Source: an uncultured Erysipelotrichaceae bacterium
Lineage (GTDB): Bacteria > Bacillota_I > Bacilli_A > Erysipelotrichales > Erysipelotrichaceae
Assembly: GCA_945875435.1 (NCBI GenBank)
Contig: CAMCKH010000009.1
Location: 1-47,880 of the forward strand
Reading direction: 5' to 3'
Length of the DNA: 47,880 bases
A program made the position numbers and the translations under genes. Below the pieces are notes generated by a model. It ran no database searches. It was given only the letters and a program-made list of their open reading frames with translations, and was not told where the DNA came from. How positions within the stretch are numbered: the first letter of the stretch is position 1; each line of letters starts with the position of its first letter. Below, one piece after another: positions 1 through 47,880 of this stretch.

Positions 1-686
1 ATTTCTACTTTATTTACAGTATTGATGTTGAAAGGTATTTCGTTTACCGTGATTGGTAAAGTAGCTTGATGATTTGATAAACTAAAAACTATCTCATTCA
101 CACCACTAGTCAAAGCATCGGTTGGTGAAAATGTTATACCATTAGCTTGAAAATCAGAAACTCCTATATTATTTGAAGGTAAACCGTTATTATAATCTAT
201 AGTTAAAACAGTTCCTGTCGGATCAAAATTTTCTCCTGTTTGATAAGTTGTTTTGTTAGGTGGTGTATGAATTCTTATACCTGTAATATAATTTGATTGG
301 TTTGAAATCGCAGGATAGATATAAGTTGTAGTAAAATACGATTGATTACCACTCATATATCGTAGATACAATTTAGTACCAACTTTTCTAATAGGCGAAG
401 GAATATCAAACATAGAAACACTAGCTTCCCCATTTGAAAAATTAGTAACTTCTATAAATTCAGCACCATCTTCAGGAGAATTACCTTCAAAAGCTAAAAC
501 CTCCATTGGTCTATTGATATTTTTTATTCTTATTTCCGAATCCCCTAATCTAATCGGAGTTACTAAATAAGGAGCATCTGGGTCTCCTGGTATATTTGGA
601 TCCGCATGTACTTTCGCGGGAAATATAAAACTAAAAAGTAATATATTTATTAATATATATATATATATATTTCTCTTAATATTCAT
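1..686 (-). CDS. Secreted Ig-like domain protein, N-terminal part (runs off left edge)
   Basis: An open frame of 228 codons starts at ATG 686 behind a good ribosome-binding site (AAAGGAGAATATT) and is still open at base 1, so the C-terminus lies outside the window. The product starts with a signal peptide (MNIKRN, then a hydrophobic run, ending PAKVHA), with cleavage likely before DPNIPG. Residues 30-130 form a mature region resembling surface beta-sandwich domains. From about residue 135 comes a bacterial Ig-like repeat with the usual opening (TPPNKTTYQTGENFDPTG) and a DYNNG turn. Such domains are common in cell-surface adhesins and glycan-binding proteins, and this one is probably wall-attached or secreted. 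Codons 6-11 are encoded by a run of nine AT dinucleotides. The exact function is unknown; the Ig-like assignment is from sequence pattern only. Confidence 0.8.
   Translation of the reverse strand, partial: MNIKRNIYIYILINILLFSFIFPAKVHADPNIPGDPDAPYLVTPIRLGDSEIRIKNINRPMEVLAFEGNSPEDGAEFIEVTNFSNGEASVSMFDIPSPIRKVGTKLYLRYMSGNQSYFTTTYIYPAISNQSNYITGIRIHTPPNKTTYQTGENFDPTGTVLTIDYNNGLPSNNIGVSDFQANGITFSPTDALTSGVNEIVFSLSNHQATLPITVNEIPFNINTVNKVE
653..670. repeat. AT dinucleotide tract (nine units) inside signal-peptide codons
   Basis: Nine consecutive AT units lie 13-33 bases downstream of the start codon of the left-edge secreted protein and encode alternating Ile/Tyr in the signal peptide. Gain or loss of one unit would shift the reading frame. 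Confidence 0.8.
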
Positions 687-850
687 AATATTCTCCTTTA
701 TGACATTTATTTGTATAAAGAAATCTGAATCAAAAATTATTTTGATTAACTCAAATATCTTAAATCATTAAAAATAAATGTGTCTTGATATATGTATATT
801 ATATCATAAAATATAAACTTCACAAAATATATTTTAATTTTTTATTTTAC

Positions 851-881
851 TAAAAAAACACAAATATCTCTATTTGTGTTT
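851..881 (-). terminator. Intrinsic terminator of the polysaccharide operon
   Basis: An 11-bp perfect stem (856-866 with 871-881, core ACACAAATA) surrounds a TCTC loop. On the minus strand it runs into a T-rich tail (complement of 851-858). It overlaps the TAG stop of the cupin gene and closes the minus-strand operon. Confidence 0.85.
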
Positions 882-1160
882 AATCTTAACTACCAAAATT
901 TCACTATCACTTAAAATATCAACGCTATGTCTAGTATTAGCATTTATCCTTACAAGTTCATACTCATTTAAAATTAATTCTTGACCAAATCTAATCCTGA
1001 CGCTTCCTTTTAAAACAATAAAAAGTATTGTATAATCCGCAAAATGTTCCGCAAGTTCATTTCCTTGTTTTAGTGATAAAAAAGCTAACTCCTCTTTTTC
1101 GTTTTTAATTAAAACTTCTCCAAATAAAATATTTTTATCTAAAATATATTTTTCAATCAT
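870..1160 (-). CDS. Small single-domain cupin protein
   Basis: This 96-residue protein is a single cupin beta-barrel. The first conserved block is around EHFADYTILFIVLKGSVRI and the second around NANTRHSV, with His in each block as possible metal ligands. The ATG overlaps the TGA stop of the upstream glycosyltransferase (ATGA), so the two are translationally coupled. It is the last gene of the polysaccharide operon. Such stand-alone cupins can be sugar isomerases, epimerases or ligand sensors. The chain is shorter than RmlC-type epimerases (about 180 residues), so a sugar-nucleotide epimerase is unlikely. Substrate and role are unknown. Confidence 0.75.
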   Translation of the reverse strand: MIEKYILDKNILFGEVLIKNEKEELAFLSLKQGNELAEHFADYTILFIVLKGSVRIRFGQELILNEYELVRINANTRHSVDILSDSEILVVKIKHK

Positions 1161-2296
1161 AATCCACCTCCATTAAAAATATCATTTAAAGTATCTAAAA
1201 TCTTTTCATTATCATAACTATATTCTTCTAATTTATTTTTATAGTCTTTCAATAATTCTTTTTTATCTTTAAGAAAATTTAATTTTTCAAATAAAGCATT
1301 ATAATTATTTTCCACCACAAAACCAGATTCTTCAAAATCTAACTGTTCGTCTATTCCTGAAACTCTAGTACTTAAAACAGGAGTTGTAGAAATTAAAGAT
1401 TCAATTGTGATTGTAGGATAGCCCTCATATAAAGAACTAAGCACAAATAAATCAGATTTTTTAATATACTGATATGGGTTTTTTTGAAAACCCAACCACA
1501 AAATATCATTATAAACATTTAATTTTTTTGCGATTGTCTCTAATTCATTTTTAAGTGTGCCATCACCTATTAAAATTAACTCATAATAATCTTTAAGTTT
1601 ACTATAAGCAGTGATAATTCTATCAATAGCTTTTTGTTTATGAAATCTCGCAACCGCAATCAATCTAATTTTATTGGTTTCTTTAATATTGATTTCTGTT
1701 CTAGCTAAAGTTTTAATCTTATCATTATCTATCAAATTATGAACTACTTTAATATTTGTGATTTCAAAAATTTTACTATATGAATCTTTAACCTTTTCAC
1801 TACAAGCAATATTAATATCTATATGTTTAAGAGCGTCTTTTACTAAATTGATATGGTTTTTAGAATAATTTTCTTCTGCATAATCAACTTGAATCCAATT
1901 TATCTTTCTTAAAGAATCTCCATAAGCATTAAAAATGGTACAAAAACCTTCTTTAGCACTAAATTCAATATCATATTTTTTATTTAAAATTTTAGCTCTT
2001 TCTTTTTTAATTTTATTTTTAATAAGACCCGTTTTCATATATAAAAGTAATCTTAATTTAGAAAAAATATTGGTGATATTGCAGTTTTTTAAAGGAATGT
2101 CTATAGTATTAAAAAATTCTGTTCCTTTAATTATATTAATGTTTTTAGGAACTTCTTTAAGCATATCTCCGTGATGATGTAAAACCAAAAGATCTACCTC
2201 ATATTGATTTAAATCAATATTTTTTAGTAAATTATTTAAAATTCTACTAACTCCACCCACAACCATCTCATCATTCACAAATAATATTTTTTTCAT
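1157..2296 (-). CDS. Glycosyltransferase family 4 (GT-B fold)
   Basis: This 379-residue cytoplasmic glycosyltransferase is of the family 4 (GT-B) type. The N-terminal Rossmann half opens with KKILFVNDEMVVGGVSR, carrying the GG loop. The C-terminal half carries RLIAVARFHKQK, the nucleotide-binding LIGDGTLKN, and the EX7E signature EGYPTITIE at residues 291-299. It probably adds a sugar from a nucleotide-sugar donor to a lipid-linked oligosaccharide. The start lies one base after the stop of the GT2 gene, and the stop overlaps the cupin start. Family is secure; donor and acceptor cannot be read from sequence. Confidence 0.9.
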   Translation of the reverse strand: MKKILFVNDEMVVGGVSRILNNLLKNIDLNQYEVDLLVLHHHGDMLKEVPKNINIIKGTEFFNTIDIPLKNCNITNIFSKLRLLLYMKTGLIKNKIKKERAKILNKKYDIEFSAKEGFCTIFNAYGDSLRKINWIQVDYAEENYSKNHINLVKDALKHIDINIACSEKVKDSYSKIFEITNIKVVHNLIDNDKIKTLARTEINIKETNKIRLIAVARFHKQKAIDRIITAYSKLKDYYELILIGDGTLKNELETIAKKLNVYNDILWLGFQKNPYQYIKKSDLFVLSSLYEGYPTITIESLISTTPVLSTRVSGIDEQLDFEESGFVVENNYNALFEKLNFLKDKKELLKDYKNKLEEYSYDNEKILDTLNDIFNGGGL

Positions 2297-2297
2297 A

Positions 2298-3257
2298 TTA
2301 AATTCCTTGATATATTATATCCACAAAATTATATGCTTTAATTTTAAGTAATAAGAAAATAATTTTTTGTTTAAAAGAATATTTATGATTAAAAAATGAT
2401 ATTTTAAACCAATTAGGACAATTTTCATTCAATAAAACCATATTTTTTTGGTAATAATTTATACGATCTTTTTTATTTTGGTAATCTTTAATTCTTAAAG
2501 TCGTCATTATCAAACAATCATCAATATATCTTTGTTTAATTATATCGTCAATATTTATTCCCATTTCTTTAGATTTATTTTTAATAATCAAAATAGCTTT
2601 ATAAATATCAAAAACTCGCTCATCTATACTTTTAGTAATCGATCCTTCTCTTTGAAGATAATTATATAAAGCATCGCTCAAATAACTAACCTTTTTAGCT
2701 TCCATTAACCACAGAGAAATAACCGCCATATCCTCATACCACATTCCCTTAGGAAAGAATTTATTTTTTAAAAATTCTCTTTTATATATTTTAGAATTTG
2801 CACTATTATCAATATTAATAATTTCTAAATTTTCTTTAAAATTTGAAATTCTAAAATTAGCACCTTTAGAAATGGTATTTTTCTTATTAGTGTATTCATA
2901 ACACATATCAAAACAAATAATATCACTACCATTAATTTCAATCTCCTCATTAAGTTTAACTAAAGAATCTAAGGTAATGCTATCATCACTATCAATAAAC
3001 CAAACATATTCACCACTAACTAGATTAAGTCCATAATTTCTAGCATCAGATAAGCCCCCATTTTTTTTATGGTAAATCTTAAATCTTTCATCATCCCCAA
3101 TAACTTTTTTAGCAATTTCAATACTACAATCCGGACTTCCATCATCTATTATTAAACACTCAAAATCTTTAAAAATTTGATCTTTGATGCTTAATAAACA
3201 TTTTTCAATATAATTTTCAACCTTATAAACCGGCACAATTAAACTAAATCTTTTCAT
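2298..3257 (-). CDS. Glycosyltransferase family 2 (capsule/exopolysaccharide type)
   Basis: This 319-residue GT-A enzyme begins with the classical FSLIVPVYKVENYIEKCL block. It carries DDGS (38-41) for nucleotide binding, GGLSDARNYG, and the metal-binding FIDSDD (around 87-92). The C-terminal 100 residues are basic and probably bind the membrane surface or acceptor. It likely extends an undecaprenyl-linked repeat unit of a surface polysaccharide. It overlaps the upstream membrane protein gene by 14 bases and sits one base from the GT4 gene. The specific sugar is unknown. Confidence 0.9.
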   Translation of the reverse strand: MKRFSLIVPVYKVENYIEKCLLSIKDQIFKDFECLIIDDGSPDCSIEIAKKVIGDDERFKIYHKKNGGLSDARNYGLNLVSGEYVWFIDSDDSITLDSLVKLNEEIEINGSDIICFDMCYEYTNKKNTISKGANFRISNFKENLEIINIDNSANSKIYKREFLKNKFFPKGMWYEDMAVISLWLMEAKKVSYLSDALYNYLQREGSITKSIDERVFDIYKAILIIKNKSKEMGINIDDIIKQRYIDDCLIMTTLRIKDYQNKKDRINYYQKNMVLLNENCPNWFKISFFNHKYSFKQKIIFLLLKIKAYNFVDIIYQGI

Positions 3258-4800
3258 TATTATTAACCCTATTCAAAATCATAGCCATAAGATAGGCAAA
3301 GAAAATACTGGTAGTGAAGTTATCAATGCTATGACCACTCACATATCCCCCTAAAAGTCCTAACCCTAAAGCTAATAAAACCACACAATTAAATAAATTC
3401 CAATTATTCATATTTATAATCGTTTTAACTAAACTATAAAGGTATAAAATAATCCATTTTGATACTAATAATATAAATCCTATTATTCCAAAACTATAGT
3501 AATGTATTTTAAAATCTTTTTCTAAATCAGTAGAACTGTTCATAAAAGGAGTCCATCCCATACCTAATAATTTATCTTTAAAATCAGTTTCTTGCCATTT
3601 ATAATTCATAAATATTTCTTGAAATTGTCTGGCGTTAATTCTTTCTTCAAGTTTATATTCAAAAATAAAATCTACCCAAAATTTAGGATCGTTGCGATAA
3701 TGATAATTATACAAATAATAATCTACCGGTAAATAGCCTATCAAAAATAAATTATCTTCAAAATAATGAATGTAAAAATCACGATATTCAACTGTATTTT
3801 CTTTAAGCGAAATAGCTCCCTTCAATCCATCTTTTCGTGATGAAAGAATTTTTTCATTTTCAGCTACATAAGAATTATTGTTTTGGTCAACCTTAATAGA
3901 AGCCTGAGCTGGAGAATGATATGTTATATAAGAAAACAATATTATTACTAAAATTAAATTAAATACAAATTTAAAATTAACCTTTTCTCTTTTTATGACT
4001 GATAAGAATAAATAAGCTAAAACAATCGTTATTGGAACAATAATAGTTCCATAAGTTGAAACCCTTGTAGCAATCATGGTCATTGCTAGAGCTTGAACAA
4101 TAATTATTACTAAATATCTATTTTTTAAATTATTGTTTAAATAATTGTAAACAACTAAAGGAAAACTACTGAGCAACAAAATTCCTGTAGTATTTCCTTC
4201 AGGAAAGAAAAAGATACTAGAATAAAATCTTGGATTATATACATAAGGGTCATATTTGGTAGTGAACCAACTAAAAATATTCGCAACAGTTTTACCAAAA
4301 TAACTTGAATCTCCAAATAAAAATAAATTGCTTAAAACAATTAAAATTGAAATTAAAAAAGATAGATATGTTATAATTTTTAAACTTATCTTTAAATCAA
4401 TCTTAGCTAAATAATAAACATATATAAAATATATAGGAATAACTAAAGTTAAAACATAACTAAATTCTTTAAAAGGAACATAAATAAAATTAGAAGTGAA
4501 ATATACCTTGTTTAAAAACTCTAAAACATTATAATGATGGAAAATAAAATAAATAACTACACTTAAACCATAAATTATCGCAAACACAAAGGTCTTTAAC
4601 TTATTATTACTTAATAAATACATACTTAAAATTACAGTTAATGGTAAAATTATAAATCTAAAAATAGTAGAAGGTAAGATTAAATTAAATTTATCTAAAA
4701 AAGGATAAATAATATAATCTAAATCAAAAAATTGTTGCGATAATAAAATAAAGATATTAAAAATAATCAAACTTTGTTTATTTAAATATTTTTTTAACAT
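3244..4800 (-). CDS. Polytopic membrane protein, Wzy/O-antigen polymerase-like
   Basis: This 518-residue protein has about ten or more hydrophobic segments and a large extracytoplasmic loop (about residues 300-430, rich in Tyr, Asp and Lys). That is the layout of Wzy polymerases and O-antigen-ligase-like proteins. Lying directly before two glycosyltransferases, it most likely polymerises or transfers the lipid-linked repeat. No family motif is certain, because Wzy proteins share little sequence. The start ATG has no Shine-Dalgarno site; instead TATAAT lies 6 nt before it, suggesting a leaderless transcript. It is the first gene of the four-gene operon ending at 870. Confidence 0.7.
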   Translation of the reverse strand: MLKKYLNKQSLIIFNIFILLSQQFFDLDYIIYPFLDKFNLILPSTIFRFIILPLTVILSMYLLSNNKLKTFVFAIIYGLSVVIYFIFHHYNVLEFLNKVYFTSNFIYVPFKEFSYVLTLVIPIYFIYVYYLAKIDLKISLKIITYLSFLISILIVLSNLFLFGDSSYFGKTVANIFSWFTTKYDPYVYNPRFYSSIFFFPEGNTTGILLLSSFPLVVYNYLNNNLKNRYLVIIIVQALAMTMIATRVSTYGTIIVPITIVLAYLFLSVIKREKVNFKFVFNLILVIILFSYITYHSPAQASIKVDQNNNSYVAENEKILSSRKDGLKGAISLKENTVEYRDFYIHYFEDNLFLIGYLPVDYYLYNYHYRNDPKFWVDFIFEYKLEERINARQFQEIFMNYKWQETDFKDKLLGMGWTPFMNSSTDLEKDFKIHYYSFGIIGFILLVSKWIILYLYSLVKTIINMNNWNLFNCVVLLALGLGLLGGYVSGHSIDNFTTSIFFAYLMAMILNRVNNNEKI

Positions 4801-4806
4801 ATCTAT

Positions 4807-4812
4807 ATTATA
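4807..4812 (-). promoter_or_regulatory. -10 element, leaderless promoter of the Wzy-like gene
   Basis: TATAAT ends 6 nt before the ATG at 4800. The spacer ATAGAT contains no ribosome-binding site. The only -35 candidate at 17 nt (TTTTTA) is weak. Confidence 0.6.
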
Positions 4813-4830
4813 ACTATAAATCTGTAAAAT

Positions 4831-4854
4831 AAAAAGCAGTTATTCAAACCGCTT
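4831..4854 (-). terminator. Intrinsic terminator after the methyltransferase-fusion gene
   Basis: The 7-bp stem (4835-4841 with 4847-4853, one G-U pair) has an ATTCA loop (4842-4846). It is followed on the minus strand by five T residues. It separates the housekeeping operon from the polysaccharide operon. Confidence 0.7.
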
Positions 4855-4856
4855 AT

Positions 4857-5606
4857 TTATTCCACTAAATACCCTTCATATCTCGCTTCTAATGAAGAGC
4901 TATAATCTGCGATTGTAAAAATTTCATTTAAAATTTTACCATCACTTACTACAATACTTCTAAAAATATCCACGATTAATTTTTCTTCATCTACATTGAA
5001 ATGATAATTAACTCTTGCGACTGTTTCTACAAATTCTCTTAAAATCTCAATATCTTTAAAAGAAATTCTATGAAGTATCACAACCTCTCTGCCACTTTCA
5101 TATTCACTCGCAATACCATCTTTTAAAGCGTAGTATTCTTTAATAAAGTTTTCAGATAAATTTGGAAATACTCTCTTAATATCATCAATGATACCAATTT
5201 CAACTTCACTATCAGGATTTTCGTTTTCAATTTCACTTTCAATCAAATCATTAATTTCTAACTCAAAATTTGAAAGATCTAAATCTAAAATATCATTAAT
5301 CTTATCATCAAAAACTTCTAATTGAATATCTTCAAATTCTACTTGATTAGGTAAAACTTCATCCTCTACCACCTCTTCTGTTGTGATTTGAATATCTTCA
5401 ATAATTGGAAAATTTTCTTTAAGTTTAGCTACATCAAAATCTAATAAAAGAGATTCTAAACCTTCTGATAATTCTTCATCAGAATTAGAATTTTTAATCA
5501 AAGTATATAATTTATCAGTAAATAGATTTATTTCTTCATCGTTAGTTTTTAATAATTTAAAGAATATTGTTGAAAATAAACTAAATAAAATTCCTTTTTT
5601 ATTCAT
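4857..5606 (-). CDS. Probable internally initiated acidic protein (C-terminal half of the fusion)
   Basis: ATG 5606 is preceded by AAAAGGAGAAAT, the textbook ribosome-binding site of this genome. It opens a 249-residue protein in the same frame as the methyltransferase. The protein has a short hydrophobic start (GILFSLFSTIFF), a long Glu/Asp/Ile-rich linker, and a compact C-terminal domain from about residue 135. The strong internal start suggests two genes that were once separate, with the stop of the first lost, or a two-product gene. I do not recognise the family. Confidence 0.5.
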   Translation of the reverse strand: MNKKGILFSLFSTIFFKLLKTNDEEINLFTDKLYTLIKNSNSDEELSEGLESLLLDFDVAKLKENFPIIEDIQITTEEVVEDEVLPNQVEFEDIQLEVFDDKINDILDLDLSNFELEINDLIESEIENENPDSEVEIGIIDDIKRVFPNLSENFIKEYYALKDGIASEYESGREVVILHRISFKDIEILREFVETVARVNYHFNVDEEKLIVDIFRSIVVSDGKILNEIFTIADYSSSLEARYEGYLVE

Positions 5607-6179
5607 ATTTCTCCTTTTTAGCACTAAAATGCCATCTCCTACTTCTTTATAAAAATCGACTTGATAACGAACATCGTTCATAACACTATCATAAAAATGT
5701 TTTAACTTTTTCGCTAATCTTTTTTTATTTTTATTTTTAATCCCATCTATATTATAAACTAAATCGTGAAAATTTAGATTATCAAATATCATAATTCCGT
5801 CTTTTTTTAAATTTTTACTGAATTTTTCTAAATATTTTAAATAATGTGCTTTTCCTGCATCCACAAAAATCATTTCAAACTTTTCATCAGTATCATAATC
5901 ATCAATATCTTTGTTGATAATCTTTATTGAATTTTCTAAGTTATGTTTATTTATATTTTGTTTGGCAATTAAAAACATTTCAGGATTTCTCTCAATAGTA
6001 ACTATTTTGATATCATTATTAACTTTAGCCATATTAATCGCAGAATACCCTATGGCACTTCCAAGTTCTAAAATATTTTTAATATTTAATTCTTTAATCT
6101 TATTTAAAATAAAAGTTAAGCCGTCATCTAAAATAATAGGAACTTTATTATCGTATGCGTATTTTTTAATTTCTTCCAT
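4857..6179 (-). CDS. TrmR/YrrM-like O-methyltransferase fused in frame to an acidic domain
   Basis: Residues 1-191 are a SAM-dependent methyltransferase close to YrrM/TrmR (tRNA 5-hydroxyuridine methyltransferase). Motif I is ELGSAIGYS (38-46), and the family's FVDAGKAHY, GIMIFDNL and closing GDGILVLKRR are present. That is essentially a full family length, yet no stop follows. The frame continues 249 residues into an acidic, low-complexity region and a conserved-looking C-terminal domain (DIKRVFP to YEGYLVE). The junction codes AAAAGGAGAAATATG, a good ribosome-binding site plus ATG at 5606, so a separate C-terminal protein may also be made. I start at ATG 6179 because an upstream TTG (6197) adds only residues coded by a terminator hairpin. 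No Shine-Dalgarno is seen at 6179. Confidence 0.75.
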   Translation of the reverse strand: MEEIKKYAYDNKVPIILDDGLTFILNKIKELNIKNILELGSAIGYSAINMAKVNNDIKIVTIERNPEMFLIAKQNINKHNLENSIKIINKDIDDYDTDEKFEMIFVDAGKAHYLKYLEKFSKNLKKDGIMIFDNLNFHDLVYNIDGIKNKNKKRLAKKLKHFYDSVMNDVRYQVDFYKEVGDGILVLKRRNMNKKGILFSLFSTIFFKLLKTNDEEINLFTDKLYTLIKNSNSDEELSEGLESLLLDFDVAKLKENFPIIEDIQITTEEVVEDEVLPNQVEFEDIQLEVFDDKINDILDLDLSNFELEINDLIESEIENENPDSEVEIGIIDDIKRVFPNLSENFIKEYYALKDGIASEYESGREVVILHRISFKDIEILREFVETVARVNYHFNVDEEKLIVDIFRSIVVSDGKILNEIFTIADYSSSLEARYEGYLVE

Positions 6180-6180
6180 A

Positions 6181-6203
6181 AAAATAAAAGGAGGCAACCC
6201 TCC
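6181..6203 (-). terminator. Intrinsic terminator after ptsH
   Basis: The GC-rich 5-bp stem (GGAGG 6190-6194 with CCTCC 6199-6203) has a CAAC loop and is followed by a T-rich run on the minus strand (complement of 6181-6189). It lies between ptsH and the methyltransferase gene, so the latter depends on read-through or on an unseen promoter. Confidence 0.7.
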
Positions 6204-6209
6204 ATTTAA

Positions 6210-6476
6210 TTAACCAATAACTTTTTGTGCTTTTAAGATATCTTCAATTGCTTGGATTGCAGCATCTTCATCTTCACCTTCGCAAGTTATAGTGATTTCA
6301 GATTGAGTAGGAATACCTAAAGACATTACACCCATTATTGATTTCATATTGATAGATCTTTCTTTATATGAAATGTTCACTTCACTTTTGAATTTACTAG
6401 CAGCATTAACCGCAACAGTTGCTGGTCTTGCGTGTAAACCTACTGGATCTACAACGATTACTTTAATTTCTCTCAT
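6210..6476 (-). CDS. ptsH: Phosphocarrier protein HPr
   Basis: This 88-residue protein has the normal HPr length. GLHARPA places the Enzyme I-phosphorylated histidine at His15. MKSIMGVMSLG places the HPr-kinase serine at Ser46, so both PTS transfer and Bacillota-style catabolite-control signalling are possible. It acts in the cytoplasm between Enzyme I and the sugar-specific EII components. The start ATG has a strong GGAGG site 5 nt upstream and its own promoter (TTGTAT, 17 nt, TATAAT). A terminator follows. Enzyme I (ptsI) is not adjacent, unlike in many Bacillota. Confidence 0.97.
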   Translation of the reverse strand: MREIKVIVVDPVGLHARPATVAVNAASKFKSEVNISYKERSINMKSIMGVMSLGIPTQSEITITCEGEDEDAAIQAIEDILKAQKVIG

Positions 6477-6507
6477 TTAATCCTCCAATAATTTTCTATT
6501 TATATTC

Positions 6508-6536
6508 ATTATAAAACAAATAATTTTTTTATACAA
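6508..6536 (-). promoter_or_regulatory. Promoter of ptsH
   Basis: On the minus strand TTGTAT (6531-6536) and TATAAT (6508-6513) are separated by exactly 17 nt. A GGAGG ribosome-binding site and the ptsH start follow. Confidence 0.75.
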
Positions 6537-6547
6537 ATAAAAGCGGT

Positions 6548-7159
6548 TTATTTACTTAATTTTGTAGCATATTTTTCGGCAATTGCTTTCACTTCGTCGA
6601 TTTTAGCTTGAATTTCAGCTGGAATAGCTTCTTTAATTTCATCTTTATAACCATTCCACTTATCGCCATCTCTATTCCATTCAGGATATAGATCAATCAC
6701 ATCTTTAGCAGGGTAATCAACACCTAATATCGCAACCACCTTGCCTTCTTTATTGTAGATTGGTGCAAAGGCTGACCAATTAAATGAATCCCCATCTGCC
6801 CACGCAGATCTTGCTGCAGAAATTTCACCTAACCATGCCTCTTTAAATTGAACCTCATAATCATATGTAACGCCCCAATCTTCAGTAACTTCTGAGCCAT
6901 CTATCGTAAGCATATAAGCCCCTTCAACATCACCATCAATACTAGCCTTAGAATCTTTAATCGGCATCAATACATAAACATAAGTAGCTTTACTTTCAAC
7001 TCTAATATCTGATAATTCTTTTCTAAGTTCTTCATAATATTTATTTTTTGACTCTTCATTTGAATTTAAAAGCTGAAAATATCTTTCTCCCCAACTAACT
7101 TTATTAGTACAACCTGTAAGCAATAGTAATACTAGAAATAATTTTGTAATAATTTTCAT
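6548..7159 (-). CDS. Lipoprotein with a Cache-like sensory domain
   Basis: The start is ATG 7159, 5 nt after CAGGAGG; a longer in-frame start at 7189 lacks a site. The 203-residue product has a lipoprotein signal (MKIITKLFLVLLLLTGC, lipobox LLTGC), so it is anchored outside the membrane by the Cys. The mature part contains TYVYVLMPIKDSKAS and later FAPIYNKEGKVVAILGVDYPA, the strand pair typical of extracellular Cache/PAS-like sensor domains. No kinase or chemoreceptor part is attached, so it may act as a free-standing ligand-binding lipoprotein. Function is not established. Confidence 0.7.
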   Translation of the reverse strand: MKIITKLFLVLLLLTGCTNKVSWGERYFQLLNSNEESKNKYYEELRKELSDIRVESKATYVYVLMPIKDSKASIDGDVEGAYMLTIDGSEVTEDWGVTYDYEVQFKEAWLGEISAARSAWADGDSFNWSAFAPIYNKEGKVVAILGVDYPAKDVIDLYPEWNRDGDKWNGYKDEIKEAIPAEIQAKIDEVKAIAEKYATKLSK

Positions 7160-7168
7160 ATTTTCCTC

Positions 7169-7192
7169 CTGTTGCTTTAACTTACGCAACAG
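7169..7192. promoter_or_regulatory. Inverted repeat overlapping the ribosome-binding site of the lipoprotein gene
   Basis: Perfect 7-bp arms (CTGTTGC and GCAACAG on the minus strand) are separated by 10 nt. The right arm runs into the AGGAGG site. A -10 TATAAT (7200-7205) lies just upstream, so the repeat is in the 5' leader. It could be an RNA hairpin limiting ribosome access or a repressor operator. Confidence 0.5.
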
Positions 7193-7199
7193 TATTCAT

Positions 7200-7205
7200 A
7201 TTATA
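7200..7205 (-). promoter_or_regulatory. -10 element of the lipoprotein gene
   Basis: TATAAT on the minus strand lies about 40 nt before the ATG at 7159. The -35 is weak (TTGCAT at 15 nt). Confidence 0.5.
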
Positions 7206-7217
7206 ATATTAAATTTA

Positions 7218-8330
7218 TTAATGCAATTTATTAGCTTCAAAAAATGCATCTTTACTTTTTTTAGGAAATTTTAAAACCCTTCTACTCAGCCCAATAAGTG
7301 GATGGAAATCATTTCTAATCATTCCAGTAAGTTCAATAAAAATCCAAGAAATAAAACATAAAATAGCTAAAAATACTATCCCTAATTTTTGATTAAAGAA
7401 AGTGATAATCGCTGATAATCCAAACAAAATAGTTACACAATAAAGCACAATAACTGTCCATTTATGACTTAAACCAATTTTGAACATTAAAATATGATGC
7501 AGGTGTGATTTATCAGCTTCACTAATTTTAACCCCCTTAGCTTTTCTTCTAATTATCGCAAGCATAGTATCGCTTAATGGAATAAAAAGAATAATGATTG
7601 GAAAACCTAAGGTTACAAAAGTACTTGTTTTAAAACCTAATAAACTGATACAAGAAATAATATAACCTAAAAATAAAGCTCCACAATCACCCATAAAAAT
7701 AGAAGCTGGATTAAAATTGTATGGAATAAATCCTCCTATAGACCCTATAAGCATTAATGAAATCAAAACTATATCTCGTCTTCCTAAAAAGAAACCCAAA
7801 AGCCCAATAATACAAACCACAATAAAACTAATACCGCCGCAAAGACCATCTAAACCGTCAATCAAATTTACAGCATTACTAACCCCTACTATCCAAATTA
7901 TTGAAACAAATATTTTAAAATAATCAACATAAGCAGCTAAAAATGTATGGTTTAAAAATTCAAATCCACTTATTTCAATTCCACCTATAAAAACCGCACA
8001 TAAAGCCGCAATCAATTGACCTAACAATTTATATTTTGCTGAAATATTAATCGCATCATCAATAAGACCTACGGTGAAAATAATAATTCCACCAAGCAAA
8101 ATACCATTTAAAATACGATCTGCTTTCAAAAAAAATGCCATTGAAAAATAAAAAGCTAAAAAGATAGATACTCCACCAATTCTTACAATCTTACCTTTAT
8201 GTACTGTACGATTATTTTCTAAAGCATAGATCCCTAAATAATATCCAATTTTCTTCACAAGAGGAATAGTTAATAAAGATATGATAAAAGGTAGTGAAAA
8301 AAACGGAATTGCACCTTTAATTAAATTCAT
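7218..8330 (-). CDS. tagO: Undecaprenyl-phosphate sugar-1-phosphate transferase (TagO/WecA type)
   Basis: This 370-residue polytopic membrane enzyme of the MraY/WecA family transfers a HexNAc-1-phosphate from UDP-sugar to undecaprenyl phosphate. That is the first step of teichoic-acid or other wall-polymer synthesis. Visible motifs are the Mg-binding GLIDDAINIS, the NAVNLIDGLDGL loop, FMGDCGALFLG, and the C-terminal RRKAKGVKISEADKSHLHH block. That block carries the HxHH-type signature that separates WecA/TagO from MraY. The start has AGGAGG 4 nt upstream, next to the stop of the DUF1146 gene. It likely supplies the lipid carrier for the glycosyltransferases at 870-4800. The exact sugar is an inference. 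Confidence 0.88.
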   Translation of the reverse strand: MNLIKGAIPFFSLPFIISLLTIPLVKKIGYYLGIYALENNRTVHKGKIVRIGGVSIFLAFYFSMAFFLKADRILNGILLGGIIIFTVGLIDDAINISAKYKLLGQLIAALCAVFIGGIEISGFEFLNHTFLAAYVDYFKIFVSIIWIVGVSNAVNLIDGLDGLCGGISFIVVCIIGLLGFFLGRRDIVLISLMLIGSIGGFIPYNFNPASIFMGDCGALFLGYIISCISLLGFKTSTFVTLGFPIIILFIPLSDTMLAIIRRKAKGVKISEADKSHLHHILMFKIGLSHKWTVIVLYCVTILFGLSAIITFFNQKLGIVFLAILCFISWIFIELTGMIRNDFHPLIGLSRRVLKFPKKSKDAFFEANKLH

Positions 8331-8338
8331 AAATCCTC

Positions 8339-8536
8339 CTATAAATAATAAAATAATTTTAAAAACATTGAACCCACTAAGAAAGCTAAACTAAAAGAAA
8401 TTAAAATATACATCAAAATTACTTTATGGCTTTGGTTTTTTCTAATCAATTTACTAAAATCAACACCGTCCAAAGCATATAAAGACAACAAAAACGATAA
8501 TAAATAAATTATTACTTCAATAATAAAATTTCTCAT
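8339..8536 (-). CDS. Small membrane protein, DUF1146 (YwzB-like)
   Basis: This 65-residue protein has two predicted membrane helices. They are joined by a short polar loop carrying the family's typical ALDGVDFSKLIRK...HKVILMYILIS pattern. DUF1146 proteins are widespread in Bacillota near cell-wall and ATP-synthase genes and have no known function. The start overlaps the pyrophosphatase stop by one base (TAATG) and the stop lies 9 nt from the tagO start, so it is co-translated with both. Confidence 0.75.
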   Translation of the reverse strand: MRNFIIEVIIYLLSFLLSLYALDGVDFSKLIRKNQSHKVILMYILISFSLAFLVGSMFLKLFYYL

Positions 8537-10161
8537 TATCTAACCTTAAAAAGTTCACTTATCATTGGTACTATCTGCTTCTTACGAGAAATTACACCCT
8601 TCACAAAACCATCATCATTCGCAACATTTGTCAGAGCGATATTTAATGATGAAGATTTTTTACCAGAGACTAAATAATAAGAACCAGAACCACTTGGGTG
8701 AGTGAAAAGAACTAATAAAATATCATAATTATTCATTACGCATAATTCATTAAGATAATCTTGTAAAGTATCTTTAACCTTATCAAACTCTTCCTTACTC
8801 TTGCATTGAGTTTGACCAATACCTACACGACTTTCAGAAATTTTAAATTCTTTAAAGTCTTGATAAACAATTTCTACAAATTTCTTACTTAAAAGCGATT
8901 CACTAGAATCAATTAATGCTTGGCTTAATTCATCAGGGTTTGTTTTTGAAATTTCACTAAGAATTTTAACCATTTCAATATCAACATCTGAAGTTGTGGG
9001 TGATTTTAAATTTAAAGTATCCGCAATAATTCCTCCAAGCAAAATACCCGCAATGTCCGGAGTTATTTCAACTTTATTTTCCAAATATTTTAAAGCCACA
9101 ATGGTACAGGTAGATCCTACCACCATACAGGTGTAATCAATAGGATTATCGGTTTTTAAACCTCCTAAACGGTGATGATCTACAACTTCAACTATAGTTC
9201 CATGTTCAATATCAGGAACACTTTGCTTAAGTTCATTATGATCCATTAAAATGAATTTTTTCTTTTTGTAATTAAATAAATGATAACGAGATATTGAACC
9301 CACAACTGAATTATATTCATCCACAACAGGATAACTACGATATCTTGAATTTGAAATTTTCTCAGTAGCTTCTTCTATTGTTTCACTAAGATTGACAGTT
9401 ATCGCATTTTTTGTCATTATTTTTTCAACACTTGGTGATTGAAAAATAAGTCTTGAAACCATCAGTGAATCATAAGGGGTATATATTACCGCAACATTTT
9501 TCTCTTTAGCACTTTTAAGGGTTACATCATCTATCCAATTTTCCCCAACTATCACTAATAACGCTACATTATCATTAATACATTTTCTTTGTTTATTGGG
9601 GTTATTTGAAATAACTACAATACTTCCACTTTTAACATTGCTGTCAACACTTGGAAAAAAGGCTATCTCTCCACTCGCATAAAAATTATCAACACTATGA
9701 ATAATAGTTGCGTTTAAAGTTTTCGCAACATTTTCAAGCGAAACATTTTTCATAATTTCAACCATTTTATCAGTAGTTGTATCTATCCCTAAAAATCCTG
9801 AAACATCTGTAACTGATACTATCCCTTCTAAATGATAGTTTTCATCAACCACAAAAACACCCTTATTTTTTCTTTGAAGAATAAGATCTAGGGCTTCTTT
9901 CATCGTAAGATTTTTAGAAACTAAATGAGCATCATCAATTTCAATATCATTAATGCTACATCTAGCACTATAAATTCTTAAAGGTTCTTCAAAACCATAT
10001 CTTTCTAATAAATATTCAGCTTCTAAAGAAACTTGACCAATTCTAGCTGCTAAACAGTTATAACCTAATTTATTTTTTAAATTCGCATAAGCTATACTAC
10101 TCGCAATAGAATCGGTATCTGGATTTTGATGTCCAGTTACATAAATTGGTCTTTCCTTCAT
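8536..10161 (-). CDS. ppaC: CBS-DRTGG family II (Mn-dependent) inorganic pyrophosphatase
   Basis: This 541-residue enzyme hydrolyses cytoplasmic pyrophosphate. The catalytic DHH domain is split. The N-terminal piece has GHQNPDTDS (9-17) and, after the insert, VVDHHRLGG, with the DHHA2 domain at the C-terminus. The insert contains two CBS motifs (about 70-125 and 250-300) flanking a DRTGG domain. This is the adenine-nucleotide-regulated CBS-PPase type found in Clostridia and relatives, so activity should respond to AMP/ADP and perhaps diadenosine polyphosphates. The start has GGAGG 9 nt upstream and a TATAAT about 40 nt upstream, so it is probably transcribed from its own promoter. Confidence 0.95.
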   Translation of the reverse strand: MKERPIYVTGHQNPDTDSIASSIAYANLKNKLGYNCLAARIGQVSLEAEYLLERYGFEEPLRIYSARCSINDIEIDDAHLVSKNLTMKEALDLILQRKNKGVFVVDENYHLEGIVSVTDVSGFLGIDTTTDKMVEIMKNVSLENVAKTLNATIIHSVDNFYASGEIAFFPSVDSNVKSGSIVVISNNPNKQRKCINDNVALLVIVGENWIDDVTLKSAKEKNVAVIYTPYDSLMVSRLIFQSPSVEKIMTKNAITVNLSETIEEATEKISNSRYRSYPVVDEYNSVVGSISRYHLFNYKKKKFILMDHNELKQSVPDIEHGTIVEVVDHHRLGGLKTDNPIDYTCMVVGSTCTIVALKYLENKVEITPDIAGILLGGIIADTLNLKSPTTSDVDIEMVKILSEISKTNPDELSQALIDSSESLLSKKFVEIVYQDFKEFKISESRVGIGQTQCKSKEEFDKVKDTLQDYLNELCVMNNYDILLVLFTHPSGSGSYYLVSGKKSSSLNIALTNVANDDGFVKGVISRKKQIVPMISELFKVR

Positions 10162-10204
10162 ACAGTTTGACCTCCATTTTCCTCTGTATTATACTATAAT
10201 TCAA

Positions 10205-11296
10205 CTAAAATTTATAGCTTGAATCAAATCGGCTAGTAAGTTTAAAAACCTGTTTTTCATCTACATAAATTCTTTCAACTCTTTCACTTAAAAGAACTAA
10301 ATATTCATAAATGCTCACATTATTTCTTTTTGCTATTTCAAAAAGATTATTATTACTTCCAAAGATTTCAAAAGTATCACCTTTTTTAACAGTTTCATCA
10401 ACCTTAACCATTAATTGATCCATGCAAATATTACCAATAATATCATAATATTTACCGTTTAAAAATAATTTTTCATTACGATTTAATCTTAAAAAACCAT
10501 CACCATAACCAAGTGGCAGTGTTGCGATTAATTCATTTCCAGCACTTTTATATAAAGACTCATAACCAACACTAGTTCCTTTTTCTAATTTTCTAATCGA
10601 AATAACCTGGCTATATAAAGAAATTACTGTTTTTAATTGTTCATAGTTGTTAAAACCAAGCAATCCTAAACCTATTCTGACACAATTTGAAATATCATCT
10701 TTAAAATAAATTCCATTACTGTTGGAAATATGAATATACTTAAAATTATAATTTAATTTTAAAACAATGTCTTTGAATAAATTATACTGTTTTTTATTTA
10801 AATCATGGTTATAATCATCCGCATTCGCATAATGGCTCATAATACCTAAAACTTTACCACCATCGTTAGTAATTTTAATTAAGCTGCTGTTAACTTCATC
10901 ATAATTTAAAAGTCCTAAACGAGACATTCCACTATCTATTTTTAAATGAACTTTAATATTTTTAAAATTATTTTTCAAAACAAAATCATAATCGGTAGTA
11001 ACAATTGATAAGTTATATTTTCTCACTAATTCAAAATCATTTTCAGAAACATATCCTAATACCAAAATTTCTGTATCAATTTTATTATTTCTTAAATGAA
11101 TAGCCTCATCAATGCTGCTTAAAGCAATAATTTTTACTCCTATGTTTTGCATTTTCCTAGCTACAAAAACATCACCTAAACCATAGGCATTAGCTTTAAG
11201 TACTGGAATTACTTCTTTATTGGTTTTGTTTTGATAATATTTGTAATTTTCCGTCAATGCGTTTAAATCTATTTTTAAATAAGTTGGTCTATGCAT
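10205..11296 (-). CDS. alr: Alanine racemase
   Basis: This PLP enzyme interconverts L- and D-alanine for peptidoglycan. KANAYG holds the Schiff-base lysine (Lys34). SVGYESLYKS holds the catalytic tyrosine of the C-terminal beta domain. CMDQLMVKVD is the conserved active-site segment. The start at 11296 gives 363 residues, the normal length, with GAAGG 8 nt upstream. A longer frame starting at 11353 would run 57 nt into folC and has no family support. It follows folC after one base, so the two are coupled. Its presence supports a walled organism. Confidence 0.95.
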   Translation of the reverse strand: MHRPTYLKIDLNALTENYKYYQNKTNKEVIPVLKANAYGLGDVFVARKMQNIGVKIIALSSIDEAIHLRNNKIDTEILVLGYVSENDFELVRKYNLSIVTTDYDFVLKNNFKNIKVHLKIDSGMSRLGLLNYDEVNSSLIKITNDGGKVLGIMSHYANADDYNHDLNKKQYNLFKDIVLKLNYNFKYIHISNSNGIYFKDDISNCVRIGLGLLGFNNYEQLKTVISLYSQVISIRKLEKGTSVGYESLYKSAGNELIATLPLGYGDGFLRLNRNEKLFLNGKYYDIIGNICMDQLMVKVDETVKKGDTFEIFGSNNNLFEIAKRNNVSIYEYLVLLSERVERIYVDEKQVFKLTSRFDSSYKF

Positions 11297-11297
11297 T

Positions 11298-12503
11298 TTA
11301 TTTACCTTCGACAAAATATTTTCTAACTTCGCTTGCAAAATATAATGAACCACAAAAAACTATCACTTCACTATCATCTTTAACACTTTGATAAGCCTTG
11401 TGAAAATATTTTATTGTTTTTATTTTACCAAAACTTTTAATTTTATTTAATGTTAAATTGTATTTGTTTTTAAAAGTAGTTACAATAATTCTATCGCAAA
11501 CATCGCTTAAACTTTCAATCATCCCTAAATAATCCTTGTTTTCTAAGGCTGAAAAAATAATAGTTACTTTCTTTTTTAAAGCTATAAGTTCTTTTTTTAA
11601 TGCTAAAACACCATCTTTATTATGAGCTCCATCAATAATTATTAAAGGATTTTCTTTTAAAATCTCATATCTTAATATCCACTTAAAATCCTTAAATTTA
11701 TTTGAAATTTTTAAATAATCGAATTTAAAATTAGTTTTTAATGCGATAATTTCCAAACATTTTAAAGAAACAGAAACATTGGATAATTGATAATATGGTA
11801 ATTTTTCTAAATCAAATAGAATATCTTGATAATAAAATTGTTTATGTTTAATTTTCTCAACAAAATAAACTTCACTATTTTTAAGTTGTGCATCTTTTTT
11901 AACTATTTTTCTTAAATAAGATTCATTAACCCCAGATATTACTATGCTGTTTGGTTTTACAATTCCTAATTTTTGTTTTAAAATCGCAGTTTTATTATTA
12001 CCTAATATCTCTAAATGGTCTTTAGAAACATTGCTGATAATTGATATCATTGTGTTTTCTAAAACATTACTATAATCTAGTAAACCGCCAATCCCCACTT
12101 CTATTAAAGCATAATCAATTTTATTAATTTTAAAATATTCATACATTATTAAAAAATCAATTTCAAACATACTTAAATTATGTTCGATAATAAATTGATA
12201 ATTATTATTGATGTAATTTAGAAAAAAATCTTCATCAACATTAATATCATCAATTCTAATTCTATCTAAATGAGTAATGTTGTGTGGGGAAGTAAAAGTT
12301 CCTACTTTAAAACCTGATACCATCAAAGCATCTTTGATGAAATTAATAATACTCCCCTTACCATTAGTACCGGTAATATGAATAATTTTGAAATCATTAA
12401 AAGTTAATTTTAAGTCATTAATCAAAGGCTTAAAATCATTATAATTTCTTTTAATTCTTCTATTTTCCAACCATTTTAAACAAGTATCTATATTTTTAAA
12501 CAT
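11298..12503 (-). CDS. folC: Folylpolyglutamate synthase / dihydrofolate synthase
   Basis: This 401-residue Mur-ligase-family protein has an ATP-binding loop HITGTNGKGS (42-51), ALIEVGIGGLLDYSN (ligand site), and a C-terminal domain opening with IIIDGAHNKDGV. It adds glutamates to folates, and many homologues also make dihydrofolate. The GGLLD loop differs from the usual GGRLD, an active-site-near substitution. The start overlaps the ung stop by 8 bases and the stop lies one base from alr. No other folate genes are in the window. Confidence 0.9.
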   Translation of the reverse strand: MFKNIDTCLKWLENRRIKRNYNDFKPLINDLKLTFNDFKIIHITGTNGKGSIINFIKDALMVSGFKVGTFTSPHNITHLDRIRIDDINVDEDFFLNYINNNYQFIIEHNLSMFEIDFLIMYEYFKINKIDYALIEVGIGGLLDYSNVLENTMISIISNVSKDHLEILGNNKTAILKQKLGIVKPNSIVISGVNESYLRKIVKKDAQLKNSEVYFVEKIKHKQFYYQDILFDLEKLPYYQLSNVSVSLKCLEIIALKTNFKFDYLKISNKFKDFKWILRYEILKENPLIIIDGAHNKDGVLALKKELIALKKKVTIIFSALENKDYLGMIESLSDVCDRIIVTTFKNKYNLTLNKIKSFGKIKTIKYFHKAYQSVKDDSEVIVFCGSLYFASEVRKYFVEGK

Positions 12504-13218
12504 TGAATGACCAATCTATAATATCTTTTGTTTCTAAAAAACAATTATTTTTTAAAAAATCATCTTCATATTTATCACTACACATCATTGGATGTCTTGA
12601 AATATAAGTTTTATTTTTAATTAAAGATTTAATTTTTAAGGCATTTTTACCCCATAAAAAATATACACAATTTTTATTTTTATTATTGAGATAAGTTATT
12701 AATTTTAAAGTAAAATTATTCCATAAATTTTGATGAGCTAAACTTTGATTTAAAGCGGTGGTAAAAATGGTATTCAAAAATAAAACTCCTTGTTTTTCCA
12801 AGTCATCAAACCAATCTTTTGGTTTTTTAAAATTATTCTGATATATTTTTTTGATTTCATTATATGATAAAAGTTTTCCATTTAAAGATTTGTAAATAAG
12901 TCTAATAATATTTTTAAGTGAAACATTATTAAAAAAATCATTAAATGACTTTAAAGAAGAAACTTCATAAGCCCTTCCGGTTGCGGTTAAAACGTTATTT
13001 TTAATGCTTGGATAAGGGTCTTGACCAATGATAATGACTTTAATTTTAGTTATATCAACACTTAAAAAACGCAAAACATTATCATCACTAGGCGTATAGT
13101 TTGTAATATTTTTTTGAATAAATACTAATTCTTGCAAGATTTCATCATCAATAAAATCTTTAAAAGAAAAATGTACTTTTTTTAACCATTTATTTTTATC
13201 GCTATAATCTAAAATCAT
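12496..13218 (-). CDS. ung: Divergent uracil-DNA glycosylase (UDG family 1-like)
   Basis: This 240-residue protein follows the Ung fold order. The water-activating motif is VIIIGQDPYP (61-70). The uracil-binding strand is VLFLNTIFT (145-153), with the usual AHQNLWNNFT after it. The leucine-loop/histidine motif is SRHPMMCSDKY. Two hallmark residues are changed: GQDPYH reads GQDPYP, and HPSPLS reads HPMMCS. The catalytic Asp and His are kept. It should remove uracil from DNA, but the altered loops could change specificity. It lies one base after gpsA and overlaps folC. The gene symbol is given by homology, with the family caveat. Confidence 0.75.
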   Translation of the reverse strand: MILDYSDKNKWLKKVHFSFKDFIDDEILQELVFIQKNITNYTPSDDNVLRFLSVDITKIKVIIIGQDPYPSIKNNVLTATGRAYEVSSLKSFNDFFNNVSLKNIIRLIYKSLNGKLLSYNEIKKIYQNNFKKPKDWFDDLEKQGVLFLNTIFTTALNQSLAHQNLWNNFTLKLITYLNNKNKNCVYFLWGKNALKIKSLIKNKTYISRHPMMCSDKYEDDFLKNNCFLETKDIIDWSFNV

Positions 13219-13219
13219 T

Positions 13220-14212
13220 TTAAATACTTTCTTTTTTTAATGATCTTTTCATTAGTTTTTCTATTTCATCACTAGGTTTTTTATTGTTATAAAGTATTTG
13301 ATAAACCGCATCAATAATTGGTGTTTCAATATTATTTTCCCTAGCTATTTGATAAATTATTTTTGTAGCAATAATTCCTTCAGTGGTTTTGCGATTTTTA
13401 AGTAAAAATTCAGAAGCACTATCGTTTTTTCCTATTTCAAGCCCTGCTTGAAAATTTCTTGAATGATAGCTGGAACAAGTAACGATTAAATCCCCAACTC
13501 CATTAAGTCCTAAAAAAGTTTCTTTTTGAGCATTAAAAAACAATCCAAATCTTATCATTTCTAAAAGCCCTCTGGTCATAAGTGCCGCCCTAGCGTTATC
13601 ACCTTGATTTAAACCAGTTAAAATACCTGAAGCCAAAGCAAAAATATTTTTAATACTTGAACCAATTTCAGCACCAACCACATCGCTATTACGATAAACT
13701 CTAAAATAATTATTTGAGAATATTTCTTGTACTATTTTAGAACTTTCTTCATTTTCGCAAACCGCATTTACCAGCGTCAATAATCTTAAAACAACCTCTT
13801 CCGCGTGACTTGGTCCAATTAAAGATATCACATCAATTACCTTATCTTTTAAAATCTCTTTAATAGTAAAAGAAAGTGGTTTTTTAGTGGTTTCATCAAA
13901 ACCTTTAGAAACATTAATTACATAAATTTTTCTTTGAATAATGTTGTTTATTTTCTCAAGTACCGTTTTAAAGGCAATTGAAGGAACTGCCAATAAAATA
14001 ATATCCGCATCTTTGATTAGATTAAAATCTAAACTAGCTTTAACACCCTTATTTAAAATTGTATTGAAATATTTTGAATTTTGGTGATTTTCATTGATAT
14101 CATTAACCTCTGCTTCATCTACCCCAATCATCATACAATCTTGATTATTATCTATCAAAACCTGTGCTAAAGCTGTTGACCAAGAACCTGTACCTATTAA
14201 ATATATTTTCAT
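13220..14212 (-). CDS. gpsA: Glycerol-3-phosphate dehydrogenase [NAD(P)+]
   Basis: This 330-residue enzyme reduces dihydroxyacetone phosphate to sn-glycerol-3-phosphate for phospholipids. The Rossmann motif IGTGSWSTALA is at the N-terminus. GPSHAEEV and GAEIGSSIKNIFALASG (catalytic Lys) follow, then NGVGDLIVTCSSYHSRN, the substrate-binding block. The start overlaps the der stop by one base (TAATG). The cmk-der-gpsA order is a conserved Bacillota arrangement. Confidence 0.95.
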   Translation of the reverse strand: MKIYLIGTGSWSTALAQVLIDNNQDCMMIGVDEAEVNDINENHQNSKYFNTILNKGVKASLDFNLIKDADIILLAVPSIAFKTVLEKINNIIQRKIYVINVSKGFDETTKKPLSFTIKEILKDKVIDVISLIGPSHAEEVVLRLLTLVNAVCENEESSKIVQEIFSNNYFRVYRNSDVVGAEIGSSIKNIFALASGILTGLNQGDNARAALMTRGLLEMIRFGLFFNAQKETFLGLNGVGDLIVTCSSYHSRNFQAGLEIGKNDSASEFLLKNRKTTEGIIATKIIYQIARENNIETPIIDAVYQILYNNKKPSDEIEKLMKRSLKKESI

Positions 14213-15522
14213 TATTCCTCCTTTTTCCTTACAATAATTTTTATTGGAACACCTTTAAAATCAAAGGCTTCTCTTAAACTATTTTCAAGATAACGAATAT
14301 AACTAAAATGAGCTAGCTCTGGATCATTCACAAACATCACAAAAACAGTAGGTTTAACACTTACTTGTGAAGCGTAATATATTTTAAGTCTTTTTCCATT
14401 ATGAGTTTTGGCAGGATTTCTAAGTTGAGCATCAATAATAACTTCATTTAAAACATTGGTTTTAATTCTTAAATTAAGATAATGATATACCTCATCTATC
14501 AACGGAAACAAAGTATTAATTCTACTTTTATTTTTAGCACTAATAAAACTTATAGGTGCATAATCTAAATAGCTAAATTCATCTCTGATTTTTTCAGTAA
14601 TTCTAACCATTGTCTTATCGTCTTTTTCTACCGCATCCCATTTGTTATAAACAATAATAACACCCTTAAGAGCTTCGTGAGCTAAACCCGCAACGTGTTT
14701 ATCTTGTTCGATAATACCACTTTCTCCATCCAACAACACTAAAACAATATCAGCTCTATCAATCGCATTTTTTGAACGCAAAACAGAATATTTTTCAATA
14801 TTTTCATAAATCTTGCCTCTTTTACGAATACCTGCGGTATCAATTACTGCATAATTAACTCCGTTATAAGTAAAAGTTGAATCAATCGCATCTCTAGTAG
14901 TTCCTTCAATATTAGAAACAATTACTCTATCTTCATTTAAAAAAGCATTTGTAAGGCTAGATTTTCCTACATTTGGTCTACCGATAATCGCAAAAGAAAT
15001 ATGATTATCATATTGTTTAATGCTTTTTTTAGGCATTTTATTAACACATTCATCAAGCATATCCCCTATACCTATGCCGTGAATTCCAGAAATCGCAATA
15101 ATTTCACTAAAACCTAAACTATAAAATTCATAAGTATTACTTATTAAATGTGTATCATCAATTTTATTAACAGCTAAAACTACAGGTTTGTTTGATTTAT
15201 GAAGCATCTTAGCAATTATCTCATCATCTTTCAAAATGCCGTCATTACCATTAACCACAAAAATAATCACATCAGCCTCTTCAATCGCTAATTCAACTTG
15301 AGCATTGATTTCAGTTTGAAAAGGAACATCCGCAAGCTGCAATCCTCCAGTATCAATTAAACGATATTTCTTTGAAAGCCACTCGCAATCTCCATAAATT
15401 CTATCTCTAGTAACTCCAGAGCTATCATCCACAATCGCAAATCTTTGTTCTAAACAACGATTAAATATTGTAGACTTACCTACATTTGGTCTACCTACAA
15501 TCGCAATAACTCCATCAATCAT
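14212..15522 (-). CDS. der: Ribosome-assembly GTPase Der (EngA)
   Basis: The protein has 436 residues, the usual Der length. It has two tandem GTPase domains, each starting GRPNVGKS (G1). The G3 motifs are DTGGL and DTAGI, the G4 motifs NKID and NKWD, and a C-terminal KH-like domain ends in ...[11 protein letters not shown]. It assists late 50S subunit assembly. The start has TAGGAGG 5 nt upstream. A strong terminator lies between cmk and der, so der is expressed by read-through or from an internal promoter I could not locate. Confidence 0.97.
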
Positions 15523-15534
15523 ATTACCTCCTAC

Positions 15535-15560
15535 AAAAATAAGACGAAACCGTCTTATTT
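15535..15560 (-). terminator. Intrinsic terminator between cmk and der
   Basis: The 10-bp perfect stem (15537-15546 with 15551-15560, core AATAAGACG) has an AAAC loop. It overlaps the cmk stop and leads into a T run on the minus strand. It ends the cmk message just before the der ribosome-binding site. Confidence 0.85.
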
Positions 15561-16214
15561 AATTATGTTATCTATATAAGAAGACATTAAAGAAATGGTT
15601 TCTTCAATAGTTAAATCACTACTATCAATAATAATCGCATCTTCACAAATAGTAAGAGGCGAATTTTCTCTATTCATATCTTGAAAATCTCTTTTTTCTA
15701 TTTGATTTTGAATATCTTGTAGTTCTAAATCAGTATAAACCTGTCCTTTTAATTGAATAATTCTTCTTTTAGCTCTATTTAAAGAAGAAGCAGTTAAGTA
15801 AAACTTAATATCTGCATCTTTTAATACCACCGAACCAATATCTCTGCCATCCACAATATAACCCTTGTTTTTAGTTATTTTTTGTTGCATAAATACTAAT
15901 TCAGTTCTAACTTTTGAAAGTTTTGAAATAGTGCTTGCTGCTAAAGAAATGTCGTTATTTCTAATTTCATCACTTACATCCACCCCATCTAAATAAAAAC
16001 TTCCATCACTTTTAACTTCAATTTTTGAATTTTGTATAAGTTTTACAATCTCAGTTTCATCATCAAAACTAATATTATTTCTAATTACCTTTAAAGCTAC
16101 AATACGGTACATAGCACCAGTATCTAAATGAGAAAGGTTATATTTTTTACTAAGTAAAGTAGATATTGTGGATTTACCAGCAGCACTTGGTCCATCTATT
16201 GCGATATTTATCAT
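15555..16214 (-). CDS. cmk: Cytidylate kinase
   Basis: This 219-residue P-loop kinase phosphorylates CMP and d[13 protein letters not shown] (7-16) is the P-loop. LDTGAMYR, the [11 protein letters not shown] block (substrate binding) and the LID region RAKRR are all present. ATG 16214 is chosen because it overlaps the upstream stop (TAATG) and gives the family N-terminus. An in-frame extension to 16244 lies within the upstream gene. It is coupled to the acidic membrane protein upstream. Confidence 0.95.
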
Positions 16215-17077
16215 TAAATTATTCCTTTCGCAACTAATAACCAATAACCAATTAACACTAATATTGCGATTAACACTACAAATAAAACGATAATTAAAAT
16301 ATTTAAAATCGCATTAGGTTTTTCTTCAACTTCTTGTTCCACAACATTATTATCAACTTTAATAACTGTGGTATCATTTAATAATTCATCTTTAGAATTT
16401 TCTAAAGCATTCACATACAATGAAGCGTCAATATCATCATCAAAACTATCAACCTCCACTGTTTTATTATTTAAAGTTTCAATAACAGTAGTCTTTTCAG
16501 TTTCTTCAACCTCTTCTATGACTTGAGCAGTTTCTTCTGGTATTAAATCTTCATAATTATTTTCACTAATAATAGGCACAATTACTTCATCAACTTCAGG
16601 ACTAGGTTGATTAATGCTAGATAAAATCTTTTCTATTTCAAGTGAAATTGTGTTATTGAAATCATCTTCATCTTCAATTTCTTCAACTTCTTCCAAAACA
16701 GGTTCGATAACTTCAATTTCTTCACCTCTAATACTACTTAAAATGGTATTGTGTGCATCTTCTTTGTTTAAAAGACCTTGTGATTTATTATAGTTACTAA
16801 CTTCCTGTAAAAAATTATTTAAAAATTCATCGTGATAAGTATCTACTTCTTTAACTTCCTCTGTTACAATCTCTTCGTTTTCTATTGTATTTTCTTCATT
16901 TAATGAATTAAGTAAATTATCTAAAATTTCACTTTCTTCAATAGTAGTTTCTATTTCCACTTCATTTTCTAAAGAATCTTCTAATTTAATTTCTTCAACT
17001 TCAATGTTTTCTTCTATTACTTTTTCAAATTCTCTTTTTAATTCTTCATATTTTCTAACTCGAGAAAGTTTCTCCAT
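16214..17077 (-). CDS. Acidic tail-anchored membrane protein, unknown function
   Basis: This 287-residue protein is not recognised. Residues 1-250 are very rich in Glu, Asp, Val and Ile with low-complexity stretches. A short amphipathic patch (EFLNNFLQEVSNYNKSQGLL) lies near residue 90. One hydrophobic helix (about 258-280) lies at the C-terminus, so the acidic part should face the cytoplasm. The start has AAAGGAG 10 nt upstream. It is translationally coupled to cmk, taking the place of ypfD in the Bacillus order. Similar acidic composition is seen at 4857-5606 and 18451-19032. A divisome or scaffold role is only a guess. Confidence 0.6.
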   Translation of the reverse strand: MEKLSRVRKYEELKREFEKVIEENIEVEEIKLEDSLENEVEIETTIEESEILDNLLNSLNEENTIENEEIVTEEVKEVDTYHDEFLNNFLQEVSNYNKSQGLLNKEDAHNTILSSIRGEEIEVIEPVLEEVEEIEDEDDFNNTISLEIEKILSSINQPSPEVDEVIVPIISENNYEDLIPEETAQVIEEVEETEKTTVIETLNNKTVEVDSFDDDIDASLYVNALENSKDELLNDTTVIKVDNNVVEQEVEEKPNAILNILIIVLFVVLIAILVLIGYWLLVAKGII

Positions 17078-17136
17078 AATAAAGGCTCCTTTTAATTTCT
17101 AATACGAAACTATTACAATTCTTAAAAATTTAGAAC

Positions 17137-17163
17137 AAAAAAATATGGCTAGTTTCAAACCAT
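17137..17163 (-). terminator. Terminator-like hairpin after the RibU-like gene
   Basis: The 6-bp stem (ATGGCT 17145-17150 with AACCAT 17158-17163, one G-U) has a 7-nt loop. It is followed by seven T residues on the minus strand. It may end the RibU-like transcript or attenuate the next operon. Confidence 0.55.
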
Positions 17164-17215
17164 TACTATTGTATCATATTAAAGAATATTTATACAATAT
17201 TATCCGATTTTTAGC

Positions 17216-17812
17216 TTAATATTTTAAAAATACTGAAATTTTTTTATAAATTAATTTAATTATTAAAATATTTAAAACAATTTTTACAATATTAAAGGGT
17301 AATGTTGCATAAATAATAAGTGTAGTTAATGATGTTACATTAGGATTGATAGCTTTTGCTAGGCTAATTATATTTTCTAAAGGAAAACCAAGAACACTCA
17401 CATACAGAGGTATTAAAACATAATAGTTTAATAAAACAGAAAATAGGATGAATGTTAAAGCTCCAGAAATTAAAGCAATAATAGCTCCTTTATGAGTTTT
17501 AAATCTGTGATATAAAATAGAGGCAACCACAATGCAGCTAACATTTAAAACAAACAGACTAAATTCCCCTATAAAAAAACTGCTTGTAGGAATAAATAGT
17601 AGCTTTAAAATAATTTTTATAAGTTCTATCAAAACTCCGCTAAAAGTTCCAAACGCAAAAGCACCGATTAAACTTGGAATAATAGAGAAATCAACTTCAT
17701 AAAAAGTTGGAGCAAATGGCAAGGGGAAGGCGAAAAACATCAGAATGAAACCACTAACTGCCAAAACGCTAATCCTGGTAATAAATTTAATATTTTTTAA
17801 ATTTTTATTCAT
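17216..17812 (-). CDS. ECF transporter S component, riboflavin-like (RibU type)
   Basis: This 198-residue protein has about five to six membrane helices. It carries the RibU pattern near the N-terminus: FPLPFAPTFYEVDFSIIPSLIG, then GVLIELIKIILK. RibU binds riboflavin outside the membrane and works with the shared ECF ATPases and T subunit, which are not in this window. No FMN riboswitch precedes it, and it follows the efp terminator with no clear Shine-Dalgarno site. Riboflavin specificity is inferred from the pattern and should be treated as likely, not certain. Confidence 0.78.
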   Translation of the reverse strand: MNKNLKNIKFITRISVLAVSGFILMFFAFPLPFAPTFYEVDFSIIPSLIGAFAFGTFSGVLIELIKIILKLLFIPTSSFFIGEFSLFVLNVSCIVVASILYHRFKTHKGAIIALISGALTFILFSVLLNYYVLIPLYVSVLGFPLENIISLAKAINPNVTSLTTLIIYATLPFNIVKIVLNILIIKLIYKKISVFLKY

Positions 17813-17813
17813 A

Positions 17814-17845
17814 AATAAAAGAATAGTTATCTAAAAGATAACTAT
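17814..17845 (-). terminator. Intrinsic terminator of efp
   Basis: The 9-bp perfect stem (17823-17831 with 17837-17845, core AGTTATC) has a 5-nt loop and overlaps the TAG stop of efp. It is followed by a T-rich stretch on the minus strand. Confidence 0.75.
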
Positions 17846-18399
17846 GCACGAGATGAATATTTACCATCTATTGTTGAAACGATGATTCTTTCTTCATTTT
17901 CAATAAATAGTGGAACTCTTACTTCTAAACCAGTTTCACAAACCGCATTTTTTAGAGCATTGGTTGCTGTATCGCCTTTCACAGCAGGTTCACACTCAAC
18001 TAATTGAAGTTCTACTTTTTCAGGTAATGTTAATCCTAAAATTTCTTCTTCAAACATCATAATTTCAACTTCAAGATTTGCTGTTAAGAATTTCATTTCC
18101 CACTCTAGCTTATCTTTATTGATTTCAATTTGTTCAAAAGTATTGTTATCCATAAATACTAAAGCATCTCCAGAGTCATAAAGATACTGCATTTTTTTCT
18201 TTTCAATCATGGCTTGATCTACCTTATCTCCACCAGTGAAAGAAATTTCGTTAATAACACCGCTTCTTAAATTTTTAACTTTAACCTTGACAATCATTTG
18301 TCTCATCGCAGTTTTGTTGCGATCCACATCTAATACTACATAGATGTTTCCATTATATTCAAAAGTTGTTCCTGGTCTTAAATCGTTTACTATAATCAT
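17842..18399 (-). CDS. efp: Translation elongation factor P
   Basis: This 185-residue protein has the three-domain EF-P length and pattern: N-terminal KOW-like domain (MIIVNDLRPGTTFEYNG), and domains II and III ending with the EF-P signature around residues 150-185 (GDTATNALKNAVCETG...VPLFI). EF-P rescues ribosomes at polyproline. The loop that usually carries the modified Lys or Arg (KPGKG or SGRN) reads DRNKTAMRQM, so the usual modified position is not obvious. The start has GGGAGG and a consensus promoter upstream (TTGACA, 16 nt, TAAAAT). Confidence 0.93.
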   Translation of the reverse strand: MIIVNDLRPGTTFEYNGNIYVVLDVDRNKTAMRQMIVKVKVKNLRSGVINEISFTGGDKVDQAMIEKKKMQYLYDSGDALVFMDNNTFEQIEINKDKLEWEMKFLTANLEVEIMMFEEEILGLTLPEKVELQLVECEPAVKGDTATNALKNAVCETGLEVRVPLFIENEERIIVSTIDGKYSSRA

Positions 18400-18426
18400 T
18401 TTATCCTCCCAATTTATTACAATAAT

Positions 18427-18454
18427 ATTTTATATATTTGTTTTTGTTTGTCAA
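18427..18454 (-). promoter_or_regulatory. Promoter of efp
   Basis: TTGACA (18449-18454) and TAAAAT (18427-18432) on the minus strand are 16 nt apart. The -35 overlaps the stop codon of the preceding acidic-protein gene. Confidence 0.75.
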
Positions 18455-19032
18455 TCAAAAAGAGATATTTCAACTGTTTTATCAGTCTCTTCTTCTTTAT
18501 TAATAATAGTGTCTAAAAAATTTTCTTCACTATCTTCATAATTAAAATCAGTAATATGGAAATTGTCTACTATTTGAGTAACTGAACTAAATTTAGGTTC
18601 TTCTTTTATTTCTTCAACTTCTTTTTTTCGTTCCAATACAACCCCTGCGATTGGAGAAATAATAAGACCTAAAGGACTTTCATTTTTAACCACTCTATTA
18701 TCCAACTTAACCGGAACAATTTTTTCTTCATTTTTAGTACTTCCATAAATTGGAGATATAGGCTCTGTCATTTTATAAGTGGTTGGTTTATCATTTTTAA
18801 TTACAATTTCTTCCTTTTTTTCTTCAATAATATCAATTCTAGTACTACTAGGTTTTTTATTAATGATTTTCTGTTCCTGCTCTTTAACTAATCTTTCAGC
18901 TCTTTCATTAGATTTTTGAATAAGTTTCTTTTCATAATCTATTTCTTTTCTAGGCATTACATCTTCTATTTGAACATTATCATTATCTTCGATAATTTCT
19001 TCTTCAAAAATTAAATTCATAAACTTTTTCAT
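18451..19032 (-). CDS. Acidic soluble protein with repeated ISPI-x-G motif, unknown
   Basis: The start is ATG 19032, 8-9 nt after AGGAG; a TTG at 19038 is too close to the site. The 193-residue product is charged and probably largely disordered, with no membrane helix. A basic coiled-coil-like stretch (DYEKKLIQKSNERAERLVKEQ) is followed by two short motifs, ISPIYGS and ISPIAGV. These look like linear peptide motifs that bind a partner, and the C-terminus is strongly acidic. A TATAAT about 25 nt upstream suggests its own promoter. I do not recognise the family. Confidence 0.6.
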   Translation of the reverse strand: MKKFMNLIFEEEIIEDNDNVQIEDVMPRKEIDYEKKLIQKSNERAERLVKEQEQKIINKKPSSTRIDIIEEKKEEIVIKNDKPTTYKMTEPISPIYGSTKNEEKIVPVKLDNRVVKNESPLGLIISPIAGVVLERKKEVEEIKEEPKFSSVTQIVDNFHITDFNYEDSEENFLDTIINKEEETDKTVEISLFD

Positions 19033-19076
19033 ATTCAATTGCTCCTAATATCAATAATATTATAATACATTTGTAA

Positions 19077-19715
19077 TTAATTTTCACTGTTAGAATTTTT
19101 TAAAAGTTCTTCTAAAGTTATAGATGAAGGTGTTTTGAGTTTAAAAAGATCCACTTTTTCTTTCTTATTAGTAATAATAGTTTTTAATGAATAATCTTTT
19201 AAAACTTCATTTTGATCAACCTTACTTGATTTTAAAAGTAATATGATTTTATTACTGATAATTTTTAATTTACTTTTAGGGATATAAGAAATAATATCAA
19301 TTTCATCACTACTACACTTAATTAAATATTTATTTTCAATTTCAAACACTTGGTAATGATAAGTTAGACTTTTATTTTCAAAATTAATATAACTATCTTT
19401 AATTTCTAAAATAGGTTTATCAAAAATATTAGCTTCATTATTTCCTTGGTAATATTTATTGTTAATAATTGTTGATGTATTTACATTTAATGATATTTCT
19501 TCATCTAAATATGTTATAATACTACTTAAATCATCGCTATACTTTAAATTTAAAGAAGCATCTAAAAAATAAGAATAATACTTCTTGTTGTTACTGTATT
19601 TGTATGAAATTTCTTTTTTAGCAAGTTCTTTAATTTGACTTGAAACTTCATCCAAACCATAATTAACCATGCAACCGCTAAGCAATAAAAACACAATTAG
19701 AATAATTTTCTTCAC
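19077..19715 (-). CDS. Putative lipoprotein, unknown function
   Basis: This 212-residue protein begins at a GTG codon (19715). The signal ends in a lipobox (KKIILIVFLLLSGC), so the mature protein is probably lipid-anchored outside the membrane. The rest is Lys/Asn/Ser/Ile-rich beta-type sequence without a domain I recognise. The GTG lies 6 nt after an extended -10 (TGC TAGAAT) and has no ribosome-binding site, so this is probably a leaderless transcript. It lies downstream of the SAF-domain gene on the same strand. Confidence 0.65.
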   Translation of the reverse strand: MKKIILIVFLLLSGCMVNYGLDEVSSQIKELAKKEISYKYSNNKKYYSYFLDASLNLKYSDDLSSIITYLDEEISLNVNTSTIINNKYYQGNNEANIFDKPILEIKDSYINFENKSLTYHYQVFEIENKYLIKCSSDEIDIISYIPKSKLKIISNKIILLLKSSKVDQNEVLKDYSLKTIITNKKEKVDLFKLKTPSSITLEELLKNSNSEN

Positions 19716-19721
19716 AATACT

Positions 19722-19727
19722 ATTCTA
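19722..19727 (-). promoter_or_regulatory. -10 element, leaderless promoter of the lipoprotein gene
   Basis: TAGAAT preceded by TGC (extended -10) ends 6 nt before the GTG start at 19715. No Shine-Dalgarno site intervenes. Confidence 0.6.
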
Positions 19728-19730
19728 GCA

Positions 19731-20414
19731 TTAATCAAGATAATTTAAAATAAGTGATTTCTCATTCAAAACAGATTCATTGTCATTTAAAAAACTGGTA
19801 TTAAATATTGATATTTCACCAATATAACGAACTTTATTTAAAATGTTGATTAATTTTTTATCTATCGCAAAAACTAGTTTACTAATTTCTTTATCTTTTT
19901 CATTATTTAAAATTTTTTCATCATTATAATCATATAAAGAAACAACTTTAATATTGCTTATCAACAAATCACTCACTAACTCACCATTTTTATTAAAACT
20001 TACATATAAATCAAATTTTTGATTCAATTTAATACTAGAAAATCTGACTTCACTAGAACTTAAACTATATAAAACTTGATTTTGTGCTAATAAAAATAAT
20101 TCTCTATCATTTGATTTTTCTAAATCTTCTAATTCAAAAAAATTAAAAAAAGCATCTTTAAAAATAATATTATTATAAACATTATATCTACCTACAATGT
20201 CTTGTTTATTCAAAATAGTACCCTTAGGAATATATTTTTTAGGGATTTTAACAATTTTTAAGTCTTCTTCATTTATTTTTTCTCGTTGCATTATCCTTCT
20301 TGAAGCAACATAAACTTCTTGAATTTGATAATCATTATAAAAATAAAAAGCTAAATAAATAAAAATAAAAATTAATAAAATTAAAAAAATAATTAAATAC
20401 AATCTTTTGACCAT
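19731..20414 (-). CDS. Membrane-anchored SAF-domain protein (CpaB/RcpC-like)
   Basis: This 227-residue protein has one strong N-terminal membrane helix (about 5-27). A SAF domain (about 33-90) follows, beginning EVYVASRRIMQREKINEEDLK and containing IPKGTILNKQDIVG. This is the domain of CpaB/RcpC Flp-pilus assembly proteins and FlgA chaperones. The C-terminal half resembles the CpaB beta region (SSEVRFSSIKLNQKFDLYVSF). No Tad/Flp ATPase, pilin or secretin gene is near, so a pilus role is uncertain. It lies 13 nt after the S1-domain gene, probably in one operon. Confidence 0.65.
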   Translation of the reverse strand: MVKRLYLIIFLILLIFIFIYLAFYFYNDYQIQEVYVASRRIMQREKINEEDLKIVKIPKKYIPKGTILNKQDIVGRYNVYNNIIFKDAFFNFFELEDLEKSNDRELFLLAQNQVLYSLSSSEVRFSSIKLNQKFDLYVSFNKNGELVSDLLISNIKVVSLYDYNDEKILNNEKDKEISKLVFAIDKKLINILNKVRYIGEISIFNTSFLNDNESVLNEKSLILNYLD

Positions 20415-20427
20415 ACTTAATTATTGT

Positions 20428-20799
20428 TTAAATTTTATTTCTTTCCTTAAAATATTCATTTATCCATATTGGAAGTTGTTTTTGTAGACTGCTGAAGCCG
20501 ATTTTATTAACAGTATCGTTATTTTTACCAACCATCATTCTTTTTCTTTTCTGATTAAGTGCTTTATAAGATAATCTCAATTGTTTATTTTGGTAATCAA
20601 TATCAATAACTTTTACCATTACATAAGAATTTAATTGAAAAAACTTACTGATATTTTTTACATATTTATTAGAAATTTCACTGATATGAATTAAACCTTG
20701 AACATCTTCGTCAAAAGATACAAAAGCTCCATAAGGCTTAATACCACTAACCTTACCATAAACTATCATTCCTGGTTTATATTCATTTATTTTTGCCAT
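20428..20799 (-). CDS. S1-domain RNA-binding protein (CvfD/YugI, general stress protein 13 type)
   Basis: This 123-residue protein has an S1 RNA-binding domain at residues 1-75: PGMIVYGKVSGIKPYGAFVSF, then GLIHISEIS and VIDIDYQNKQLRLSYKAL. A basic tail follows. The length and layout match CvfD/YugI proteins that bind the 30S subunit or mRNA. The start has no Shine-Dalgarno site; TATAAT lies exactly 6 nt upstream, preceded by TGT. It is divergent from the DUF212 gene 46 bp away, which has the same leaderless arrangement. Confidence 0.85.
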   Translation of the reverse strand: MAKINEYKPGMIVYGKVSGIKPYGAFVSFDEDVQGLIHISEISNKYVKNISKFFQLNSYVMVKVIDIDYQNKQLRLSYKALNQKRKRMMVGKNNDTVNKIGFSSLQKQLPIWINEYFKERNKI

Positions 20800-20805
20800 A
20801 AAACA

Positions 20806-20811
20806 ATTATA
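20806..20811 (-). promoter_or_regulatory. -10 element, leaderless promoter of the S1-domain gene
   Basis: TATAAT with upstream TGT (extended -10), 6 nt (TGTTTT) before the ATG at 20799. Confidence 0.65.
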
Positions 20812-20833
20812 ACAACTATTTCATAAAATATGC

Positions 20834-20839
20834 TATAAT
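20834..20839 (+). promoter_or_regulatory. -10 element, leaderless promoter of the DUF212 gene
   Basis: TATAAT with upstream TGC (extended -10), 6 nt (TTTGTT) before the ATG at 20846. Confidence 0.65.
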
Positions 20840-20845
20840 TTTGTT

Positions 20846-21319
20846 ATGAATATGAATATTAGTTTTAATTTGAGAAATATGTATCCTTTTTTTTCTTTTT
20901 TAATCGCTGTTATTCTAGCACAGTTATTAAAACCGTTTTTCTTTTATTTAAAAACGGGTAAATTTATTCCTAAACTAATATTTGCGGCAGGATCTTTCCC
21001 AAGTTCTCATAGTGCTGGTGTTGTTTCTTTGATGCTAGCAACAGGTCTGCAAGAAAGATTTAGAAGCACGCTTTTTGCAGCTGTCTTCGCTTATGGAATG
21101 ATTGTTATTTACGATGCTGCCAATGTTCGTTATTTTGCAGGCAAAAATATTGAAATCACCAAACAAATAATCAAAGACTTAAAAAAATCAAATATCAAAT
21201 TGGAACATGACTTATATGATTATCCCATTAAAGAAATCCTTGGTCATAAATGGTCTGAAGTACTTGGTGGTATTATTATTGGAATTTTAGTAGCCGTAAT
21301 TTATTTTTATTCAAAATGA
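20846..21319 (+). CDS. Divergent PAP2 family membrane protein (DUF212, YuiD-like)
   Basis: This 157-residue membrane protein carries the DUF212 hallmarks GSFPSSHSAGVV (acid-phosphatase-like core), YDAANVRY and EILGHKWSEVLGGIIIG. The family is a small relative of PAP2 phosphatases and may act on lipid or undecaprenyl pyrophosphates at the membrane; direct evidence in the family is limited. The start is leaderless. The stop overlaps the NifU-like start (ATGA), so both are made from one mRNA. Confidence 0.88.
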   Translation: MNMNISFNLRNMYPFFSFLIAVILAQLLKPFFFYLKTGKFIPKLIFAAGSFPSSHSAGVVSLMLATGLQERFRSTLFAAVFAYGMIVIYDAANVRYFAGKNIEITKQIIKDLKKSNIKLEHDLYDYPIKEILGHKWSEVLGGIIIGILVAVIYFYSK

Positions 21320-21549
21320 GAGAAAAAGTAGAAAAACTTATAAATAAAATCAGACCCTATATTCAATATGATGGTGGCGATATTGAACTTGTTTCAGTTA
21401 GCGATGATGGTATAGTTGAGGTTAAATTAGGCGGAGCTTGTGTTGGCTGTGCTTATGTAGATGTTACTATCAATAGTGGTGTTAAAACTCTTTTAATGGA
21501 AGAAATTCCAGAAATCAAAGATGTAATTTTACTTTCTGATGAATTATAA
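21316..21549 (+). CDS. NifU C-terminal-like Fe-S scaffold protein
   Basis: This 77-residue protein is a stand-alone NifU C-terminal domain: KIRPYIQYDGGDIELV and the cluster-binding ACVGCAY (Cys42 and Cys45). Such proteins carry or deliver Fe-S clusters in the cytoplasm. It is translationally coupled to the DUF212 gene. A bidirectional terminator follows. No suf genes are in the window. Confidence 0.92.
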   Translation: MREKVEKLINKIRPYIQYDGGDIELVSVSDDGIVEVKLGGACVGCAYVDVTINSGVKTLLMEEIPEIKDVILLSDEL

Positions 21550-21583
21550 AAACCCCTAGTCCTTATTTGGATTTTGGGGTTTT
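21549..21583. terminator. Bidirectional intrinsic terminator between convergent genes
   Basis: The stem AAAACCCC (21549-21556) pairs with GGGGTTTT (21576-21583), with a short inner TCC/GGA pairing. T runs lie on both sides, serving the NifU-like gene (plus) and trxB (minus). Confidence 0.8.
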
Positions 21584-21587
21584 ATTT

Positions 21588-22535
21588 TTATTTTAATTTA
21601 TATTTAAGATCTTCCACAACTTTTTCAGCACTAGTAGCCGCAATAGCACCATCCGCAACTGCAGTTACTACCTGTCTTAGTTTTTTAATTCTTAAATCTC
21701 CTGCTGCATAAACACCTTTAATATTTGTTTCACATTCTTCATTAGTGATCACATAACCGTAATCATCAAGCTCAACAAGTCCTTTTAAAAGTTCAGTGTT
21801 TGGAACATAACCTGCGAAAATAAAAGTACCAAAAGTATCATTAAGATTTTCATAATAACTAATTTCATTACTTATATTATTTTTAAAAGTTATCTTTTTG
21901 GGAGTGTTGTCGCCTTCCAAAGAAACTACTTCAGTATTATATCTAATTTCAATCTTAGGATTATGATTTAAAACTTTCTCAACAATTGAATTAGCAGCAC
22001 TTAATTTATCATCTCTAACAATCATTGTAACGCTTTTACCATATTTTGTAAGATACATCGCTTCTTCACAAGCCGCATATCCTCCACCAACCACAAAAAT
22101 ATCTTTACCAGTATAAAATTGTCCATCACAAGTAGCACAATAAGCCACTCCTCTTCCGGTATATTCACTTTCTCCCTTAAAATTTAATTTTCGTGGATTT
22201 GCCCCAGTAGCTACGATGATACTATAAGCCTTATAACTATTTTTTCTAGTATTTACTTCTTTAACATCACCATCTAAACTTAATGATAAAACTTCCTCAC
22301 TTTTAAATTCTGCTCCAAAAGATTTTGCTTGACTATACATTGTATCTGTAAGTTCAAATCCGTTGGTACTTAAAACTCCAGGATAATTAATAACTTCATC
22401 AGTTAAAGTGATTTGACCACCGGTATAATTTTTTTCTAAAACTAAAGTTTTATATTTTGATCTTGCCATATAAATTGCAGCACTAAGTCCTGCTGGACCA
22501 GAACCTATAATAATTAAATCGTAAATATTTTCCAT
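21588..22535 (-). CDS. trxB: Thioredoxin reductase
   Basis: This 315-residue FAD/NAD(P)H flavoprotein passes electrons to thioredoxin in the cytoplasm. The FAD motif GSGPAG is near residue 11. The redox motif YCATCDG places the cysteines at about 133 and 136. The NADPH motif VVGGGYAACEEA follows, and the C-terminal FAD block is GVYAAGDLR. It lies 3 nt after the patatin stop in a nagB-patatin-trxB run. A second, shorter reductase-like gene is at 24896. Confidence 0.95.
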   Translation of the reverse strand: MENIYDLIIIGSGPAGLSAAIYMARSKYKTLVLEKNYTGGQITLTDEVINYPGVLSTNGFELTDTMYSQAKSFGAEFKSEEVLSLSLDGDVKEVNTRKNSYKAYSIIVATGANPRKLNFKGESEYTGRGVAYCATCDGQFYTGKDIFVVGGGYAACEEAMYLTKYGKSVTMIVRDDKLSAANSIVEKVLNHNPKIEIRYNTEVVSLEGDNTPKKITFKNNISNEISYYENLNDTFGTFIFAGYVPNTELLKGLVELDDYGYVITNEECETNIKGVYAAGDLRIKKLRQVVTAVADGAIAATSAEKVVEDLKYKLK

Positions 22536-22538
22536 ATA

Positions 22539-23387
22539 TCATTTAATGAAACTTAAAATTTCATCCTTTCTCCTTTCCATATCATCATAACCTAATTGAT
22601 AAAATTCTAAGATTTTGCTTTTTTCACCACTAAATCTTTCAATTTTAAATTTTTTACTAGGTCTGATTAAAATAGCTTGATTTTGTTTAACTAAATCTTC
22701 AACTATCTCCATTTGTTTATCATAATTTTCTTTTCTAATCAAATAATTCGCAACTAATTTTGGATATTTGTTATAAATTAGTTTCATTAAAAACTCTACA
22801 AACTTAGAACTTTTCTTACGAACATACCCTTGATATTTAGTACATATTACCAAATGTTTCAAATTACCATCTTCAATGCTAGCTTCTATCGGTATCATTT
22901 TAGTAATACCTCCATCCATAATTTTTTTACCATTATAAACAGTAACTTCACTCACAATAGGTAAAGAAATCGCAGCTTTCAAAATATCAAAATTAATTTC
23001 TGAATTTTGATAAAATACAGTTTTTCCAAGTTCTAAATCATAAACTCCTAAATTTACTTTAAAATCGGTATTTTTGAGTTTATCAAAATCTATTTTATAA
23101 GTATTCACAAATAAATCTTTAAATAGATAATTCATGGCTACAAAATTACCTTCTTTAAAAAGTGGCTTAATTCCCACTACATCTTTGGAGGTAAAAATAT
23201 CAGTGGCAGTTGTTTTCAAAAGCTCACTATCCTTTAAAGCGTACATAGTTAAAAGAACTGCACCAGAACTTATCGCATAACCGTTATTAAACAACACATT
23301 GTTGTCAATCAACCAATTAAGACAACCAGCAGTATATGCACCTCTAATTCCTCCTCCTTCTAAAATAAGAGAAATTTTATTATTCAT
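22539..23387 (-). CDS. Patatin-like phospholipase (RssA-type)
   Basis: This 282-residue cytoplasmic patatin has the oxyanion motif EGGGIRGAYTAG (10-21). The nucleophile elbow is YAISSGAV (Ser40, with the first Gly of GXSXG replaced by Ala), and the catalytic Asp lies in IMDGGITK. The Ser-Asp dyad is intact, so it is probably active as a lipid acyl hydrolase, substrate unknown. The start overlaps the nagB stop by 8 bases. Confidence 0.85.
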   Translation of the reverse strand: MNNKISLILEGGGIRGAYTAGCLNWLIDNNVLFNNGYAISSGAVLLTMYALKDSELLKTTATDIFTSKDVVGIKPLFKEGNFVAMNYLFKDLFVNTYKIDFDKLKNTDFKVNLGVYDLELGKTVFYQNSEINFDILKAAISLPIVSEVTVYNGKKIMDGGITKMIPIEASIEDGNLKHLVICTKYQGYVRKKSSKFVEFLMKLIYNKYPKLVANYLIRKENYDKQMEIVEDLVKQNQAILIRPSKKFKIERFSGEKSKILEFYQLGYDDMERRKDEILSFIK

Positions 23388-24117
23388 ATTTATTTTTTAA
23401 CAAACTTGCAGCTTCTTTATCTATTATAATAGTGCAATCAGGGTGATTTTGAAGAATAGTGGCAGGGCAATCCAGACCAATTTCTCCTTCGATGGTTCTG
23501 CTAATAGCTTCTTTTTTCTTACTTCCATTAGCTACTAAAATAATTTTTTTAGATTTCACGATTGTTGCGATACCCATTGTGATAGCCTTAGTTGGAACTT
23601 CGCTTAAATCGTTAAAAAATCTTTGATTATCTAATCTTGTTTTTTCTGCTAGGGTTACAATATGAGTAGTAGAATCAAAAGGTGTATTTGGTTCATTAAA
23701 TCCGATATGTCCGTTTGATCCAATTCCTAGAATTTGAACATCTATTTCGTAATTACCAATATTATTTTCATAATCTAAACAAGCCTTTTCTAAATCAACC
23801 CCTACTCCAGTTGGAATATGAATATTTTCTTTTTTAACATTAATTCCATAGAACAGGTTATCATTCATAAAACTGTAATATGATTGTTTATGTTCTTTCG
23901 GTAAGTCTACATATTCATCAAGATTAAATGTTACTACATTACTATAATCCGTTTTATTCTCCTTATGATCTTGAATCATATTATTATAGATACCAATTGG
24001 TGAAGATCCTGTCGCAAGTCCAAGAACCGCATCTTTTTTATTAACTACAATATCTTTGATAATTTCAAATGCTTTATCAGATATTTCTTGATATGTGTCT
24101 ACTATTATTACTTTCAT
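23380..24117 (-). CDS. nagB: Glucosamine-6-phosphate deaminase
   Basis: This 245-residue enzyme converts glucosamine-6-phosphate to fructose-6-phosphate and ammonia. It shows GLATGSSPIGIY, FNLDEYV and the signature ILGIGSNGHIGFNEP. The start lies 6 nt after TATAAT (extended -10 TGT) with no Shine-Dalgarno site, so it should be leaderless. A 6-bp inverted repeat overlaps the -10 and could be a repressor site. No nagA lies beside it. Confidence 0.95.
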   Translation of the reverse strand: MKVIIVDTYQEISDKAFEIIKDIVVNKKDAVLGLATGSSPIGIYNNMIQDHKENKTDYSNVVTFNLDEYVDLPKEHKQSYYSFMNDNLFYGINVKKENIHIPTGVGVDLEKACLDYENNIGNYEIDVQILGIGSNGHIGFNEPNTPFDSTTHIVTLAEKTRLDNQRFFNDLSEVPTKAITMGIATIVKSKKIILVANGSKKKEAISRTIEGEIGLDCPATILQNHPDCTIIIDKEAASLLKNKYE

Positions 24118-24123
24118 ATCAAT

Positions 24124-24129
24124 ATTATA
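24124..24129 (-). promoter_or_regulatory. -10 element, leaderless promoter of nagB
   Basis: TATAAT with upstream TGT, ending 6 nt (ATTGAT) before the ATG at 24117. Confidence 0.65.
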
Positions 24130-24146
24130 ACATTAAAGTTATGTTA
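24128..24146. promoter_or_regulatory. Inverted repeat overlapping the nagB -10
   Basis: Arms TAACAT and ATGTTA (6 bp, 7-nt spacer) overlap the -10 region, a possible operator. The short arms in AT-rich DNA make this weak. Confidence 0.3.
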
Positions 24147-24152
24147 ATAAAT

Positions 24153-24183
24153 AAAAAATATGAAATATAATTTCATATTTTTT
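24153..24183 (-). terminator. Intrinsic terminator after the sortase gene
   Basis: A 14-bp perfect stem (24153-24166 with 24170-24183, core ATATGAAAT) has a 3-nt loop. Because the stem ends in A/T runs it can work in either direction; the gene ending here is the minus-strand sortase. Confidence 0.75.
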
Positions 24184-24201
24184 TATTAAATAATCTCTAT
24201 T

Positions 24202-24909
24202 TTATACACCCTTAACCATTTCAGCTTCGTTATAAGGAATTATTGTTTCTAAGCTACCCACCACAAACCATCTACTGTCAGAACTTCCGAAGTAACAAGT
24301 CATTAAAGTAATGATTGGTTTGTTATCAAAATATTCTGTTCTATTATCTTCAAGCATATAAAAGGCATAAGGATCTGTTTCAATAATTTCACGAACACGA
24401 TAAATATAGATATTTTGTTTATCAGTATATCTAATCTCATCCCCTTCACTCACATCCATTAAAGAATGGAACAATACCCCTTTACTCTTAGCTCTATGCC
24501 CTGCGATAGTAAAGTTTCCTTGACCAATAGTCTGTTCTTCCTTCATGGTGCCAACTCCTGCCACCAAACCAGATTCATCCAATCCTTTAAAAACGGTTAA
24601 ATTTATTTTTTGTGATGGAATTACTAATTGACCAATAATATTTTGTTTATTGTATTCATTAATACTACCCCAAGTTTCAGTCGCATTAATATTTCTAACT
24701 GAATTAAAATCAAAATTAGCTGTTGACTTATTATTTTCAATAATTTCAGCTGCAGTGATTTCGCTTAAAGAAACATTCACAGCTTCTGTTTGTTTCTTGA
24801 TTTTTTGTTCATTAAGAATTGGTAAAACTAAAAGTGTAGTTCCAATTATTAAAAACAATAAAGCAATTATAGTATATATCTTATTTCTTATTTTTTTATT
24901 TTTTTTCAT
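24202..24909 (-). CDS. Class A-like sortase
   Basis: This 235-residue transpeptidase is anchored by an N-terminal helix (about 12-30). The catalytic triad is visible: His138 in TIAGHRAK, Cys205 in TLMTCYF, and Arg213 in DSRWFVVGS. It attaches sorting-signal proteins to the cell wall outside the membrane. No complete LPXTG substrate is in the window, but the left-edge secreted protein (1-686) could be one, since its C-terminus is unseen. The start overlaps the flavoprotein stop by 14 bases. Class A versus class D cannot be settled here. Confidence 0.92.
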   Translation of the reverse strand: MKKNKKIRNKIYTIIALLFLIIGTTLLVLPILNEQKIKKQTEAVNVSLSEITAAEIIENNKSTANFDFNSVRNINATETWGSINEYNKQNIIGQLVIPSQKINLTVFKGLDESGLVAGVGTMKEEQTIGQGNFTIAGHRAKSKGVLFHSLMDVSEGDEIRYTDKQNIYIYRVREIIETDPYAFYMLEDNRTEYFDNKPIITLMTCYFGSSDSRWFVVGSLETIIPYNEAEMVKGV

Positions 24910-25768
24910 TTAAAGACCTCTTTTTAGCATTCAAATATTTAATAACATCGGTTGCTGCCACTGCACCTTCATAAACAGCTTTTGAAACCTGTGCTAAACC
25001 TTCTGTGCAATCTCCACAAGCATAAATTCCTTCAATATTGGTTTTCATATTTTTATCAACCACAATTTTATTATTTAAAGTATCAAGTCCTAATTTCTTT
25101 GAAAACTCTAAAGCCCCTGCACTTCCTAAAGCCACAAAAACACCTTCACAATCATATTCATCTTTATCTGTAACAATTTTGTTTATGCGATCATCACCTT
25201 CAAAAGACTTAATTTTAGCTTCAACTATATTAAATTGTTTAAGGCTTTCAACTTCAATTTCTTTACCGTTAGTAAAAATAGTTATTTTATCAGTTAAATT
25301 TTTTAAATATTCAGCTTCGTGAGCAGCATAAATTGAATTTCCTAAAACAGCTAAATTTTTATTGCGATAGAAAAAGCCATCACAAGCTGCACAATATGAA
25401 ATACCTTTACCTTCAAAATTCTTAAAATTTCTTATAGGAGGAATATTACGACTGCTTCCTGTCGCAATGATTAAAGCATCTGCTTCATAATCATTCTTAT
25501 TGGTTGTAATAATTATTTTATCAAACACCTTAATATCTATAACCTCTTCTGATATTAAAGGAATTTCTAAAGCTCTTGCTTGAGATAAACCAATTTCATA
25601 AAGTTGACTACCATTATTACTTAAAAAACCATAATAATTGTCAATTAAATGGTGAGTATTTAAAGTAGCACTATCTTTATATAAGATAGTTGTATCAATA
25701 TTAGCTCTTTTCGCATAAAGAGCTGCACTAATCCCAGCAGGACCTGCTCCTATAATAAATAATTTCAT
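24896..25768 (-). CDS. Thioredoxin-reductase-like FAD/NAD(P) oxidoreductase
   Basis: This 290-residue paralogue of TrxB has the FAD motif IGAGPAGISAA. The redox motif is YCAACDG (Cys126 and Cys129), with CATC changed to CAAC. A glycine-rich pyridine-nucleotide site (VLGNSIYAAHEA) is altered from GGG/GDS. It is about 25 residues shorter than TrxB. Its partner may be a thioredoxin or glutaredoxin-like protein. It is co-transcribed with sortase. The start is leaderless (TAAAAT, 6 nt) and divergent from the CHR operon 57 bp away. Confidence 0.88.
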   Translation of the reverse strand: MKLFIIGAGPAGISAALYAKRANIDTTILYKDSATLNTHHLIDNYYGFLSNNGSQLYEIGLSQARALEIPLISEEVIDIKVFDKIIITTNKNDYEADALIIATGSSRNIPPIRNFKNFEGKGISYCAACDGFFYRNKNLAVLGNSIYAAHEAEYLKNLTDKITIFTNGKEIEVESLKQFNIVEAKIKSFEGDDRINKIVTDKDEYDCEGVFVALGSAGALEFSKKLGLDTLNNKIVVDKNMKTNIEGIYACGDCTEGLAQVSKAVYEGAVAATDVIKYLNAKKRSLNEKK

Positions 25769-25774
25769 ACAATC

Positions 25775-25780
25775 ATTTTA
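25775..25780 (-). promoter_or_regulatory. -10 element, leaderless promoter of the TrxR-like gene
   Basis: TAAAAT with upstream TGG (extended -10), 6 nt (GATTGT) before the ATG at 25768. Confidence 0.6.
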
Positions 25781-25813
25781 CCATAAGTTATTCTTTTTTT
25801 TATTTTAAAGTAT

Positions 25814-25819
25814 TATAAT
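25814..25819 (+). promoter_or_regulatory. -10 element, leaderless promoter of the CHR operon
   Basis: TATAAT ends 6 nt (all T) before the ATG at 25826. No ribosome-binding site is present. Confidence 0.6.
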
Positions 25820-25825
25820 TTTTTT

Positions 25826-26347
25826 ATGATAATTTTAAAATTATATTTAACCTTCTTTAAAATCGGACTGTTTAGTTTTGGTGGAGGCTATGCAATGATA
25901 CCCTTACTTTCTAAAGAACTAAATGAAAAAAATAACTGGTGCAGTGAAGAAGAACTTTTAGATTATTATGCTATAGCACAAATTACACCCGGTGTTATTT
26001 CAGTAAATACCGCAACTTTTGTAGGATATAAATTAAAAGGTTTTTTAGGAGCATTAGCCTCTACCTTAGGGATTATTAGCCCAAGCATTATCATCATTAG
26101 TACTATTTCCAATATAATTGAAAAATTAAACCACAACTATTTTAACTACGCTTTAAACGGTATTAAAATCGCAGTAGTGATATTAATGTTAGACAGTATT
26201 TTTAAACTTTTAGCTAAAAGTATTAAATATAAATTTCAAATAATAATCTACATTTTAGTTTTATTAACCATCTTAATATTTAAAATAGACAGTGTTTATT
26301 TAATAATTGCAGCAATAATTTTAGGAGTTATCATCAATGTTAAATAA
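25826..26347 (+). CDS. CHR-family transporter half, first
   Basis: This 173-residue membrane protein is a short-chain CHR (chromate-transporter family) subunit. LTFFKIGLFSFGGGYAMIPLL and AQITPGVISVNTATFVGY are the family signatures, followed by four to five further helices. Short CHR proteins work in pairs, and the second half follows directly. The natural substrate is an oxyanion, and chromate in a gut-type bacterium is doubtful. It is the first gene of a four-gene operon with a PII-like protein and a CPA2 antiporter, and it is leaderless. Confidence 0.9.
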   Translation: MIILKLYLTFFKIGLFSFGGGYAMIPLLSKELNEKNNWCSEEELLDYYAIAQITPGVISVNTATFVGYKLKGFLGALASTLGIISPSIIIISTISNIIEKLNHNYFNYALNGIKIAVVILMLDSIFKLLAKSIKYKFQIIIYILVLLTILIFKIDSVYLIIAAIILGVIINVK

Positions 26348-26876
26348 ATTATGGTTATTATTTTATGAATTTTTTAAAATCGGTTTATTGGCACTAGGAG
26401 GAGGACTTTCAACCATACCTTTTTTAAAAGAATTTGGTGATAGATACAATCTTTTTGATATGGATTTTATTATTAAAATGATAGCTATATCAGAAAGTAC
26501 TCCGGGTCCTATTGGAATTAATATGTCTAGCTATATCGGAATGACTCAAGCTGGTTTTATCGGTTCTCTAATAGCTTCATTAGGTTTAACTACTCCTAGT
26601 TTTTTAATAATTTTATTAATCGCAACCAAAATAGAAAAGATTAAAAATAATAGTAAAATTAATAATATTTTTAAATTTTTAAGACCTACAATCATTGCTT
26701 TGATAAGTTATATTTTAATTTCACTTTTACCCTTAACATTCTTAAAAGATAATAACTTGAATTATTTAAAAATAATTATTGCGATTATATTTTTAATAAT
26801 TTATCGTAAATTAAAACCTCACCCTATCTTTTTAATTATAATTTCCGTTATTGTGGGTATTATTTTTAAGTTATAA
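26337..26876 (+). CDS. CHR-family transporter half, second
   Basis: This 179-residue partner of the preceding gene contains FFKIGLLALGGGLSTIPFL and ISESTPGPIGINMSSYIG. The two halves probably insert in opposite orientation and form one transporter. The start overlaps the first gene by 11 bases and has AGGAG 9 nt upstream. Sixteen bases separate it from the PII-like gene. Confidence 0.9.
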   Translation: MLNKLWLLFYEFFKIGLLALGGGLSTIPFLKEFGDRYNLFDMDFIIKMIAISESTPGPIGINMSSYIGMTQAGFIGSLIASLGLTTPSFLIILLIATKIEKIKNNSKINNIFKFLRPTIIALISYILISLLPLTFLKDNNLNYLKIIIAIIFLIIYRKLKPHPIFLIIISVIVGIIFKL

Positions 26877-26892
26877 TTATGTTGGAGGATTT

Positions 26893-27231
26893 ATGCAACT
26901 TTTTATAATGTTTTTAAAAAAAATCGATGTTTTAGATGAATTAATTTTAAAATTCAACACTCATAACATCAAAGGAGGTACAGTGGTAGATGCCTTCGGA
27001 TTTGGTCAATCTTTAGCTGAAATGGAAGATTTTCCTTATTTTAGATTAATTAGAAAATATGTAAATGAAAATAATCAAGAAAATACCAAATTAATTTTAA
27101 TGGCTATTAAAAACGATGATGTTAAAAAAGCATTTGAAATTTCAAAAGAAGTAATAGGAGAATTAAATAAACCAAATAGTGCAGTCATAATAACTTTACC
27201 AATAAGTTACTATGAAGGAATTATGGAATAA
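26893..27231 (+). CDS. PII-like signalling protein next to antiporter
   Basis: The start is ATG 26893 with GGAGG 4 nt upstream; a frame extending to 26851 runs into the CHR gene. The 112-residue product follows the PII beta-alpha-beta pattern. The first strand is MQLFIMFLKK and helix one VLDELILKFNTHNI. KGGTVVDAFGFGQSL follows, where the T-loop begins. Then come NTKLILMAIKNDD, a helix around VKKAFEISKEVIGEL, and the last strand SAVIITLPIS. The usual uridylylated T-loop tyrosine motif is not seen. It overlaps the antiporter start by one base (TAATG). PII-like proteins beside transporters bind nucleotides or bicarbonate and gate them; here that is inference. Confidence 0.7.
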   Translation: MQLFIMFLKKIDVLDELILKFNTHNIKGGTVVDAFGFGQSLAEMEDFPYFRLIRKYVNENNQENTKLILMAIKNDDVKKAFEISKEVIGELNKPNSAVIITLPISYYEGIME

Positions 27232-28403
27232 TGAAATACATTATTTATTTTGGTTTGTGTTTATTATTTTCATTAATTTTTGAAAAAATAATGAAAAAAA
27301 TTAACTTCCCTTATGTAACTGGTTATTTGATTGCTGGAATTATTATCGGTCCATACGCTTTAAATATTATTTCTTTAGATTTTATCAATGATATTGAGGT
27401 ATTAAATGATATTGCTTTAAGTTTTATCGCCCTATCTATAGGAGCTGAGTTTAAACTATCATTTCTTAAAAAAATCGGCAAAGCTCCGATTATAATTGCG
27501 ATATTTGAAGCACTTATAACTACAATTGTGATTGATATTATACTGATAATTTTTAAAGTTGAAATACCTTTAGCTCTATCGCTTGGTGCTATAGGATCTG
27601 CCACAGCTTCAGCTGCCACTATTATGATAATTAAACAATATAACGCTAAAGGAAGTTTAAGTGAATTAATTTTATCGGTGGTAGCTTTAGACGATGCGGT
27701 AGCTTTAATAATATTTGGTATAAGTATTACTATAATTGAAGTCATTACTCAAAATAAAAATGTTTCACTTTTAATATCATTTTTAAACCCAATTAAAGAA
27801 ATCATTTTAGCCTTATTGTTAGGAAGTTTTTTGGCAGTATTTTTAATAATTTTAAATAAATTTTTTAAAGAAAAAACTTCAAAAACAATTCTAATAATTA
27901 TTTTTGTATTATTTTCACTTGGAATTTCTCGCACCATCAATGTCCCAGATTTAATTTCTACAATGGTTATGGCAGCAATTTTTATTAACTTTTCAAATGA
28001 TGCTAATAAAACATTGAATGTTATCGACCAAATGACACCACCTTTATTAATTATGTTTTTCTTCTTGAGTGGTGCTTATTTAGATCTTAGTAAAATCTTA
28101 GGAGTTGGTGTAATTGGAATAATCTATTTAATTTTTAGAGTTTTAGGTAAAGTAAGTGGAGCAATCGTTGGTGGAATTGTTGCTAAAAAAGATTTTCAAA
28201 CCACTAAAAATCTAGGTTTTTCTTTAATACCTCAAGCTGGAATTGCCCTAGGTCTTGCGACAACTATGGGTAATTTATTACCAAATTATGCTGATAGTAT
28301 TAAAACGGTAATTTTATCAAGCACCATTATATTTGAATTAATAGGTCCATTAGTTACTAAATATATTTTAATCAAAACTAAAAATATTGATATTATAAAA
28401 TAA
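27231..28403 (+). CDS. CPA2/Kef-type cation:proton antiporter
   Basis: This 390-residue protein has about 12 membrane helices and CPA2-type signatures. These are FPYVTGYLIAGIIIGPY near the start, LGAIGSATASAATIMIIKQY, and VVALDDAVALIIFGIS, which carries the paired aspartates of the ion site. There is no C-terminal RCK/TrkA-N domain, unlike KefB/C, so a separate regulator is plausible. The adjacent PII-like protein is the obvious candidate. It exchanges Na+ or K+ for H+ across the membrane; the ion is not decidable from sequence. It is the last gene of the operon. Confidence 0.9.
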   Translation: MKYIIYFGLCLLFSLIFEKIMKKINFPYVTGYLIAGIIIGPYALNIISLDFINDIEVLNDIALSFIALSIGAEFKLSFLKKIGKAPIIIAIFEALITTIVIDIILIIFKVEIPLALSLGAIGSATASAATIMIIKQYNAKGSLSELILSVVALDDAVALIIFGISITIIEVITQNKNVSLLISFLNPIKEIILALLLGSFLAVFLIILNKFFKEKTSKTILIIIFVLFSLGISRTINVPDLISTMVMAAIFINFSNDANKTLNVIDQMTPPLLIMFFFLSGAYLDLSKILGVGVIGIIYLIFRVLGKVSGAIVGGIVAKKDFQTTKNLGFSLIPQAGIALGLATTMGNLLPNYADSIKTVILSSTIIFELIGPLVTKYILIKTKNIDIIK

Positions 28404-28423
28404 AAAAATCCTTAACAGGATTT
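28402..28423 (-). terminator. Terminator of tRNA-Leu
   Basis: The 7-bp stem (AAATCCT 28406-28412 with AGGATTT 28417-28423) has a TAAC loop and is followed by a T run on the minus strand. It may also act weakly for the antiporter gene on the plus strand. Confidence 0.65.
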
Positions 28424-28425
28424 AA

Positions 28426-28509
28426 TGGTGCGAGTGAAGGGACTCGAACCCCCACTCCGAAGGAACTAGATCCTAAGTCTAGCGCGTCTGCCAATTTCGC
28501 CACACTCGC
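28426..28509 (-). tRNA. tRNA-Leu (anticodon UAG)
   Basis: The minus strand folds as a class II tRNA with acceptor GCGAGTG/CACTCGC, discriminator A and an encoded CCA. The anticodon stem CTAGA...TCTAG encloses anticodon TAG, so it reads CUN codons. A short variable arm (TTCCTTCGGAG) and TTCGAGT T-loop are present. The T stem has two G-U pairs. The length is 84 nt with CCA. A consensus promoter lies just upstream. Confidence 0.95.
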
Positions 28510-28520
28510 ATCGCAAAGAT

Positions 28521-28549
28521 ATTTTACTATAATAAATCTAATTTTTCAA
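28521..28549 (-). promoter_or_regulatory. Promoter of tRNA-Leu
   Basis: On the minus strand TTGAAA (28544-28549) and TAAAAT (28521-28526) are separated by exactly 17 nt. The tRNA starts about 11 nt downstream. Confidence 0.8.
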
Positions 28550-28578
28550 CTTATATTTAAAATTTTAATTAAATAAGT

Positions 28579-28584
28579 TATAAT
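28579..28584 (+). promoter_or_regulatory. -10 element, leaderless promoter of the Asp23/Gls24 gene
   Basis: TATAAT ends 6 nt (ATAGTT) before the ATG at 28591. No ribosome-binding site is present. Confidence 0.6.
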
Positions 28585-28590
28585 ATAGTT

Positions 28591-28908
28591 ATGAAAGATA
28601 TAAATATTTTAAAAGAAATAAGAAATGATGGTAATTTTTACCTGAATGAAGCTATATTTTGTGAAATCGCAGATTTATCTATTTCTAGGGTGGAAGGTGC
28701 TTTTCCTGCAAAAAATAATACTAGAAATACTACTATTAAAATTGTTAAAAACGAAATTCATCTAGAAGTTAATATCAAGGTTAAACAAGGTGTCAACGTT
28801 CATAACATCTGTGAAAAACTTCAAAATAAAATCTATTTAAATATTTTCCAAACCACCGAAATTAAACCTACTGAAATCAATATTAAAGTTGTAGGTTTCC
28901 ATAATTAA
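28591..28908 (+). CDS. Asp23/Gls24 family protein
   Basis: This 105-residue protein has the Asp23/Gls24 (DUF322) pattern: DGNFYLNEAIFCEIADLSISRVEGAF, then a beta segment and GVNVHNICEKLQNKI...VNIKVVGF. Members form membrane-associated assemblies linked to envelope stress or lipid metabolism in Bacillota. The N-terminus and C-terminus are both short, so it is a minimal member. The start is leaderless. An intrinsic terminator follows at once. Confidence 0.85.
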   Translation: MKDINILKEIRNDGNFYLNEAIFCEIADLSISRVEGAFPAKNNTRNTTIKIVKNEIHLEVNIKVKQGVNVHNICEKLQNKIYLNIFQTTEIKPTEINIKVVGFHN

Positions 28909-28930
28909 ATGAGATAATTCTCATTTTTTT
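28907..28930 (+). terminator. Intrinsic terminator of the Gls24 gene
   Basis: The 8-bp stem (AAATGAGA 28907-28914 with TCTCATTT 28919-28926) has a TAAT loop and is followed by a T run on the plus strand. The stem starts at the stop codon. Confidence 0.8.
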
Positions 28931-28934
28931 AATT

Positions 28935-28961
28935 TAAAAAGGAAGTTGTTACCAACTTCCT
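28935..28961 (-). terminator. Intrinsic terminator of the DUF2207 gene
   Basis: The 9-bp perfect stem (AGGAAGTTG 28940-28948 with CAACTTCCT 28953-28961) has a 4-nt loop. It overlaps the DUF2207 stop and is followed by T residues on the minus strand. Confidence 0.8.
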
Positions 28962-30796
28962 CCTCTGCTGCCTCCAAATCCTCCTCCAGAAAATCCTCCT
29001 CCAAAAGAGCCACCTTTAAATCCACCGCTTGAACTTTTTGGAAGTATTTTACTCATCGAAGTATTATAAGCACTACCAATACCTCTAGTTAATCTATTAA
29101 AATAAATATAATTTAAACCATTAAACCCAACATAACCACTGTGAGCTATTATTTCAATATTTTTAAAATGATTTGACCACAAATTAGTAAGTCCAAATGC
29201 ATAGGCATAAGGTAAAATATCATAGTAAAGATAAGGGTTTTCTTTTACAAATCCTTGAAGTTTTTCATAATCTGTATGAATGATGAAATTTTTTAAACCT
29301 AAAATTTTGCCTGTTATATCATTTCCATAATCCGTTCTTTTAACAATAAGTGGAGCTAATAAATTTTGAATAGCTAATATTACTAAGTTAAAACCTAATA
29401 AATAAGCATTAAAATCCAATTCTACTCCTGCATAAAAAGTTAAAACAAAGCCAAATGAAGCTAAAATACTGATTAAAAATAATATTTTTTTATTATATAT
29501 TTGATACAATGCACTAAATATAACTACCGGTATTGAAATTAAAGCAAGCACCATCATATATCCTGCATAAGTAACTTCTCCAACTATATAATAGTTGCTT
29601 AAAAGGTGTAAAAATATATGAATAAATCCAAAAACAACCCCAACAACACTCATTAAACACGCAAAAATAATAGACTTTTTATCGTAAATTGATCTTTCAT
29701 TTTTAAAATAATTATAGACCTTACCATTCAAATCACCGAGTGAAATCAATGTTTTTTCACTAAGATTATAAATATCTAAACTATCATCTTTATTAAAATT
29801 TTTAAATAAAATATTGTAAAAACCTATTTCAACCTCACTAAGATCATCACCTATATTTTTTGAAGTTTTAATAATCTTAATTTTACCATCTACCTCATTT
29901 AAAACAATGTAGTTTTTTCTAGCAAGTTCAAAAAATAATGACTGTATTCCAATAATGCTGCTGTGTTTATTTAAAATATACTCTGCATGTATTGAACTTA
30001 AACCTTTTGGAGCAGTAAATTCAACGGTCTCAATAATTTGTTTATCCTTTCCGTATTTACGATAAAATATAAAAGTATAAACTAAAACCGCAACATTTAA
30101 AGCAGTAAATATTAATAATTCTTTGTTGTCAATTTTTGGATAATTAAAATAATTACTGTCAAACTTATACAAGGTGGTAAATGCTTCTTCAACCCCTATC
30201 ACACCTTCATAAACTCCACTAATACTATTATCTTGGTAATTTAACTTTAATTTTGTAAGATCGTTATTTTGATTAAAAAACTGAATTTTTTCAAAATCTA
30301 TTTTATCTTCAAAACTAAGTTTAAAACTAAAATTATGAGTTAAAGTTGGATTTTTACCCAAAAGATTGTAATAAAATATTTGATTATCAAGTTTTAAATC
30401 TCTTGAATGAATTTTATAACTAACTTGGTAATTTTCAAAAGATGAAGCATAACTATCTTCTTTTCCAAGATAAATAACTACTCCATTTTCATCATCAATT
30501 ATCTCTGCAATATTTTGGTTAGCTTTAATATCAGTTATTGGAAAATAGTAAGTCTTATTACCTTTACCAAAATCCATATCATATTTTGTAGGTATGGATA
30601 AAGTAATTCCGTGCTTTAAAGTTTTAAAAGCCACATCAATATCTTCTTTAACTTCAAAAACACCATCTTTTCTAACTAAAATATCAACATGATATCGTTG
30701 ATATTCAAAATTATCAATTTCTGCATCTATTTTAAAAGTAAATGCAAAAATAATTATAGAAATCGTAAAAAAAATCTTAGAAAGATACTTTAACAT
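28949..30796 (-). CDS. DUF2207 membrane protein
   Basis: I choose ATG 30796 (AAAGAG before it), giving about 615 residues. Frames starting earlier lie inside lemA. A signal helix (LSKIFFTISIIIFAFTF) leads to an extracytoplasmic DUF2207 domain (YQRYHVDILVRKDGVFEVKEDIDV). A helix follows at about 245, then a cytoplasmic stretch, then further helices around 390-480. The C-terminal tail is Gly/Ser-rich (GGFKGGSFGGGFSGGG). DUF2207 is usually paired with LemA and has no settled function. It overlaps lemA by 20 bases, so the two are coupled. Confidence 0.85.
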   Translation of the reverse strand: MLKYLSKIFFTISIIIFAFTFKIDAEIDNFEYQRYHVDILVRKDGVFEVKEDIDVAFKTLKHGITLSIPTKYDMDFGKGNKTYYFPITDIKANQNIAEIIDDENGVVIYLGKEDSYASSFENYQVSYKIHSRDLKLDNQIFYYNLLGKNPTLTHNFSFKLSFEDKIDFEKIQFFNQNNDLTKLKLNYQDNSISGVYEGVIGVEEAFTTLYKFDSNYFNYPKIDNKELLIFTALNVAVLVYTFIFYRKYGKDKQIIETVEFTAPKGLSSIHAEYILNKHSSIIGIQSLFFELARKNYIVLNEVDGKIKIIKTSKNIGDDLSEVEIGFYNILFKNFNKDDSLDIYNLSEKTLISLGDLNGKVYNYFKNERSIYDKKSIIFACLMSVVGVVFGFIHIFLHLLSNYYIVGEVTYAGYMMVLALISIPVVIFSALYQIYNKKILFLISILASFGFVLTFYAGVELDFNAYLLGFNLVILAIQNLLAPLIVKRTDYGNDITGKILGLKNFIIHTDYEKLQGFVKENPYLYYDILPYAYAFGLTNLWSNHFKNIEIIAHSGYVGFNGLNYIYFNRLTRGIGSAYNTSMSKILPKSSSGGFKGGSFGGGFSGGGFGGSRGGSW

Positions 30797-31331
30797 TTTC
30801 TCTTTCTTCTTCATTAGCTTCAAAATATGGTCTTCTTTCAAATTTAAAAATACCAGCTAAAATATTTGAAGGGAAATAATCAACTTGATTATTATATGCC
30901 CTTACAACACCGTTATAATACTTTCTAGCATTCGCAATATCTGCTTCAGTTGCTTTTAATTGTTGAATTAAATCAGAAAAATTAGTGTTAGCTTTAAGTT
31001 CTGGATAATTTTCTGCAACTGCTAAAAAACCACTCACAGCTCTTCCTAATTGATTTTCAGCTGCGAATTTTTCATTATCGTTACTAGCACCAAAGACATT
31101 AGCACGAGCCTTCGCAATATTTTCAAAAACAGATTTTTCATGTCCTGCATAACCTTTAACTGTTTCGACTAAATTAGGAATCAAATCAAATCTTTGTTTT
31201 AAATAAACATCCATTGTAGAAAAAGCCTCTTCTACTCTTTCTCTCAAACTAATAAATGAATTGTATGTAGAAATAGTATATAACACCACCAATAATACTA
31301 TCGCAATTAAAATAATATGTATAATATTCAT
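30777..31331 (-). CDS. lemA: LemA family protein
   Basis: This 184-residue protein has one N-terminal helix (IIHIILIAIVLLVVLYTIS). A long helical LemA domain follows: RVEEAFSTMDVYLKQRFDLIPNLVETVKGYAGHE, then AENYPELKANTNF and IANARKYYNGVVRAYNNQVDYFPSNI. The helical bundle should lie on one face of the membrane. The start is ATG 31331 with GGAGG 5 nt upstream; a TTG at 31343 is part of that site. The gene is paired with DUF2207. Confidence 0.93.
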   Translation of the reverse strand: MNIIHIILIAIVLLVVLYTISTYNSFISLRERVEEAFSTMDVYLKQRFDLIPNLVETVKGYAGHEKSVFENIAKARANVFGASNDNEKFAAENQLGRAVSGFLAVAENYPELKANTNFSDLIQQLKATEADIANARKYYNGVVRAYNNQVDYFPSNILAGIFKFERRPYFEANEEERENVKVSF

Positions 31332-31347
31332 AATTACCTCCAATAAA

Positions 31348-31376
31348 ATTATAAAATATTAATCATAAAAAAACAA
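31348..31376 (-). promoter_or_regulatory. Promoter of lemA
   Basis: TTGTTT (31371-31376) and TATAAT (31348-31353) on the minus strand are 17 nt apart. GGAGG and the lemA start follow. Confidence 0.65.
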
Positions 31377-31394
31377 TTTTATCTGATCTTAGCT

Positions 31395-31400
31395 TATAAT
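31395..31400 (+). promoter_or_regulatory. -10 element, near-leaderless promoter of the gene at 31408
   Basis: TATAAT ends 7 nt (TATAAAG) before the ATG at 31408. No ribosome-binding site is present. Confidence 0.55.
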
Positions 31401-31407
31401 TATAAAG

Positions 31408-31740
31408 ATGAATAAATTAAATATAAACGGAATATACATAGATGATATTATAAATAAATATCAAAATGTGAATGAATATAAAGAAAATGTTGCTTTTTAT
31501 CTAAATGATGAAAACTTTTATCTGCTTAAAGACTATATTGAAGCTCAAGATTTAGAAATGTCTTTAGATGCTACTAAGGGTTTATATATTTTAGCTTTAG
31601 AATTTAGATTAATAAAATTATATGAAATTTTAGTAGAATTATATGCCAAATTAATTATTGAAGATTATAGCGAAATTAATTTAATCTTGGCTGAATTTGA
31701 TAGTGAAGTCTATCGTTTAAAGGAGGTTTTTAATGTTTGA
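31408..31740 (+). CDS. Helical protein preceding mnmG, unknown
   Basis: This 110-residue, all-helical, acidic protein is not recognised. It contains NFYLLKDYIEAQDLEMSLDATKGLYILALEFRLI, a pattern loosely like helical phosphotransfer (Hpt) bundles, but the phospho-accepting His is absent. The start is near-leaderless. The end overlaps the mnmG start by 8 bases, and the mnmG ribosome-binding site AAGGAGG lies inside it, so the two are coupled. A role in tRNA modification is only suggested by position. Confidence 0.6.
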   Translation: MNKLNINGIYIDDIINKYQNVNEYKENVAFYLNDENFYLLKDYIEAQDLEMSLDATKGLYILALEFRLIKLYEILVELYAKLIIEDYSEINLILAEFDSEVYRLKEVFNV

Positions 31741-33589
31741 TGTTTTAGTGATTGGAGCAGGGCATGCTGGGGTTGAGGCATCTCACATCGTTAGTAAACT
31801 TGGTTTAAAAACAGCTTTAATCACCATTAAGAAGGAACATATCGCGAAAATGCCTTGTAATCCAAGTATCGGTGGTCCTGCCAAGGGTATTGTAGTTAGA
31901 GAAATTGATAATTTAGGTGGATTAATGCCTAAAGTGGCTGATAAAACAGCCTTACAATTTAAAATGTTAAACAGTTCTAAGGGTCCTGGTGTTAGAGCTT
32001 TAAGAGTTCAAAGCGATAAACTCGCATATTCTTCACTTATGATTGAAGAATTAAGTAAACTTGAAAATTTAGAAATAATTGAAGATTTAGTCCAAGAATT
32101 ATTGGTTGAAAATAATAAAATTATCGGTGTTAAACTTGCTCAAAAAGAAATTAAAGCTAAAGCGGTAATTTTAACTACCGGAACCTATATGGATTCTTCT
32201 ATACTTGTGGGCGATAACGTTAGTAAAGAGGGTCCGGATGGTGAAAAAACTAACGCAAATTTAAGTAACAGTTTAAGAAATTTAGGTTTGGATTTATTCA
32301 GATTAAAAACCGGAACTCCCCCAAGAGTATTAACATCATCTATAGATTTTAGTAAAACTGCCTTGGAACCAGGTAGCGAAGGTATTTATAAATTCTCAGA
32401 CTTAAGCAATGAAAATGATTTACTAAGCTATGATAAACAACTACCCTGTTACTTAACTCATACCACTGAAGAAACCAAAAAAATTATTGAAGCAAATCTT
32501 GAAAAATCAAGTATGTATAGCGGTGTTGTGTCTGGTGTTGGTCCTAGATACTGCCCCAGCATCGAAGATAAAATAGTAAGGTTCAACGATAAAATATCAC
32601 ACCAAATATTTTTAGAGCCAGAATCTTTAAGTTTAGATACTACCTATATCCAAGGTTTTAGCTCTTCCATGCCTAAAGATATTCAAGAAAAAATGCTTAA
32701 ATCTATCACTGGATTAGAAAATGCTATAATCCAAAGATACGCCTATGCGATTGAGTATGATGCGATAAATCCTTTAGAAGTTAAACTAAACCTTGAAACT
32801 AAAAAAATCCAAAATCTTTTTATCGCAGGTCAAATACTAGGAACTAGTGGTTATGAGGAAGCAGCTGGTTTAGGAATTATGGCAGGCATTAATGCTTATT
32901 TAAAAATTAAAAATAAAGAACCATTTATTCTTAAAAGAGATGAGGCTTATATCGGTTTAATGATAGATGATTTAATTACTAAAGGAACACTTGAGCCTTA
33001 TCGTTTATTAACTTCACGTTCTGAATATCGTTTGCTGTTAAGACATGATAATGCAGATCAGAGAATTTTAACCTACGGTTATAATCTGAATTTAATAGAT
33101 GAAGCAAGATACCAAAATTTCTTAACTAAAATGAGATTAATCAATGAATCTAAACAAAAATTAAATGATATTAAAATAGGAAGACATAATGAAGAAGTAG
33201 ATAATTACCTTCAATCCTTAGGTTACGAAAAATTATCAATGGGGCAAAGTGCTTTAGAATTTTTAAAAAGACCATTGATAACTTTAAAAGGAATTAGAAA
33301 TATCACTAAATTAGAAATAAGCGAAGAAATTGAAAATCAAATTGAAATTGAAGTAAAATATGAAGGCTATATCGTTAAAGCTAAAAAAGATGCAGAAAAA
33401 ATGCTTAAAATGGATAAGGTTAAACTAAGTAGCGATATTGACTATAATTTAGTCCCTAATCTATCATTGGAAGCTAGGAGTAAATTTAATAAAATTAAAC
33501 CTTTAAATATCGGTCAAGCATCTAGAATTTCAGGAATTAGCCCTAGCGATATTGAGGTATTACTTATTTATTTAAAGGAGAAGAAATAA
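31733..33589 (+). CDS. mnmG: tRNA uridine-34 modification enzyme MnmG (GidA)
   Basis: This 618-residue FAD protein forms cmnm5U at tRNA position 34 together with MnmE, which is not in the window. Signatures are VIGAGHAGVEAS, MPCNPSIGGPAKG, LKTGTPPR, GPRYCPSIEDK, GTSGYEEAAGLGIMAG, and the C-terminal helical tRNA-binding domain. The start has AAGGAGG 6 nt upstream. It lies one base before rpiB, so it shares an operon with it. Confidence 0.97.
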   Translation: MFDVLVIGAGHAGVEASHIVSKLGLKTALITIKKEHIAKMPCNPSIGGPAKGIVVREIDNLGGLMPKVADKTALQFKMLNSSKGPGVRALRVQSDKLAYSSLMIEELSKLENLEIIEDLVQELLVENNKIIGVKLAQKEIKAKAVILTTGTYMDSSILVGDNVSKEGPDGEKTNANLSNSLRNLGLDLFRLKTGTPPRVLTSSIDFSKTALEPGSEGIYKFSDLSNENDLLSYDKQLPCYLTHTTEETKKIIEANLEKSSMYSGVVSGVGPRYCPSIEDKIVRFNDKISHQIFLEPESLSLDTTYIQGFSSSMPKDIQEKMLKSITGLENAIIQRYAYAIEYDAINPLEVKLNLETKKIQNLFIAGQILGTSGYEEAAGLGIMAGINAYLKIKNKEPFILKRDEAYIGLMIDDLITKGTLEPYRLLTSRSEYRLLLRHDNADQRILTYGYNLNLIDEARYQNFLTKMRLINESKQKLNDIKIGRHNEEVDNYLQSLGYEKLSMGQSALEFLKRPLITLKGIRNITKLEISEEIENQIEIEVKYEGYIVKAKKDAEKMLKMDKVKLSSDIDYNLVPNLSLEARSKFNKIKPLNIGQASRISGISPSDIEVLLIYLKEKK

Positions 33590-33590
33590 A

Positions 33591-34037
33591 ATGAAAATAG
33601 TAATTGGAAATGACCATAGTGCTGTAGAAATGAAACTTGAAATAGTTAAATATCTAGAAGAATTAGGATATGAAGTTATTAATATTGGAACTGATGAAAA
33701 AACTTCTATAGATTACCCTTCTTATGGCTTTAAAGTAGGTGAAATGGTTATGGAAGGAAAGGCAGATTTAGGAATTGCGATTTGCGGAACGGGAATTGGA
33801 ATTTCTTTAGCTGCAAATCAAGTAAAAGGAATTAGAGCTTTTAGTTGTAGCGAACCTTATAGTGCTTCACTGGCTAGAAAGCATAATAATGCGAATGTTT
33901 TATGTTTTGGAGCTAGGGTTGTGGGAGTTGAGCTTGCGAAAATGATAGTTTCAAGTTTTCTTGAAGCAGAGTTTGAAGCAGGAAGACACGAGATTAGAGT
34001 TAATATGATAAGAGGTTATCGCAATGAACAAAACTAA
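33591..34037 (+). CDS. rpiB: Ribose-5-phosphate isomerase B
   Basis: This 148-residue sugar isomerase interconverts ribose-5-phosphate and ribulose-5-phosphate. Signatures are IGNDHSAVEMK (in place of DHAG), DYPSYG, and the catalytic Cys in AICGTGIGISLAANQVKGIRA. The start has AAGGAG upstream. The ECF gene begins inside its last codons. Confidence 0.93.
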   Translation: MKIVIGNDHSAVEMKLEIVKYLEELGYEVINIGTDEKTSIDYPSYGFKVGEMVMEGKADLGIAICGTGIGISLAANQVKGIRAFSCSEPYSASLARKHNNANVLCFGARVVGVELAKMIVSSFLEAEFEAGRHEIRVNMIRGYRNEQN

Positions 34038-34611
34038 AAAATTAGTTATCTTTTCCTTACTATTAGCTATTGAAATAATTTTCTGTTTTACTCCACTAGG
34101 AAGCATTAATCTGTTTGGACCAATAGTAGCTACCCTAGCAATGATTCCTGTATCAATCGCAGCCATTGTTTTAGGTTTAAATTATGGAATGCTTTTGGGT
34201 TTATTTATGGGACTTTTTAGCTTTATAGTTTGGACTTTTATGCCCCCTGTTCCACCTTTAGCCTTTCTATTCACCCCATTTGTAAGCAACGGTGGATATG
34301 CGAGTGTAATTATCTGTTTTGTTCCTAGAATTATGCTAGGATTTATCTCGGCTTATGTTTTTAACATTTTAAAAATTAAAAACCTAGCTTTAAAAGCTAG
34401 TATCTCAGGCTTTACAGGAAGTTTAATGCATACATTATTGGTACTTGGATTTATCTTTATATTCTTTAAAAATGAGTATGCTACAATCTTAAATCAAAAC
34501 ATCTTTACTTTATTATCTGTAACTATACTCACTAACGGTATTCCTGAAGCGATAATCAATGCAATTAGTTGTAGTGGTGTTGTAAAAATTTTAAAAAGCA
34601 ATATCTCTTAA
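34024..34611 (+). CDS. ECF transporter S component (vitamin uptake)
   Basis: This 195-residue protein has about six membrane helices. The opening LAIEIIFCFTPLGSINLFGPIVATLAMIPVSIAAIVLGLNYGMLLGL is of the PanT/S-component type. It probably binds a vitamin outside the membrane and couples to shared EcfA/EcfT proteins encoded elsewhere. Pantothenate is possible but not certain. The start overlaps rpiB by 14 bases with AGAGG upstream. The 3' end overlaps the convergent DacA-like gene by 21 bases. Confidence 0.8.
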   Translation: MNKTKKLVIFSLLLAIEIIFCFTPLGSINLFGPIVATLAMIPVSIAAIVLGLNYGMLLGLFMGLFSFIVWTFMPPVPPLAFLFTPFVSNGGYASVIICFVPRIMLGFISAYVFNILKIKNLALKASISGFTGSLMHTLLVLGFIFIFFKNEYATILNQNIFTLLSVTILTNGIPEAIINAISCSGVVKILKSNIS

Positions 34612-35733
34612 ATAATTTAAAATTTTCTTAAAAAGATTTAAAATAAAATAAAACAAAACTAAAATACTAAATAAGTCAAAGTAACCTTTGGCTTTTTTAA
34701 TTATATTTGTGTTATCATCATCAAAAACTTGAACTTCTTTGTCTAAAATAACTTCCTTAATCACCTTATCAGCGTGATAAACAATCGCAATAGCTTCAAT
34801 ATCTTGAAAATTATTTCTATTATTAATATCTATATCATAAACAACCTTATCGCTTATTGTAGGATAATATATTAAATCATCTTCCTTTAAGTAAAATTTA
34901 ACTTTGGCTTTTAAAATTAAATCTTCCTTAATATCGATATTAATATCTTTAATTTCTGTTTTTAAATTCAAATAATCATATTCTTTAATCGCATTATGAT
35001 ACAAAACATCTAAATCATTATAGGCACTTTCAACGCTTTGATTATCCAAAACTAAAAACAATAAATCAATATTGTCATCTTTGTATCTAGCAATTAAATT
35101 GTGATTAGCATTCAAATCCACATAACCACTTAGGTTTTGATATTTAAAAGGATTGTTTAGTTCTCTTGATTGATTTTTATTAGTTTCACTTAGTACATAG
35201 ATGTTATTGGTGAAAATTTCTGTCAATAAATGGTTATCTAAATAATAAGTAAATATTTTTAAAATATCAAAAACACTAGAGTTAGCATAGCTAGAAGTTA
35301 TCATCGTTTTTTCAAGTCCCAAACTTCCCAATTTATTATTTAAAAAAGTATAAAAATTTAGTGGTGTATCACTAATATTTTCAATTAAAACATTTAAAGA
35401 ATCATCGCTTTGTTTATACAAGCTAAGATAACTTAAATCTTTCATTTTAATTTCTTCATTCGCATAAATATCACTTTTAAACTCTTCAGCAACATTTTTA
35501 GCCTTGACACTTACTTTAAAATTTTTTTCAAAACTTAAATTTTCACTCGCAACCGCAACCACAACTAAATCTAAAAGTGAATTTAATTGCACTTGTAAAT
35601 CTTCACTGCTTTCAATAATTTTTTCATTAATTAAATCATATACAATATACTTTTTACTACTCAAAGAAATCGCATTAATTTTATTATTGAAAATAGTAAA
35701 TAATAAAATTAAAGAAATAAGGATTTTTTTCAT
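34591..35733 (-). CDS. DacA-like D,D-carboxypeptidase homologue without catalytic motifs
   Basis: This 380-residue protein has a signal peptide (to about residue 21), a PBP5-like domain and a C-terminal membrane helix (about 350-366), the layout of DacA carboxypeptidases. The family landmarks align, but all three active-site motifs are lost. SxxK reads SLLD (about 52-55), SxN reads SDD (about 109-111), and KTG reads LSG (about 201-203). It cannot use the normal Ser-Lys mechanism and is probably a pseudoenzyme on the outer membrane face. The second of two ATGs (35733) is chosen because the -10 TAAAAT is then exactly 6 nt away. Confidence 0.75.
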   Translation of the reverse strand: MKKILISLILLFTIFNNKINAISLSSKKYIVYDLINEKIIESSEDLQVQLNSLLDLVVVAVASENLSFEKNFKVSVKAKNVAEEFKSDIYANEEIKMKDLSYLSLYKQSDDSLNVLIENISDTPLNFYTFLNNKLGSLGLEKTMITSSYANSSVFDILKIFTYYLDNHLLTEIFTNNIYVLSETNKNQSRELNNPFKYQNLSGYVDLNANHNLIARYKDDNIDLLFLVLDNQSVESAYNDLDVLYHNAIKEYDYLNLKTEIKDINIDIKEDLILKAKVKFYLKEDDLIYYPTISDKVVYDIDINNRNNFQDIEAIAIVYHADKVIKEVILDKEVQVFDDDNTNIIKKAKGYFDLFSILVLFYFILNLFKKILNYLRDIAF

Positions 35734-35739
35734 CATTTT

Positions 35740-35745
35740 ATTTTA
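35740..35745 (-). promoter_or_regulatory. -10 element, leaderless promoter of the DacA-like gene
   Basis: TAAAAT with upstream TGT (extended -10). The second ATG (35733) is 6 nt away and the first only 3 nt, which decides the start. Confidence 0.6.
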
Positions 35746-35820
35746 ACATAATTCATTTAACTAGTGGAAAATTATTTATTGGGGTATAATAATCCTATTG
35801 GATTGAAAGGAGAAAAAAAT

Positions 35821-36750
35821 ATGTTATTTAAAAACGCAAGTGAATTAGTTGGAAAAACTCCAATTTTAAAATTAGATAATTTCACAAAATTATTAGATAT
35901 TCAAGAAAATGAAATATATGTGAAATTAGAGATGTTTAACCTCACAGGTTCAGTAAAAGATAGAATTGCTTTAAAAATGTATGATGAGGCAATTAAAACC
36001 AATAAAATAAACAAAGATACTATCATAATTGAACCCACAAGTGGAAATACTGGTATCGGAATTGCTGCGATTGCTGCGATTAGAGGTAATAAATGTATTT
36101 TAGTTATGCCTGAAACAATGTCTGTTGAAAGAAGAAAAATGATGACCTCTTACGGTGCTGAAATTATTTTAACCGAAGGTGCTTTAGGAACTAAAGGAGC
36201 TATAGATAAAGCGTTGGAATTAAATTCTCAAATAGAAAATTCATTTATTTTAAGTCAATTTGATAATCCCGCAAACCCATTAGTGCATGAAGAAACTACT
36301 GCACTTGAAATTTATGAAGATTTAAATAAAGAAGTTGATTATATCTTTTCAGGTATTGGTACAGGTGGTACAATTTCTGGAGTTTCAAAAACTTTAAAAC
36401 CATTGCTTCCTAATTTAAAAATGATCGGTATTGAACCTAGTGCTTCACCAATAATCACCAAACAAGAAAAAGGACCTCATAAAATTCAAGGTATCGGAAC
36501 AGGATTTATTCCAAAAAACCTAAATCTTGATGCGGTTGATGAAGTAGTTACGGTTGATGATATGGACGCATATAAATACGCAAACATCTTAGCTAAAAGC
36601 GAAGGACTATTAGTTGGTATTTCAAGTGGTGCTGCATTAAGTGCTATGGTTGATTATGTTAAAAAACATAACTTAAAGAATAAAAAAATTGTGGTTGTGC
36701 TTCCAGATACTGGTATGCGTTATTTAAGTGATCCAAATTATGGAATATAA
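35821..36750 (+). CDS. cysK: Cysteine synthase (O-acetylserine sulfhydrylase)
   Basis: The start is ATG 35821 with AAAGGAG; a frame extending to 35764 lies upstream of the promoter TATAAT. The 309-residue PLP enzyme has the lysine in SVKDRIA (Lys46). PTSGNTGIGIA and GTGGTISG (phosphate site) are present, and ISSGAALSA near the end. It makes cysteine from O-acetylserine and sulfide. It overlaps cysE by 11 bases, so the two steps are coupled and probably form a complex. Confidence 0.95.
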   Translation: MLFKNASELVGKTPILKLDNFTKLLDIQENEIYVKLEMFNLTGSVKDRIALKMYDEAIKTNKINKDTIIIEPTSGNTGIGIAAIAAIRGNKCILVMPETMSVERRKMMTSYGAEIILTEGALGTKGAIDKALELNSQIENSFILSQFDNPANPLVHEETTALEIYEDLNKEVDYIFSGIGTGGTISGVSKTLKPLLPNLKMIGIEPSASPIITKQEKGPHKIQGIGTGFIPKNLNLDAVDEVVTVDDMDAYKYANILAKSEGLLVGISSGAALSAMVDYVKKHNLKNKKIVVVLPDTGMRYLSDPNYGI

Positions 36751-37624
36751 AAACTTAGATACTATTCTAAATTCTTTAAAATCAAAAGAAGATTTAGATA
36801 TTAGATTTAAGAAATGTAACACTATTAAATTACCAGATATTGAAAATATTAAAAGTATTCTTAAAAATATAAAAAAGATTATTTTTCAAGGTTACCATAG
36901 TTTTGAAAATAAAGATGAATTAAAAATTATTTTAAAAAATTTGGCTTTTGAATTAAAAGAAGAAATTTTAAAATCAATAGTATTTTATCATTTTATGGAT
37001 GGAAACATCTGTAAAAAAGAAGAATATGAAAATGTTGCTTCAAATTTAACCGAATCTTTTTTAACAAATCTTCCTCAAATTCAATCTAAACTACTAAAAG
37101 ATGTGGAAGCTACCTATATAAATGATCCTGCTGCTAAAAATTATGATGAAATAATTTTATTCTATTCAGGAATTGATGCTTTATTTGCATATAGAGTTGC
37201 GAACTATTTATATCAATTAAAAATACCTTATTTACCTGAAATGATTTCAAATATCGCCAAAACACAAACATCAATAGATATTCACCCAGCTGCTAAAATA
37301 GGAGAAGGGATCATGATAGATCATGGTGTTGGGGTAGTTATTGGTGAAACAACCATCATTGGAAATAATGTTAAAATTTACCAAGGAGTTACCTTAGGTG
37401 CTATTTCAACTAGAAAAGAAAATATTGAAAGCACCAAACAAAGACACCCTACTATCAAGGATAATGTAACTCTTTATTCTAATGCTACAATTTTAGGTGG
37501 AGATACTGTTATTGAAGAAAATTGCACTATTGGCGGTAATGTTTTTCTTACAAGTTCAGTTGAAAAAGATACTACGGTAATTTTGGAAAAACAAAATTAT
37601 ATTTACAAAAAGAAAACAAAATAA
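36740..37624 (+). CDS. cysE: Serine O-acetyltransferase (EpsC type)
   Basis: The start is ATG 36740 (a GTG at 36728 gives only 4 extra residues). The 294-residue protein has a helical N-terminal half. The C-terminal half is a left-handed beta-helix of hexapeptide repeats (IHPAAKIGEGIMIDHGVGVVIGET, with the catalytic His, then GVTLGAIS). It acetylates serine for CysK. It ends without the classic C-terminal Ile; its last residues are KKKTK, so binding to CysK through that tail is doubtful. Confidence 0.9.
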   Translation: MEYKNLDTILNSLKSKEDLDIRFKKCNTIKLPDIENIKSILKNIKKIIFQGYHSFENKDELKIILKNLAFELKEEILKSIVFYHFMDGNICKKEEYENVASNLTESFLTNLPQIQSKLLKDVEATYINDPAAKNYDEIILFYSGIDALFAYRVANYLYQLKIPYLPEMISNIAKTQTSIDIHPAAKIGEGIMIDHGVGVVIGETTIIGNNVKIYQGVTLGAISTRKENIESTKQRHPTIKDNVTLYSNATILGGDTVIEENCTIGGNVFLTSSVEKDTTVILEKQNYIYKKKTK

Positions 37625-37649
37625 AAACATTCAGATTGAATGTTTTTTT
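37623..37649. terminator. Bidirectional terminator after cysE
   Basis: The 10-bp stem (37623-37632 with 37638-37647, core AAACATTC) has an AGATT loop. T runs follow on both strands. It serves cysE and the convergent membrane-protein gene. Confidence 0.8.
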
Positions 37650-37655
37650 ATAATA

Positions 37656-37979
37656 TCAAGATTTATTTTTAAATAAAACACCTATAAATTGTCCTACTAA
37701 ACTAAAGGCCATATAGTACCAAATATAAAATGTTGCGGTGTCATTGAAAAAAATAACTATATTAAAAATCCATAAAAATCCTACAATTAATGAAAAATAC
37801 CACTTAAAACCATTATTTCTAGCGTAAAGAAACGATGTAATCAAAATTAATAAAGGACAATATAAAAGTAAAATAAACATAACAGTGCCTGTATATGTGA
37901 AAACTAAATAAGGCACAATACAATACGCAGTTATAATTAATAAATAGTAGTAATATTTTTTCAAAATATCTTTAAACAT
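37656..37979 (-). CDS. Small four-helix membrane protein, unknown
   Basis: This 107-residue protein is not recognised. It has four predicted membrane helices (about 12-30, 32-50, 58-78 and 82-100) and a short basic C-terminus. There is no Cys pair or catalytic motif. The start has no Shine-Dalgarno site but lies 6 nt after TAAAAT with an extended TGT, so it is probably leaderless. It sits between cysE and the rsuA-type gene. Confidence 0.55.
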   Translation of the reverse strand: MFKDILKKYYYYLLIITAYCIVPYLVFTYTGTVMFILLLYCPLLILITSFLYARNNGFKWYFSLIVGFLWIFNIVIFFNDTATFYIWYYMAFSLVGQFIGVLFKNKS

Positions 37980-37985
37980 AATTTA

Positions 37986-37991
37986 ATTTTA
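37986..37991 (-). promoter_or_regulatory. -10 element, leaderless promoter of the small membrane protein
   Basis: TAAAAT with upstream TGT (extended -10), 6 nt (TAAATT) before the ATG at 37979. Confidence 0.55.
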
Positions 37992-38696
37992 ACACTTATC
38001 CTTTAAAAACAAAAGATTCTCAAGCTCTTGACTATTCAAAGCACGATACTCTCCTAATTTTAAATTTTCATCAAGTGAAATATTACCAATTTTTAATCTT
38101 TTAAGATAAGTTACCTTATTGTTGATTGCTAGAAACATTTTTTTAATTTGATGAAATTTTCCTTCACTAATAAATACTCTGGCACTAAAACGGTCTTGAT
38201 TAATAATCAATTTAGCACTCTTACACTTATAATCATTATCTATCACAATGCCATTTTGAAACAAATCTATCGCAGAATCCAAAATCTTTGTTTCACATTC
38301 TACATAATATTCCTTAAAAATATCTTTTTTAGGATTTAAAATATTATGAGCTAAAATACCGTCATTACTTATTAAAAGTAAACCTTCGCTATCCTTATCC
38401 AATCTTCCAATACAAAAACCACGATGATATCTTTTATCTATCAAATCAAAAACTGTTAAATCTTTATAATCATAATTGGCACTTAAATAATTTGCGGGTT
38501 TATTCATCATTAAATAGAAAAACTCCTCATATTTAACTTCATTTCCTTTTAAATAGACTTTATCATTTTCTTTAACTTCATAATCGCTTTTAACTATTAA
38601 AATATCATTTACTTTAACTAGTTTTTTCTTAATAAATTCTTTAACTTCCTTGCGACTTCCAGCTCCACTATTGCTTAAAAACTTATCTAATCTCAT
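37989..38696 (-). CDS. rsuA: RsuA-family 16S rRNA pseudouridine synthase
   Basis: This 235-residue protein has an N-terminal S4 RNA-binding domain (RLDKFLSNSGAGSRKEVKEFI). The pseudouridine synthase core follows with MMNKPANYLSA and the catalytic Asp in GRLDKDSEGLLL. Homologues modify U516 of 16S rRNA. The start overlaps the kinase stop (ATGA) and has GAGG upstream. It is the last gene of the dnaE-RR-HK-rsuA run. Confidence 0.9.
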   Translation of the reverse strand: MRLDKFLSNSGAGSRKEVKEFIKKKLVKVNDILIVKSDYEVKENDKVYLKGNEVKYEEFFYLMMNKPANYLSANYDYKDLTVFDLIDKRYHRGFCIGRLDKDSEGLLLISNDGILAHNILNPKKDIFKEYYVECETKILDSAIDLFQNGIVIDNDYKCKSAKLIINQDRFSARVFISEGKFHQIKKMFLAINNKVTYLKRLKIGNISLDENLKLGEYRALNSQELENLLFLKDKC

Positions 38697-40135
38697 ACTT
38701 CCTCTTTTAATATTTCAAAATAAAATAAACTTCCCTTATCAATCTCAGAAATTAAACCGTATTTTGCTTGATGACTTTCTAAAATAGCTCTAACTATCGC
38801 AAGTCCTAAACCACTTTGATAGAGATTTCTTTTAAATTGTTTATCTATTTTATAATATCTTTCCCAAACATAAGGTTGGTCTTCCATTCTAATTCCAATA
38901 CCATCATCTTCAACCTCAAACCTAATCCTATCACCCTTATCAAAAAGTCTAATAGTAATTTCACCTTCTTCTTTAGAAAATTTAATCGCATTAGATAAAA
39001 AATTATATACTACCTGAGCTATTTTAATCTCATCCGCATAAACTAGAGTTTCTTTAATTTCAAGATTTATTTTTAATTGTTTTTCTTGAATTAGAAAATC
39101 TAAGATCTTTAATTGCTTTAAGATAATTAAATCTAATTCAAAATTACTCTTAGTTAAAACAAGTTGTCCAGATTCAAATTTTGAAAGTTGAGAAACATCA
39201 TCTACTAATTTATCTAAATATTTAACTTCATCAATGATTACTTTTAAATGTTCCTCTCGTTTAACTTTATTTTCTCCACTAATATCTAAAATCATTTCGG
39301 CATAAGCCATTATCATTGTGAGAGGTGTTTTAAAGTCATGGGATACATTCGCAATCAACTCTTTTCTTAAAGAATCCACCTTGGATAATTTTTTAGTAGT
39401 ATCATTTAATGTTTCGGCTAAAACATCAAACTCTTGGTAAACACCACCCTCAAACTTCACATCATACTTGCCTTCTGACAAAATTTTAGCTTTATCTTTC
39501 ATCTTAATAATAGGGGTTGAAAATTTATTAGATAAAAAATAAGAAAAAATTATCGCAATCGCACCTATAATAACAATAGAAATATAATATTGATTTAAAG
39601 TAAAAGAAAGATAACTTTGAGTAGGAAAAGTATAGCTGTTGATATAAATATAATAAGTTTCATAATCTAAACTTACTTTTTTAGCCTGAATCATCATTTC
39701 TTTATCGTTATCAACATTATAATAAATATTAATGTGGTCTTTATCATTAAAAAAATCTAAAACCATTTCTTTTTGGATATTAAAATCATAATCAACATTA
39801 TTAATTTTAAAACCTTTTTCAAACGCACAAGCCTCACCTAATGAATCAACACTATAAATTTTATTAAAATTTTTATTATATATTGCTACACAAACATCGC
39901 TATTATTAATAAGATTACTTAATTTATTTAATTCTGATGAAGTTAAATTTTTTTCAATCAATAAATCTTTTTCAATTCTTTCAATTAAAATATTGATATT
40001 TTTAATATTTTCATTACGATAATGCGGTTTGATTAAAATTATCTGCATAATCCCTAAAAGCAAAAGTATCAATATTGAATAAAACATCAAAGATAACCAT
40101 AAATTAAATCTAATAGCTCTAAAATTAAATTTCAA
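38693..40135 (-). CDS. Sensor histidine kinase
   Basis: This 480-residue membrane kinase begins with TTG 40135 inside the end of the regulator gene, with GGGG 7 nt upstream. Two membrane helices (about 15-36 and 184-202) bracket an extracytoplasmic sensor. HAMP (about 203-255) and the HisKA box NVSHDFKTPLTMI (His266) follow. The HATPase has an N box near residue 385, DDGIGI, and GLGLAIV. It is paired with the OmpR regulator upstream. The stimulus is unknown. The PhoR/WalK-like layout suggests envelope or phosphate stress. Confidence 0.95.
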   Translation of the reverse strand: MKFNFRAIRFNLWLSLMFYSILILLLLGIMQIILIKPHYRNENIKNINILIERIEKDLLIEKNLTSSELNKLSNLINNSDVCVAIYNKNFNKIYSVDSLGEACAFEKGFKINNVDYDFNIQKEMVLDFFNDKDHINIYYNVDNDKEMMIQAKKVSLDYETYYIYINSYTFPTQSYLSFTLNQYYISIVIIGAIAIIFSYFLSNKFSTPIIKMKDKAKILSEGKYDVKFEGGVYQEFDVLAETLNDTTKKLSKVDSLRKELIANVSHDFKTPLTMIMAYAEMILDISGENKVKREEHLKVIIDEVKYLDKLVDDVSQLSKFESGQLVLTKSNFELDLIILKQLKILDFLIQEKQLKINLEIKETLVYADEIKIAQVVYNFLSNAIKFSKEEGEITIRLFDKGDRIRFEVEDDGIGIRMEDQPYVWERYYKIDKQFKRNLYQSGLGLAIVRAILESHQAKYGLISEIDKGSLFYFEILKEEV

Positions 40136-40787
40136 ATTTATACCCCACTGCTCTAATAGTTACAATCAATTCTTTATATTCACCCAAATTTTTACGAAGC
40201 ATTTTGATATGAGTATCTAAACTTCGTTCATCTCCATAATATTCACTTTTCCAAACATTTAAAAATAAACGCTCACGAGATACCGCAATATTTTTATTCT
40301 TAATTAAAAAAATTAAAATATCAAGTTCCTTAGGAGTAAGGTTAATTTTTTCACCATTAACACTAACACTTCTTCCTAAAATATCCACAATTAAATTTTT
40401 ATATGTAAATAAATTATCTTGGCTGTTGTTTTGTCTTTTTAAAATCAATTTAATTCTAGCGATAACTTCTTTTGGACTAAAAGGTTTTGTAACATAATCA
40501 TCTCCACCATTTTCCAAAACATACAATTTATCATCTTCGTTATTTCTAGCACTAAGCACTATAATTGGAACATCTTTTTTTGCTTTAATTCTTTTTAAAA
40601 CGCTAAAACCATCCAGATTAGGCATCATTAAATCTAAAATAATACAATCAAAATCCTGTTTTAAAGCTAAATTTAGTCCACTCAAACCATCGCTCGCAAC
40701 TTCAACTTCATAACCTTCCAAAAGACAGTATTCTTTAAGTACCATTAAAATATTAACTTCATCATCTATTATTAAAATCTTACTCAC
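40125..40787 (-). CDS. OmpR-family response regulator
   Basis: This 220-residue protein has a receiver domain with the phospho-Asp in IILDLMMPNLDG (Asp52) and Lys in VTKPFSP. The C-terminal winged helix is ...LTPKELDILIFLIKNKNIAVSRERL. GTG 40787 is chosen because GAGG lies 6 nt upstream. A longer frame from GTG 40799 is possible and would overlap dnaE more. The gene overlaps dnaE and the kinase, so all three are one operon. Confidence 0.95.
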   Translation of the reverse strand: MSKILIIDDEVNILMVLKEYCLLEGYEVEVASDGLSGLNLALKQDFDCIILDLMMPNLDGFSVLKRIKAKKDVPIIVLSARNNEDDKLYVLENGGDDYVTKPFSPKEVIARIKLILKRQNNSQDNLFTYKNLIVDILGRSVSVNGEKINLTPKELDILIFLIKNKNIAVSRERLFLNVWKSEYYGDERSLDTHIKMLRKNLGEYKELIVTIRAVGYKFEI

Positions 40788-43700
40788 TGTAAACCTCACA
40801 TTTTCTAACTAAAACACTTCCCTCTTTATCACTGTCACCTATAAAATAAATAAATATTCTATCTTTTGAAAGATTTAAAATATTTGTTTTAAAAATATGA
40901 TATTTATTAGGCATTAAGACTAAATCTAAACTACCACTATCATCAGAAACTTTCACAAAAGCCATTAAATCTCCATTTTTAGTACGATGTTCTTTAATCT
41001 TATCAACTCTTCCAAAACCACAAATATTCTTTCTTTTACTTCTTAATGTAGAAAAAATTTCAGTGTCAAAACGATATTTTTGTTTAATTTCATTAATTAA
41101 ATTACCGTCAAAATTAAAACCTAAAAAACTTCTTTCATCTTCTGATTCTTGGTACCTATCTTTAGCAAAAGTATTCAATATATAAATAGGCTTACCAATT
41201 AAATTTCTAGTCTGATAACCAGATTTAAAGTGTTTGTATAAAATATCTAAATTAGAAAGCATTGTAGCACGATTATAATTAAAACAATCAAAAGCACCAA
41301 CTTTAATCATGGCTTCAATATTATTCTTATCAATTTTTTCATTCGCAAGACAATAAACCGCATCATCATAATTTTTAAATCCGTCATTTTTAATTAAAGA
41401 TTTTTTAATATTTTCAACTGTATTATAACTAATTCCTTTAATTAAAGTTAAAGGAGGCACAATCTTATTATCTTTAATATAATACTTGTCGCTTGAAAGA
41501 TTAATATCAAGTTTAAAAAACTCAATATTAGAACTTTTTGCCTCTAAAATATATTCAAAAGTTTTAGCCTCGCTACCTATATGATTATTTAAAATAGAAG
41601 TATAAAAATAAAGTGGATAATTTGCTTTTAGATAAGCCAATTTATAAACCATATACGCATATAAAACACTATGAGCTTTATTAAAACCATACTCTGCGAA
41701 TTTTAAAATCCATTCATATATTGTTTCAACAGTTTCTAAGCTATATCCTTTTTTAAGTGAACCTTCAAAAAAATCCTGCTTTAAACTTTCAAGTTCCCCT
41801 TTGTTTTTCTTACTCATTGCTTTTCTTAAAATATCAGCTTTTGAGAATGAAAAACCAGCCATTTTATATGAAATAGCCATGATTTGTTCCTGATAGATAA
41901 TAATTCCAGAAGTTTCAGCTAAAATATCTTTTAAATCTTCATGAATATAATTAATTTTATTACTATTTCTATTAGCTAAAAAAAGATCAATATTACCCAT
42001 AGCTCCAGGTCTAAATAAAGCCACAGTCAAAGAAATATCATTAATATTATTAGGTTTAACTCTTCTAATAAGTTGTCTCATTCCGCTAGATTCTAATTGA
42101 AAAATACCTAAAGTTTTAGCTTCTTTAATTAAATTAAAAGTTTTTACATCATCAAAAGGTATTTTTTCTAACTTAAAATCTTGGTCAATCAATTTAATAT
42201 TATCAACTATTTCTCTAAGTGCAGTTAAATTTCTAAGTGCAAGTAAGTCGAATTTGATTAAACCATAATTTTCTAAATATTCCATTTGAATTTGGGTATT
42301 TAAAATACTATTTTCTAATTTTAAAACCCCTACTACCTCTTGTAGTGAAGTGCTTGAAATCACAACTCCTGCTGCGTGAGTTGAATAATTTTTATAAAGC
42401 CCTTCAACTGAAATTGAAAGTTTTAAAAGCTCACGATTCCTATTACTGCTATCAATTTTATTTTTAAATAATTTAGAATTTTGATACATTTCTGATAAAT
42501 TTAGTTTTAAATCGTTAGGTACAACCTTCATAATCGCATTAATTTCATCGTTGGTATATTTTAAAATCTTAGCACAATCTCTAAGAGCTGCTTTGGCTTT
42601 TAAAGTTTGAAAAGTAACGATATGAGCAACATTGTCATATCCATATTTATTCACGATATAATCAATAACCTCATCTCGTCTTTCATCTTCAAAATCAATA
42701 TCAATATCAGGCATTGTGATTCTTTCTGGATTTAAAAATCTTTCAAAAATTAAATCATGTTCTAAAGGATCAATATCGTTAATACCTAAAACATAAGAAA
42801 CTAAAGATGCTGCACTACTTCCTCTTGGGGTACATAAAATTCCATTCCTTCTCGCAAAAGAAACATAATCATAAACTATTAAAAAATAATTAGTAAAATT
42901 CATTTTAATAATAATTTCAAGTTCATATTTTAAGCGTTTATTATATTTTTCATTTAATTTATTACGATATTTAAGTCCAGTTTTACATAAGGCTATTAAA
43001 TATGATTGACTGCTTAAATTCTTATTATTTTGGTATTGGGGTAAATCGGTTTTTAAAAAATCTAAAGCCACATTGCACATTGAGGCAATCACATCACTAT
43101 TTTTAATTTCTGATTTAGTATAAATTTTTTCAAGTTCTAATTTGTTTTTAAAATACTCATTTTGGTAATAATCTTTATTTTGATCAATAAAGTATTCATT
43201 TTTTCTAATTGAATCTATAACTTGTTTTTGAATATGATCTTCTTTATTTAAAAAAGTAACCACATCAAACATCACAAATTCAGATTCTGAAGCAATTTCT
43301 TTTAATTTTTCATAAATTATTTGATTATGAGCAATATCTAATTTATTAACTCCAAGATAGAAATTTTTAAAAAAACTTTTTAATCTATTAAAAAAATTTC
43401 TAAACTCATCTTTATGATAAATTAATTTAAAATTATCAATATCAATAATAGTAATAACATTATTATTAAAATTAATTAAATCCTGAAAATCAATAATATT
43501 TTTATTAGTATTTAAGTAGCTACTCAATTTTAATAAATTCAAATAACCTTCATTATTTTTAGCATAAAAACTAATACTAAAAATATCATTATCAATTTTA
43601 GTATCAAAAGTTAAAGCGTAGATGGGTTTAATTCCATATTTTTTAGCATCTTTATTTAAAACAGCTGCATAACATAAGGTGTTTTTATCGTTTATAGCAA

Positions 43701-43803
43701 TATTTTTATAACCGTATTCATTAGCCTTTGAAAGCAACTTACCAATATCTAAAGAACTTTCTAAAAGATTAAATAAAGATTTAATATTAAGATAGCTATT
43801 CAT
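40780..43803 (-). CDS. dnaE: DNA polymerase III alpha subunit, DnaE type
   Basis: This 1007-residue replicative polymerase has the palm aspartates in PDIDIDFED (365-373) and a third acidic site near FDLLALRNLTAL. PRGSSAASLV is the fingers motif, and an OB domain (NICGFGRVDKIKEH...LDLVLMP) lies near the C-terminus. It is shorter than most DnaE proteins. The N-terminal PHP domain has lost the usual metal ligands: the HxH start reads YLNIKSL and ITDH reads INDK, so PHP proofreading is unlikely. The start has no Shine-Dalgarno site and lies 6 nt after TAAAAT, so it should be leaderless. It is co-transcribed with the two-component system. Confidence 0.95.
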   Translation of the reverse strand: MNSYLNIKSLFNLLESSLDIGKLLSKANEYGYKNIAINDKNTLCYAAVLNKDAKKYGIKPIYALTFDTKIDNDIFSISFYAKNNEGYLNLLKLSSYLNTNKNIIDFQDLINFNNNVITIIDIDNFKLIYHKDEFRNFFNRLKSFFKNFYLGVNKLDIAHNQIIYEKLKEIASESEFVMFDVVTFLNKEDHIQKQVIDSIRKNEYFIDQNKDYYQNEYFKNKLELEKIYTKSEIKNSDVIASMCNVALDFLKTDLPQYQNNKNLSSQSYLIALCKTGLKYRNKLNEKYNKRLKYELEIIIKMNFTNYFLIVYDYVSFARRNGILCTPRGSSAASLVSYVLGINDIDPLEHDLIFERFLNPERITMPDIDIDFEDERRDEVIDYIVNKYGYDNVAHIVTFQTLKAKAALRDCAKILKYTNDEINAIMKVVPNDLKLNLSEMYQNSKLFKNKIDSSNRNRELLKLSISVEGLYKNYSTHAAGVVISSTSLQEVVGVLKLENSILNTQIQMEYLENYGLIKFDLLALRNLTALREIVDNIKLIDQDFKLEKIPFDDVKTFNLIKEAKTLGIFQLESSGMRQLIRRVKPNNINDISLTVALFRPGAMGNIDLFLANRNSNKINYIHEDLKDILAETSGIIIYQEQIMAISYKMAGFSFSKADILRKAMSKKNKGELESLKQDFFEGSLKKGYSLETVETIYEWILKFAEYGFNKAHSVLYAYMVYKLAYLKANYPLYFYTSILNNHIGSEAKTFEYILEAKSSNIEFFKLDINLSSDKYYIKDNKIVPPLTLIKGISYNTVENIKKSLIKNDGFKNYDDAVYCLANEKIDKNNIEAMIKVGAFDCFNYNRATMLSNLDILYKHFKSGYQTRNLIGKPIYILNTFAKDRYQESEDERSFLGFNFDGNLINEIKQKYRFDTEIFSTLRSKRKNICGFGRVDKIKEHRTKNGDLMAFVKVSDDSGSLDLVLMPNKYHIFKTNILNLSKDRIFIYFIGDSDKEGSVLVRKCEVYSE

Positions 43804-43809
43804 AATATA

Positions 43810-43815
43810 ATTTTA
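43810..43815 (-). promoter_or_regulatory. -10 element, leaderless promoter of dnaE
   Basis: TAAAAT with upstream TGT (extended -10), 6 nt before the ATG at 43803. It lies directly after the terminator of the preceding gene. Confidence 0.65.
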
Positions 43816-43820
43816 ACATA

Positions 43821-43843
43821 AAAGAAAGGCTATAAGCCTTTCT
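43821..43843 (-). terminator. Intrinsic terminator of the surface-assembly operon
   Basis: The 9-bp perfect stem (AGAAAGGCT 43823-43831 with AGCCTTTCT 43835-43843) has a 3-nt loop. It overlaps the TAG stop of the GT2-GtrA gene and is followed by a T-rich stretch on the minus strand. Confidence 0.8.
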
Positions 43844-44846
43844 AATTATAAACAAAACTTTTTTGGTAGCGATAGCTTAAAATAAATACTAAAGTTTCAA
43901 CAGCTATTTTCGCAAAAAGTTCATTAACACCTAATCTTACCAAGAATTCAATCAATAAATAATTTAAAATAAAGAGACATATTACTAAAACAAAGAATTT
44001 AAACATTGATTTAAGATTAGTATTTTTATTGAAAACTAACTTACCATTTAAAAACCATTGAAATAAACTGCTACAAACTCTACTTATAACTAATGGTAAA
44101 AATAATCCTGTAATAAGCATATTTAAGATGATAAATATCAGATTATCTAGTAATGTAGCCATAAATGAAGTTGAAATAAATTTTAAAATAGGTTTATAAA
44201 TACGATATGAATCAACCAAAGGTCTAAAATGTGAACTTTTATTTTCTTCAATATATACCGTTTCAATATCAACTTGTAATAAATTATGATTATTTTCTTT
44301 AGCCTTCAGTAAGACATTAAATTCATATTCAAATCTATCACCTTCACTAGCTATTAAAAAATCTAGGGCGTTTTTACTAAAAGCTCTTAAACCAGTTTGT
44401 GTATCTTTAATTGAAACTCCTGTAACTATCTTAAAAATAAAGGCAGTAATTTTATTTCCAAAAATACTTCTAAAAGGAACTTTGCCTACAAAACTTCTAA
44501 CACCTAAAACTATATCATTAGGGTTTTCACTTGATTTTAAAGCAACTTTTTTAATATCTTCAACCAAATGTTGTCCATCACTATCAACACAAACTATAAC
44601 TTCATTATCAATAATACTTTCTTTAATTAATTTGAATGCCTTTTTTAAAGCATATCCCTTACCTTGATTTTCTTTATAGGCTAAGACTAAAGCATTCAAC
44701 TCTCTACATTGATTAAATATCTCATCATACTTTTCATCACTTCCGTCATTCACAACTATTATTTTTGCTTGAAAGTTCTCATTTATATCTTTAATCAATT
44801 TAACCAATCTTAAATCTGGTTCATAAGATGGTATTACTATATACAT
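43842..44846 (-). CDS. GT2 (dolichol-phosphate-mannose-synthase-like) fused to GtrA domain
   Basis: The first 215 residues of this 334-residue protein are a GT-A glycosyltransferase: MYIVIPSYEPD, VVNDGSDE, CVDSDGQH (metal), and DTQTGLRAF. The last 110 residues are a GtrA-type four-helix membrane domain ending FILSYRYQKSFVYN. It probably loads a sugar onto undecaprenyl phosphate, and the GtrA part helps flip it for surface glycosylation. The start has AGGTGA upstream and lies 19 nt after the glycosidase stop. It is the last gene of the operon. Confidence 0.9.
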   Translation of the reverse strand: MYIVIPSYEPDLRLVKLIKDINENFQAKIIVVNDGSDEKYDEIFNQCRELNALVLAYKENQGKGYALKKAFKLIKESIIDNEVIVCVDSDGQHLVEDIKKVALKSSENPNDIVLGVRSFVGKVPFRSIFGNKITAFIFKIVTGVSIKDTQTGLRAFSKNALDFLIASEGDRFEYEFNVLLKAKENNHNLLQVDIETVYIEENKSSHFRPLVDSYRIYKPILKFISTSFMATLLDNLIFIILNMLITGLFLPLVISRVCSSLFQWFLNGKLVFNKNTNLKSMFKFFVLVICLFILNYLLIEFLVRLGVNELFAKIAVETLVFILSYRYQKSFVYN

Positions 44847-44865
44847 AAATTCACCTATTTAGTGA

Positions 44866-45765
44866 TTAATAAAATATCACTAGTTCCTCTCTCTCTTTTC
44901 CGTTACTGGTTATTATTTCTCCGTTAAAATACATTGCTGAAGAAAAACCACCATCTAAATTATACGCTTCTTTAACTTTTAAATCAGCCATTATTTGTGC
45001 TAATTCATCTAAAGTTACACCAGCACTTTCTTTACTTCTTCCTTCCACAACCACAAACACAAAGTGATTTTCATCAATCATTCCTATGGCAGTTCTTGGA
45101 TTTTTACGATCAATAGTTCTATTTCCAAAGTTTGTATCAATCGCAACATTTTCAAAATTAGTTAATGCGACTCCATTTTCTACTAAAGCTGGACCAAATG
45201 ATAAGGTATGCCACGCCCCTTCATCTAATAACTGCTGAGCATTTGTGGTGGTTTCATCATACACCTTCATTCTACCATCTTTATATATCACAAGCCCAGT
45301 TCTAACACCTTCATCACGATAAATAACACCGTTTCTAATCATGATACCGTCTTCTCTAAATCCATAATAATCACCATTTATCGCGAATATAGCATTGTTG
45401 TTTTGTGCGATTAGTGAAGGAACTTCAATAATATTGGTTCCATAAGAATCTTTTGCGAAGCCAGAAATTAAATCTGTAGTGTCTTTTAAATAAACATCTG
45501 CCACATAATAATTCACATTACCATTACTTGTTTGAATAGTATTTTTAGTAATATTTATAGTTTTACTATCACTCACATAACTCATATCACTAATTACTGG
45601 TTCTTTTTCACTAACTTCTACTGTTTCTTTTTCTTGGACATAAGCTACAGAGGTATTTGTAGCTTCTATATGCTCAATCAAATATCTATCGGCTAATAAA
45701 TAACCTATTAAGACAAGGACTGATGTTAATGACACCAGTCCTATAACTAATATTTTTCTTTTCAT
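44866..45765 (-). CDS. Phosphodiester glycosidase (NAGPA-like) membrane-anchored protein
   Basis: The first 26 residues of this 299-residue protein are a signal/anchor helix, followed by a linker. A phosphodiester glycosidase (NAGPA) domain follows: FAINGDYYGFREDG, SFGPALVENG, RNPRTAIG (as KNPRTAIGMI), and NLDGGFSSAMYFNG. The catalytic-region DGGxSS is kept with Phe at one position. It should act outside the membrane on a phospho-linked sugar of an exopolymer. The start is 2 nt after the upstream stop with GAAGG. Confidence 0.88.
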   Translation of the reverse strand: MKRKILVIGLVSLTSVLVLIGYLLADRYLIEHIEATNTSVAYVQEKETVEVSEKEPVISDMSYVSDSKTINITKNTIQTSNGNVNYYVADVYLKDTTDLISGFAKDSYGTNIIEVPSLIAQNNNAIFAINGDYYGFREDGIMIRNGVIYRDEGVRTGLVIYKDGRMKVYDETTTNAQQLLDEGAWHTLSFGPALVENGVALTNFENVAIDTNFGNRTIDRKNPRTAIGMIDENHFVFVVVEGRSKESAGVTLDELAQIMADLKVKEAYNLDGGFSSAMYFNGEIITSNGKEREELVIFY

Positions 45766-45767
45766 AT

Positions 45768-47075
45768 TTACCTTCTTCCTCTAGCTCCTGGGGCAAATCC
45801 TCTTTGTGAACTTTGTTTTACTGCGTTGACGCTTACACTATTTCCATCTACCTCAACAGTATAACTAGCTCCTTTTTCCATACCATCAAAGCTAATTAAA
45901 GCACTGCTGAAATTCTTGTTTGCTTGATAAGATGCTACAACTTGTCCATTTGAATCTTTAACATTAATAATTCCTAAAGCGTCATAATCTAATGATCCAT
46001 TACCATCGTTTGTAGGTCCATCCACATAAATATTTCCACCATTAATAGTTATATAACCATTCGCATCCACATGGACATTACCTCCATCGATAACAATTCC
46101 AGCTTCATTATTGCCATAACTAGTAGAAGCACTTGTAGCATTAAAACCATCATTACTAGATTTTACATAAACATCACCTGAAATAATATTAATAAATTTA
46201 CCTTCAATACCTTCTGTGCTAGTTTGAACATCAATTTTTCCTCCATCCATCACAACATTGTTTGAAGTATGGATACCATCATCTACTGCATTAATTGTGA
46301 TATTCGCATTTTTAACATATAAATTTCCAAGCCCAGCATCAGTATCATTTTCATTGTGAATGCCATCTGCCCCAGCTTCAATTTCAATAACTGAATTAAG
46401 AATATTAAAGCTATCATTAACTGAGAAGGCATGATTTACCGCCTTAATATTATAAGTTCCGTTGACTAATTTTAAATCATCATTAGATTCAATACCATTT
46501 TTATAATTACCATTTACTACAAATTGTCCTTCGCCATTGATTGTAAGATCGCTTTTACTATAAATCGCAGCATCTATGGTAGCATTTGTGTGATTATCAT
46601 TGTCCGAGAAAGTATTAACACTTCCTTTCGCTAATGTTATAAATACCTTATCTCCACTTTCTATATAAATTGCAGCATCGTTATTACTGATAGTTACATT
46701 ATTTAAAACTAGTTGAATTTTTGCAGTATCTGCAGCTTTAACTAAAACTTGAATATTTTCACCCTTACCTTCAATAATATAAACTCCTTCTTGACCAATT
46801 TCTAAAATTCCGTTTTGGTAAGTCGCACCAGCTCCTGATACGCTCGCATTATTTCCGTTAATTGAAATTTTAGTAGCAGCATTTTCATCATAAGTAGCAC
46901 TCATATCTCTTTCTGAAAAATAAGCATTAGCACTATCATCACTTACTGAAGTAGTTTCAGTTGTTTTAGTAGTATTTGTGGTGATATTTTCATTTACCAC
47001 GGTAGTAGTTTTGTTTGTTTTAGCACAGCCAACCATTAGTGCTAGTAAAAATGTTGTAATTAATTTCTTTTTCAT
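45768..47075 (-). CDS. Cthe_2159-like carbohydrate-binding lipoprotein
   Basis: I place the start at ATG 47075, where AGGAG lies 9 nt upstream; the ATG at 47096 codes for that very site. The product has about 435 residues and begins with a lipobox (MKKKLITTFLLALMVGC). A Ser/Thr linker and a right-handed beta-helix follow. Repeats include NNDAAIYIESGDK, SKSDLTINGEG, GIESNDDLKLVNG, GADGIHNEND and VDDGIHTSNN. This is the Cthe_2159 family, which binds acidic polysaccharide. The tail is RG-rich. It is co-transcribed with DUF4956 (its gene overlaps this one's start region). Confidence 0.88.
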   Translation of the reverse strand: MKKKLITTFLLALMVGCAKTNKTTTVVNENITTNTTKTTETTSVSDDSANAYFSERDMSATYDENAATKISINGNNASVSGAGATYQNGILEIGQEGVYIIEGKGENIQVLVKAADTAKIQLVLNNVTISNNDAAIYIESGDKVFITLAKGSVNTFSDNDNHTNATIDAAIYSKSDLTINGEGQFVVNGNYKNGIESNDDLKLVNGTYNIKAVNHAFSVNDSFNILNSVIEIEAGADGIHNENDTDAGLGNLYVKNANITINAVDDGIHTSNNVVMDGGKIDVQTSTEGIEGKFINIISGDVYVKSSNDGFNATSASTSYGNNEAGIVIDGGNVHVDANGYITINGGNIYVDGPTNDGNGSLDYDALGIINVKDSNGQVVASYQANKNFSSALISFDGMEKGASYTVEVDGNSVSVNAVKQSSQRGFAPGARGRR

Positions 47076-47085
47076 TGTTTTTCTC

Positions 47086-47757
47086 CTATAATTCATTTTC
47101 TTTAGTAATATTACGACTAATATTTATTTCTAAATTGCCGTTTCTAACTCTTAATTTATCAATCAGTGTTTTTTCACTAATTTTATCTTTTAATCTAATT
47201 AAATATTTTATTCTAAATAAACTTCCCATATCCGATGTTTTAATGTATACAAATTCACTGCTTAAAGTAGTTTCTTGGAATATTTTTTCAAAAACTTCTT
47301 CATAATCTAAATTTTCAGGAATTGTGATTGTTAATTGTCTAAGATTGGTGTCTGATTTTCCTAATTGAACTTTTTCATAAATCACTAAAATAAGTGCCAT
47401 AAATAAAGTGAATAAAATTGAAAACCCTAAATATCCAACCCCTGTTCCAAGCCCTATAGCCATAGCTATAAAAATTGCTAGAATTTCTTTAGCTCCTCCA
47501 GGGTAAGATCTAAATCTAATTAAACTAAATGCTCCCATTACCGCAACACCAGTTCCTAATTTACCATTTACCAGAAATATAACTACTTGTACAATTACTG
47601 GAAGCAAGGCTAAAGCTACTAGAAATTGTTTGCTGTAAAATGTTTTATATTTATAAGCAAATGCCAGAACTAATCCAAGCAAGGTAGTTACAAATAAGCT
47701 GATAATAAAACCATTTTGGGTTGTTGTTAAAATGTTGTTAAACAAGAGTTCGTTCAT
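47086..47757 (-). CDS. DUF4956 membrane protein
   Basis: This 223-residue protein has four to five membrane helices within the first 130 residues. The signature GKLGTGVAVMGAFSLIRFRSYPGGAKEI is between them. A soluble C-terminal domain with an alpha-beta pattern follows (LRQLTITIPENLDYEEVFEKIFQET). DUF4956 commonly travels with VTC (polyphosphate-polymerase-type) domain and CotH or Cthe_2159 proteins. A possible VTC remnant lies directly upstream. The start has GGAGG 8 nt upstream. Confidence 0.85.
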   Translation of the reverse strand: MNELLFNNILTTTQNGFIISLFVTTLLGLVLAFAYKYKTFYSKQFLVALALLPVIVQVVIFLVNGKLGTGVAVMGAFSLIRFRSYPGGAKEILAIFIAMAIGLGTGVGYLGFSILFTLFMALILVIYEKVQLGKSDTNLRQLTITIPENLDYEEVFEKIFQETTLSSEFVYIKTSDMGSLFRIKYLIRLKDKISEKTLIDKLRVRNGNLEINISRNITKENEL

Positions 47758-47835
47758 AATTTATACCTCCATTTTCTCTTATTTTTCTATAAGCTGTTCC
47801 ATATTTTGAAAACGATGATTTAAAAATTTTATTTG
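47738..47835 (-). pseudogene. Possible C-terminal remnant of a VTC-domain gene
   Basis: The minus-strand frame opened after an in-frame TAA (47836-47838) reads PNKIFKSSFSKYGTAYRK..., which resembles the C-terminal FSKY motif of VTC-domain polyphosphate polymerases. These commonly precede DUF4956. It is only about 31 codons, overlaps the DUF4956 start, and is cut off by the hairpin sequence to the right. Another frame (reading ...NHRFQNMEQLIEK) is also possible, so this call is weak. Confidence 0.35.
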
Positions 47836-47840
47836 GTTAT

Positions 47841-47880
47841 GTCAAGAACACCCGTGACTTTAGTCATGGGATGAATTGAC
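47841..47880. mobile_element. Terminal hairpin resembling an IS200/IS605-family element end
   Basis: Positions 47851-47870 form CCCGTGACT-TT-AGTCATGGG, a 9-bp stem with a G-U pair and a two-T loop. It is flanked by GTCAAGAA and ATGAATTGAC. Short imperfect palindromes around GACTTTAGTC are typical of IS200/IS605 ends (TnpA/TnpB elements). No transposase is inside the window, so the body lies to the right if the call is correct. Orientation is not decidable here. Confidence 0.5.

Follow-up and report, generated by a model that had tools for sequence, protein, structure and literature searches.

Antiporters of the CPA2 family, such as NapA and NHA2, are dimers, and the KefC-like members of the family are controlled by an RCK domain. 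In the KhtTU and AmhMT systems, the CPA2 antiporter is instead encoded beside a separate small cytoplasmic regulator of the RCK_C (TrkA_C) type. Regulators of another kind, the PII proteins, act on adjacently encoded transporters in the GlnK-AmtB and SbtB-SbtA systems, and a review from 2023 remarks that PII proteins seem to be used only with transporters that function as trimers (PMC10710835). GlnK is encoded beside the trimeric ammonium channel AmtB, which it controls, and its docking via the T-loop serves as our model for the mechanism. SbtB of the cyanobacteria is a small PII-like protein with a redox loop, CGPxGC, that is encoded with the trimeric bicarbonate transporter SbtA and inhibits it by direct binding. 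The divergent PII genes of PII-NG, a group described as proteobacterial, are located in operons with the proton-driven cation exporter CzcABC, for example in Geobacter sulfurreducens (PMC7726332). In the Firmicutes, the PII-like protein PstA (DarA), which has a short T-loop and a long B-loop, binds c-di-AMP.

The locus described here shares a feature with each of these systems and differs from all of them. As in GlnK-AmtB and SbtB-SbtA, a small protein of the PII type is encoded next to a membrane transporter, but the transporter is a CPA2 antiporter, and neither the uridylylation and GDGK motifs of GlnK nor the CGPxGC loop of SbtB is present; the window protein lacks cysteines altogether. As in PII-NG, a divergent PII gene is found with a gene for a predicted proton-driven cation transporter, but this partner is a CPA2 protein in the Firmicutes rather than an RND efflux system of the CzcABC type, a comparison that is based on the gene partner. 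As in KhtTU and AmhMT, a CPA2 antiporter has a separate small cytoplasmic protein encoded alongside, but this neighbour is PII-like rather than an RCK_C protein. Like PstA, it is a PII-like protein in the Firmicutes, but with a long T-loop and a short B-loop. We found no description of the PII-CPA2 pair in the searchable literature, an earlier one being possible, and the pairing looks like a widespread PII-antiporter module that is undescribed in the literature searched.

The window, by which we mean the whole analyzed stretch of 47,880 nucleotides, is AT-rich and belongs to a genome of 1.17 Mb that is 96% complete. The genes for the PII-like protein and the antiporter are preceded by two adjacent genes for single-domain Chromate_transp (PF02417) proteins, which represent a short-chain CHR pair (Table 1). 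According to the reading-frame coordinates, ChrA and ChrB overlap by 11 bp. The ATG of the PII-like gene at 26893 is located 16 bp 3' of ChrB and is preceded by GGAGG, while its TAA stop codon at 27229-27231 meets the ATG of the antiporter at 27231 in the junction TAATG. The tight order of four genes reported in the preliminary description thus holds in all coordinates and junctions. Divergent from the CHR genes is a gene for a flavoprotein (PF07992) that resembles thioredoxin reductase and carries the motif CAACDGFF (24896-25768). A tRNA-Leu is located 3' of the antiporter on the other strand (28426-28509), and the region also contains a short gene for an Asp23-like protein (28591-28908) and two minus-strand genes (28949-31343), one of which codes for a LemA-like protein and the other for a membrane protein whose tail is rich in Gly and Ser.

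Table 1. Features of the PII-CPA2 locus and its neighbours, in window coordinates
Feature	Position	Strand	Basis or remark
ChrA-type short CHR transporter, 173 aa	25826..26347	+	Neighbour; PF02417, 1.8e-50
ChrB-type short CHR transporter, 179 aa	26337..26876	+	Neighbour; PF02417, 1.1e-37
PII-like protein, 112 aa	26893..27231	+	Core of the finding; AlphaFold, Foldseek/VIA, PF00543 in relatives
PII-like protein, T-loop region (residues 36-65)	26998..27087	+	AlphaFold model
Short B-loop region of the PII-like protein, residues 89-97	27157..27183	+	Profile alignment to 2gw8, 2eg1
CPA2 cation/proton antiporter, 390 aa, NapA-like, without RCK	27231..28403	+	PF00999; NapA/NHA2-fold model
Ion site of the antiporter, Asp154-Asp155	27690..27695	+	Alignment to NapA Asp156-Asp157
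Lys307 of the antiporter	28149..28151	+	Alignment to NapA Lys305

By itself, the PII-like protein in the window gives a weak match to PF00543 (E 0.09), and its 13.6 bits are below the curated cut-off of 25. Relatives of the protein are present in 24 of 60 near genomes, and PF00543 is matched at E up to 0.1 by each of the 15 sequences in the first of two alignments and by 46 of the 53 partnered relatives in the second, wider one (best 4.7e-10). A sequence search of the PDB with the window protein alone returned chance matches only, and profile searches ranked PII chains first with E values of only 0.02-0.14, so the assignment of the fold rests on the structure model. The AlphaFold model, which was built from the first alignment (pLDDT 85), has the predicted order strand-helix-strand-(two helices)-strand-helix-strand and the ferredoxin-like fold of the PII superfamily. 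Its best match in VIA was the PII chain 4c3m (Z 11.6, rmsd 1.8 A over 83 residues), and PstA chains were also matched (4d3h, Z 10.7). Of the 50 matches listed by Foldseek and VIA, all are chains of the PII superfamily, with the sole exception of 3m05 in the Foldseek list, a structural-genomics protein of unknown function. The preliminary description had named a structure prediction other than PII-like as a result that would refute its interpretation, and the model is PII-like.

In the model, a T-loop of about 30 residues with predicted helices is placed between the strands at residues 29-33 and 66-72, while the B-loop is short, about 9 residues. The T-loop reads GQSLAEMEDFPYFRLIRKYVNENN and lacks the RGxEY uridylylation motif, in agreement with the earlier reading that the motif of the uridylylated tyrosine is missing. 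A profile alignment to the solved PII chains 2gw8 and 2eg1 places PNTGIxF of the relatives at the position of the canonical GDGKIF. The canonical ATP-binding signatures, including the lysine that contacts the ATP phosphates, are missing from the PII-like proteins, which may therefore bind another ligand than the nitrogen PII proteins do. A canonical nitrogen PII (GlnB or GlnK) was ruled out by the missing RGxEY and GDGK motifs together with the low PF00543 score, and a c-di-AMP receptor of the PstA/DarA type by the lengths of the loops; PF06153 was matched by one of 53 relatives (E 0.0037). On the evidence of sequence and model, the protein is PII-like, but neither a nitrogen PII nor PstA-like in its loops. 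A GSLR-type T-loop motif is common among the relatives, and it occurs in partnered (82/119) and orphan (9/13) proteins alike, for which reason it cannot be claimed as an antiporter contact.

The antiporter matches PF00999 at 4.7e-30 across nearly its full length, which leaves no room for an extra domain. As previously claimed, it has no RCK or other regulatory domain, since the polypeptide stops straight after the last membrane helix. The model (pLDDT 88.5) has the NapA/NHA2 fold, with Z 37.8 to NHA2 and Z 37.4 to NapA (4bwz) over 372 residues. In a HMMER alignment to TtNapA, Asp154-Asp155 and Lys307 fall on Asp156-Asp157 and Lys305 of NapA. The two aspartates are kept in nearly all of 146 antiporter relatives, and the lysine in all relatives that cover its column. 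An aspartate at position 6 and a lysine at position 8 are the mark of electrogenic CPA2 proteins (PMC6181914), and the window antiporter carries this signature of Asp-Asp and a membrane lysine. It is thus probably an electrogenic cation/H+ exchanger of the NapA type, as judged from the alignment and the model. We found no further PF00999 protein in the genome, and neither a PF00543 match nor a canonical PII. The only TrkA_C protein is encoded on another contig, beside a gene for a Trk/Ktr-type transporter. As only a single CPA antiporter and no canonical PII were detected in it, the small genome represents a clean case.

The association between the two genes was examined in three surveys that overlap in part and are not fully independent, and the PII-like gene adjoins an antiporter gene in 47/48, 38/43, and 72/81 cases. 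The first survey covered strong PII matches in 295 genomes from the same taxonomic order as the window, and the 47 pairs are those in the family of the window. The PII-like gene comes before the antiporter in 42 of these pairs and after it in five, while in the single exception the PII-like gene is close to the end of a contig, where the start of an antiporter is still visible. The second survey was a sample of the phylum (392 genomes), counted outside the order of the window. Here, 38 of 43 PII matches have an antiporter on the same strand beside them, 20 in one gene order and 18 in the other, and the gap is 1.5 kb in one of the pairs and less than 100 bp in the others. The third survey consisted of 80 named contigs chosen by the antiporter alone. 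The PII-like gene is located directly upstream of 72 of the 81 antiporters; the median gap amounts to a few bases, and most gaps fall within the range from -4 to +5 bp. The taxa include Lachnospiraceae, Erysipelotrichaceae, Oscillospiraceae, Christensenellaceae, Clostridiaceae, Holdemania, Peptoniphilus, Fenollaria, and Alkalibacterium. A search of 72,556 plasmid records gave a single PII match (OY725837.1, 89714-90040), and 65 bp beyond it there is an antiporter match on the same strand. The adjacency thus recurs far above chance, and conservation of the pairing in relatives, the absence of which had been named beforehand as a refuting result, is strongly borne out across much of the phylum.

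The two proteins also show correlated divergence. Over 120 pairs, the PII and antiporter distances have a Mantel r of 0.69, uncorrected for the species tree, against a maximum of 0.16 in shuffled data. When the antiporter tree was labelled by whether the PII-like gene is upstream, downstream, or absent, 12 changes were required, compared with 35 in shuffles, and the reversed gene order was confined to one clade plus one row. No fusions of the PII-like and CPA2 proteins were seen. Four genomes in the surveys contain two pairs, which differ in their gene order.

Gene lengths and the CHR profile revealed no third gene that recurs next to the pair. Of about 120 PII-CPA2 neighbourhoods, three have a CHR pair directly adjacent, namely in the window, in another genus of the same family with the same order (CHR-CHR-PII-CPA2), and in a contig from Clostridiaceae, where the CHR pair is located downstream (PII-CPA2-CHR-CHR). 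Three cases are perhaps more than expected from random placement, yet their number is much too small to indicate a functional unit, and the CHR genes were rejected as part of a conserved module. They are mostly incidental neighbours of the PII-CPA2 pair here, although probably co-transcribed with it in the window organism. Of the ion-homeostasis module proposed in the preliminary description, the half formed by the PII-like protein and the antiporter is supported by association, while the half formed by the paired CHR transporters is not supported.

The partnership is not obligatory. In the sister family f2, all 31 strong PII matches lack an adjacent antiporter, and 5 of the 17 genomes with such an orphan gene have no PF00999 protein at all. 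In the nine f2 loci concerned, the gene is often located beside, and divergent from, a gene for an aminotransferase of ~400 aa. Conversely, several clades of the antiporter subfamily have no PII gene nearby, and their genomes mostly contain no close PII-like gene elsewhere. Measured from the end of the profile, the antiporters without a PII partner have longer C-terminal tails (median 13.5 residues versus -1). A built-in regulatory domain was rejected, since no domain is visible in these somewhat longer tails. Seven of them have tails of 36-66 residues, likewise with no recognizable domain. A docking site was sought among the positions that separate the partnered from the PII-less antiporter clades and none was convincing; these positions are scattered over the membrane helices, the cytoplasmic loop, and the tail.

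The PII-like protein is probably the regulator of the antiporter, because it is encoded directly beside the antiporter gene in many gut Firmicutes. Its candidacy as a soluble regulator, put forward in the preliminary description, is well supported by association, with the conserved adjacency and the PII-like predicted structure as its basis. We consider it quite probable that the two genes form a regulatory module in which the PII-like protein is a detachable regulatory subunit of the PII type. The wider proposal, that it is a dedicated ligand-gated subunit of an electrogenic CPA2 antiporter across a large part of the Firmicutes, appears to us evenly balanced. Under such a mechanism, the PII-like protein would presumably form a trimer and respond to a small ligand in the cytoplasm, for which an adenine nucleotide is the leading guess. 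It would then dock, probably via the T-loop, on the antiporter from the cytoplasmic side and switch it on or off, thereby holding the place that the RCK_C partner has in KhtTU. Physical binding and docking are suggested by the precedents of GlnK-AmtB and SbtB-SbtA, and the direction of regulation, the identity of the ligand, and that of the ion are likewise matters of inference. Several observations count against a regulatory module: the f2 orphans, the antiporter clades without a PII gene, the T-loop motif shared with the orphans, and the missing ATP signatures. Furthermore, the transporters known to be regulated by PII proteins are said to be trimers (PMC10710835), while the CPA2 antiporters are dimers.

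In another reading, the PII-like protein signals autonomously, has its target elsewhere, and is merely co-expressed with the antiporter since both answer the same stress. In favour of this are the f2 copies, which carry the same T-loop motif, some of them in genomes without PF00999. However, no further gene recurs beside the pair, the adjacency survives inversion of the gene order and spans many families, and a conventional PII network is not evident in the window genome, where no canonical nitrogen PII was found, all of which makes an autonomous role unlikely. The very tight coupling of the genes, with most gaps at -4 to +5 bp, and the lack of canonical nucleotide-binding signatures would also fit a factor that serves the assembly or stability of the antiporter and is not gated by a ligand. 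We regard such a factor as more doubtful still, since the conserved PII fold includes a long T-loop, as in PII proteins that act in signalling, and many antiporters of the subfamily exist without the PII-like protein. Least probable of all is a four-gene operon for ion homeostasis with the PII-like protein in control of the CHR anion transporters as well as of the antiporter. The tight same-strand order in the window and the two other CHR-adjacent loci are in its favour, but in no other of the roughly 120 neighbourhoods inspected is a CHR pair directly adjacent.

If the module reading is true, a PII partner for a CPA2 antiporter breaks the trimer-only rule (PMC10710835) and adds a new class of targets, with a mismatch of a trimer on a dimer. 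A PII-type protein would then fill the role of the RCK proteins in other CPA2 systems, and many gut Firmicutes could couple their energy or second-messenger state to the control of Na+, K+, or pH. The PII-like genes of unknown role in gut Firmicutes would gain a concrete, testable target, the CPA2 antiporter.

A few loci depart from the simple arrangement. A contig from Alkalibacterium contains two PII-CPA2 pairs in tandem, and in another contig one antiporter has a PII gene upstream at a distance and another PII gene downstream. Open reading frames of ~220-240 aa with weak PII-profile matches were identified in three genomes, in one of which, G436, they occur twice in tandem (G436:C42:12521-13144). 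Their sequences suggest two-domain PII-like proteins of another kind.
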